The position numbers and the translations under genes were made by a program. Source: Diploscapter coronatus (taxonomy: Eukaryota > Nematoda > Chromadorea > Rhabditida > Rhabditidae). Taken from it: a stretch of 64,000 bases of DNA. The notes beneath the pieces are model-generated. The model made no database searches and was not told the origin of the DNA. It worked only from the letters and a program-made list of their open reading frames with translations. Every line of letters starts with the position of its first letter. Position 1 is the first letter of the stretch. The stretch covers positions 56,249,249 through 56,313,248 of the forward strand of contig OZ038423.1 in NCBI GenBank assembly GCA_964036155.1. The letters run 5' to 3'. Below are positions 1-64,000 of the stretch, piece after piece.

Positions 1-5368
<5,368 letters not shown>

Positions 5369-6039
5369 TTTGTCTGAAAATTTGAAAAATGATCGTTTTT
5401 AAAAACTCGAAAAAATTGAGATACTTTCGTTGATTCGAACAACATGATTTCCAAAAAAGAGTTAAAAGTTACAAGCAATGTACTTTTTGCAGAAAAATAA
5501 TGAAAAAAAACGAAACTTGATAAGAGCGATTTGATGCAAGAAAAACATGAGTTAATGGATAAAGTTTAGGCGAAGATGAGATCATTGCGAAATCGGTTAT
5601 GATAAGTTACAATGAATCAATAAATTAATTCAAGGTTCGGAAAGTTACAAAGCCTGAAATGAATGCATGAAAGTGAAAAATTTCACTAGTGAATTTTGGC
5701 AGTGAAAGAAAATCGAAAATTCCCATGTGAGTAGATAGCGGTCAAAAAATCTTAGAAAACGTGTTCAAAACTGAAACGAGCTTTTCATACTTGATTTTCC
5801 AAAAGAAATATTCCGCTTCGTTTTTGAAAAATGAAGTATCACAATGAAATTCTATGGTTGATTGGATTTTAACTCAAATTTTCGGAAGCCAAATTTTAAC
5901 GATAAGGCATAGAAATAAGAGAAACGTCTGGGATAGCTTGATTTTCAAAGTTCCCAATTGAAAGCTATCTTGTCATTTGAGCTACTGTATTCTGGTGAGT
6001 TAGAAGTTTCGGTCGCCGAAAGTTGCAGGTTTCCAAATT
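5369..6039. other. Intergenic, BLM start to BIR-gene stop
   Basis: About 670 bp of AT-rich DNA between two genes on the minus strand. A ttttcag acceptor ends at 5374, five bases before the BLM ATG. I see no ORF, RNA gene or clear repeat. The spacing is larger than is usual within a nematode operon, so co-transcription is not supported by distance. Confidence 0.5.
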
Positions 6040-7706
6040 TCAGTCCCTGATTTTCTCCTTGATGGCCTGTCTAATCTCGTCGACGCCGTTGCGGAACTTC
6101 TCCAAATCTTCACGGTTCTGCCGCAGCTGAAATTCAAAGATTCCAAATTTTTAAAGAACAAGTTTCAATTTTCTATGAAGAAAAATGTTCTAAACTTATT
6201 TTTAAAGAAAAAAACTGTACAATATCAGTGGCGATGAGGCCGGCCTTGAGCCTGAGATAGTCCTCGACGGTCCAATCCGACTCCTTCTTTCGATCCAACT
6301 CCACAAAAGGGCAGAAGCGCGTGTGCTCGATGTGCTCTTTCCTGAAATACTCTTTTTAAAATTGGTAAAATTTCGAGAGGTGAGATTTGAAAATAAAGGT
6401 TTATTTTCATTTTTGAAAATTGTTTATACCCGAAAAATAATAAATTACGGGTAAGTTTTCGAAAGATTTTGGAGTCGAAATTTTTCCGATCCTTCTGACT
6501 CAACTCTGCATCAGTACCAAATTGAAAAATCGTATTTAATTTTATTTTTTGTGCGGATATCCACACACTTTTTGGTTTTTGTTCTTTAGTTTTTCTATTT
6601 TTCCCGCCTGATGATTCTCCTCCCCCTTCATGCCCCCACAATTCATTCCGCTCCTCTATCGAGAGAGATATTGCTGAGCTCTTGTTTTTTTATAAGTGAT
6701 AAATAAATTGATTTGTTAACCAAACGTGCATTGTGATCTGTTGCACCCTACCGCTTCAATAACCCGACTCATCCAGAGTCGCACATGGTGATGAAGATGA
6801 GATTCGAACTCATGCCTCCGAAGAGAGAAGTGAGGATGTGATGCGGGGAAAAGATAGGAAAAGAACCCGATCACCCGATAAAAGCCTGCAGTCAAAACAT
6901 AGAAAGAATGCAGGAAAATCTGTCCAAGAAAACCGTCGAGTTTCACGGAAATTACACAAACTCGCGGTTAAGATCCCCCTAATAGTCGAAGATCAAATAT
7001 CATTCGAAATTACCAAAATAGGGTAAAAAAGGGGTGCGTATTTTCGCACATTTTTCTTGAAAATTAGATTTAAACATTTTGTTCCTTGAAAAATTACCAC
7101 GGATCGTCGTTCTCCTCGAATAACATCTCTTTGCCACAGAAAACGCAGCACGCGGATTCGGGACAGCCCGCCGTCGCCGTCGACTTGAAACCGGCCAGGG
7201 CCATCTGGAAAGCAATGAAATTCTAAATATTTTCAGACATCTTTTTAAATCCAAGATTCTTCTTCAAATAGGTTTTAATCTTTCGGAAAATAACTAAAAG
7301 CTTCACCCATTATTTGAGGTTCACTTTTAATTTATTCAAAATAGCTGAATATTCGATGCTTTTATTCGCTCTTACCGCAGTGGACGTGCAAGTGGCGTTG
7401 TCGATTTTGTCGAAGGGCCATCTGGAAAAATGGAAAGTTAATACAATTAGGGAAAACTAATACTTTTTATCAAATTAAAATTTCAAGTACTTTTTCCAAT
7501 ATGGAAAAAAGAAAGAAAGGATAAAAATTTGATTTGATAGGAAAGTACTCAATTTGAGGTATAATAAAGTACTCGCAGTCCTAATTTTTGAATTACCTGG
7601 TGAACGTGGCGACTCTGCCTGCAGTGAAGATGAGTGTCTGCTGGTGCGGCTCCAAATTGCAGTCGATCGACACCTCGCCCTCGTCTGTGAACGACACCCG
7701 GGACAT
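6040..7706 (-). CDS. bir-1: Survivin/BIR-1-like single-BIR protein (chromosomal passenger)
   Basis: A single-BIR protein of about 157 aa, the size of survivin and C. elegans BIR-1, which works with Aurora B and INCENP in the chromosomal passenger complex. Five exons join in frame. The domain reads RVATFTRWPF, then an AGF block, then the zinc site CVFC..DDPWKEH..H..C (two Cys, His, Cys), and ends in a charged C-terminal helix (LEKFRNGVDEIRQAIKEKIRD-type), as in survivin. The ATG at 7706 lies two bases after a tttcag acceptor. The fourth intron (about 7096-6342, roughly 750 bp) is much longer than the others and contains a tRNA-like B-box stretch. Caspase-inhibitor BIR proteins are an alternative class, but single BIR, length and DDPW..H match the survivin branch. 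Confidence 0.88.
6745..6840 (-). repeat. tRNA-like relic in the BIR-gene intron
   Basis: On the minus strand a perfect T-arm-like hairpin, ATGAG-TTCGAAT-CTCAT, is followed by TTCATCACCA, resembling the 3' half of a tRNA with CCA. No matching acceptor or anticodon stem could be found upstream, so this looks like a decayed tRNA-derived or SINE copy rather than a working tRNA. Confidence 0.35.
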
Positions 7707-8594
7707 TTCTGAAAGCTAAATAAAAATCAGTAGTTTTGAAACTCCACGATTTTTTTCAAAGTTTTTAGAATTCAGAAAAAGTAGAAGACCTTGATGATTT
7801 CAGGAGAGGTGAAAAATTCCGAAAGAGAACGGATAAAACTGAAAAAATACGCGAGGAAAAATCGGAATCGGAAAAATTGAGCTAAGTAAGAGGGTGAATT
7901 CTCACGTTATCAATGGCCTTCCTAAGTGATAATCTGCCGGTGCATTACTACTGATAAGAAAATTCAGAGAAACGATGAGAAAAATCGATAAGAATCCGAA
8001 AAATCGCACAATTTAACGAAATTCCAGCCAATAGCAGAAATTCATTCAAACGTGGCGCGGGAAAAATGCATTCGCATTCGAGCAGAGTTGCAAATTGAGA
8101 TTGGGTGCAGAGTTCGGAGAGAGTGTACATTTTGGAGTTCGGAATACTATAAACAAAATTAGCATAAAATGAATATTTTAGCAAAATTTATGAATATTGA
8201 TCTTTCGGTCCATTATTCATTTATCTTAACCATAGAAACTATTTGGTTCCATTGAACCTCCCTATTCCATTCCGCCTGGTAGAATGCCTCGATGTTCGCC
8301 TTCTCGACGACCATCGGCTGTTTAGAACGTGGCATTGTTGAAATTTTTTATTCACAAGAAAAAATAAGCGATTTTCGAGAAAAAACGCGGGAACCGTCTA
8401 TATTTACGTTAAAGCAAAAATAGATATTTTGCGAAAATGTGGGAATTAAAAGATTTATTAAACGTTAAAATGTTTAATTACAAACTTTTCATCCATTTTT
8501 AAGAAGTTAGGAGATTATTTATTAAAAACAGTTTGAAGCTTCAACATTTAACTCTTAATGAATTATACAATGAATGGTTCAAGGTTTAGGCACA
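7707..8594. other. Intergenic, BIR gene to secreted-protein gene
   Basis: Nearly 900 bp, AT-rich. It contains one 40-codon ORF (8335-8213, minus), listed separately. No promoter element is recognisable. A tttcag acceptor at 7709 marks the BIR mRNA start. Confidence 0.45.
8213..8335 (-). other. Short ORF of unknown status (40 codons)
   Basis: An ATG at 8335 opens 40 codons beginning MPRSKQPMVVEKANIEAF and ending at a TAA. Codon use looks exon-like (GC-rich third positions in the first half), and the stretch lies directly upstream of the BIR gene. Joining it to the BIR start exon with any GT donor I could find breaks the frame, so I do not assign it to that gene. It may be a 5' exon of an unresolved transcript or a chance ORF. 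Confidence 0.2.
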
Positions 8595-9454
8595 TTAATT
8601 GCAGTGTTTGATAAACTTCTCCGCACTCTTTTGATTAGCTGCAGCTTGACTTTGATCGAGTTTTAAAGTTAATGGATTCCTTTTCGGCTTTTTTGTTCCT
8701 TGACAATTAAGTATAATTTCTGTTGAAGAAACTGTATATTCAATTAGTTTCGAGTTAATAATTTGTGTTTGGTTTTGCTCTAGCTGAATTGGTGCACCAC
8801 TTCCTGTCGTTATCGTCCCTCCAACATCCGCTTTGACTCCGTTGTCAAACTGAAACGCTCCATTAGCGTCGACAGTCACATATTCTGCAGTGATAGGTGG
8901 CAGTGGTGCAAGTGTTGTGGTCGAGGTTGACATTGACGTCGAATTTGAGGTTTGAGCGCTCGAAGTACCAGCTCCTGATATCGTATTCGCACCATGTACC
9001 GCCTTCTCAACCAACTCCTTCAGCTTCACCATTTTCTCCTCTAGTTTCTTCTGTTCCTCTTGCATTTGTTTCGTAGCGTTGCTGATTTTCTCCTAAACGA
9101 CGAGTATGGAAGAGGAGAAAGAACTAATTATTGCTTTAAATGGTTCATTATCATAAGTTCATTCAAAGTTTATTTTAAATAAATTACCTCCAATTCTGGC
9201 GCGGTATAAGGAACAGGGTAAGGAACTCCGAGTTGCGCGCTGGCCGTTCTAAAATTCGCATTTAAAATCCATATCGTAAATGAAATATTAGGTATACTTT
9301 TAATAAATGCTCTTTAAACAAACCTGATGTTTTAGATTACAAGATTTCACATTTTCTCCAACGTTAATCTCGTTATCGAGAAACTAAAGAAATTATTAAC
9401 TTACTGAATGTGGCAGAAAGCGAAGAAGAGAGCGAAGACGAAGCAGGCGTTCAT
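8595..9454 (-). CDS. Secreted Thr/Ser-rich protein, unknown family
   Basis: Three exons (9454-9405, 9248-9188, 9092-8595) join in frame to give 202 aa. The N-terminus is a clear signal peptide (MNACFVFALFFAFCHIQTASA, cleavage likely after ASA). A Lys/Glu-rich predicted helix follows (EEQKKLEEKMVKLKELVEKA), then a low-complexity Ser/Thr linker and a C-terminal region rich in beta-type residues with one cysteine pair candidate (LNCQGTKK and KHCN at the extreme C-terminus). N-linked sites (NxS/T) are present. I do not recognise the family; it resembles short secreted nematode proteins of unknown role. Splice sites are canonical. The next gene upstream is also a small secreted protein, so the two may be expressed in similar tissue, but that is inference. 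Confidence 0.72.
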
Positions 9455-9619
9455 TGTTGATGGATGGAAGTTTGGCTCGAGCGGCTAAATTTTAGAATCA
9501 TTTTCACAAATAACAATAATTCTTCTTTGCAACTTGAGAATATCAGCTGGAAATCAGCCAATACAGAGAAGAGAAATGGATACATCTACGCTACGGCCTA
9601 TCCATATATCTTTTGATTT

Positions 9620-9890
9620 TCAAATGATATCAGAATGCTGAGGAAGAGGAGGATATTTGAGAGTTCTGATGGTAAAACAGGAACTTATCACTGGATCTGA
9701 TTTCTCGTTCCGAAGTCGAAGGTATTTATAGTTTCCAAGGTCGCCATTTCTATGGTCGCATTCTGCAACAATTTGAGTCATTAGTTCAAAACTCACCATT
9801 TGTGCCATAGAAATTGAGAGGCCCACACAATAGCTGATATTGCCAATTAAAAAACAGACATAAAATTGCGTTTATTATTTGATTTTTCAT
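9620..9890 (-). CDS. Small secreted protein with a 34-nt intron
   Basis: Exons 9890-9797 and 9762-9620 join across a 34-nt intron (9796-9763) with a good GTGAGT donor and a TTGCAG acceptor, giving 78 aa. Splicing restores a start with a hydrophobic N-terminus (MKNQIINAILCLFFNWQ..CGP), read as a signal peptide. The mature part is about 55 aa, with cysteines at ECDH and SSCF and a basic centre (YKYLRLRNEK). No family is recognised. The unspliced reading begins at an internal ATG and does not encode a signal peptide, which favours the spliced model. It lies about 165 bp upstream of another secreted-protein gene on the same strand. Confidence 0.5.
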
Positions 9891-10164
9891 AGCATTCCTA
9901 CGAAATTTGTACATATTGTTGGAAAAATCATTATCGAAAATGGGCAATTTTCAAAGTTTAATTTCAGCACATTGATCAATAATATACTTGATCATTTTTA
10001 GATATTATTCTTCAAAATCAACTTTTGACTGATAGCAACTCCACACTTCCTCTAGAAACACTCAAGTTTATCTTTTTGCAGGTTTTCACGACTTTTCTTC
10101 TTTCGAAAAAGTTTCAAAGCTCGAATTTTCTAGCTGCAAAAGTCACAAATTCGTTTTCCTGCAG

Positions 10165-10328
10165 CGGAGAAAGCTCTGATCGCCCAGGAAGAAGCCGTAC
10201 AAGCGGCCCATTCTGCACACTCTGGGCAGGCACAGAAACATCAGAGTCATCGCTTAGCGGCGAATTCGACAGTGTTGCAAGGGGCTCTCGCAACTGAAAC
10301 ACCCCAAATGCTAGAGAATGACAAGTAG
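10165..10328 (+). pseudogene. Orphan 3'-terminal exon, Ala/Gln/His-rich
   Basis: After a strong ttttcctgcag acceptor, one plus-strand frame stays open for about 54 codons to a TAG. It has exon-like base composition and an Ala/Gln/His-biased, probably helical sequence (AEKALIAQEEAVQAAHSAHS..). No start codon or upstream exon in a matching phase was found between 9890 and 10165, and the gene on the left runs the other way. It could be the remnant of a nematode Ala/Gln-rich secreted protein gene, or the last exon of a gene whose 5' part I failed to see. Confidence 0.35.
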
Positions 10329-11606
10329 AGGAAAAAGAGCAAATAATGAATCAGAATGGAACGCGAATGGTTGAATAAAGGAGTGATTTTGAGTTGGAAG
10401 ATAACAGACTTCCCACGATATCATTATTTATCAAAGGCAATCTCGAAATGACGGATCGACTTATCTTTTTCGCTAATCCTAACGCCATTCATTCGTCTGC
10501 CCCTACAAATTCGGCCCGTTATTGCTCGGTTTGTTGTTGGTTCGTTATTTCAAAATGATCATGTATGAGGTCTGTAAGAATCGAGCATTGATCAGAAAGA
10601 GATCCAACTAGCGATGAGTCTGACTTTTATTCATATTTGGAATGATGCTCGAATCTTACAGAGAATCTCCTATATAATGTTGATGCAATAGAAAGTGGGT
10701 ATTTTGTATTGAAAGTAACATGTAATTTAGCTGAATGTACAAACAATTTAAATAGTTCGTCATTGAAAGGGTGTAATTATTCGAAAATGAAATGAAGAAT
10801 ACAGAATGATGTGATGTCTCGAATAATATTTGAAAATTCTCACTTAGTTCCGCAATGTTATGCCATGTAAACTTGGCAAATGTTGTTTGATACTTTCAGC
10901 GATTAAAATTTGATTTATTGAAAATGAATCATATGTACAATAGAAGCTTCGAATGGTGAGGGCCTTCTTCGAAGTTTTATAATAATTATTCAGCAAAGTG
11001 AATTTAAAATGGCATAAGATGAAAGATTTGGAAAATTCGTCATCAAATTTAGGATGAAAATAGAGTAGGACAATACTGAAATGACATTAGGACGATATGC
11101 AAAAAGACGAGAGGAAATTTGTGAAATGACGATAGGTCGATACAAAAACAAATTCATATGTCAGGATTAGAGTTGGGTAGGATAATAGATCGTCTTATCG
11201 TCATTTCGCAAATGTCCAACAGACCTAGAGAAGACTTAAATCAGATTAGTTGCTCTAGGTACCCTACATATATGTTTTCAGCTCTTCATTTGCTACAAAT
11301 GATAAATACATTAGTATCGAGAAGAATTCGTCTTGGGATTCTTCACTATAGCTATGGATACGGAATTCATAGGAGATTTTACTTCTTTCGACGACACATA
11401 TGGCTTTGGACATAGCATTTTTCGCAACTCATACCGAACTGTCGAGTTGAATATGAATGCAATTGTAGGGCTCATCTGCAAATAACTAATTCATCGCCCA
11501 TATTCTAATATTTCAAATACTCTGCACCTATTGAATTACTTGAAGAATAAATCATCTCATGACTAAAATGAGAAAGATAATGATATTTTCATCTTATTTG
11601 TTTCTA
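10329..11606. other. Intergenic, orphan exon to receptor gene
   Basis: About 1.3 kb AT-rich. It contains an imperfect 21-bp inverted repeat (11121-11209, listed separately) and a related direct copy near 11080. Several short ORFs look random. No RNA gene seen. Confidence 0.45.
11121..11209. repeat. Inverted repeat, 21-bp arms
   Basis: Arms 11121-11141 and 11189-11209 are reverse complements with 3 mismatches, sharing the core GAAATGACGATA. Similar GAAATGAC-type words recur at about 11080 and 10445, suggesting a small dispersed foldback family. Confidence 0.5.
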
Positions 11607-13306
11607 TCAGTTTGTAGAAAAACGCAAATTACAGGCGGAGCATACTTTCACACCGATTGGCAGAATCATACAATAGGTGGCACCTACCGCAACATTGGTG
11701 TAGTTCGACACTGCCATCAGAACGGAACCCCATTTTTGATGTGTAATCTTCGGAACCAAGAGAAAACATAACCAACAGAATACGAATCCCAAATATGCAC
11801 CGATAAACTGAAATTGCAAGGTTTTCGTTATTATTGTTAATTTGTAAAAGCATTTGCTTACCTGGCCTAGAATTCGTAGTTCCTTTTTGCTGATTATATA
11901 TTGTTCTGGAGCTCTTTCTGATAGCACCATATTTGCAGCTTTTCCTTTATAGCTCATCATGACTTTTTCATTTTTCCAAACTTTCTGTAGAATTACGATA
12001 TAAGAAGTGATCATTAAGATTTGAACAGCGATATTAACGCCTAGATCCAGGTATTGGTGCCTGAAAACTTTACCATTATTCGGCAGCTGAGAAAAACAAT
12101 TGGGCTCATATGTTCATAAGGCTTCTTCTTCCTACACTATCTGTCTTTATATTGCACATTTGATTTGGAAATAGCTCGGCATCAATTTTCCAATATCGGT
12201 TGAAAATCGAGCAAATACAAAAATTGAGTAAGCGCAAAATTCTAACCGACATTGCCATCTCAAATGCTTCACTCTCTCGACTATAACGTAAAACTACAAA
12301 TCTGATGCAGTGCTGATCCTAAATTAAATGCACGACTAAATTTCGATAATGAGAAAGGATCAAAAATACTGCATATGCGTCCTGTGAGTTGTCATAATTG
12401 CCTAATTATTCGTAGTAATAAATAGCGACTTGCCAAGTTTCAGGATCTTCATAAAAAGCGGCTAGTTTTCCTGCCATCATAACTGTATAGCAACACGGAT
12501 GAAATCCAGGCAAAGCAATTGCAAATCCAGCGAAATAGCATGCGAATATGATTAAGGCAGTTCGCGACTTGTTGAAGATATATTTGAAGTGAATTGGCAG
12601 CATTATAGCAATGAATCTTAATTTTTCATTTATCATTCAAAATGAATTATGAAAAAAACACCGATTAATTGCCATGACTCCTGATTGCATGACGTAAATG
12701 TACCACCAAATGTTATAAAATCCGAACACCAAATAATTGTACTTTGATAATACAAAGTTCTGGAAGAAGCATGCTGATTTTGGGTAAATTTAAAATGCCA
12801 TTTAGAAGATAATAATATCGTGGAATTGAGACAAGAAAAGCGTACGTTTCAGGGTATTGACATTATTTTCTATGTTATTAAAAATGTCAATACCATCAAT
12901 TAACAAAATGATCTATAAAGTGGCTTACAGTATAAGGTATGGGAAAACAATACCAAACGACAATTCTCGATAATGATATGCTAATTGTTATGATATCACA
13001 CACAGCTAAAGAAATGATGAACCAATAGCTAAAAATTTCTTATATTTAGAAAGATTTTTTTTTTAAAAATATTAACCTTGTTTGATTTCTCAATTCCTTA
13101 TTCCGTAAAATAGCTATTACCATCAAAATGTTTGCGATAATGCCATAACTAATATAAACTACCATAATCATATTTCGACGGACATCTTCAATAGGCATTT
13201 CATAATTTCTGAAACTCGGATAAAATGAATGCATTAAATAATGATCCTACATTGATGGTTTTGTAGTTGTACTGCTGGTTTGATTAATCGGAGCAAAACT
13301 GGACAT
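11607..13306 (-). CDS. Seven-transmembrane serpentine receptor (srx-like)
   Basis: A nematode chemoreceptor-type GPCR. The N-terminus (ATG 13306) is short, with an N-glycosylation site (NQTS) and no signal peptide. TM1 (VVYISYGIIANILMVIAIL) lies in exon 13208-13077, TM2 starts at 13028 (FIISLAVCDIITISISL), TM3 is near 12750 and ends MAINRFIAIMLP, a DRY-like motif typical of srx/srt families, TM4 is near 12540 (ALIIFACYFAGFAIALPGF), TM5 near 12020, TM6 near 11790 and TM7 near 11680, with a short tail. Exons 1-3 join in frame (56, 132 nt, then phase 2). Exon borders between about 12430 and 12060 (extracellular loop 2) are unresolved; one candidate intron there would be only 28 nt. Sensory-neuron expression is inferred from the family. 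Confidence 0.75.
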
Positions 13307-15212
13307 CGTATACTCTGAAATAAAGGAAAATTTTGAAAGTCGATTGATAATCATGCGGTATATAAGGTAATTTTGATAAACATTGAGAATTATTATGAAG
13401 TTAATAGGTCTTGGCATGAACATCCTATTATTATTCCTAGTCTATTCGCTGCTCGAATCTCACAGAAACTTTCTTATATCCACGTAGTGTATCAATAAAT
13501 TATTATCAGTTCTATTAAACCGAAATTGTAACGATAATATTTAAAAGTTAAAAGATAAATGTATCAATCACTACAGTAGTTATTCAATCTGCATGAATAA
13601 TGCAAGAAATGATAGCCATGCTTATTCGTAATTGTGTGAGAATACTGTATGAAAGCTCGTGCAAATGAGATAACAAAAAGGATTAGAAAATCACACGTGA
13701 GGGTATAAAATGGATCGATTTTTTCTCGACGATTTTCTCATAAAATTGTAGCGTTTAGGAAAATGACGGACTGGTGTAGAAGATGAACTTTAGCTGCACT
13801 TTGAAGCTGTGTCATTATGCGAAACTGAGAAAATTGATGCTGTTGTCTGAATTTTTGCATGACTATCATATATATTTTGCGGAGGTACTTTGCTTCTGTG
13901 AAATACAAAGCTAATAATTTAGATGTAGGAGTGAGAAATTATTTGGTATTATATAATACCGTTCCTAAACTTATGAAATAGCAATCCGATTTTTCGAAAT
14001 GGCGACAAATTCTGTAATGTAAGGATTAGGATGGAATTAGGGTCGGGGAAAATTCGGTCCGTCATTTCAGGAAAATAAAGCTGTCATTTCGTAAACGATG
14101 AACCGACAATTTGAGGTTGTTCAAATTAGCAAAAAAATCATGATACAATGCTGATTAAATGTGCAAAAATTAAAAGATCTGTATTATCACGGAGATTTTT
14201 CAGCAAGATTTACTGACCCTCGTAGTTTATCTCTCAATCTAACAAAAGTGTGCAGACAAAAGGCAATAATTTCGCTGTAAAGGTAAGAACTACCAAATAC
14301 AATGTAAAACGAGCATTTTTGTTCAATTATTAGTTTTATAATGCATTTTTGTTAGACTACAATTTGCAAATACTTCCTTAGGACTTTTTTATTGTAAATG
14401 CCATGAAAAAGACGGAAAAGCGTAACTAGATTCATCCGCAATTAATAATCAGCCCAGTTTTAAACTTCCGCTAATTTCCAGGAATTATGTGGAATTTCGA
14501 ATAAAAATGCAAAATGGCATGGGAAAATAGCTCAGACGCGCAAAATTTAACTACAAGAGATCTTGTAATTTTTATCAATGAGATATTGTCAAACAAATTT
14601 AGGATAGTATTTGAAAAGCTATCAATTACTAGCAATTTTCTTTATAGATCTCTATTTCAAGATTGTTTCGAGCTTTACTTTCTTAAATTTGAAAACCCTA
14701 ACTTTCCCCTATAAACCCACAACCTTCTATGTGACACGGAGTATATCCCACAAAAATTACCTACAAAATTTCAAGTTCGTACACCGCATGGGAATTCGTG
14801 AGGATAGTTTTTATAATTTCAAACTTTCAGAAAATAACAGCGTGAACCTTTTAAGAGTGGATAATATTAAGTCATTTCCTTCGCTCATGCTAATAGTTTA
14901 GGATTTGCAGAATTTAGCAGACTACTCACAAATTATTATTTTCTGTTCATTCATTTGGAAAGTTCCTTCAATTTTTGGAAAGAAACGAACGAATTATGCA
15001 ATGATCCTTAACATTTCATAGAACAGAAGACTAATAAAGTTTGCATTTGCAAATTCAGAATCATCATACTGTGAATAACACACCAATGTTAGGCAGATTT
15101 TCGTGATGCTTACAAGGTCTAACAATTAGTAGTGTCTTGTGATTATACTCGAAGAAAAGGAATGCCTACGAAAATGGAGACTCATGTCAGCCAGCATGAG
15201 GGCAGTGAGGCC
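13307..15212. other. Intergenic, receptor gene to 5S copy
   Basis: About 1.9 kb of AT-rich DNA. Only short ORFs without splice-supported extensions are seen. GAAATGAC/GTCATTTC words near 14070-14100 resemble the inverted repeat at 11121-11209. No confident gene. Confidence 0.4.
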
Positions 15213-15320
15213 GCTTACGGCCATACCACGCCATCCCGTCTGATCTGGCAAGTTAAGCAGCGTCGGGCCTGGTTAGTACTTGGATCGGAGACGGCTTGGG
15301 AACCCCAGGTGTCGTAAGCT
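15213..15320 (+). rRNA. 5S rRNA-like copy with an 11-nt internal deletion
   Basis: The copy starts GCTTACGGCCATACCACG and ends GTCGTAAGCTTTT, so the terminal stem (GCTTACG/CGTAAGC) pairs. The 3' two thirds match metazoan 5S, including the box C region (TTAGTACTTGGATCGGAGAC). Compared with the usual 119-nt nematode form, about 11 nt are missing after CACG, removing loop B and part of helix III. Length is 108 nt. The internal promoter (A box, intermediate element, C box) lies downstream of the gap and looks intact, and a T-run follows. Either a pseudogene or a variant dispersed copy; I favour pseudogene. No spliced-leader RNA gene is visible beside it. Confidence 0.8.
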
Positions 15321-15987
15321 TTTGCAGAAATTTCCTCCATTTAGAGAACTCTATTTCTTTGAATTAGTCCGCACTTTTTAATATGTTCGAGAAAATTTAT
15401 AGAAGAATTAATTCAAATGAATAGTAGTGGATTGACGAACGAAGAGAAGCGTAAAGTTGTGCAAAATCCAGGTGCACGTGCGATCCTTCCTTTCAATTTT
15501 CTGCTAAATTCCCACACTTCCGTTGTTGGGGTTAATTTAAATTGTGCTTGTTAGTGTTCATGCACAAACATTTATTTTCTCTCCCAAAAATAGCCCCTCC
15601 CCAGTTTCGGGGTGAAATATGCCATCCTGCATGCATGAGGAGGAGAGAGGAATGGGAAAAGAGGAAGGTTGCACACTATTTTCATGCTCTCTTTTTCTCT
15701 GGTCAAAAATAGTCTAGATGCTCTACTAATTTACTTTTTACTTGACTGTTCATAAGTATTCATCGACTTGAAAAACGGAATCGCACGTATTTATTATTAT
15801 TAAATTTCCCATTTTTCTCTCAAAACGTTCAAAACTTATCTTTCCTTATCACTTTTGATTATCTTTCTTCTGGTTCGAAATCTTATCAGTGCTGTCTTAC
15901 CAATATCACTTTACTTTTCTCACTTTTCTTCTTCAAAAACAATTTCTTTGTTCGAAATGTACTTTTCTCAAACATGTGTTTCAGAGA
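15321..15987. other. Upstream region of MRE11
   Basis: Pyrimidine-rich, AT-rich DNA with a TTTCAG acceptor ending at 15984, three bases before the MRE11 ATG. An in-frame upstream ATG at 15889 exists but would place the acceptor inside the reading frame, so it is not used in my model. Confidence 0.45.
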
Positions 15988-18900
15988 ATGAACACTTCTG
16001 GTGAAGAATCGGTAAAATCCGAGGATGAGTTGGATATAGATGAGAGGGATTCGATTCGGGAAAGCCAGGAAGGAGGAAGGGGCAGGAACGAAAGGGAGGA
16101 GAACGGAGACGAGGACGAGACGGCGATGGCAGACCCGAGACGAGCCATGAACAGGGTCAGGCAGTTCAACGAGACGGCTGCTGGAGTGCAGAAAGTGGGA
16201 TTTTGAATTTTTAAAAATTTTAATTTGAAGATTTAAAAGATCAAGCTTACTGTCGATTTCCAGAAACTCACGGAAGCGGACACTTTCGAGATCCTCGTGG
16301 CCACCGACATTCATGTCGGATACGGGGAAAAGAAGCCGGGCAGGTTGGAAGATATTTCTTTTTATTTTCGGAAAAAAAACTCAGATCCGAAGACTCGATC
16401 AACACGTTCGAAGAGGTGCTGCAAATCGCCGTCGAGGAAAAAGTCGACTTTCTTTTGCTGGGTAAAATTCTTGGAAAATAAGAAATTTGAAATGCTCTCT
16501 AAAAAATTAGAACATTTTTTTAAATTTTATTTCAGCCGGCGACCTGTTCCATGAGAACAACCCCTCTCGAGCCATTCAGCATAAGGTTATTCAGCTGCTC
16601 AGGAAGTACTGCTTCAATGATAATCCGGTATTTATTTTTTGACTTTTAAAATTATTATTTATTTTGTCGTTTCAGGTCAATTTCACGTGCATCTCCGACC
16701 CGCACCTCTCGTTCCAGCATAGCAAATTCGAGTCGGCCAACTTTGAGGTGAATTTAACAAAAATTCTTTCCAAAGATTAAAGTTTGAAATTCCAGGACAT
16801 GAATCTGAACGTGGGTCTGCCGGTTTTCACGATTCATGGAAATCACGATGATATGGCTGGGAAGGTTGGTTTTTAATCTAAATTTTTTTGAAAAAATATT
16901 TCCGCTTACAATTTTTCATTTTCAAAAGTTTCAGAAACTGACTGCTTTGGACCTGCTCCACGAGGCTGGACTTGTGAATTTGTTCGGCAAATTCAACGAG
17001 ATCTCTCAGTTCGATGTAAATTTTATTTTTTTCATATAATGTTTTAAAAATGTTTCACAGAAAGAGAATTTCAGGTCTACCCTGTGCTTATGCAGAAGGG
17101 CCAGACCCGCGTCGCGCTCTATGGAATTGGCAGTCAAAGGGACGACCGACTTTGCAGGGCTTTCAAGGTCGATTTTTAAATTTCTGAAAGCCGCTCGTAT
17201 AAAATCCTTTTTAAATAAGAGATTTTCATAGTTTCTTCCTTGAATATTCGCAAAATTCGAATTGTCTTTTTTGTATTTCAAAACCTGAAATTTTAGGATA
17301 ATAACGTGACGTTCCACTGCCAGCCTGATGACGGAGAAAAATGGTTCAACATTCTCACCCTCCACCAGAACAGGCCGCAGAGGTTGGATTTTCAAAAATT
17401 CGAAAGTAAAAAAATATTGAAGCATAGTTTTAGTCGATCCTTGAAAAGAACTTTTCAGTATGCCAAAAACCTACAAATCAGCACCAAATCTGATTATTCT
17501 TGAGAAAGTCCTTCAGAGAATTACATTATCTAATGGCTTATTATCGGTTTTAAATATGATTTTTGAAACACATATTCTTAGATCGACCATCCGCACAACG
17601 GGCTCGCACATTCCCGCCAAACTGTTGCCCAACTTCATGGAACTCGTCGTCTGGGGTCACGAGCACGAGTCCATTCCTCGTAAGTCTAATTTTTCGCCTT
17701 ATTTTTGAAACATACCTCGTCCATTTAATATTTCTAACAAGAAAACACATTGAAATGTGGACACAGATTAACAATTTTAAGATGCTGAGTGGGAGCCGGG
17801 CTCGGGTGAGGACGGCGACGGCTTCTACATTCTTCAGCCCGGCTCGACAGTCGCCACCTCGCTCACTGTCGACGAGGCAAAGCCCAAGCACGTCGTCAAA
17901 CTGAGAGTAAACCAATCTTAGTTATTATTTTTAATCCTAAAACATGAATTGAAACATTTCTAAGAGCTTCTATAATAGAAACAAAATTTCAGATCCGCGG
18001 TTCGCAATTCAAACTGCAGCCCATCGAGTTGAAAACCGTTCGGCCGGTAAGGAAAATGTTTTTTTTTTTAAAATACTTTTTGAAAAGTGAAATTTTAGAT
18101 GGTCGTGGACACGATCCGAATGTCGAAAGTGTCCCGTAGACTGGAATACAAGAAATATCCCAAACCGGACGAAGGCATCAAGCAGAGAATCGCTGGGGTC
18201 AAGTATTTGGTAAACTTAAATTTGTACTTATTTTTTTATTTAGAGGCCAAATTTTTGAAGAAAAAAGTTAAATAAAAAATGTCGATTTAAGAAAATACTT
18301 CTTTGCCAAAAATATATTTGAAAAAGACATGAATCTGAGAGAAAATATTAGAAAAATAAACTGAGAAAGAGTCCGAGATTTGTTGAAACGTAAAACATTT
18401 TTAGGACGAGGTTCTAGTTGAGGAGAAAATCCGCGAGATGCTGGCGAAGGCGAAAGATTTGGTGCTGGACGACAACCGCACGCCCTGGCCGCCCCTCCTC
18501 AGACTCAACATCCAATACGACGGCGAGTGGGCTAATTGTCAGGTCGGGAAACTAAATTTAGTAAAAAATAATTTTCTATAAAAATTTCTAAAGAAAGCCA
18601 GATAATATCTATTTCTTTTCTAAAGACTGTAAAGTTTCTACAGAAAATCAGTCTAATCCTTTTTTCGTAGGATTTCTGAAGAAGAGTACTTTTCTGCTAA
18701 TTTTTCCAGAAATTTTTAGCCTCTGAACGCGAAGAAAGTCGGCATGCAGTACAGCGAAGAGGTGGCGAATCCGATCGATATGATAGCCGTCAAAAGGGTG
18801 ATTTTTTTTTTGAAATTTTTAGAAAAAAAACAATTTATAAAGGTTGAAAAATGAACTTTTGCAGGAGCGCGTCAAAAACCGGATAAAAATCGACGACGAC

Positions 18901-20757
18901 GACATGGAAATCACCGATCCGACCGCCAAAGTCTCCGCTCTCACAGTCGAGCAGGTATACAGTAGTTTTTATCAATTTTCTTTTGCAATAACTTTCAAAT
19001 ATTCAAAGTTTTGAAAATAGATCAAATTCAATGATATTTTTCTCTTTTTTAGATCATCGCCAAGCACTTCGAGACGGTCCCCATGGAGGAAAAGCTGACC
19101 ATTCTTGATAATGGCGAGTTTCATTCGATTAAAAATAATTATGTTTTAGAGAATATCCAAGATGAAATGCTATGCCTTGCACGATTGTTGAAATTTTAAA
19201 AATCTGAAAAGCTATTTTACTATTTTAGGCACTATCGCTGATGCTATGTCGATTTTCGCTGATGACGTCGACTCGACCGCCGGTCTGGCCACCATCCGCA
19301 GCGCCAACGCCGAGTTTATCGCCAAGCTCAAGGTTAATTTCAACGTTTAGACGGTTTTACCATATTTTTACTAAAACTCAAATAAATCAACTTTCAGAAA
19401 CTCAGTTTATTTTTTCTTCAATCACAAAGCACAACTCAAAGTACGATCGAATATTTTTGCTATTTTATAATGAGTTGTACCAAGCTCTTGAAATTATGTA
19501 ACACGTACATTTTCTCACAAAAATCGATCTTCTACTTGCCAAAATAACCGGGATAAGGAAACTTGTCTGAAACTTATCGTTATCAGAAAATGATTGAGCA
19601 TATTTTTCAGGACAAAGTTGGCGAAGTCCAGAAGAGCCTCAACACGATGCAACTGCCCGACCTTCCTGATTTGGCCAGCGGGGAAGTAAGCGAAATTCTT
19701 TTGCCTAAATTTGAAAACTGGAAATTACACCAGATAAAGCCTTTCCTTGAAAAAATGTTCAACTATCGTTTTGTGTCAAATGTTATTTCGCCGACACTTT
19801 AAGAGTTCTTTTAGCGCGCTCCAAGAGGCGATCGAATCTACAAGACACTGCTAGACACAGTGACCGCGGACGTAGCCGTGTACAAGGAGATGGCCTACCA
19901 GCCGCATGTCATCGACCTGGAAACGGAAACCGGGAACATTCCATCTGTATCTAGTCAAAGCACCCAGCGTGAGAATTGGAAATATGCTAATTTTGGGATT
20001 TAATGCTCGATTTGCATGTTTACATTATGAAAGTGAATGGTTGAACGTTTTCAAGTTTAAACTTCTTTTTTTTAAATTTTTATTTTTAGATTATCAATTA
20101 TTATAATTGAAGCAAAGAATTCTTTTTGAGATTGTTTTGAAACATAGAAAATTTTGTCAGAGAATAATTTGTGAGAATTAGATATTTGAAAAGCACCCTT
20201 CAAATATTTCAACTTGTAAAAATTTACGAAGTACACCTATTCCTAAAGATGGATCAAAATAGAATGCTACTTTCCAGAATCGTCGTCTCACAGTCTGGCT
20301 CTGTCGCGCCAATCCACCCAGGCCTCGGACTCGCATCGCCTCGCCAGAATGAACGAGCTGGCCTCTCAGGTACAATTATTCAATAGCATTTCAAAATATT
20401 CAGTTCAGTTTTTCCTTGGTAAAACTGAAATTTATTCGTTTACCTCAGATTAACACATACTGATCATGAAAATGATTGAAATTTCAGTTTTGTAATTTTT
20501 CAATTTGAAGAAAAATTCATTTTCGGCTTAGGTTTCGTAAGTTTGTCAAATTAAAAGATCTTTTATCTTCGAAATTCTATTTTTCTAAGTTTCTAATTTT
20601 CATATTTTGTAAAAAAAAATCACACTTTCAGATGGCCGCCTCTCAGCAGCAACAGTCGTCTCGCAGAGTGCCCTTGAAGGAGCGGAATCGTCCTGGAAAA
20701 AGGCCGGCAGCCAGAAATCAGGATGAAGTCATGTTCGATGACGACGACGACTTTTAG
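15988..20757 (+). CDS. mre-11: MRE11 double-strand-break repair nuclease
   Basis: A 22-exon model totals 2163 nt (720 aa; human MRE11 is 708), with every junction in phase. MRE11 is the Mn-dependent nuclease of the MRE11-RAD50-NBS1 complex that senses and resects DNA breaks. Phosphoesterase motifs are all present: DIH (D84, H86), GDLFHEN (D124), GNHDD (N192, catalytic-type H193), LHQNR (H280) and WGHEHE (H312, H314). A capping domain and coiled RAD50-binding region follow, then a Ser/Gln-rich tail ending in basic residues and an acidic DDDDDF terminus. The first 69 residues are a highly charged, acidic extension not present in the human protein. The ATG at 15988 lies three bases after a TTTCAG acceptor. 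The intron after 19113 has a GC donor. The gene is convergent with the acid phosphatase gene. Confidence 0.95.
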
Positions 20758-21436
20758 AGGCAAATATGGGCATACCATGGATTTTTTATTTAATTTTTAT
20801 ATAGGTACATCGAGATTTTTTCTTGATTTGAAAAGTATCAATACGTTTGATTTCTTTCTGATTCGAACATTTCGAAATGACATTCCTATTGCTAGATTTC
20901 TATAAAACTGAAAATTCGATGTTTTAAATTTTTTGAATTGAACTTTGAGTACGGTGAACCTTCAGAAACTGGTTAGAATTTCAGTGTCTTTCATACGCTA
21001 CTTTTAATTAAATCATGAGTTTTAATTATAAAAATAAAAAAATAGCGTATGAAAGGTTTATTATTCCCGTGAATTAAGGAAAAAGCCTCATTAATTTCGA
21101 CAACCCTCAGATTATTCTTTTGCTTTAATGCTTTCTCAGAACTTTGAATTCAAACACTTTACTCCAACTCTACCGATCTAATAGTGAGCATGACTGTTTT
21201 ACCTCCAAACTATACCGGTTACGAATAAAATACCTTCGTGTAAAAACAACTGACTAATATTCTGAATAGCTAAAATTAGATGCAATGTATTTGAAAGAGC
21301 ATAAATTATGACGATGTTATGAGACCAGAAAAGTCCGAGTACAAATTAGTGACTAGGTAATTTTAGCAACGTAGAAAGACAATTGAAATATTAGGATTGT
21401 GAGACGAACTTGTTAGGAAGAATTATTAGGCAGTTT
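20758..21436. other. Convergent intergenic region, MRE11 / acid phosphatase
   Basis: 3' flanks of two converging genes. It contains a perfect 13-bp inverted repeat at 20988-21055 that could form a hairpin in either transcript. No gene seen. Confidence 0.5.
20988..21055. repeat. Hairpin: perfect 13-bp inverted repeat
   Basis: Arms CTTTCATACGCTA (20988-21000) and TAGCGTATGAAAG (21043-21055) are exact reverse complements around a 42-nt AT-rich loop, which itself contains TTTTAATTA / TTTTAATTATAAAA-type partial symmetry. It may be a small foldback element or a 3'-end structure between converging genes. Confidence 0.6.
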
Positions 21437-24400
21437 TTAGAAGACTGCGTTTTTCCCTTTGTACGAGACAAAATAATAAGCTATTGAGATGAAGACGGGA
21501 ATCATTATCGAATAAACAATCTCTGAATAGGCCAAAATCAACGATCCTTCCAAGATTAGCAATGGAGCAGATGGGGTTGAACTGGAGCAGGTTTGCAGGA
21601 AATCCTCTTTGGCGGGGAGAATTCTTGTAGAAGTGAATTGAAGGAAATCGTCAATCGAGCAGACGGACTCTTTACAACCAGGCGGTTGTAGGGTTAATGG
21701 AGGTAGAGAAGTCGAGTTACGGTAGAGTAACTAAAATTATTTTTAAAGATTTTATATTGGAAAAAGAATAAAAGAAAGATGGAGTTTTGAAAATTATTTT
21801 TTTAATAAAAAATAACGAATGGTACCTGAACAAAATGCCTCCCGTCGATTTTGTGCAATTCGAAAATGATCGCCGACGCGTAGGGCGGAATTTGGTGATT
21901 CGAGACTTTTAGGCTGTAGAGAAGCGATGTCAAGGTTGCGTCGTGCTAAAAGTCAGAAATTTAAAAAATAAATTAAATATTTTGATAATATAACTCGGAA
22001 AAGAGTTCCCATAACACAATAAGGAAAGCCCTTCTCATAAAGGATCTTACCTTAAAGATTAGAGCTATTTTAAGCAGCAGTTTTTTTTCGAGCTACCTTT
22101 ATAAATTAAAAAAAAAGTCGAACTTACCGACGAAAACAGGAACATTTTCTTGGTGTTCGATTTCGGGTCGGCGATTTTTGCGTTGATATTAGCGACAATC
22201 TGCCCCAGTAAATATCCGGTTCGGAGTTTCGATTTTTCGTCGGAATTGTAAGATTCCATTCTGTCGAGGGTTTTCAACTCGATAATCTTCTCAAACACCG
22301 TCATATTGTCGGGAAGAACATTGGCATAGACCCAGGCCGGTTGTGGCAGACCATTTTCGGACTAAAATTAAAAAAAAATAATTTTTAGGTCTAAAATTTT
22401 ATTTTATGCTAATTAAAGCTAGGAAAATTGGATAAAAATTATTACCTCTCTAAAAACTGCATTGTAAATGTCGGCGATATTTTTCATCGACACTTCGAGT
22501 CCAGCGTGATTTGAAACGAACTCGAAAAATTCCCGATTCTTCCGATTTTCCCTTTTGTAGAGACGCTTCTTGTCTTTGCCAACGATTTCATCGGCTCTAA
22601 GGCATTTGACGCTGTTCGGCTTCAGGAGCTAAATTTGATAAAATTACTCATTTTTCAACAATGATCCTTTTCAATTATTTTCTCAGCCTTTAATTTTGAA
22701 TTAAAAAAATAGTTTCATCATTTGATGATAAAAAATCAAAAGTTCAGACTCGATTTTTTAATTTCATAACCTTAAAATACTCTCTGATTTGAATACGTCT
22801 CCTCAAGTCAGAAGTCAAAACAAAGACCCCTCTTCATAAGTTGATAAGGCCGGTCAGAAACTACAGAAAAAATTTGGGACTCCCCAAGATAAAGAATGAA
22901 AAGAGCATAGTCTGATGACGCAATATTTTCGCGATCAAATGAATTCTCAATAGTTTCAATGAAATTGTTAGTGTTCCAAGAGTACTCTGGTCAGTAAAAG
23001 AGCAGAACCATAAAATGGCATGATTATTATTCGAGTTCAGAAGTAAAAATTTCGTTGGAATTATCACGAAAATTACTGATTTCGATAATGAAATCACTTC
23101 TTTCATAGTGAGACAAAAACCTTGCCCAAAATTCACTGCAAATTTTAGGTTGTGTCATATTTTTACGACAAAATTTACTTCTGGTTCAAAAGAATTTGAG
23201 AAATTCGTATTATTCACCAAAACTCATTTTACTTTCATTTTCAATCTCATCACTTATCAAAAAATTACGAAGATCAGCTTCAAAATGACTCTAATTTTCG
23301 TCGGAAACCACGCTTTTAGTCAAAACTATGAATAGGAATTGTTTTCTGTTTACCCCAAACGATAACAGAAATCAACACCAAAAAAGTTCTCCCCTTTCAT
23401 TCTGTTTTATCGCTTTATTTTTAGCGCTCAAAATGCGACTAAACTTTTCAACTGATAACTACTATGAATTAGAACGTTTTGGAGTTGTTGAACAAAGAAA
23501 GCGGTCTTCATAATACGAATTCTATTTCTGGAGATGGTTAATTAAGCAATTAAATGATAAATTAAACAGTTAATTGGGGGATTATCGAGTTTCTTACTAA
23601 TTAAGATAAAATTTTAAATGATTGAAAAAGTCTCACCAAGTCTTCCTTGTGGCTAGAAAACGTGTGGACAGGGACAATTTGATCAGGGAATAAACCCGAG
23701 TTCACGCCCATCGCTGTTTCAATGCATCGGTCCTTGTCACTCGATCGAATATGAACCTGAAATTAGAACTAATTGAGGCAATTATCGATAATCAGGCTAA
23801 TCAATTATATTTCAGATATTATTATGATGTGTATCATCATTTTGAAATGAAAGCATTATATCATGATATTATTATGTAATGAGTTATCATTTTTTCATGA
23901 CACTAAAACGAAATATGTGATGATGAAATCATTTGAAAGGAAAACAAAATATTTCATTAGAATTTCACTATCAGAAAAATCTTAATGGTATTTTTTCGAT
24001 TTTCAGAACGAAAATGATTTCCGAATTAGAAAAAAACGACTAAAATATTAATACAAATTATCTAAAAAAAAAACTAATAAAGTACCTTTTTCCTGTTATA
24101 GTTCCCTACGAAATGTCCATATCTTCCTGCCAAGTAGTGTCCCAACTCCTTGGCCTGTTCATGGCCTCTCGCAGTCAGTTGGCTGTAGCCCCGCGACCAG
24201 GCCGACTCATCATAGGGGTCATTCGGGTAGTTACCCGATGGGGCACGGTCAGCGTGTCTGAAATCAGACATTTAAAAATTTGAATGTATAATAAAGTAAA
24301 CCAAACTAAATGGCAGGTTGGATAATTCGCTACCTCGTTACCCATAATAGTTAAGGGCATAGAGTGAGGTAAGAAGAGATCCTTTCGCACATTATTTCAC

Positions 24401-24588
24401 AGGTAACGAAGTAATGGATTGGAGTAAATGCTTATTTGAGGAGTGAAATATGGAAATCACTATATTTTCTCGAGATTTTCTAAAAAGAAAAAAATATTTT
24501 AAAAATTCAACCTGAACAGAATTTGCACCAACTCGAGTTCGGCCTCGACCATTCCGACTAACGCGATAACAATCGGGAATAGCTGCAT
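21437..24588 (-). CDS. Histidine acid phosphatase, type I membrane protein
   Basis: A branch-2 histidine acid phosphatase (prostatic/lysosomal type) that hydrolyses phosphomonoesters through a phosphohistidine. The first exon (ATG 24588) encodes a signal peptide (MQLFPIVIALVGMVEA) and the start of the catalytic motif, completed across an intron as LFRHADRAP. The HD motif appears as SSHDATLTSLL near 22130-21940. Between them are HIRSSDKDRC.ETA (near 23740), a Lys/Arg-rich stretch and an NMT glycosylation site. Near the C-terminus a hydrophobic segment (SIMIPVFISIAYYFV) and a short Lys-containing tail indicate a type I membrane anchor. One intron (about 23636-22632) is roughly 1 kb. The nematode family has many paralogues, so no specific symbol is given. 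Confidence 0.9.
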
Positions 24589-26087
24589 TTCTTCGAATTT
24601 AGGGAGCAATTAGTGAAAAATTAGACGGCGAGGATTTTTCTGCTTTCTTCTTTTCGCGTAAGGCTTGTCGCCTTAGAAGCCTGCGGCGAAGGTGGACTTT
24701 TCGAAGTTTGAATCCCCGATAAAAGTTTCAAGTCCTTCGGGCCCAAAAATCGGGGGCTTTCAATCAAATTTTAGGAGTTTTAGTGAAAATACGAGTTTAA
24801 ACTCGAAAATATGCGGAGTTTTGTAGCAATTTGAAGTTGTTTTCGAAGTAAGGTAGATTTTTGGTAGTTGAAGTAGTTTAGGTTTGTTAGAGTAGCGAGG
24901 TGAGTTAAGCTTGGTGATGAGTGGATGCATTTTTGGCCTTTTATAGTCGGGTGAGATAAGGTAGGGCATGCCTGAGACTAAAAGGCCGATTCAAGCTGAA
25001 AAATGCTAAACTGTCTTGGACAAATTTGTCTTTGACAAAGTGCGGGGGACTCACGCACCTGAAATGAAGAACCATCGCTCATAGAGGAATAGCATGGAAT
25101 ATCTAGAGATAGCAGAGAAATAAATGCTGAGAAATAGTGTGGAATAATAACAATTAGAGAAAAACAGTGATGAAATACTGATAACAGAGCAAAAAGAAAT
25201 AGTGGTCGATAAGAAGTGAAAATGAGAAAATAGTATTAGAAAAGATAGAAAATCCATCACTGATAGTTCATAATTTGTGCACGTGTACTTTTGCTCATGC
25301 TTTCACCTTATTCAACGACATTTCTTTGTTTTCGCTGCTCCTGAAATCGTAACGAAGATTTTTGATCAGGAATAGTAAAACTTTGTAAAAACCACTAATA
25401 ATTATGACTTAGATCAAGGAAAGCATTATCTTTTTTTGAACAATTGAATTTCTGAAATTACATTTTGAGAGATCTTCGATATTCTACTCAAGTTTATCTT
25501 CATCAATATAGTCATCAAATTCAAATTATACTATCATTTTGATTATTCCTGATTTCCCGATCTAATATAATCAAGGAAAGAATAAACGATAAGGCACTGA
25601 TAAAATGACTATCACCCAGATTGGCAACAAACTTCTAAATCAAAATTAGGAACTCACAAGACCAAAAATAGAACTGCCATGTGATAAAACTATCAAATAA
25701 GAGCATAGCAACAACCAAATGGTGAAAAAGCATTGAACAAAAAACATTTAAGGATAATATCATAAAACTTCGAAGTTTAAGTTTTAAATGGCAATTGTGT
25801 TAATATGTGTTCAAATTAGATCCGAAATCACCGATCCTTTCTGATTCAAAATGATCACTTTTTGACGCTCAGAAGAAATCAAACTTGTTATTCTCTCTAT
25901 GCTTCGAAAACTAAATTACTTTGAACTACGGCAACATTCTCTCATGAAAATCGAATTCGATTTTCGACTGTTAATTCTGCGTTTATTGAACTCATTTATA
26001 ATGAAAATGTGTCTTGATGAAAGGAACATAATATTTTCCATGAAAAAAAGAAAAATTTTTTATCAAATCGCTTTTTAACGAGGTTTC

Positions 26088-26199
26088 GGGTCAACTCCTC
26101 CCACTATGCCCCTATTCCCTCCACTTTTTTCGCGAAAATAGCATGACGTTAAAGAACAAAAAATGGAGGGAGTAAAGGGCATAGTGGGGGAATCGACCC
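26088..26199. repeat. Foldback (MITE-like) element, about 42-bp arms
   Basis: The left arm begins GGGTCAACTCCTCCCACTAT (26088) and the right arm ends ATAGTGGGGGAATCGACCC (26199). The arms are reverse complements over about 42 bp with a handful of mismatches, separated by about 28 bp. No ORF inside. This is the structure of a non-autonomous foldback or MITE. Confidence 0.7.
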
Positions 26200-26449
26200 A
26201 GGGCCCTTAAAAATCCCTTCACTTATTTATTTCTAAATTCCATTCTTTTATCAAAATTATTGATTTTATGACAAGATTTTTTCTCGCAAAATATTCGACA
26301 TCATTATTCTCTTATCAATTCTCATTCGATGTAAAAGCTTGCTTTCTTGCTCCTAATGATTATTGATTTTTTATTCGTTTACGCATGAATGTAGGATTTA
26401 TTTCCTAAATCAGTACAGATTTTTAAGATAAAAATTAGTTAGAGATGTA

Positions 26450-26620
26450 GGCTAACTTCCAGCTAGGCAACCATGTTTATATAGTGTAGTGATAGAGCAG
26501 CACATCCCAGATAAGTGAGGGGTCAGGTTCGAACCCTGGCTGTGAAAGGCATGAGTTTGCATAAAAATAGCCACTCGTAGGCGGACCCAATCGAGATACC
26601 ACTAAGCCACCGTCCTGCAT
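26450..26620 (-). repeat. tRNA-derived SINE-like element
   Basis: Read on the minus strand, a pol III type-2 promoter is visible: an A box (TGGCTTAGTGG) near 26605 and a B box (GGTTCGAACCT) near 26530, 63 nt apart. The plus strand also carries a perfect B box (GGTTCGAACCC) with a T-arm-like stem (TCAGG..CCTGG). A full cloverleaf could not be folded in either direction, so a tRNA-derived SINE or tRNA pseudogene is more likely than a working tRNA. Confidence 0.45.
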
Positions 26621-26735
26621 TTGTATGATCTTTCCCAACATTTGTCCTACTGACTAATATTAGCTCGCTTTACAACACACGAGGAGGACGTTGATAGGAA
26701 TTGATTGCATTCGCAGTCAACCAAATTCAGTCGAA

Positions 26736-29700
26736 ATGAGTGGTGAACTTACATCAACGTTCACAAATACTCTTTCCAAACCCGTAAGTTGAAATTCAAA
26801 TTTAATTTTCTCTGATGAATTTTACAACGGAAAAAAACAATCGGTGCGATAGGGTCTCCCCATGCATGATTCTTGTCTAAAAATTATCGCAAAGCTTCAA
26901 TCCATCATAGATCGTTGAGGAATTTGATGAGGGCGATCCAAAATGTCGTTTCTTTTGCATCTTGAAAATAAATAATTCATTACTAAAATGGAAATGATAA
27001 TTTCAGAAAGGAATTGAAATACCACTGATAGCTGGAACACTATCTACATCAAGTAATGCAGGATCTACAAGTAAAGATTTGATAGTTGATAAAAAAAATT
27101 TAGCTTATTGTCATTTTTAGAAAATGAACAGACAACTTCTAGCAATCCGATTAAGTAAGAATACCGAGTTTCATTATTTACTAATAAATTTCTTCAGGCT
27201 GAAGAATACAGTTTGCATTGGCATCGATCTGGGCACGACTTATTCATGTGTTGCTATCGTTGAAAATGGAAAGCCTAGAATAATTTTCAATGAAGAAGGT
27301 AAATCAATTATAAAATCCCCCTAATTATTCTTTCCATTATAATTTATTCTCAGGCGGAAATTTTACGTCATCGATTGTATCATATGGGGATAATAACGAA
27401 GTATTAGTTGGTAACCATGCACTGAACTATCCTGATCTTTCACAAGTTTTATACGGTTTGTATTCTTTAGTCCGTAATCCGGGAGGCGAGAAGTGGTGCA
27501 CGGCTATTTTTTTGACACCTAGTATTTGACGGAGTGCTTTCTTGTAATTGACGGAGTGCTTTCTTGTAATTGACGGAATGCTTTCTTGTAATTGACGAAG
27601 TGATTTCTATCAAGAAACTCACTGCTTCTATCAAAAATATGAGAGATATTCAATAATTTGACAGAAAATCACTACGTCATTTACAAGAAAGCATTTCGTC
27701 ATTCCTTTCTTTACTAACAAACCTATTTTATGTGTTAAAAAGTGAAATAGCATTCGAAAATGAAAGACTAACTAAAATCATTAGTTCTCTTCTCATTTTT
27801 GACCTCCCGGATTTTGGACTCAATAATATCCAAAGTGCTACCTTATTTTTTGGATTGATTTTCTAGATTCAAAGAGACTTATCGGTTGGGAGTTTATGTA
27901 TGATCTTCCGATCGCCGAGAATCGCTTGCTATGGACATTCGATTTGGATGCAAGAAATGTGTTATATTAATTTTTTATTGTAACGAAATAATAATATTCT
28001 AGGAAGCAGTAGGCTATGTCCTGAATAAAGGCACTGCGGAAGAGCGATTTATTTTGCCGGAAGAAGTGTCAGCTGATATTCTACGAAAACTTAAATTAAT
28101 CACAGAAGTTCGATATTTAAATGATACCTATTTAGCAACTTAGCATTTATCTCTTTAGAGTTACACGGGAAAACCAATAACAGGGGCTGTTGTCGCGATT
28201 CCGGCTTCCTTTCAGACAGCTCAAATAGAGGCTACGAAAAGAGCTGTTCAAATGGCTGGACTCGAGTTAAAGATGCTAGTTAAAGAGCCTACAGCCGCTG
28301 CGATCGCGTACAATGAAGACAAGAAATTAGAAGATTCAAATATAATGATATTTGACTTCGGCGGAGGTAGGTGCATAATCATCATTTGAAAATAACCAAC
28401 TGAGCAAGTGCACCAATGAACTTTCAGGTACACTTGACATCAACATTTGCAAAATAAAAAACGGTAAACTCGCTATAAAAGCAGTTTATGGGGATAAGCA
28501 TTTAGGTAAGGTCATATTTAATATTATTTTCATAGTATGCCTGAGTTTGCATTTTAATAGGTGGCCAGGATTTCGATGGAATAATTATGAGCTATGTATT
28601 ACAAGAATATATGGAATTATCGAATAATGATATTTTTGGAGATAAGCGTTTGGTTAAACGGCTAAGGGCCGAGTGCAGGTCGGCAAAAGAAGCGCTTTCC
28701 TTCAATGTTTCTTCTTATAATATCCATGTTAGCATTATTAAAAATAGTCGAAGTAGCAAATTATGAAATTCAGTTGAATATTGGCCCAGATGACGATTCG
28801 GATTTAAATGTACAATTAACGAGGATAAAGTTTAATGAATTATGCGAGGAGCTTTACACAAGGACATCCAAACTAATTGATGATACGCTTAGAATGGCTA
28901 ATCTTAGGACAGATGACATCGATCACGTAGTAAATAATCACGAAAAATCCTTCCATTCTGATCGAAAATGTCTTCCTCAAATTCTTTATTCAGATATTGG
29001 TCGGTGGGTCAACAAGAATTCCCGCCATAAAGTCTATTTTGGAAATGAAATTTGGACAGGAGAAATTAAAATTCAATATCAACCCCGATGAAGCTGTCGT
29101 ATTTGGGGCAGCTATTTTGGCTGATGCTATTGAAGTAGAAATTATCATACTGCGAATATCTAAACAAAATATTTTAGAGGAAAAAGTCAATTCCATTGAT
29201 TAATTATTTCATTGATGGATTACCCCGGAATATCACTTCACATGAAATCTTATTTTATCGTAAGAAATTATATTGAAAGCTAAGTAGGAGACCTTGAAAC
29301 GATTCGTAATAATTTAGTTTATTATCGAAATAATAATGGTAAATATGAAGGAAGAATAGGCTTGTTCAATTCATATACCTGCTCAGTAGAAGAGGTTGAA
29401 AAATTCCACAACTCGTATTGGCCATATCAAGTAGCAACTACAAAGGATAAAGTAAATTCTTATGTTCGTTATTTTTAATAATTTCTCAAATTTCAGATTT
29501 TTGGAATTCACCACAATTACATTACTGGATTATTTGAAATATATGACTTGAATACTCAACAAATTTCAATAGGTCTTATCAACAAACCCATTAATGATCG
29601 ATTTAAAGAATTTTACAGGCCCAGATCCTCCTGAATGGCGTATTGGTGCATCTATGGCTTATTTCAAAGACAAATTGTATCATTTGGGTGGAAAGGATCC

Positions 29701-31494
29701 TGAAACATGGAAAAATACGAATCGAGTTGATGTAAGAAGATCGAATGAAAGCCCATGAAATTATGAATTCAGGTTTTAATAGATGGGAAATGGCAAGCAG
29801 GACCAGCACTTCCTCTTCCAATTAGTGATATTCAAACAATAACATGCAATGGAATTTTATACGGTCACACTATAAGCATATTCATTATTGTAATTATGGA
29901 TGTTCAGTTATTGATGGAGAAAATAGTAATAAGATATATCGATTATCAGACGATGAACGGGAATGGATTGAAATTGGAGGGATTCCAGAAATACGAGTTT
30001 CATTCGGAGTTGCATCGCTAAATGGAAAAATTTATGTAACTGGAGGAGAGAAGTCGTTAATTTTGTATGATAAATAATGCATAATTATATATTTAGTGGT
30101 ATTAATGCATTAAAATCCTGTTTGTGTTTCGACCCCTCAGCTCCAGTTGGCAGTCGAATTTCTCGAATCGCTGATATGAATTATGCAAGAAAGAATCATT
30201 CACTTGTTGTTGCTAACGAGAAATTGTATGCAGTTGGAGGGTGAGCTGAGATTTTGCACATCTTTATACGAAATATTTGTTAACTTAGAGTTCAAATAAT
30301 TTTCCATACAAATTTTTGTAATTCAATCGAGGAGTACGACCCACAAACGAATAAATGGCGTGAAGTCAAAATTCTATTTTATCGTAAGAAATTATATTGA
30401 AAGCTAAGTAGGAGACCTTGAAACGATTCGTAATAATTTAGTTTTTTATCAAAATAATTATGATGAGGAATATGAAGGAAGGATATGCTTGTTCAATTTA
30501 TATACTTTCTCAGTCGAAGAGATTGCAAAATTCCACAACTCGTATTGGCCACCTGAAGTAGCAACTACACAGAATAAAGTAAATTCTTATGTTCGTTATT
30601 TTGAATAATTTCTTGGGCTTCAGATTTTTGGAATTAACAAATATACATTTGAAATATATGACTCGAATACTCAACAACTTTCAATAGGTCTTATCGACAA
30701 ACCCATGAATGATCGATTTAAAGAATTTTACAGGCCCAGATCCTCCTGAATGGCGTGAATGGGCATCTGTGGCTTATTTCAAAGACAAATTGTATTATTT
30801 GGGTGGATGGGATCCTAAAACAAGGAAAGATACGAATCGAGTTGATGTAAGAAGATCGAATGAAAGTCCATGAAATAATTTATTCAGGTTTTAATAGATG
30901 GAAAATGGCAAACAGGGCCTGCTTTTCCTCTTCTAATTAGTGAAGCTCAAACAATAGAATGCGATACAACTTTATACGGTCACATTATAGCATATTCATT
31001 ATTGTAATTATGGATATTCAGTTATTGATGGTTGTGGATGGGAAAATCCAAAGATATATCGATTATCAGACGATGAACGGGAATGGATTGAAATTGGAGG
31101 GATTCCAGAAATACGACGTTTTTTCGGAGTCGCATCGTTAAATAGAAAGATTTACATAGCTGGAGGAGAGGGGTCGTTAATTTTGTATGATAAGTAATGT
31201 ATCAGTATATATATTTAGTGAGAATACATTAAAATCCTGTTTGTGTTTCGACCCCTCAGCTCCAGTTGGCAGTCGAATTTCTCGAATCGCTGATATGAAT
31301 TATGGAAGATTTTGTCATTCGCTCATTGTCGCTAACGGGAAATTGTATGCAATCGGCGGGTGAGCTGAGATTTTGCATATATTTGCTAACTTAGATTTCG
31401 AAATTTTTCTTTTAGACGTTTTTGTAATTCAACCGAGGAATACGATCCACAAACAAATGAATGGCGTGAAGTCGGAGAAATTGACATAGAATAA
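26736..31494 (+). CDS. Hsp70 nucleotide-binding domain fused to duplicated kelch repeats
   Basis: A 27-exon model sums to 3018 nt (1005 aa) with every junction in phase. The ATG at 26736 lies five bases after an ATTCAG acceptor. Residues about 51-432 form a complete Hsp70 ATPase domain: [10 protein letters not shown] (57-66), the SKRLIG lysine, [10 protein letters not shown] (E225), FDFGGGT (247-253), GGQDFD, SAKEALS and [10 protein letters not shown] (389-398). Where Hsp70s have a peptide-binding domain, this protein has two direct copies (from about residues 460 and 736) of a unit with four kelch-type blades, e.g. [28 protein letters not shown] and [11 protein letters not shown] polyadenylation signal (AATAAA, 31539) follows the stop, and none is obvious between the parts. 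The joins at 29134/29178 and at the 28-nt intron 29260-29287 are the weak points. Alternatively, adjacent Hsp70-like and kelch genes. Function unknown; an ATPase-gated kelch adaptor is speculation. Confidence 0.7.
27469..27821. mobile_element. MITE-like element inside an intron, with internal 22-bp tandem repeats
   Basis: Terminal inverted repeats of 19 bp bound it: AGTCCGTAATCCGGGAGG.. at 27469 and ..CCTCCCGGATTTTGGACTC ending 27821, two or three mismatches. Just inside, the word TGACGGAGTGCTTTCTTGTAAT is repeated about three times head to tail (27529-27602), and an inverted copy lies near 27683-27708. No coding capacity. It occupies intron 27456-27866; without it the intron would be about 58 nt, the local norm. 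No clear target-site duplication was identified. Confidence 0.7.
29245..31473 (+). repeat. Tandem segmental duplication (unit about 1.12 kb)
   Basis: Copy 1 runs from about 29245 to 30367 and copy 2 from about 30368 to 31473. Introns and exons alike are near-identical over long stretches, for example the segment from TATCGTAAGAAATTATATTG onward. The junction is in frame: copy 1's last kelch exon reads straight into the start of copy 2. Small indels and substitutions separate the copies; copy 1 lacks the TTTTAG acceptor used at 31415 but has an in-frame upstream acceptor at 30288. Confidence 0.85.
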
Positions 31495-32189
31495 AGCTTG
31501 GTTATAGTAATCTCAGATTTCATATAGAAATTGTAGTCAATAAAATGTGAAATAATACTTTAATGCACATGATACAGACAACTCTCGAAGACATCCAGAA
31601 GTGATAAGGGAAAATTACAACTCAAATAAATATTCCTTTTAATCAGGGTTGTACGAACTGAACTGAACTTCGAAGTGTCTGGAAGTTCAGCTCAGTTCAA
31701 GTTCGATTTTGTCGAACTTCAGACAGCCCTGATCCTGTCATTCACTCTCCATTACTTGCGATATATCATTACTAGAAAATTTAATCGTTTTAAATGAGAT
31801 CGAATAAACTCAAGAAAAACAATAAATAATTGATAGCATATCGAAAATTGATCAACTTATGTTAACACACCCCTCGAAAATATCCACTCTGGCCGGTTAT
31901 TCTGGAAAATGGGAATTTTGCATTTCTTTGCCATTTTTAGTTTTTTTCACGCATTACATTCATTTTGAACAGTTTTCTTTATTTCAAAGTTTGACTAGCA
32001 AATTCAGAGCTTAAAATTTCTATTTTTTGGGTTTGAAAATTAATATATTTAGAAAAAATTATAGCCCCTCTTCTGCTAGTCAACGATTAAAAACAACGAA
32101 ATTCAACAAACGAATTTGAATAAAATTTCCAAAAATCAACAAGAAAAAATCACTAAAAGTTGGAACATTTCACGAATTTTCAAAACCAT
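31495..32189. other. Convergent intergenic region, Hsp70-kelch / DDX24
   Basis: Contains the AATAAA at 31539 and a 92-bp inverted-repeat element (31642-31733). Otherwise AT-rich with no gene seen. Confidence 0.5.
31642..31733. mobile_element. Short hAT-like inverted-repeat element
   Basis: It starts ATCAGGGTTGT and ends ACAGCCCTGAT, forming 11-bp terminal inverted repeats with one mismatch; CAGGG ends are typical of hAT-derived MITEs. Inside are several GAACTGAACTT/AAGTTCAGCTC words and an exact AAGTTCGA-TTTTG-TCGAACTT hairpin. An 8-bp target duplication was not found, so family assignment is tentative. Confidence 0.5.
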
Positions 32190-35100
32190 TCATCTCATAA
32201 TAGGTGAATTTATCAAAGACGAACATTCTTCAGAAAAGAAGTTTCCAAAATGTCTGAAAATTATCGAGATTTCTGAATGATTTCCTCCCCGTCGATGATT
32301 GTTCGGATCGCCCTTCCCGATGAGGGCTCGTTTTGCAACTTTTTTCCCGATCGGCCGCTTTTTGACATCTCGAATCTCGGCAATGGCTCGTTCAGTAGGG
32401 CGTTCAGTCTTTTCTAAACAATTATTATTTTGAACATTTTATTTTATCTTCGGGAGCAAAACCTTATCATCTCAATGAGTTTTCCTTTCGAGATTTTCAA
32501 TCTTCCCACTAAATTTCTCAATTTGTTTCAAGAGCGATTTTACCGGTTAAAAAAGTCAAATTTTATATTTTCTTTCAAAAATTCTTTTTTCAAATCCGCC
32601 CTACCTTGATGCTCTTCTCTGTTAGTCGTTTATCTTCCATCTCCTGAGTGTCGTTTTCCCTTTCTCTCGTTCGTGCATCGTCCTCGTCCAAATCTGCCTC
32701 GCGGACGATCTTCTCGAACCAGCTCTCTTTCAGGCGGATCTGAAAATATTCGAAAAATCGATATTTTGAAATTTTTGCTATTGAAGCTTGGAAAAATCGT
32801 TTAGTTTTCAATGATTTCTTAGAACACTAATCGTTTTTATTTCAAAAATTCGAATTTTCCACCCCACCTTCTTCCTCTGATAGTTGACGCGCTCCAACTC
32901 GCTGCACGTCTCGACCCGCTCCCTCAAGGTGTCCATCAGCTCGGGGAAGTCGATTTGGAACAGTCTCAGGTCTTCGGCTGAAATTCCAAATTTGTACTTT
33001 TTTCCAAAATTTGATCTTTTATTTTGTTATTACATCTCGAAAAATATAAAATACTCAAGAAATTCGAATTTTTCAACTTTTAAAATATCGATTTTCAACA
33101 ATCGCACCTCGATTGAGCATCCTGCAGAGTTTTCTGTACAAATCGGCTGATTTTGGGTCGATGAGGAGAATCGATTTTCCGCTGGCCGAGGCCCTTGCCG
33201 TTCTGCCTGATCGGTGGATGTACATCTGGAATTTTGCATGTTTAACCTACATAAAATTATGCTTATTTTCTTTTTCTGTATAAAATCAAGAGATTAAAAC
33301 GTTTCTCTTCGAAACCGACCTCAGCCTTAACCGGCACATTGTAGTGAATCACGTGGTCGACGCCCTTGATGTCCAGACCCCGAGCGGCGACGTCCGTCGC
33401 GATGAGCGTTGAATTCGGGACTTTCGCGAAAGCCTCGATGCTCCGGAGTCGTTGTCGTTGCGCCATATCGGCGTGGAGAAGCAGGGGCTCCATTTTGAGC
33501 AGCGACAGCAGATTGTAGAGTCTGAAAAGAGGTCGTTTTCTTTCTATAAAAGATATTATTTGTAGAAAAGAAAGCATTTTCAAGCATACTAGCCTTCTAG
33601 CCCCCGTCATGGAATTTGCGAAAATCAGCGTCCTTCCCGGATGTCGAGTTAACAGGTAGATGACGGTAGTGTCCTGAAGTTTCCATTTTCAAAGGGAATT
33701 CCAAGTATCAAATTTCTTCAAGAAACCAGTTTTTCTAGAACATTATATTGGTCCAAAAATATAATCTTTTCAGAAGATCATCGTAGTTTACATTTTATAA
33801 AATTCCATTTTTCAACCTCAGAACAATTTCTCCTTCAAAATCATTTTGTTCTAGAGCATCTAGAATTTGACTGTTTTAACCCACAAAATCTCGTACCTTT
33901 TCCAGGAGATTGTCGCAATTGATTCTCGACTCCTGAATGGCGCCTGCCATGCCGAACTCCTTCGTCACATCGATCACCTTCTTCTTGCCCTTTCTCAATC
34001 CAGCAATTTCGACCAAACGTTCTGAAAATTCTATTCTAGACTTGTTTGACATTTATTTTGCATTGTAAAAATTCGTTTTTGCTTAACTTTCATTTTTGTT
34101 CATTTATTCTATTTTCTAACATTTTGCACCCTCAAAATTTCCCACGACTTACGAATTTTCTCCTTCGTAGATAACTTCTTGTTTTCATCCCCCTTTTTCT
34201 TCAGGTTCGGCGTGACGAAAGTCAGTGTAGCCGAGAAGACCATGGTTTGAAGTTGAGATTTATCAGCGTGCAGTTTGATGTACTCCAAAATCTGCGCGAG
34301 CTCTTCGAAGTGATTGTCCTCGACCATTCGGTCCATCTCGTCGATCACCAGGCACTGGAGGGCGGAAAAGTCCTAAAAGAATCGATTTTGTTGTCCTTAT
34401 TATCTTACGGTTTTGAAATGTAAACAAATTAGTTTTTTTTCTTAATTTAAGCGAACTGACCTTTAGATACGACCCCTTCTCAGCAGATTCCATCATCTGC
34501 CACAGCCTTCCAGGAGTGGCGATGAGAATGTCTGGCTCGGTGTCGATCAATCGTTCCTGCTTCTGCACGGCCAGACCACCGATCAGATGGGTTACCTTGA
34601 AATTTATTTTCGAAATATATTCATACCATTTTCTCCAAATTCGAAGATTTTAAAGCTTATTTTAAAACCTCTTTTTCTTTTAAAAATTTGTTTAAACCAA
34701 CCCGAATAGCAGTGTACTTGAGTATGGCCTTGACGTGCTTCATGATCTGGACGGCAAGTTCTCTGAAATTAAATTCGTTTTTCTTTCAAAATAAAATAAT
34801 CCTAAATCAAAAGAATGGATCAAAGATTTAAAAATCGTTTTTAATCGCCGAGCTTATTTTTATGGAGCAAATACCTGGTAGGAGCGACAATCAGCGCCCT
34901 AGGGCCGTGGCTCTTCTTCGGGTCGGTCAGAAGGCGGTGCGCGAGGGGGGCGGCGAAGGCCAGAGTTTTGCCACTTCCCTGAATTTTTTAAAACTTTAAT
35001 TTAGTTTTTCTTTCTTTAATTTTACCGTCTCAGCAGCTCCCAGAATATCGTTGCCCTCGCCGATCGCTTCGGGCAGAACGAGTTTTTGAATCTCGGTCGG

Positions 35101-35988
35101 CTGGGAGAATCTGGAAATGCGCATTGTTTATCTTTGTAAAATTTTAGATTTTTATCCTTTTCTAGTTTAAAAGTTAAGAAAGCAAACTTGATCCTTTTCA
35201 ATAGATAGAATTTCTCGGATTTGTATCTTTTCTTAACTTTTTAGATTTTTGAACTATCACCCCCACCTCAAATCGCCGATAGCCTTGATTATGGCGAGCG
35301 GCAGGTTGAACTCTTTCCAGGCGGAAGTGTCGCAGGGAGGCAGGTCTTCTGAAAGTTTAAATTCCTTTCCATCTTTCACCCCTACCCTCCTACCTTCATC
35401 CTCCCTTTCCTCATCTTCAGATTGTCCCCCTTCTTGCTCCGAATCCACTGCATTCGTCTCCGACTGTTCATCTTCGGATTGGACCTCTTCTGGGACGGGC
35501 TGTTTTCCTGAAAACTTTTGATTTCTAGTTTAAACAAATTTTCCAGAACTAACCTTTTTTTTTCTTGCCTTTCTTTGATTTCTTCTTCCTCGGTTCACCG
35601 TCTTCTTCTAGTTCTTCTTTTTGTTTTTCCGTCTTCCTCTTCTCTGCGGTTTTGTTGTTCTGAAATTCCTTAATTTAAAATTTTATGATTTTTTCTAGAA
35701 CTCGCCTTCTTTTCCTTAGGCTTCTCTTTCTTCTTCTTAGCCTTCTTTTTGGTTTCGGCTCCCTGAAAATTCAAGAATTCTTTTCAGAATAATTTTGGAA
35801 TTTTATAAAATCAGAACAAGTTCTCGAACATTCTTGTTCCGAAACCTGCTATAGAACACTTCTTTGCTCACCGGGATGTATTCCTCGAAGGATCCGAGAA
35901 ATCCCAGCTCTGCATCGTTGAAGTCCGCCCTCGAGAGGTCGGCCTGCGTCCACTGGTCCGCGCCAGGCAACTTGACGACTCGCGACAT
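32190..35988 (-). CDS. ddx-24: DEAD-box RNA helicase DDX24/Mak5 (60S ribosome biogenesis)
   Basis: A nucleolar DEAD-box ATPase of the Mak5/DDX24 family, required for large-subunit assembly in yeast. Start ATG 35988 lies three bases after a CTTCCAG acceptor; the opening MSRVVKLPGADQW..FEEY matches the family N-terminus. A Lys/Glu-rich acidic-basic linker follows, then Q-motif SQPTEIQ, motif I AETGSGKT (near 34980), PTRELA (34880), GG, TPGR (34520), motif II VIDEMDRMVE (34340), SATL (34230), and in domain 2 the RTLIFANS, ATDVAARGLDIKGVDHVIHYN and HRSGRTARA motifs. The insertion between motifs III and IV that typifies DDX24 is present and split by introns. Motif II is DEMD instead of DEAD. The C-terminal basic tail runs to a TGA at 32190; the last exon's end is less certain than the core. 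Confidence 0.92.
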
Positions 35989-36624
35989 GTTCTGGAAGTT
36001 TATAGAATTATTGATTCAGAAAATAGCCTTCCAGAACAGTTCACTCTATTTAACTTCTTTAGGTTTTAAAAATGGGCAAAATCTTCAAAGTGAATTGTAG
36101 ACGAACATAATGAGCGTTCCAGAAAGTCTAGAATACGAAAACGCGACAATTAGCATAAAGAAAACCATAAAATCGATAAATTTCGGGTTAAAACCCCGCG
36201 ATTTTCAAAGTAAACGAGCACAAACGATAGGAAAAGTCTTTGTTCAAACAAGTTTTGTCATTGAAAACAATCGTTTTCTGAGCAATTAGCTTTAGACAAT
36301 TAAGGTAATTAAAAAGTAGTATGATATGAAAAACCAAAGAAAGGCTTGAAAATAAGTGGGCAAGCGAGAAAAATAACTAGACAAAGATAAAGTCATTTAC
36401 AGGGTTGAAAATGGCACTCGTAAGTATCGTGTTTTGACTTGGAACTCGTGGAAATAAAGATTACAGTAGCCAAACTAAATATAGTAGACGGCATTTGATC
36501 CTATCCTTCATCAATAGACAAGATTTTTGCAGATTACCAAAATAAAAATCCATACAAAATTGAAAAGAGATCGTAGAACATGTGGGTAAGTGGTTGATTT
36601 TTCTGGCATTTTTAATTTTCCAGA
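35989..36624. other. Intergenic, calpain stop to DDX24 start
   Basis: About 640 bp between two minus-strand genes. A CTTCCAG acceptor ends at 35992. No repeat or RNA gene recognised. Confidence 0.45.
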
Positions 36625-39600
36625 TTACTGTATCTTTTTAAGTGTGAATCCGCATGACGCCTCGACTTTAAGGAAATAGGGTCCCTCCTGACCAGCCTAA
36701 AAATCTCATTTTTTTCAAAAAAATTGTTTTCGAAAATTCTAAATTTGAAAACCTACCAAAAATGTCATGACCCTCAAGTGGTAGACGCCAGCCGGGATAC
36801 TTTCCACGACTAGCACATTATAACCGGGTCTAAAAATGTTTAGAATCTTAAAAGCCATCTTTTCTAGAAATTCTCGTTTTTTATTGTCAAAAAAATCTTT
36901 CTTTAAAATAATTTTCAATGAAAAATTAACAACCCACTTGAACGAGCCCGAATCTTTGGTTTCGTAGAATTTAGTTCGTTTCGACGAGGCTTGTCTGAAC
37001 TCGACCCCGACGCTGTACTCTTTGGGCCCTTTGAGTTCAATGAACATCGAATTCTCGTCGCTCGACTCGTCCAGCGAAATCTCGTACAACGGGTTGTTTC
37101 TGGAAAGTTTATGTTTTTATTTTCTAGAAACTAATCTTCAGTTAATTCAAAAGTTGAACTAATTTTTGACTTTCAATTGAAAGTAAAACGTATTTGTTCT
37201 TTTTTCTCTTGAAAACTTCTGTACAAAATCATACTTTGATTGTATATAGTTTTTCTTTAATTTACTACAGCTACAAATAAAAAACTATTTTTATAAATTC
37301 TTGTACCAAAAAGGCTCGACTATCTATAAGAAAACCCTATCATTTTCACATCAGAATGAAACCTATTATTCCTATTTTTTTAAACTTCAAAATTTTCTTA
37401 CTTGTACGTATTCCTACTCTCCGCATTTCCGCAACCACCTGCTGTTTTTCCTTTCCACTGTCCAGTTTCCTTCTTCATTACCGGATACTGCTTTTTGATC
37501 GGCGTCAAGGAGAAATCAGTCGAAGAATAGACCCGCAGCGTGTAGTAGATCGTGTTCATTTTCTCGTACTGAAAACAAAAATATCGATTTGTTGATTTTT
37601 CATTTCTCAACATTTATCATCGAAATTAATTTCATTGAGAAATCTCACATATAGAAGTTCTCCGAAACATAGGAAAATCATTTTAACAGATTCTCTAAAA
37701 ATATTTTGAATTTATTTCAAAACTCAGTCAGACTTAGTATTAAATTTCGCCGTCAAAAATTCCAAATAAACATTCTTTGAAGCATAGAAATTCCGTTTTT
37801 GCCAAAAACCAAGTTTAAACTCTTTCTCACCTGAGCCACGGCAAGTGTGAATCGGTTGATTCCGGGGTCGGTGACGACCATTTGGCACAGGTAATGCGGA
37901 CTGTTAATGCGCACTCCATCAAACAGAGGCTTGGGGTCGACTGAAAGTTATTTTCTTGGCAAATTTGGGAAATGTATTTTGCGAGAATATTTGAAAATTA
38001 AATAAAAAGATGCTTACAAGGAATATAGACCTTCTTCCCCGACTTGTAGACCATCACCGTGATGTATTCCTTGTTGTCGGCGAAATCCGACTGAAAACGT
38101 TTTCTTATAAAAAATAAAAGAAACTATTCCGATCGGTTTTAATGCCATTCTTCAACATTATCTATTAAAAATTCTTAAGAAACATAAAATCTAGCTTTTT
38201 TCAACATCAAAGTTTCAAAACTCACAATTTCAGTGATATGCCTCGTGAGAAGAATCCATACAGCAGCTTTTCCTATCTTGTTGTTCACCTCCAAACAGTA
38301 CTGCGGATTGTCGGCGATCGAATAGAGGTCCTTGACGGGACCGGTGCCAGCATCCCATTTTCTGGAATTCAAATTTTAGAAAATAAAAAATATGTAGGTT
38401 TTAATAAAATTTCGATAAACCATTAGTGAATATTGTTTTTAATTCTTACTTTATCGAAAGAAAACTTCTCAAATTATGTTTCAATTATCTTCTATATCCT
38501 ACACTGATAAACTCAATCATTTCAGCTAGCTAGTGTTCTTTATAATATGTAGAAAAAGTTGAGATAATAAGGTGTGTTTCAAGGAAATGATAAAATCGAA
38601 ATTGTTCAATTACTCCGATTAAGCCGCCTTTATGGGTTGTATTCTCAACTTGAAGAAATAAAACTCACGCATGAAGTCCATAGGTGAATGGGAATAGCGC
38701 GGGGTTCCAGTTGACATAGAAAACGTCGAAGAAATGGCACACCGATTCGTAGTCGATCCAGAAAACGCCTGGAATTATTTTAATCTGTTAAAATTATTAT
38801 GCTTTTCTATTTGACCAAATTTGTAAAATAATTTTTCGACATTTAAAATAGTTTCTTTTTTAAACAAAAGAATGTGTTTAAAAACAGTAGAAAAGCCGCA
38901 TTTTTATAATTTAAAATTTCGAAAGAGAATGCTTACCATCATCCTTCTCCTTAGCTCGGCTAGGGTCGTAATCGAGTGTTTTCATGAGTTCCGGGGTCCA
39001 GTTTTTCACGTCGTTTTCCGAAAATCGACCCTTCCAACGCAAGTGCGTCCACGGGTTCTTCACCATCAGAAGGCGCTTGCCCTAAAAATGCCATATTAAA
39101 AAAATGTTTCAAAAATATTTTAAATTAAAAGCCCGAATTTCATCCAGTGACGAGAGCGAACCCCATTCTCGAATTAAAAATCTTCTACTTATTTATCTTT
39201 ATGGGTTTCAGAAAAACTCTAAAATAATTTCATATTTAGGAAGTTTGATTCGTCAACGATAATAATAGAAATTTTAAAAATATTCAAAATATCACAACTC
39301 ACGTCAATTTTCCTCAAATCCAATAAGGCGTAGGCGTGAGAATCTACCAGCCCTGCCCTGTCGCAGTCGTCCTTCGACAGTTTGCCAGTCGCCAAGGTGA
39401 TCAGACAGTCACCCGAATGAAAACGGAGCAGCAACTTTTCGAACACCTGAAAATTTAGAAATTTCTTTTGAATTTTTATCATTAAATAGAAATGTTATAA
39501 GAGAAGATGGCTTATGAAAAGAAAACTACTCTTTATCTTTTAATTTTACCTTATCAGCATCAAACTCCGGAGACCCTTTCCGGATAGCGATTCGCTCTGG

Positions 39601-42600
39601 AATCCAACCAGTCAGAGCGTGCATGTCGATGCTCTGAAAATTCACTTTTCCTAGGTTTCAAAATTTATTTAAATTAAATAATTCTGGTTAAATTACTAGA
39701 AGGGAAATCATACGTTTCAAAATTGTTTTAATTCTTCAAATTTCCGTTAAATTTCAATACTTGATTTCGTTTTGTGGTTTAAAAATTACCGAATTAGATC
39801 CAGGAAAATCGTATCCGCCCATCACTTTCAGGTAGGCCTTTTCCAGCAGGGACACCCACAATTCGCCCGGTTGCTGGCTGTGCGAACAGAGCAGTTCACG
39901 ATTATCGCCGACCGGCAGAAAGTCGTCGATTATTACCTGGAAGCTTTCTATCAGGATATTTTCTTTCGAAATTATTCCTTTTTAGTATTATGTTCTGCTT
40001 TTTATATATTATGTCGTCAAATAAGTTTTTGAAAATTAGAATGCGCATCATCTCCATATTACGTCTGGTCAGAGATATAGAAACAAATTAATAAAATTAG
40101 AGAATGGTGATTTTAGAAATTCCAAGAAATTGTTGAAATTTTATCGTTGCAAAAATGACTTGCTCCAGAAATGTAGCCACTACACCAACCTTTCTCCAGA
40201 CTCCATTGATGTGCAGCTTGATCATGTACTTTCCGGATGAATTGTATACCGGCTGACCGGCCTTGTTTTGCGGGTAGATGATGCTGAAATATCACTTTTA
40301 TCACTAAAAATTCAATCTTATCATTGTTATCAGTAAACATGTAATTCTCATCACTTTATCAGCGACTAAGATTACCTGGTGATAAGTTGTTTATTGAATC
40401 GTCTTTCGTATCGAGCGGCGATAGACAGCGACGAAACGAAAGAGCAATCGGAAACTACCGTCTGAACATTACAAATTAAACTATTCCAGCCGGGCTTCAA
40501 GGCTATTCTCCAAAGTATTATTATAAAAACTACATTTTCGAACATTCCAAATATTTATGTTTGAAGACCTATTATTTAACGTGTAATAAGAGATTTTTCT
40601 GACCTGCTTGATAGTTCCCGAATCTATGCACTTGACGAGGGTCGGCGTTTCAAAGATTTCCTCGGGTCGCAGCCAGCCTTTCAGACGCTTCTTTTGCTTT
40701 TCAGATAGAGCGATTTTGCCTTCCTTGTCGCTGAAAATTTTACTTTTAATTGCAAAGACAGGGTGTTCGATCATATTCTGGCGGAAATTTGCATTTATAA
40801 GTAGTCTTTGAAACATAGGAAATTTTCAAGAATAAAAAATGCTATCTTAAAAATAAATGAGTTAAAAATCCCACGTGAAAGGCAGAGTCAGGTGGAATTT
40901 CTCCTGTAGGTCGTATGAGAGGAAAGGCACGTAGAGTTTGCCGTTGATGTTTGAGGTAGTCGCCAGGACGGCCAGTTCTTCTTTGGATAGGCCTTCGGCC
41001 TGAAAATTCAGTAATCAAAAAATAAATATAAAAACCACTCAAAATATTTTTAAAAAAATCCTTCTTTAAAATCAATCGAGTGAGGATTGGAGTGAACCTC
41101 TTTAAATTTATTTTTTATCACGGTTCATTTTTTATTTTTTATTTTACCTTTCTAGAAGTTGAGGGTGAAGGACTAGGCGAGGCAGATGCAGGAACACCTC
41201 TTCCAGACGGCAATTTATCGTCCAAACGTAGGTCGGAGAATCCTGAAGATAAAAATTCCCACATTTGATAGGTTTCACCATTTTGCTAAAATGCATGAAA
41301 ACCGCTTGAATCAATTCGTTGGACAATTATAAGGAATAGAAATAAACACATTTTAAAAATGTTCAAATAACTAAAATTTTCAAACATCGCGAATTGATAA
41401 AGTATCTGTTGGGGTCAAATTAAAACAGCAAAAAATTAGTTTTTCAACAGAGAACTTATTTTGAGTAGGTTTCAAGAAATACATAAAAGGGAGACATAAA
41501 CTATTCAATTCGTGATAACGCGATATAAAATATAATTTTTCAGAACTTTTTATTTGTATCAAATTTTCACTCACCATCTTTGGGTACATCGGGCAATTGC
41601 TGTGTGAGTTCGGTGACTCTCTGCTCGTCGATTCTCCTCTTCAAACTTTCCGCTTTCGACAGAGCCTCTTTCGCGATTGCCCTCATTTGCTCCTTGAAGA
41701 ATAAGTCGGTGGAGTTGACCTGCAGTTTTATTTTCTCGATATGAGAGCATTTAAACACTTTTTTTTCTGATTTTTGTATTTTACTTGCTTAACTTTTCAA
41801 TCTTTATGAAAATAAACTTGAAAAAAACTAACCGCCTTCAAACAGATCCCGATCGCTTCCTGAAACTCATCCAGTGCCAAGGAAATATGTCCTTTTCGTT
41901 CAAGATCCTGAAATTGTAATTGGTTTTTTTCTTCAAACAAAAAAATTCAATTTCAGACCTCCGCCTTGAGCGTGAGAAATTCGACGTTCTCGAAGATGAG
42001 TTGCTGCTCGGTCTTGCCTTTCTGCAAAGTTTTGAATTCAAAATAAAAAAAGTGAAATTAAAAAAAATTATTTGTAAATGAAAAAACCTTCGCAGTGGTT
42101 CGAAGCTGGTCGAGGTTTTTCTTCAAAAACTCCACGCGATTGATGTATTCTTCGGCGTTTTTGCGAAGGATGACGCGGGTCTGAAATTTAAATTGAAAAA
42201 AAATTAATAAGTTCACGTTTTTTTACTTTTTCAACAATATTCCACGTTAAAAGGGGGTTAACTTTCAGTGTAAAAAATAAAAATTTTAAAAACGCACCTT
42301 TTTAGCCTTCAACAAATTGAGCAGCTGATTCGCTGCCTCCAAGTAGAAATACATCGCCTCGTCGTAACGCTGGCCCTGAAAATATCCTTCTTAAAATAAG
42401 TCTCAATTTTTCTAACCTATCGTTTTTTCTACAAAACAATAATATTTCAAGAGACTTTAAAGCGTATCCAACAAATTTCTACTCTAAATCCTCGAAAGCT
42501 CACTAAATTCTTAAAAATGTGTTTCAAAAATTGTTTAAATCGCAACTATTTTAAGAAATTTCATTATAGAAAATTTCCTGAGATCAAATAAAAGGAATCA

Positions 42601-42676
42601 CCTGATCGAATTTGATCGCCAGTTGAGCGAGTCGCATGGCTTCTGTGGTAGCTGCTTCGTCCAATCCATCGCTCAT
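36625..42676 (-). CDS. capn-7 (CAPN7-like): Calpain-7 (MIT-domain cysteine protease, PalB/ESCRT-linked)
   Basis: An intracellular cysteine protease of the PalBH branch, which binds ESCRT-III through N-terminal MIT domains. Two MIT-like helical segments are visible ([22 protein letters not shown] near 42620-42330 and [12 protein letters not shown] near 41860). The protease core has the catalytic Cys in [11 protein letters not shown] (near 40450), the His in [10 protein letters not shown] (near 39340) and the Asn in [12 protein letters not shown] (near 39040). Neighbouring blocks ([42 protein letters not shown]) read almost as in vertebrate CAPN7. Two C-terminal C2-like/domain III repeats end in [19 protein letters not shown]. 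The EF-hand domain of classical calpains is absent, as in the family. Start ATG 42676 precedes the first MIT; upstream sequence stays open but lacks family similarity. Confidence 0.93.
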
Positions 42677-43478
42677 TTCGATTGGCTCGTTCCGCAATTT
42701 TCCGCACCTGTTCCGCACCCTCTTCCGCGAACCACTTGCGGATCAACGCCTACCCGTAATTTTAGAAAGATGTCCTGAAATCAAGAAAATGCAAATTCAA
42801 AATAAAAAAAAACATATCTTGGAAATTCACCACTTTTCAATTGAATTTTTTTTGGTAAAAGGTGAACTTTATCAAGAAATGTCTAAAAGAATTTTCTAAA
42901 TAAAAAAAACTGAAAGTATCATGAGGCCTTTCACAATGCCATTTGAAAACGACTAAACGGAAAATACGCGAAAATTGTACTTTATTTGACGCACAGCTAC
43001 ATCGATACACATTGCACTCGGGGTTATTTGTTAAATTCGGCGAAAAATTCAAATTTGAAAAAATCATAGTAAAAATGGAATACACATAAAGTTCTGAAAG
43101 AGTACAGAAAAATAAATAATATTTTCTTGCTCTTTTCACCTCTAAAATCTCAGTACTCACTCAAAAATGAAAGAGCCTAGAGGAAAAAACAAAACTTACA
43201 AGAAAATTAAAAGGGTATGGCCTATTTAAACAAAATGCCCCCTTAAAAAAAGTTTTGACAATATGCCATACAAAAATGATGCCGATTTCAGCAAGGGTAA
43301 CTGGAGTTCGATGCTTGAAAACTTCTGAACCCTTCAAAAGCTTGTCAAGGAAACAATATCAGCTTTTGACGGGTCAAAGTTTGAGGAGCAAGAAATAAAT
43401 TATGATAATCCTAGCTGAAATAAATGAATTTTTGAAGAAACCTATAATTTAAAAATATAAACAAAATAAAGAAACAAA
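42677..43478. other. Intergenic, carboxypeptidase stop to calpain start
   Basis: About 800 bp. The first part upstream of the calpain ATG remains open in the same frame for some 25 codons, probably by chance. The rest is AT-rich with no recognisable element. Confidence 0.4.
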
Positions 43479-46400
43479 TCAAATAATACAGGCCCGATTG
43501 CATGTCTTGGTGCAGAGTCGTTGTACTTGTGGTCGGTCACAAAGTTGAAGAATTCCCCAAAGTCGGCAGTAGCTACCGTAGTCCAAACAGCGGATGTTTT
43601 CCTCGGGAGGCTCGATCTGAAATTTTGTATTTTTATAGAGAATATACTTTAGATAAGTTTCAAGGTTTCTACAGTATCAGTGTTCTCTAGAACTGATCTG
43701 ATACATTCATCATAGGTGTATTTAAAGGCTCGAAAATTGTTATTTAAAAAAAAAAAAGTATGATCCAAATAAGTTTCATAAATACTCCCACTTCCTATAC
43801 TGATCGATGTTATTAATTAGATTGCTCTAAAATACCAAAATCGAAAATCACCTACCGGCAAAACAGGTGTAACAGACTCAATTACGGGAATCATGGGACC
43901 TCGCCTCGTTACTGCGGGCAAACCAATCAAGGGTGTACTTGTTGGGGGCGGGTTGGTCTGAAAATTTGTTCGGTTTTTTTTTTTTTTTTTTAATTTTATC
44001 ATAAATAAATTGATATATAAATAAAGGAAATTTATATAAAGATTTGGTGAAGCATACATTTTCCAAGTTGGATAGTTTCTTTTAAAAAATTTGTTTTTTG
44101 GAAATAGAAATCTTTTACAATGGTCCTCAGAGGTGATTTTTATCGAGATATCTTCTCGAAACCAATTCCAAACTTTTTCTTCAAATTAAATAAAAAACGA
44201 ACCTCCTCCTCTTCAGAGCTGCTCTTTTCTTTTTCCTTGGATTTTTCCGTTGTCTCCACAAACGATGTCGTCACCACATTTATTGTCGTTGTTGGGGCTT
44301 CTGTTGAAGTGCTTGGCTCTGTTGTGGTCTGTGTTGTCGTTTGGGCTGTCGTCTGGGTTGCCGTCTGGGTTGATGTCGTTGTTGGACTAGTTACGGTAGT
44401 TGTTGTCGTGCTGCTAGATGACGTCGTCGGAGCTTTAGAAGATGTTGACGCTGTGAAAGTGACGATGACGGGCTGAAATTCGGGTTATTTAAAAGTTGTA
44501 ATTCTTTAAAATAAGTCTTAAGGATGACCCCAATAAATTCTAGAATTATCAAGAAGATGATTGAGCGGTAAATCTTATAAAAAAACACATCTTGCAAGTA
44601 AGTTTTGCAAGACCTTGAAAGAAATTGTTAGAAGATAGGATAATGAGAAATATTATTTTAAAAATTCTTTAAATAGGTTTCGAAAAACCTCGAGAATAAA
44701 TTCTAGAAATTTCCGAACAATGATTTAAGATACTCAATAAAATCAATTAAGAATAAGTTTCATCAATCATTGAAAATCGATTTCCATAAAACTCGCCATT
44801 ATAGAAATTGAATATTCGTTGAAAGTGAATCTCTAAAAATGGAAAACCTACCATCCAGCTACTGGTCTTCGACGTCACTGGACTGCTTGAGGGCGTCAGA
44901 AGAGGTGTTGTGGTTTGGGGCACAGATGACGATGAAGTAGACGACGTGCCTGGCGTCGTGGAAATCAGATTGTAGCCGCCACGACGAACCGTCGGGACGG
45001 TTGGCACTGGGGTGGCTGAATTTTACTTGTATTTTTGCATTATTTTCAAAATCATTGTAAACTTTCAAAGGGAACATCGACTTAGATTAAGAATATTTGA
45101 AACATACACAGATCAAATTTGTATGTAAGGAAAAAACATTCGGGCTCTTTTCTTGTAAAAGGTGTAATTTTGGTGTCTTGCCTAAACATCCACCCACTAT
45201 CAAAAGTTATAGAAAATCACTGAATATCTAGAAGGCTTGGACATACTTCTTTAATCCAATTTTTATCGAGATCTTCTTTCAAATTGATTAAAAAACCTTT
45301 TTTTTCGAAAATAATAACAAGTCGCTTACTCATTTTGTTTCTGATAATAGGCTCCACGAATTGTGCCACCAGTTCATCAGCAACGACTTTGATCGCTTCG
45401 AAGGTTTCTATTCCAGTGGCGGGGATCTCTCTTTCGGGAAGCAGGAAGCCGTGTCTGAAAAAATAAAATTCTTCAAATTTTACTTTTCTTCTACTAACTT
45501 TTGGCTAAGTTTCAAACAGCCTTCAAATTTAAACAGAATTCATAACTTGAATTCGATCCATTCTCAAGATAGACGATAAACATAAGATATGTTTCAAATC
45601 TTTTAAAGTTGAGAATATTGCGTTGAAATTGATCCAGTGAAACTTCCATTAAAATTCAAGTTTTAAAAAACCGACCCCATGAGTGAATTTTTCGGCCTCA
45701 ATTCGATGAGGTAGGCGTAGGGCACGTTCAGTTGACCTTTAGCCCAGTCGTGAGAGCCTCCGCTGGCTTCGTCTGAAAAAATAAAAATTAGCTATTTCTA
45801 AAAATAGCATAATTAATTAAGAAAAAACTAACACATCAAATCAGCTCCCGTTCCAACTTGGTACTTCGTTCCATACACCTCGTACAGAGCCTTTGTGGCT
45901 CTCAGAGCGAGGGGTCTCTGAAATCAAAATAATAAACAAATTTCGAAAATTATTTTAAAAATAAAGAAAAATACCAGTGCCGTGTGAAAATCTTGAGGAT
46001 AGCTTCTTTTTCTGTGGCCTGAAAAGTGGAAAATTATCTTTTTTTCGAAGAAAAAATTAACCGTAAGGAATCAACCACATTTGGGAGTAGGAGTGAAGAG
46101 TTATGAAGGCCTGCAAAGCGACTCTTTTAATCAGTATTTTCAGAAAAAGATACCTGAGGAGTATTTTCTTCCAAGAAGTCTCTCACAGCCATGGACTCGG
46201 GTTCGGAAAACGATTGCGGTCCTCCATACGTCTCGTGGCAAGGGTCGTTACTCGCTCCGGCCGCTGAAATCTTTAGTTTTTAGAAAAATCCACCATGAGA
46301 TTAAATATTGAGAATTAGAGAACTTTTCGAATATAGATTTTGAAACATGCTCATGACATTCCAAATTCTGAAAAATGGCAGTAAATGACTAAAAGCGGTT

Positions 46401-49185
46401 TTGAGTTAAAATAATAAGTAGCTTCTTTGAAGCATATTTAGAAAAATTTCATAAATACACCGAAGACTCGTCTCATTGAAAATGGTTTGAATTTTAGGGA
46501 AAAGTGAATTTCTTGAAACCTATTCTTTTTTTAATTTTAGGGAAAAACCTACATCCCCAAAACCAGTCGAAGTTCCTGTTCAAATCGACTCCCGCGCAGC
46601 ACAGCGTCGAATGGAAATGGCGTCTTCGGCACGTCGCTGGACGACGGTTTTTGCGCCACATGCGGTTCTGAAAGTTTTATTCTTAAAGAATTGATACTTT
46701 AGAAATGTTTCAAGCAAATCTATAAAGCCCTCAGAGAAATGTGATATCAATATGAAGTCCGTAAATTATTAAAAATAGCTGCAAATTATTCATTTTGTTC
46801 ATGTTTCGAGAAAAAAAATCTATAGAATCCTTGATGGGAATGAAATAACAATAAGATATCTTTCTTTAGACCAAGAAAATAAAAGAAGGGTTTTTGCAAA
46901 ATTTTGTTGGATATGCTTCAAAGAATTCATAAATTTAGTAGAAATTGAGCAATTTCAGTATCAATGTCACTTTTCAATATCCTTTTCAACGAAAAACAAA
47001 AGTTCCTAACCTTCAGCCTCGAATACTCGTACCCATCAGGGTTCATCACTGGGAGGATGTAGAATTCGATGTGGTCCATCAGTTTTTGGATAGTAGGATC
47101 CTTTTCGTAGCCAGTTATTAGCTAAACAAATCAAATTTCATTCAAAAATCTAAATCAAATTCTTAAAGAAATTCCTAAAATACTTTTTTTTTTCGAAAAA
47201 ATATCTTTAATCTGAAATTTTCTAAAATTGAAAGAGATACAAATTTACAAAAAGTAGAATACCTCCTTAATGATATTCATAGCCGTTGCTGGAGCGATCC
47301 ACTCTCGCGCGTGAATTCCCGCATCGATCCACATCGACACCTTGCCGCCCATCGGGTTGCGTCGGCCGGTTAGCTGATTTTTATAGGGGTAATATTTTTA
47401 ACGGAAAATAGGAAAAAAACCTTATTTTGACGGTTTAAAAGATCAAAAACTTTAAGTTTCTGTACGTTTCAAAAATTCCTTTTCACTAAAAATATCCATA
47501 TTTTCAATCTCAGGTCTATAAATATAGTTAAAGAAAACGATCGCCAACCTTAATCAGCAGTAGAGTCCTGTTCTCGTGACTCTCCCCGATGTCGATGAGC
47601 GTGACCATATCTGGGTTTTCCCGCTTGAGTCGTTTCAACTCCTTGTGAATGTCGTCCAACGAGTTGTATCGATCGTAGGCGAAGCCCTCTTGTGGGTGGT
47701 GGTACAGGTCTTCAGATCGCTCGTTCACTATCGCTCTGAAATTAGAAGAATACAGTAACCTTGAAATGTCAATTTTTGGAAAATTTCCGAAAACTCTTTA
47801 AACTGGTTCATTTGTTACTCTGAGAAAAGTTAGAGCAATTATGGTTTTTTTCGATTTTAGATAAGTTTCAGGGGATTGTTATAAGGTTTAAAATATCTCC
47901 TCTTCAACGGGTCTTATAAGTGGAGTTCAGATTTTTAAGATGAAAACTTGGATGGAAATTAGGCTGGATAGGTTTATAGATTTCAAATAGCTAGTAGTTT
48001 TATGAAAAGCTCAGTTCTATTAAAGACGTTTCTCTCCCATAGTTAAAAAAGTTAACGTTTTGAGAAATAGAAGAGAAATCCTACTGCTCCAAGTCGTTGA
48101 GTGCGACGATGTAGTTGAGATTCTTCGATTCCAAGTCCTTGACGAAAATTGGTGCATCAGAAGGGGTCACGGTAACATCCACGATTCCACCTAGAAACAC
48201 AATAGTTTGAAGTTTTACCGGGGTTTTCTCGGAATGAACTAAATTTTCAGCGATTGTCAGAAAAAATCAGATTTATCACCACTATTTCATCTCAAAACTG
48301 AAAGTTTTATGAAGAACCCCCAATTTTATCAAACGTTGGAAAGCTCGTAGATTTTTTTAACTTTATAAACATTAAATGGCCCAAAAACGAAACTTAAACA
48401 AAAAACTTGAATTCTACCAATTCTTGTTGGTGGCTGCCAGAAATCCAACTCATAGGGCGATGGGCCGTCGTAGAGCGATTTCAAATAGAGTAAATTCTCC
48501 TCGGTTTCAGGATTGATACGAACTAGCTTGAAACTGAAATTTGTATTATTTTGTATTTTATAATCTACCAATGAATGCCATCAGCTCATTGGTTTTAGAA
48601 TATTTTCCTGACTAATAGGACAATTTTGAAACACATCCAAAGTGTTCTCGAATTTAAAGATCTTGAAAAAGATGGTAAGCTTTAGAATGACGGGATAATA
48701 AATGGAATTTTATTTGGCGATGTTTCTAATATGCCTTGCACAGTTAAAATTTCTCAAAAAATCTCTCAAATGGTTAGTTTTTGTCTTCTTTTCGCCCCCA
48801 GATTTTCGTTGTTTCAATCGACTGTTAGATTACAAGAAAAGCCGTTCTCGAACCCTTTGACAAACAAAAATAAACCAAAATGCAATTCTCCGAAAACCCC
48901 CCGAAAATGACCATTTTCAGCTAAATTCTAGAATCAATAATTCGTAGAAATTTGGACCCTCAAAAATTTAACCTAGCTTTTACTTCATCTTCTAAAAATC
49001 GACTGTTTCTGTAACATTTTACAGTAGTCTCTCACTAGATTGTTGAACTAAATAGAAACCAACTCTCTAAAACTATGGCGTTCCTCTTCTGGAGATGCGT
49101 CGTCGTTGAAGTCGGCGTTAGTCGGATTCAGAAGCGCTACCGTAATCCCCACGATGATCGGAAATGAGATTGACTGCCATACCAT
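43479..49185 (-). CDS. suro-1-like: Secreted M14A metallocarboxypeptidase with mucin-like linker and ShKT domain
   Basis: A zinc carboxypeptidase that trims C-terminal residues; C. elegans SURO-1, with similar make-up, acts in cuticle formation. ATG 49185 gives a signal peptide (SFPIIVGITVALL..NA). An activation propeptide follows (about 48540-48070). The catalytic domain contains Zn ligands HAREW (His/Glu, near 47310), LHSYSQ (His, near 46080) and the catalytic Glu in AYLIELRP (near 45700), plus NPDGYEYSR and LNRNFDWFW. After it comes a Ser/Thr/Pro-rich stretch of over 150 residues (about 45020-44170), likely O-glycosylated, then a six-Cys ShKT module (C-x6-C..C..CTKTC-x3-C) and the stop at 43479. 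Exon 1 of the mRNA appears non-coding: a GTAAGTG donor at 49607 pairs with the acceptor at 49188. The join from the signal-peptide exon to the propeptide exon at 48538 is unresolved in frame. Confidence 0.85.
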
Positions 49186-51289
49186 ATCTGGAAAAGTGAG
49201 ATTTTAAAAATCGGAAAATTTGATCTTTTTCGTCTAAAATTCGTTGAAAATAAAATAAAAACAATCTTAGATTAGAAATAAAACTTTTCGTCGAAAATAG
49301 AGCAGTCGGAAAAAATTCAAGACACAAAATTCGGACTAGAATGAAGTAAAGAAAGTATTCAGACTTCAGACTACTTATACCTTCTTTTAAAAGCCCTTGA
49401 ATTTCGCACAGAACGTGAGTCGCAACAAAAACGATACATTTTGCTCTTTTGAAATCCTCTATGCAAAATATGTCCTCTTATATTTACTCAGAATTTCAGC
49501 AATACTTGAAAGTTTGCAAAATTCTTGAAATAGACGAAATTTCAGAAGATCGGGAGAAAAGTGCACACATACACACAAAAATTTGACAATAAGCCCACGA
49601 CACTTACCGAAGGAGGGAGCAGCTTATTTTGACTGCTACGAGAGGAGACCCTAGGCGGTGGTGCGAAAAGATGACTACGGGAGGCGCGACCCGAGGAGAG
49701 AAAGAGAATAGCGCGGTCCGAACCGATCCCCGTAGTGAGCGAGTAGAGACAGAGCACGATTTGACACCTGCAAACACAACGACGAAGAGGATAAATGAAG
49801 AGAAAATGGGGGAAGAACGGTGAAATACAAGAAGATTGGATGAAGATGTTCTTTCTGGAGGGAAGTTGAGAGTACGCTAAGGAGAAATTTTCGAGTTTCG
49901 TGAAAATCTGTCCAAAAATGGTCTGGAAAATGATGGAATCTACAATTTTATCTCAACATTTTGATGATGCGGGGAACACGAAGTAAGAGTACAAAGCCTA
50001 CACAAAGCGATCTTGAAACTTATCCAAAATCTTTGGATTTTACAAAGTTCCAAAACAGACTTCAATAAAATCCATTTTAGAATCCTCCCGATGCTTCATT
50101 TTATTAGGTTTAAATTTCCAATCTGACTTGAACGACTTGGCGTTGAAGTGGAGTATCTCCAGAATCTTCCTGGCGTCGTGAATCAGCTACCGTAATCCAT
50201 TGCATCGTCGTTGAGTCTTCTGAAGGTCTGATACCGGAAATCTGGAAAAGAAAAACAAATCATGAGTTAGTCCTTTGATTCTGACAGTTTTAGGTTACAG
50301 TGCTAGTGTTTTAGTGGGGTCCACAAAAGCAAACTAAACTACGTGAAAATGCAAAAAAAATCACTGCACTACGTGAGTTAGGCCAAAGCCTTTTCATTCC
50401 TATGAAATTCGATATTTTAATTTTAAGGTTCATTTTAAAATGGGGGTAAACATTATAAATGATCAAATAATGTATCATTTGTTCAGTAACAAATCATAAA
50501 ATTTAAAATTAAAGACAAAGCGCGATGTTGCACTTTTTAATAGAAAAATTGCTCGAAAACCATCTCAAAATTCAATCAAATTGATCTGGAAAAATAAAAA
50601 TGAAAGCGAATTTTCGTGAAAAGACACTAAATTGAGGATGGATTTCAAAAAAGGATCAAAAGTTTTTTGACTCTCCAAAAATCTAATTTTGGTCCATTTT
50701 TGAAAAAATGACAGTATTGTTCAAAGTAAAGAAGTCATTGCTTTGATCGGAAATCACTAAGGGGCGTGGCTGGATTTTTTCAAAGCAATTACAAAATTAC
50801 AGATAGCGTCACGCCTCTTTAACAAGGATATTGGAAAATATGTCAGACAGTTTTCGGATCCTATGCTTTATTATGCGACGAGAATTTTCCAACATCCCGG
50901 CAATGAACTAGAGAAATTTATAGGCACCGGCACGTTTAGGACGATTATCAATTTGTAAATTGATGACAACTACATTTTGAAAAGTACGGCTAAAATCACA
51001 AATAATAGTTTAGAATTATTTGTTTTCGGTAAGGCATTTCAGTGTTTAGGTAATCGAATATTGACAAAGAAGTATTGGAATTGCGTATGATTTGTTCAAA
51101 AGTCCAGGATAAATATTCAGACAAAAACTCATACAATAATGACTAAAATCGTGTACCTATTTGTGTTGAGTATTGACATTCATATATGTATCAGAAAATG
51201 ATGGAATAAATAAGATATTTATCTCGAAAAATTAAAAGCTTCTAAAAAATCCAAGTTTTGAAATTTTCGAGACTTAAACATTCAAAAAA
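49186..51289. other. Upstream region of the carboxypeptidase gene / 3' side of mig-10
   Basis: About 2.1 kb. It holds the non-coding first exon of the carboxypeptidase mRNA (ending 49608), a 3'-terminal exon candidate at 50241-50110, and an imperfect inverted repeat at 50759-50820 (GGGGCGTGGC / GCGTCACGCCTC). A GC-rich stretch at 49620-49770 sits where a promoter would be expected. Confidence 0.45.
50110..50241 (-). other. Candidate 3'-terminal exon with polyA signal
   Basis: A TTTTCCAG acceptor precedes 50241; the phase-0 frame is open for 43 codons (ISGIRPSEDSTTMQW..VRLEI) to TAA at 50110, and AATAAA follows within 10 bases. The nearest upstream gene on this strand is mig-10, so it may be an alternative mig-10 last exon. 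If spliced from the AG-ending exon before 51413, the other frame gives a short tail ending NGLR instead. Confidence 0.35.
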
Positions 51290-54200
51290 TCAAATCTGCC
51301 CGATCTTCTCTCTCCTTTTCGCAAGGGCTGCTTGTAGGTCGGACATGTGATTCTGTTGCAAAGGAACTTGCGCCGGCGGCGGGGTGGGACTCGACCCAGC
51401 AGTTACCAATCTGGAAAATACATTTTTACCGAAAAGTTATCTTGTTTCTTCAAAAATCCTTTAGCAAAATTCGGAACCTATTTGCTACCGTTCTGATAAA
51501 GTTGCCATTTTCTTACCTAGTAGCATCTGACCGTTTTGGCGGTGGGGGCGGGGCTTTCTTCGCCACAGGTGGTTTGACACCATTGACGCCATTCATCCCA
51601 TTGGCACCATTTATGCTTGGGACTTGTGGTGACGCGACAGGTCGGAGCATACCATTCATGGGCAAAGGACTACCATTCGGGATACCATTGGTACCATTTG
51701 ATAATTGGTGCAGCTGCCCAGGCGGGTGATAGGCTGGTTTGGGTGGTGGGGTAGGATTGATCTGAAAAATAGATTTTGTAGGCTTCGGAAAAGTTTGAAT
51801 TAATAAGTGGTTTTTGATATGTCGCTAATCCCAAATTCGAATTATACTAGCAGAAGTTTTTCTAGATGTTTCAAAATTGTAGTAAAAATGTTATGTGAAT
51901 TGAGGACAATCTACACAGCACGCCTAAGCTAATAACAAAAATAGAATAAATTTTAAATCTCGGATAAATTATTTCCCATGCAAGCCTTGGATAATCCGAA
52001 AGACAGTCTCATCCAAATAAAGAATCCTCTTTTCAAATGTTTAAAGTTTCCTCTAAAAGCAATACAACGCAATTGTAATCAATAACTTATTGAGCTTTAT
52101 GTCTAATGAAAAATTTGAAGAATCATTTTCTCAAATAAGTTTCAGATTTCCCTTAAAATAAAGTATCGCCAGTTCAATTGATGTGTGATGGAAGATGGCT
52201 TGGTAAAATTATAAGAAGAAACCAACCTGCTGATTTGGCGTCGAGGTTCTTGCCGCCATAATTGGGGGCGGAGCGGGGAACTCTTCGTCTGAAAACATAA
52301 ACATAAAAATTCGATTTTCTTAAAAATACAAATTTTAAGGTTAATTTTTGCGAAAATAGAAATTACCCGAGTCCTCGTCTTCAACCCCGGCATTTAGGGA
52401 GTGGTGACTGCTTCCATTTGAAGAAGAAGAATGAGAGACCCTCCTCAGAACATCGATTGGAGCTCGCTTGATCGTGCCGGTGGGCTGTTCGTCGTACTGA
52501 ATTTTTGTTGTTTAGTTTCAAATGTGTATTCTTTATAAATTATATACTCGTTTGCAAAAGAATCTAATATATTCGATATTTTCTTTCGAAAAAAGTTTAC
52601 TTTTCAATTTTTTTTTCAAAAATAGAAAACCGGCAACCATACCTCTTGGTTAGCCAAGTGCGCAGTAGAGCTATGACACCGATCGACTTGAATTGAGGCG
52701 CGGCTTAGTTGGGAGGGAGACTGGACGGCGATGCATGGCTAAAAACGTCTATTTTGTTGCAATTTTTGAGGTAAGTTTAAAAATTTTCACTAGAAAATAT
52801 GAATTTTTAAACATCGATGCCTGAAAATAGCCACAAATAAATTTACCTTGTGTTGATTTTGTCCGAAAGCGAGGTCCTGTTGACTTGAAGAGCATGAGGT
52901 CGTGTTCACGCTGATTGGTCTGAAAATTATTTGATTTCTTACTTTTACTCAGAAAAAAAGAAAATTTGAGTATGTTTTAATTCCTCAACAATTCTACTAA
53001 ATATAAGTTACAGTGAAAGTTGCAGTATCAAGCGCCTAATCATTCAAATCACTCAGAATTTAAAAAATGTACCTTGAAGCCGGACAGCTATTGCCATTCT
53101 GATTTATCCTCATATTACCATTCAGGGATACGGTAGATGAACTCGTCGGTGCGGGTGTGAGACAGGTCGTGGAAGCGGAAATGCCTAAATTTCACTTCAT
53201 TTTTCTAAAAATCTGTAAATCTAAAATATACCTGACATTCCAGAAAGTTGCTCTCTTCGCATAGCGCACGCTTTCTCGTAATTCTCGAGGAGTGAGGAGC
53301 CATTCTGAAAATGTTTTATCGATTGTTCTTTTTTTTTTAAATATGAAAGGGTAGGCTCTACGATAAATCAAAGGTTGGTAAACTATTCGTTATTTGAAGA
53401 AATGTTGAAACGTATGAAAGTCTAGTTTTTATATATAGGTGTCCATTACACTAAATTACCATTCCGATTATAAACTTTCATAAATGTACATTTTGAAACT
53501 TTTTTTTTTAAATGTAAAATTACCTTTGCAATCCTAAGCGCGACGATCCATTTCCTGAAGGTCGGCTCGTCTTCGGCGCAAATGTACTTGATGTATTGGG
53601 AGCGTTTCACTTGCAGCTGAGTTAGCTGAAATACAAATTTTTATTTTTAAACATTTTGCCAAAAATTCAAAGATTTTACCTTTATAGAAAGGCACCACTC
53701 GGTGGGGGCCTTGTATTTCTTGACCCAGTTGATTCCCGAATAGACCTGGTTCGAATGAAGACTCATCAAGCATTGGAGGTCTTTTGAGAGTCTGAAAATA
53801 GAAAAATTTCCTATTAATTTTTCCTCAAATTAAAAAAAATCCTACTTTTTCCCTTTCGGCGAGTAGTAGAGTCCGCTGGATCTCAGGACGAAATAGTGCT
53901 TTTTCCAAGATTTTCTCCCGTCCGACTTCAGGTACAAAAACCCGTCCATTTCCGGAGGCACGACGGAGTCTCGATGGAAAAAGTCCTGAAAAATTTGAAT
54001 TTTTTTTCTAAATTATGCTAATTTTTTCAGAAATTCACCTGAACGAATTGAGCCTTGACTTCTCTAGTCCAATTATCCCCTGGTGGAACTTCAATACTCT
54101 CGGTCTTTTCTGTGACCAGGTAGATTTCGGGGCGGTCTGAAGAAGCAAATTTAAATCAAGAAACATTACGCAAAAATGGTTAAGGTAGAAAAAATTCAAG

Positions 54201-57200
54201 GATAAAATGTTTTGTAAAAATTAGAACAGTTCGTTAGAAACATACCCATGAAAGGATATTTATCGGGCCTTCTAACGAAGTACAGCTTGTTGGGTGAGTC
54301 CTGCACCCACATTTGAATGTTTTCAACGATTTTTTCGTGGTCTTCGTAGATTCGCCCTGAAAATTAGCATAATTAGAAGAAAATTCTCTAGGAAAAAACT
54401 ACTTTCGAGACGTTTTCAATTGGCGAAAATGATGAAATAAGAATATATTTTTAAAAGTAAACCTTAACGAATTCTAAAGCCTACTTATATAAAGCTCTGG
54501 AAACTCTTCAACGATGCAATGGTCCTCCATAAGTTGAATATGGTGTTTATCAGCCAATTGCTTCATCGTATCAGAGACAGTCCACCTTTCATCGATCAGC
54601 ATTTGGAGGGGCTCTCCATCCTCGACGAAAAATTTCACGAACATTTTGATCATCTGGAAAAGCGGGTTTCATTTGGAAAATCCTAGAAATTTTTAGATGT
54701 TCTAGAAAAAAAATAAAACTAAAAAAATTCTAAAAGAAATTACCTTCGCTTCCTTCATTTTCTCCAACGCCAACTTGATTTTCGCCGCTTTTGAGTCCTC
54801 GGAATTTTGGGTTTCGCCATTTCGAGGAGACACCTGAAAAAATTATTTCTAAATGTTTAAAATCGATTTCTTTTTTTAGATTTTCTCGAGCAATCGTAAT
54901 TTATGCTAATTTTTGCTAAGATTGAAGAAAATTGCTTTTCATTCATAAGGCTATGCCTTTGTAATTGGACATTTAGCGTCAGACGTTAAAAATAAGTGGT
55001 TTAGATAGGTCGCACATATGGACCTTATTCGATGAAAATCCGAGAAAAATGTTGAATTTTGATAACTGTCCCTATGAAAACCGGAATTTTTATCGATTTT
55101 TCTAGATTTCTTCCATTTTCTTGACCAGATGTTTTATAGTGATGTCAGAAATACCCCTTTTATTCATTTGTTTCCCCAAATCTTTAGCAAATTCCATACA
55201 CAGCTGACCCTGGGTTAGGTTAGCACATTGCGCAATTTTCTTCGAACCTGACCTCGAGAACCGTAAAAACTAAAACAAACAGATTTGAATGTCTTAGATC
55301 AAAGATAAGGGAGGTTTTATTAGCTGCGAAATATCGCACCTAAAGAACGGGATATGTTACAAAGAAGATAGAAATTTACATTTAAAAAAATATAACAACA
55401 CATAAAATTAATGAGTTCGTTTCTAAATTTACCCAGAATTCAGCTTCTTTCAAATTATATTTTTGAGGAATAATTACACGACGCTAATGTCACTTTACTT
55501 GCAAAATCTGCTTATTTTTTACCGTGAACTTATGTTACAATGCTATAATGCTCCATATCTTTATCAAAAGTTGACAAGAACACCGCGTATCTCTCGTTTT
55601 TGGACCTAATTAATTGACGAGTTCCTACTCTGTTACAACTTAGAACAAAGGCTCATTACAGTGAGCCAAGTGATTGATTAGATACCACGATTTATGACAA
55701 TCCTATTCAAAAGAAGGCTCTACACCAGGTCAACCCAATAACTCAAATCTTGTACCAGCGAAAGTTCGCCATTTTAAACCTTAGAAATGTTAAGCAATTT
55801 TTCAACATTCCTTTTCCCAGGTAAATTTTAAGCAGAAAAATTTTCGTACCTGAGTAGGACTAGGCGTATGCAAGCTATCCCTGCAGGAATCATTCGAAGA
55901 GAAGGCCGAGTTCCTGCATCTGTTTGACTCGGTCGATGAGGAATCGCAGAAGGCCGAGTCGCCATCCGGAGACGAGCAGGACGAGGCGACTGACGACGGG
56001 TGGAGGGGCACCTGCAAATTGATCGATTTAAAAATTGTTTTTTTTTCGGATTTTTATTTAGTTTTTTTTTTTTTATTTTGAAATCCCATATGTTTCAATG
56101 ATGAGCTATATCAGAATTGTATCGTGCCATTCGATACTAGTAATGGAAAGATAGATAATATCAAACATAAAAATTTCAAGATTCAGTTAAGTTTCAAAAA
56201 TCGGCTATTTTTGAGATTTTACAAGTTACTTTGATATGAATAATAGAGATAGATTTCTAATATCTAACTTCAAAAATTTCTAATGATTTCAATAAGTTTC
56301 AAATAAACGTCAATAGCGATTCCATTTTCATGTTTTCGATGATCTTGCGTTTTCTAATACTTTCTCGCGATAGCAAAAAATGTTTTCCCTTAAAACATAT
56401 GCGTACGTTTCATGTTACACTACTGAATTACTGAATCCAGAAATCTGATCTATTCTCCAGAAATGGCCTTATTCTTACCCAAAGATACCACTTATTTGAC
56501 CAAAATAAGTACTTTTCTGGGTAAATACACTCTCGATTTATCTCTATTCTTCGGCGCTTCGGTGACCTTCTAAGATAGGATTAGGTGAGATAAAAACCGC
56601 TGGCGAGCAAGTGGTATCTAAGGATTTGGATTAACTACCATACATAAAATGCCCCCGAAATACCAGACCCGGATTTTAATTTCCGATAGACCAGACGATT
56701 TTTCGGGTGCATTTCCCATAATAGGAAAGGATTTTTGAGGGGAAAGTACCATATGTTAGGTCCCTGTTCTCAAATGTCCTCCACCAGAGATAGGGCCTGG
56801 TGTAAAACAGGCGAAAATAAGGCCAATTTGAAAGTGTTGCGAAAGAAATAAGCATATTGAAGTTTGAAAATGGCGGTTTCAAATTTATTGGTTATGATAT
56901 GATTCAGAGTTCCTACTTATAAGTTTAGCTCTAATTGGTTTATTTTCTTTGCGCAATCTCACATTAAAATAGAACAAAGGGTTTCGAGTTATATCTATAA
57001 TTTTATGAAACCAAGATTTTCATAAGTTTCAAAATAACCACTTATTATTTGTTCTTATTATAAAATTTAGTCGTCACTCGTTCTTTAGGAAAAGAAATAC
57101 CAAAAACCCACCCGAGGGTTTTCGTGGTGTGCCATTGTTTGTGTCCCATTTGGTAGTCTGTTCTGGTAGCCATTCGGTTGCATCATTTGGACGGGCTGAG

Positions 57201-60200
57201 CAGGTGGTTGTTGGGATATGACTGAGGGTTGTTTGATTCGTTCCATCGAAGTCGATGCGGGGAGAGCAGCCATCCCGAGGAGGAGCTAAAAATTCGCATA
57301 TTTTTCATAAAAATAATAATTTTCAGAAATTCTTATGAAGAATATATCCGTCTTTGTCATGTTTTATTTTTAGAAAATTCCAATTTTTACCTGATCTCCA
57401 TTGGCCGAGTTCAATTGGTTTTCGAGTGCGGATAATTCCTCAAGAATTTCGTCTAGTTGCCATTCGGAAGATTCTGAAAATGAACATTTAGAAATTTATA
57501 TTTTTGAAAAGTCATTTTTAGAAAATTTAAACATTTTGGATCGTTTCATATTCTTAACCCTAAATTTTCCCACCTCTCCTCCGAATATAGTCTCGATAGG
57601 TGAACATTTTCACAAATCCCAAACTTAGAATTCCATTCGAAAATCCGTAGAGCTTTCTAGGAGGAAACTAATGTTTTATGTCTTTGCGTTCAGAGTTTTA
57701 AAATTTCGAGTCACGATTTCAAACCGTAAAAATGAAATGATGAGTGTACTGATAAGGCAAAGTAATCAATAAAATATGATTTGCTAGGGGGTGGAGATTA
57801 GTATTTGTTCAGGGGAGAATTAGAACTTACGGAGCTAATTCCGAGGCTTATGAAAAAAGAACGAATAAAGTTTGAAATAACTTTTCAAAGTTTTCAATTT
57901 TAGTTCTAGGAAATTCTGAAGAAAATATCTCGTGCAAATTTTACAAAAAGAAAAAGAAAGATTTCTCCCGGAAATGCTACTCCGATTTTCATAAAATGAG
58001 TGACACGCGGGATTAAATTTCCCAATGTCTAAAATGGACAGAAAATAGAGCAAAGAAAAAATCATATGGCCAATGTTGTATAATTTTCGTTAAAATTAAA
58101 ACCCATATGCTTTATCATATAAAAAATCTATATGGAGCAATTTAGCTCTAAAAAGACCAAGGACCTAATCTAAGAATTGGGGCGGTGCTAATAGTAAAAG
58201 GGAAGGAGTCCTACCAGTTCTAGTCTTTTCTTTTCTTTTTCTCTATTTTCTTTACTATCACTCTCTACAATTTGCAACAGGTGGTCAATATCAAACAAGA
58301 AAAGAACAAGGAAAAGAAAAATGTAAGAAAGACACCTTTTCAAATGTACTCATAGTAATTGGGTGATTGAATAATGGTAACTAGATTCTAAAGAATAGTA
58401 GAGTTCACTTTGATCACTACTAGGAGCTAGGTAACCACAGGTTAAGTAAGTCCAAGAAATTTTTTCTTAACTTGATAAAATTGGAAAGTGAAACGTTTCG
58501 GGAAAAATTTCGTTTTCATATCCAATTGAAACATACAAAATGCACTTTCACTTTCTCAATGAAGTTGGAAAAGTAGCTGGGTCAAGAACTTGGGAAGATT
58601 GACTTAAAAAGTTAGTAGGATTTGTAAAAGAGATGAATGTCTATGGATAGGTCGAAGAAATTAGAAAAAGAAAACGATTTTTAGTTCTAGTAAACTGAAA
58701 CAATCTTGAACTCTCTATAGCATATGCAAATTTCTCTAGAAAATCGGAAGGCAATGACCAAAGACCCAATTAGCCTTGAAACAGTCCGAGGCCGTTTTCA
58801 GAGGACATTCAAATAACACCTCTTCTCCCCGAGGAAATGGGAAATTGAACCAAAAGAATCAATCAGTCCTAGCGGAATGGTTACCATCAAAGGAATTGGG
58901 CCGATGATACTATTTTGGGCAACAAATGGTATGAGTTACCAAAAATAATTATCAAACGTGGCATCTGGGAAATTAAATCAAGAATTACGATTAAAGGACA
59001 TCGAGCCAATTTTAGATAAATGGCACCAAAATGTACCATGGGAAAATCAAGATGGTAAGAAATGGTAATTTTTAGATGAAAACGCCAAGTTTTTTGAAGT
59101 CCAAAGACTAGAAAACATGAAAATCCCCAAAAAAACGAGGCAATTTTCGGGGGAAACTTGAAAACGATTGTGATTTGCCTAAAATGGCACTCGAAGTTAG
59201 GCTTGAGCTAGAAAGAGAAAGGTTTGAATTGGGTCTCTTGGTAAGGAAGTAAGAAATAGAGAAAGAAAGAAATAGCAAGAAGATAGAATAGAATAGAAAA
59301 GAAGAAGAAAGAAGCAGTATAATAAACTAGGAGAGAAAAAGAAACAAAGATGAGTTAACCCAGCTCAGTTTGTATTTGAGATGAGAGTCGGATTGGATAT
59401 CAATCTGGGAAATAGCATATGAACTTGAGAGAGAAGAGAAATCAGACAAACATCCCAGCCGTGAAGATTTGCCTAGTATGGGTAAATAATTAGGTTGATT
59501 GGGCTTGGTAGGGATACAAAAGTGTTAATTTTTCGATTTTTGTTTTTCTACATCATGGAAGAGGATAAAATTCTAAAACTTATAAATTTTAAAGCATATT
59601 TAAAACGGCTCTTTCCGAATTAGAATTTGGTTGATATTTGAAAGACCCTAAACATGGACTAGTCAATAACTAATCCTGCCAATAATAACATACAAATCTA
59701 CGCAGAATCGAGAGCGTATATAAAGACAAAGCAAAGGGAAATCTAAACAAACAAATTTGCAAGAGAGCTTTTGAAAATCAGGACAATTTTATTCTCATAA
59801 ACCAGGTCGGTGATATCTTTTCAAGAATCTTTACAAAAATTTCAAGATTATGTCATTTTTAGCTTATTTAAAATGACGCTTTTCAAAGACAACTTTGAAG
59901 CCTAGTATACGCAGAAAATTGCACCATATACAAAAGACTCTAATTCAAAAGCTCTTGTGCATAAGAATGTCAAAGATACTTGAACTTTGTCCAATTTGGG
60001 CATATTTGGTCAATTTGGTAAAGATCGTTAAATTCTGAGAGGTTTTAGAGAATCAGAAAATGCTCGAATCTGACCCACTTGATATGGAGAATTGGATGAG
60101 TTTTGATTGCTCTTACTCAATTTCTTTTTCTCTCCAAGAATCCTATACTCTCGCTAACAAGATTTGCTAAATTTAGTCCTTGAAGCGTGATTCTAGCCGA

Positions 60201-61311
60201 ATTCCTAAAGTGGTAATCGGGAAAATTTGAAAAATGATAGTTACCAAAGAACCAAACAGTTAAAGACCCTAAGAAATTGCCATCTTCCCATAAATGGTTC
60301 ATCTCAAGATAAATGGTTCTGCCAAAAGATAGATAATGGATGGTTTCATAACAATAGACGGAAAACAATAGTGGTTTTGGTCAAATGGTAAATTTTTTGA
60401 ATACTCGAAAAGTATCCGAAAAGGGTAGGGAACTTGTGTAATCGAGGATTTTTGCCAAAAATGTAAATATCTTCCAGAAAAGAAAAGGATGGGTCGATAT
60501 TTGTATAAATGGGCGGTTCTTTTATCTCCATGCCCTAGAATCCTGTATATCTGGCGGATATGGGAAGAAATTCTATGGCGTCATAATCTAGTAAATGTCA
60601 CGGGAGCCTCTTTTTATGGCACCGTTCGAGAAAAATCGATGATCTGTACAAAATAGACGTTTTTGATTGATAGATTTTTTGCTTTTAGCAAAATTTTGAA
60701 TGACAAATTGGATATATTTTCATTTGGTAAAGCATAGGGATAAAAAGTGAATTTCCTACAGCACATCATATTCGAGAGGTGGGTTTTAGATATCAAAGGG
60801 GTAGAATTTGTAACTGTTGGAAGAGTGATCATAAAATATGGTATGGAAGAATTAGAATAGGTGCAAGGTTATCCGCTAGTTTGCCAAAGGGTGGAACGAG
60901 CAATCAAAGCGATTATCCGTGAGAACGGATATGTTATAAATTCGAAGATTCGCAAAATATCCCTACCCGGAAATCTGAATCGATCCAAAATATACAAATT
61001 TTCTTATTTTTTAAAAATACCCGAGGTTTCAAAAACACAGGATTTCAAAGAAATAATTGTCATTTTCCAATTTCCACTTTTAAATGTTTAAAAAACTCTA
61101 TAAACCATGATGTTCTCTCAATTCCTAATGGCTTTCTAGTGCACCGAGTGTAGACGTAAAAATCATAGAAACCTCTCCTACCTTTAATGTTGTTCATGCT
61201 GTATCGTAGAGTATCAATCGGGGGTTTCGGGGGCACAGCCGGTCGGGTTTTCACTGCACTGCTCCCAGCGTCCACCGGAAAGGGGCTCGTACCGCTCGAG
61301 GTCTGAGGCAT
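51290..61311 (-). CDS. mig-10: MIG-10/RIAM/lamellipodin adaptor (RA-PH, proline-rich)
   Basis: An MRL-family adaptor linking Ras-like GTPases and phosphoinositides to Ena/VASP-driven actin assembly in cell migration and axon guidance. The first coding exon (61311-61182) starts directly after a TTCAG acceptor and carries a Pro-rich AVPPKPP motif; a 3.7-kb intron leads to an exon with a short helical motif ([15 protein letters not shown]) like the talin-binding helix of RIAM. Ser-rich and Gln/Pro-rich exons follow (near 57250 and 56000). A coiled segment ([13 protein letters not shown], near 54780) precedes the Ras-association domain ([27 protein letters not shown]), then the PH domain ([22 protein letters not shown] at the C-terminal helix FRKWIVALR, near 53540). 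The C-terminal half is Ser- and Pro-rich with PPPPPKR (near 51550) and ends in [15 protein letters not shown]. Large introns suggest alternative promoters, as in C. elegans. Confidence 0.92.
56482..56619. repeat. Inverted repeat in a mig-10 intron, 11-bp arms
   Basis: AAGATACCACTT (56482-56493) and AAGTGGTATCT (56609-56619) are reverse complements over 11 bp, with a loop of about 115 nt. Might be a decayed foldback element; no further terminal structure seen. Confidence 0.35.
59190..59345 (+). repeat. Purine-rich low-complexity tract in mig-10 intron 1
   Basis: A long run of A/G words (GAAAGAGAAAGG, AGAAAGAAAGAAATAG, GAAGAAGAAAGAAG) with few pyrimidines, on the plus strand. Simple-sequence drift is the plain explanation; H-DNA or a transcript pyrimidine tract on the mig-10 sense strand is possible. 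Confidence 0.5.
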
Positions 61312-64000
61312 CTGAAACATCAAATGTTAAAATTTGAAACTTGTAAAATCGGTAAAAAACTATAAAGGTTCGTAGAAACCTTAAGACAATAGAATAATTT
61401 ATAATATTAAGAAAATTGATATCGACATAAAATTGAGAAAAAAACAAAACTAGAAAAATCGAGAAAATTCATTTCAAGACCGAAATTCCAGAACAAACTT
61501 CGAACAAGGAAAGATCAAAATGGAGAAAAGGATATTTGCTTTCCGAAAAATCGGAGAATAATCCGTGTTTAGTTTGGGGAGGAACGAGACTAAAACCGGG
61601 ACTAAAATTTGATCTAAACCGAAAACAAGAGGTTGTCAGTCAATAAGAACGGAAAATTTTAATGATAGCCGTATCAACCTATCACTTTGCCCTATCAACA
61701 CTATCAAAAGAGTTCTTTTTCGGTCGTAAATCACTCGAAAATCAATACAAAGAAGAGCTTCAAATTTCAAACCAGAAATTTTATACAAGGTTCAAAAGTT
61801 TGAAAGTTTCTACAGAAAGAAAAAAACTCAAAAATTCGAGGTTTTGAAAGAAAAATTATAAAATCCTAAATTTCCTAGAGAACGAGCAGGGAAAAATATA
61901 ATAAAAAAACCGGAAGTTTTTCTAACTAGAAGCTAAAATTCCAAGGTTAGTATAGGTAAAACCTAAGGTAAGCTAACATAACGACCTCATAACAATAGTT
62001 CTCGCGTGCGGTCCGTAGCGCTAGAGTTCTAGCACTATGCCCTATGTTTGCCCTTATGCATACAAGTCTTGTCTACAGAGCAACCGTCCCCTTTCCAAAT
62101 ATGGGGCTAAAGCATAAAAGCCACAGGGCTTGCAGGGTATTATCCAACAAAGGCTTCCGGTCTCGAGGTTCAAGAAAACCGGACGGGAAAATTTAATGAT
62201 TTTTAAAATTTTGTTTAATTAGATGAAAAGAGGACGTATTTTATGAGCAAACATCGCAAAACCTGGACTCTTTTTTTTACTTATGGAATTTCTGATAAGC
62301 TAATTAGTTCTCATTCAGAATCAATGTGAAAGAAATTAAATATATTCTAAGAATCTTTTGAAACTTACAAAATTTAGATTTTTAGGAAAATTAGATAAAG
62401 CTGCATGAAAACGAAGCAAAAGTTCAACTGAAAGAAAATAATGAAAATGAAGGAACGGTAAGCTTTGTGCGTTCATTCGTTCTTTCGGACCATGTCTCTG
62501 TATGCTGCTTTCCTGTTAGCTAGGGAGTGATCAAACACACGCGCAACGCGCACTGGACATATTACATTACGAGGGCCGTTCTATTAGAGAAGTCAGAGCA
62601 AATCAGAGAATCAAACAGGACAGCATTCGAGAGCCAAATGAAATTCGAAATGAAACTCATCAAGTGATAGATAAATATTGTGGAAATTTGATAGGGTTGA
62701 CAAAAGTTTCGAAAATTTAGATTTTTAATAAGGAAAGTTAGAAGGAAAACTGTAAAAATGATATTTTTCCCAAAATTATTGATGTTGAAATCAAAATAGT
62801 GCATTGTTTGTCTAGATTGAAAACAAATTAGAGCTAATTTGAATAGTGTATGTTTCAAAAATCGAGCTAATTTGGTATTTGGTATTTGTAATAGTGAAAA
62901 TAGTAGAGATGGTGGTTTAGGATTTGTAGAATGTATAAAAAAAAATCTTTTGGCTACTTTTTCAGATTTGTAAATCCGAGCTAAATGAAAGGATTAGCTT
63001 GGTGGATATATTTGGATTTCTATGGATTTCGCAAGACAAGTTTAATGAAATTAGAAAATCCCATAGAAAATTTTAATTTCGCTGGCTAGTGGTCAAAATC
63101 CTGATTAAAGTATGGATTTCTAAGATTTTACTAAAAGAGGGAAATTCGATAGACTTGGTAAAATTTACCTAAAATGGCTGAAGCCTGTCAAAAGGTATTC
63201 GTAATGTTTGCATGGTATATGAAATTCTATCCTTGTTCTTTTTTCCTTCCCCATATGGATATGGAAAGATACCTCAGACGTTTTTCTCCAGCGGAATGAA
63301 TTAAGCTAAGGTCGATTGGACTCGAAACCGGAAAGAGGAGGAGAATATATTCAGGAGAAAAATAACTATAGGAAGAGAAAGTGAGAGTTTGAAAATGTAG
63401 TTTTCGAGGAAAATAATAGAATTATAGAAAGAAAAAGTAGCAATCTTTCAATTTGCAAGAATGTTACAATGGCGTAAAGAAGTAAATGACGCTAGTTGAA
63501 AGCTGATTTCCAGGAAAGTAACAGAATTATAGACATTTCTAGGTGTGCAGCCAATTTTTAGTGAAATTAGATTTTTTTTGCAAATTCACGAGATTTTTTA
63601 CAAAGGTGCAATAATCATCATTGGAGTCGGTGAAAAAGTGACTAGAATCGAGTAAAATAAAAACGTGAAATCGTGAAAAGCCATTCAGCACGATTGTGTT
63701 GATCTCTTTTGAATGTGAATGAATGTATCTCTAACTCTCTTCCTCTTTACAGAAAATCAGACACAAATAATAGCAACGATACGCAACTGGTTTGGATTTT
63801 CATTGCGCATTCCTCCGCTTCTCTGCCCACTCTCTTCATTTCCTGTTATTTTTTATGTCTGAATCTTTTTCTCTCAATTTCAATCACTATTTCGGCCGTA
63901 CAAAAATTATCATATTTAGGCGAGAGATACACATATGTGAGCGCTGAATATTAATCTAGCCATCGAAATTGAATTGGAATAAATCGATTTGAAATTGGTA
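61312..64000. other. Right-end region, presumed mig-10 upstream or 5' intron
   Basis: About 2.7 kb with no supported gene. A GC-richer patch at 61990-62190 includes a short CCGGTCTC../..AACCGG hairpin. ACACGCGCAACGCGCAC near 62536 has local dyad symmetry. An 81-codon ORF at 63709-63954 is hydrophobic but has no splice support and biased AT codons; not called. Non-coding 5' exons of mig-10 may lie here. Confidence 0.4.

What the first reader, a model, noticed from the sequence alone, without database searches (positions are those of the whole stretch)
26736..31494. Apparent Hsp70-ATPase / kelch-propeller fusion protein
A canonical-size Hsp70 nucleotide-binding domain with all phosphate and adenosine motifs lacks its substrate-binding domain and instead runs in frame into two kelch units. 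My 27-exon model sums to exactly 1006 codons including stop, which is unlikely by chance given the many junctions. I know of no described Hsp70-kelch protein; if real, an ATP-driven switch would be coupled to a protein-interaction propeller. Weak links are the junction at 29134/29178 and the 28-nt intron.
Basis: partly seen in the sequence, partly recalled or inferred. Interest (0 to 1): 0.88.

Follow-up and report, generated by a model that had tools for sequence, protein, structure and literature searches.

The report
Hsp70 ATPase fused to kelch propellers
A roundworm gene joins the ATP-driven half of a heat-shock chaperone to two ring-shaped protein-binding domains, and it belongs to a large gene family whose likely binding surfaces evolve unusually fast, as recognition proteins often do.

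Summary
The fusion is real. Window 26736-31494 (+) fits one 27-exon, 990-aa gene: Hsp70 nucleotide-binding domain (NBD), 23-aa linker, two kelch units. The 28-nt intron is really 58 nt. Junction 29134/29178 is right: GT..AG in 20 of 20 same-genome loci aligned, 15 of which read in frame from exon 5 through kelch unit 1. The syntenic copy on contig C1 is intact over the 20 exons compared. Twelve of 17 fetched Diploscapter pachys relatives carry kelch beside an NBD.

The NBD keeps its catalytic residues, but the DnaK R151, R167 and N170 equivalents are lost in 17 of 17 subfamily NBDs and kept in 90 of 90 canonical Hsp70s. Ten kelch codons before strand beta4 have dN/dS 3.3, loops after GG 1.5, the rest 0.5, NBD 0.3; ten further kelch units give 4.1, 1.6 and 0.4.

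Best reading: an ATPase module on a diversified recognition propeller, a branch of a larger family that includes F-box-kelch genes. ATP switching, ligand and an immune or self/non-self role are inferred. No transcript was available.

The parts
26207..26400 (+). Repeated ~194-bp element upstream of the gene; candidate shared 5' regulatory region of the family
   Evidence: 38 other matches at 83-89% identity in the own genome (a capped search), several just upstream of other NBD-kelch or kelch loci (against places)
26736..26783 (+). Exon 1, start codon, [16 protein letters not shown]
   Evidence: GT donor; a relative (MSDEPMETSTNPLSKPV) stands before a linker exon and kelch in L052. Supported by this one relative only
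27007..27154 (+). Exons 2-3 (27007-27070, 27121-27154): N-terminal segment [17 protein letters not shown]..., resembling a linker exon
   Evidence: Matches the inter-NBD linker of P0121 (84% over 67 aa including the NBD start; tblastn 27001-27300)
27198..29134 (+). Exons 4-12: Hsp70 nucleotide-binding domain (27198-27298, 27354-27455, 27867-27958, 28003-28107, 28159-28366, 28428-28505, 28561-28727, 28774-28929, 28994-29134); residues about 53-432
   Evidence: Pfam HSP70 354.5 bits; PDB Hsp70 NBDs E 1.4e-81; introns GT..AG, kept in 20 of 20 aligned loci for the eight introns between these exons
27456..27866 (+). Intron 5 (411 nt) with 22-nt tandem repeats and inverted repeats, MITE-like
   Evidence: D5, I2-I5
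29135..29177 (+). Intron 12, the fusion junction
   Evidence: GT..AG in 20 of 20 aligned loci and in the C1 copy
29178..29259 (+). Exon 13: linker [23 protein letters not shown] and start of kelch unit 1 (ILFY)
   Evidence: Homologous to linkers of P0002, P0003, P0004, P0126, P0144 and others
29260..29317 (+). Intron 13, 58 nt (replaces the reported 28-nt intron)
   Evidence: GT..AG in 20 of 20 aligned loci
29318..30383 (+). Kelch unit 1, exons 14-20 (29318-29451, 29497-29572, 29619-29731, 29773-29863, 29908-30052, 30097-30240, 30289-30383; exon 20 also starts unit 2); residues 456-721
   Evidence: Pfam Kelch_1, Kelch_2, Kelch_6; family alignment
30442..31494 (+). Kelch unit 2, exons 21-27 (30442-30578, 30624-30687, 30734-30846, 30888-30978, 31022-31172, 31219-31359, 31395-31494 with stop); residues 722-990
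   Evidence: Tandem copy about 1.12 kb downstream of unit 1; Pfam kelch; best sequence matches among solved structures are designed SAKe propellers, then KLHL20, KLHL17, KEAP1

Best explanation
It is one protein-coding gene, a member of a dispersed nematode family in which an Hsp70-type ATPase domain is fused through a short conserved linker to one or more kelch units. It has no Hsp70 substrate-binding domain, no DLLLLD linker and none of three known docking, linker and J-domain contact residues, so it is very unlikely to fold proteins as an Hsp70 chaperone. The kelch unit belongs to a much larger family, many members of which start with an F-box. Most likely the propeller recognises a protein ligand through its variable face, and the NBD, with ATP-binding and hydrolysis residues intact, acts as a nucleotide-dependent switch or assembly module where sibling genes have an F-box. 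The gene family works as a diversified recognition repertoire, most plausibly against pathogen or other fast-changing proteins. Shown: gene structure, family, residue losses, excess amino-acid change at predicted binding-face positions. Inferred: ATP switching, ligand binding, immune or self/non-self role.
For: Single gene: 27 exons, 26 of 26 introns GT..AG, 990 aa; junction introns GT..AG in 20 of 20 loci; 15 of 20 loci, window included, stop-free and in frame over exons 5-20; syntenic C1 copy with NBD-linker-kelch-kelch, 0 frameshifts and only the terminal stop over 20 exons, 18 of 19 introns GT..AG at the aligned place; D. pachys relatives. NBD: D8, T11, K70, P143, F146, E171, D194, T199 and D201 equivalents kept in the window; R151, R167 and N170 equivalents lost in 17 of 17 subfamily NBDs, kept in 90 of 90 canonical Hsp70s; R151 equivalent I, K or E in 20 of 20 own-genome loci. 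Roles of these residues: passages of PMC12406271 (R151 docks the substrate domain; N170 contacts linker D393) and PMC13012618 (R167 pairs with the J-domain HPD Asp). Selection: NBD w 0.32, kelch rest 0.54, ten pre-beta4 codons 3.31, post-GG loops 1.49; in ten further kelch units 0.38 (rest), 4.09, 1.64. F-box siblings.
Against: No transcript or protein evidence was available. The structure model of relative P0004 is poor (mean pLDDT 65.3), so propeller geometry and NBD-propeller contacts are unknown. The face positions were fixed after I had seen the variability track; one search uses other loci but the same positions, and none of its ten kelch units had an NBD in the roughly 900 nt read upstream, so it tests the kelch family, not NBD-kelch genes. 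In one search the acceptor of one intron did not sit at the aligned place in 9 of 11 rows (gaps), though all ten translations were open. Equivalence to KEAP1 contact residues is recalled. Nei-Gojobori pairs are not independent, and gene conversion is likely. Kelch unit 1 against unit 2 gives dN/dS 0.88 (0.56-1.45), neither constraint nor positive selection. Five of 20 loci have a stop or frameshift. R167 and N170 losses are not unique: among five other D. pachys NBDs R167 is kept in 3 and N170 in 1; only R151 is kept in 5 of 5. ATPase activity and any immune role are untested.
Confidence: 0.6

Rival explanations
1. Two adjacent genes, an NBD-only Hsp70 and a kelch gene, wrongly joined by gene modelling.
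For: D. pachys models P0129 and P0121 lack kelch; kelch units are far more numerous than NBDs of this type; F-box-kelch and linker-kelch relatives without NBD exist.
Against: 43-nt junction intron with GT..AG in 20 of 20 loci; homologous linker in relatives with different longest contigs; 15 of 20 loci in frame across it; no in-frame Met between the NBD and residue 542; same order and open frame in the C1 copy.
Confidence: 0.04
2. The window copy is a decaying or unexpressed member of a real family.
For: dN/dS 0.88 between its two kelch units and more divergence in exons (111 of 768) than introns (20 of 312); 5 of 20 aligned loci have a stop or frameshift; one relative has a degenerate NBD (P0001 second NBD).
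Against: 27 exons open; exon indels 3, 12, 6, 3 nt against intron indels 1, 2, 13 nt; catalytic residues intact; same two-kelch layout with open frame in the C1 copy.
Confidence: 0.12
3. The NBD serves as a recruiting module: it binds Hsp70 co-factors (exchange factors or other chaperone partners) so that proteins caught by the propeller are delivered to folding or degradation. No ATP-driven change of the propeller is needed.
For: NBD fold retained by sequence; kelch siblings carry F-box-like domains, whose usual role is to link a captured protein to the ubiquitin machinery; NBD under purifying selection.
Against: R167, the J-domain partner, is lost in 17 of 17 NBDs; retention of nearly every catalytic residue argues that ATP chemistry matters.
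Confidence: 0.2
4. Heat-adaptive chaperone, the reading published for the Diploscapter Hsp70 expansion (PMC6872716; section 8 whole, first of two parts of section 11 and passages read).
For: That paper reports a 59-gene Diploscapter Hsp70 cluster with positive selection on its root branch and links it to thermotolerance.
Against: No substrate-binding domain, no DLLLLD linker, no docking residues in this subfamily. Whether its 59 genes include this subfamily could not be checked.
Confidence: 0.06

Closest known systems
Canonical Hsp70/DnaK (PF00012; HSPA1, BiP)
   Same: NBD by sequence, phosphate and adenosine motifs, catalytic Lys, Glu, Asp and Thr equivalents
   Different: No substrate-binding domain, no DLLLLD linker; R151, R167 and N170 equivalents lost; kelch units instead
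Diploscapter Hsp70 expansion (Cluster III, PMC6872716)
   Same: Same genus as the nearest named relatives, Hsp70 family expansion, positive selection reported there
   Different: Its main text does not contain kelch, substrate-binding, propeller or truncat; identity of the gene sets not tested
F-box-kelch and BTB-kelch (KLHL) adaptors
   Same: Kelch unit as presumed protein-binding part; F-box-kelch genes with closely related kelch units occur in this genome
   Different: Hsp70 NBD instead of F-box or BTB/BACK
Expanded F-box and MATH adaptors of Caenorhabditis (PMC5392922, passages)
   Same: Very large nematode families whose substrate-binding domains are described there as under strong positive selection, with a proposed defence role
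   Different: Other binding domains named there (DUF38, MATH); no ATPase
Fungal HNWD NOD-like receptors, het-d/het-e/het-r (PMC12222747, passages)
   Same: ATPase domain followed by beta-propeller repeats; hypervariable sites under diversifying selection on the predicted interaction surface; assembly of two propellers suggested
   Different: NACHT ATPase and WD40 repeats, N-terminal HET effector; unrelated domains, another kingdom

Membership tests
Hsp70 chaperone | NBD with ATP-binding and catalytic residues | tested here: met
   Pfam 354.5 bits; key residues present in the window NBD
Hsp70 chaperone | C-terminal substrate-binding domain | tested here: not met
   Profile matched only 2-375 of 599; kelch follows
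Hsp70 chaperone | Hydrophobic DLLLLD-type interdomain linker | tested here: not met
   Alignment after NPDEAV, window and D. pachys relatives
Hsp70 chaperone | R151, R167, N170 (DnaK) docking, J-domain and linker contacts | tested here: not met
   0 of 17 subfamily NBDs against 90 of 90 canonical
Hsp70 chaperone | ATP-dependent protein folding | not testable with these tools
   needs protein
Kelch-repeat protein | Repeated kelch motifs above Pfam cut-off | tested here: met
   Kelch_1 151.6 bits, 4 stretches
Kelch-repeat protein | Closed propeller of 5-7 blades | tested here: inconclusive
   About six motif-like repeats per unit by eye; structure model of P0004 too poor
BTB-kelch (KLHL) | BTB and BACK domains | tested here: not met
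   None found in the predicted protein
F-box-kelch | F-box before the kelch unit | tested here: not met
   None in the window gene; F-box-like sequence in 5 of 10 kelch loci L051-L060
NLR/STAND receptor | NACHT, NB-ARC or related STAND ATPase | tested here: not met
   The ATPase is of the Hsp70 family
NLR/STAND receptor | Sensor domain under diversifying selection | tested here: met
   pre-beta4 codons w 3.31, and 4.09 in ten further kelch units, with the limits named under evidence against; works like, not a member
Diploscapter Hsp70 Cluster III | Placement in the published cluster | not tested
   Sequence list of PMC6872716 was not available to me

The most novel reading that the evidence does not exclude
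Diploscapter nematodes have evolved their own counterpart of NOD-like receptors: a repertoire of Hsp70-ATPase/kelch sensors, in which an Hsp70 NBD took the place of the F-box within a hyperexpanded F-box-kelch family. ATP state would control assembly or signalling after the hypervariable propeller face meets a pathogen or non-self protein.
Probability: 0.25. Interest if true: 0.92.

Novelty: new variant of a known kind. Interest (0 to 1): 0.78.

Why it matters
The Diploscapter Hsp70 expansion has been read as heat adaptation (PMC6872716). This subfamily lacks the chaperone half and carries a fast-evolving presumed binding domain, so at least these genes ask for another explanation. If the ATPase does switch, it is an Hsp70 motor wired to a new output domain and a natural experiment in rewiring Hsp70 allostery. 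If the family is defensive, a worm of the same family as C. elegans holds a receptor-like repertoire of a kind that I found no description of (search listings), testable in a laboratory worm.

Tried and rejected
Rejected gene models: a 28-nt or 25-nt intron at 29260 (replaced after homologues); a 25-nt intron at 31194, then 32- and 34-nt introns at 30065 and 31185 (replaced by donors 30053 and 31173); exon start 30154. Kelch-unit statistics were recomputed on the final model; one search's counts. Kelch_1 rose 122 to 145.1 to 151.6 bits over the three models.

Led nowhere: protein search with the C-terminal part of P0004 found only itself. Foldseek of the P0004 model: the 50 rows shown are all Hsp70 family, nothing on the propeller. 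The bacterial promoter scan is not meaningful here; AATAAA is at chance frequency over the window. The main text of PMC5483258 (D. coronatus genome, find only) holds neither Hsp70 nor kelch. Neighbouring ORFs: 5 of 10 without any Pfam match at E 0.01.

Dropped before counts: P0122, P0123 and P0153 were kept apart from the 17 subfamily NBDs; they keep R151 in 5 of 5 NBDs, so its exclusiveness is partly a matter of grouping; R167 is kept in 3 of 5 and N170 in 1 of 5 of them. Two of the proteins giving subfamily NBDs (P0121, P0129) have no kelch in their models. Five of 20 loci (L037, L041, L045, L046, L047) were left out for a stop or frameshift. NBD-end tags with an exact kelch tag 300-700 bp downstream: 3 of 10 on the stretch of C1 compared, lower than for F-box tags (14 of 40).

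Full report
1. The gene. The 12 exons 26736-29134 give a 432-aa stretch with a complete Hsp70 nucleotide-binding domain and GT..AG introns. The apparent frame break at 28728 disappears with a 46-nt intron ending in AATTCAG. The domain ends where the Hsp70 linker and substrate-binding domain should start; the Pfam HSP70 profile stops at position 375 of 599. What follows is a linker exon (29178-29259) and two kelch units of about 1.1 kb in tandem, 78-89% identical exon by exon.

2. Correcting the junctions. Relatives from Diploscapter pachys (P0001-P0004; more) show a linker of the form xxPLINN...HxILFY. The same comparison and the family loci fixed the last kelch exons. The final model has 27 exons, 26 of 26 introns GT..AG, introns of 35-64 nt apart from two of 223 and 411 nt, 990 aa: NBD 1-432 (with an N-terminal extension of about 50 residues), linker 433-455, kelch unit 1 456-721, kelch unit 2 722-990. 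Over the three successive models the Kelch_1 score rose from 122 to 145.1 to 151.6 bits.

3. Relatives by name. Of 17 D. pachys proteins that I fetched (all those among the 120 hits listed in each), 12 match the window's kelch units by BLASTP at E below 1e-3, each with a different longest-contig length. Among the 120 hits listed (of 669), only the four D. pachys ones carry both PF00012 and kelch. These are automatic gene models: P0001 reads part of a kelch unit in what looks like the wrong frame and P0003 is joined to a kinase, so single models should not be trusted. P0001 is 74% identical over 247 residues of the NBD, and pieces of P0121's second NBD are 84-87%, so the window may come from another Diploscapter or strain; the record is unnamed.

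4. The family in the window's own genome. The assembly has 169.7 Mb in three contigs. The window's gene as DNA finds 86 matches in a capped search; 19 loci with near-continuous NBD-linker-kelch alignment were read as L032-L050. Over the 16 introns from exon 4 to the end of kelch unit 1, 14 are GT..AG in 20 of 20 loci including the window; the other two scored 17 and 18 of 20, and the first of these rises to 19 of 20 at the corrected donor. Fifteen of 20 loci are stop-free and in frame over exons 5-20; L037, L041, L045, L046 and L047 are not. Twenty-base tags (up to two mismatches, reversed-pattern control in brackets) count 1032 kelch units (0), 72 NBD ends (2), 62 NBD middles (0) and 466 F-box tags (0) over the whole assembly.

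5. The syntenic copy. Flanks of the gene have a counterpart on contig C1 at 88-89% identity. The stretch between them, C1:60096600-60100600, read in two pieces, holds NBD, linker and two kelch units in the same order. Projecting 20 window exons (28159-31494) onto it gives no frameshift, no stop except the terminal one, and GT..AG at the aligned place in 18 of 19 introns; in the last the acceptor is displaced. The part upstream of NBD exon 8 was not compared. DNA identity is 76% over 28180-31597, lower than in the flanks, and lower in the NBD exons (60-75%) than in most kelch exons (73-88%). So the layout, doubled kelch unit included, seems older than the split of the two copies, and the gene diverges faster than its neighbourhood. 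That C1 and C2 are homologous chromosomes is my inference.

6. What the NBD has kept and lost. Against 90 canonical-like Hsp70s (those of 560-720 aa among the hits listed), 150 positions are at least 95% conserved; the 17 subfamily NBDs keep 65 of them at 90% or more and have lost 37. DnaK equivalents D8, T11, K70, P143, F146, E171, D194, T199 and D201 are kept in the window and nearly all others; R151, R167 and N170 are lost in 17 of 17. Among five other D. pachys NBDs, R151 is kept in 5, R167 in 3, N170 in 1, so R151 is the sharpest mark. In the 20 own-genome loci the R151 site is I in 16, K in 2, E in 2. Passages of PMC12406271 give R151 as the docking contact for the substrate domain and N170 as a contact of linker D393; passages of PMC13012618 give R167 as partner of the J-domain HPD aspartate. 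Mapping to DnaK numbers was by motif and partly recalled. The pattern is that of an ATPase kept while its old output and its old regulator were dropped.

7. How the propeller evolves. Pooled pairwise Nei-Gojobori over the 15 intact loci: NBD dN/dS 0.32 (bootstrap 0.26-0.40), kelch 0.75 (0.61-0.94), kelch without the face positions 0.54 (0.43-0.69), ten codons before strand beta4 3.31 (1.74-6.82), loops after the beta1 GG 1.49 (1.07-2.08); random codon sets reached the face excess in 0 of 2000 draws. I had seen the variability track when I fixed these positions. I therefore repeated the test with the same positions on ten kelch units not used before (L051-L060; 10 of 10 without stop or frameshift, although the acceptor of one intron was out of place in the alignment in 9 of 11 rows): 0.38 (0.29-0.48) for the rest, 4.09 (1.99-16.4) and 1.64 (1.12-2.62) for the two face sets, 0 of 5000 random sets. 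No NBD was found in the roughly 900 nt read upstream of these ten, so this second test concerns the kelch family at large. These are the positions where KEAP1 contacts its ligand, by my recollection; PMC12266349 (passages) lists the KEAP1 residues but the mapping is mine. Within the window gene the two units differ more in exons (111 of 768) than in introns (20 of 312; Fisher p 0.0002), with dN/dS 0.88 (0.56-1.45).

8. Where the kelch unit comes from. Of ten strong kelch loci, five have F-box-like sequence directly before the kelch unit (L051, L053, L054, L057, L059; PF12937 E 1.3e-5 to 3.1e-4 in the four tested, one above Pfam's cut-off), two have a linker exon without NBD (L052, L060), three have another kelch unit upstream (L055, L056, L058). 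Fourteen of 40 exact F-box tags on the compared stretch of C1 have an exact kelch tag 462-490 bp downstream on the same strand; a strand-flipped control gave 0; for NBD-end tags it is 3 of 10. L052 also has a relative of window exon 1. So the window gene looks like an exon 1-linker-kelch gene of a superfamily that includes F-box-kelch genes, into which an Hsp70 NBD was inserted. The order of events is inferred.

9. How it most likely works. PMC5392922 (passages) states that nematode F-box and MATH adaptors are greatly expanded in C. [quoted passage not shown] Fungal HNWD receptors join an ATPase to a propeller whose hypervariable sites are under diversifying selection (PMC12222747, passages). 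The Diploscapter family shows the same evolutionary signature with different parts. I therefore favour a diversified recognition protein, with the Hsp70 NBD as switch or assembly module. The ATP step, the ligand and the purpose are inferred.

10. What is known. PMC6872716 (section 8 whole, first of two parts of section 11, passages) reports a 59-gene Diploscapter Hsp70 cluster with positive selection and heat adaptation as explanation. Its main text has no kelch, substrate-binding, propeller or truncat. I saw no description of an Hsp70-kelch protein in the listings; these are capped and cover open-licence papers only.

Noticed in passing
own genome G000, whole assembly: About 1032 copies of a kelch-unit tag and 466 of an F-box tag: a kelch family far larger than its NBD-kelch branch.
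   Followed up: partly
window 26207-26400: A ~194-bp element upstream of the gene recurs at least 38 more times at 83-89% identity, several copies just upstream of other family genes; possible shared promoter.
   Followed up: partly
window 29260-29317 and 30384-30441: The first intron of the two kelch units is identical (58 of 58) although the other pieces differ by 4-23%; suggests local gene conversion.
   Followed up: no
window 29260-31474: Between the two kelch units exons diverge more than introns (111 of 768 against 20 of 312).
   Followed up: partly
window 28159-31494 against C1:60096600-60100600: The two syntenic copies differ more inside the gene (76% identity) than in the flanks (88-89%), most of all in NBD exons.
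   Followed up: partly
window 27456-27866: Intron 5 holds 22-nt tandem repeats and nested inverted repeats, like a small transposable element.
   Followed up: no
P0001 residues about 350-730: Second NBD of a D. pachys relative has other residues (H, M, N) at several catalytic sites: a possible ATPase-dead member.
   Followed up: no
P0003: D. pachys model joins a protein kinase to kelch, NBD and kelch; may be a merged model or a further fusion.
   Followed up: no
P0121, P0122, P0123: D. pachys proteins with two Hsp70 NBDs in a row, joined by a segment like window exons 2-3.
   Followed up: partly
window 15213-15320 (+): 5S rRNA gene, 74.5 bits.
   Followed up: no
window 33266-34649 (-): DEAD-box helicase exons, with an 88% counterpart on C1.
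   Followed up: no
window 47531-47797 (-): Zinc carboxypeptidase M14 exon.
   Followed up: no
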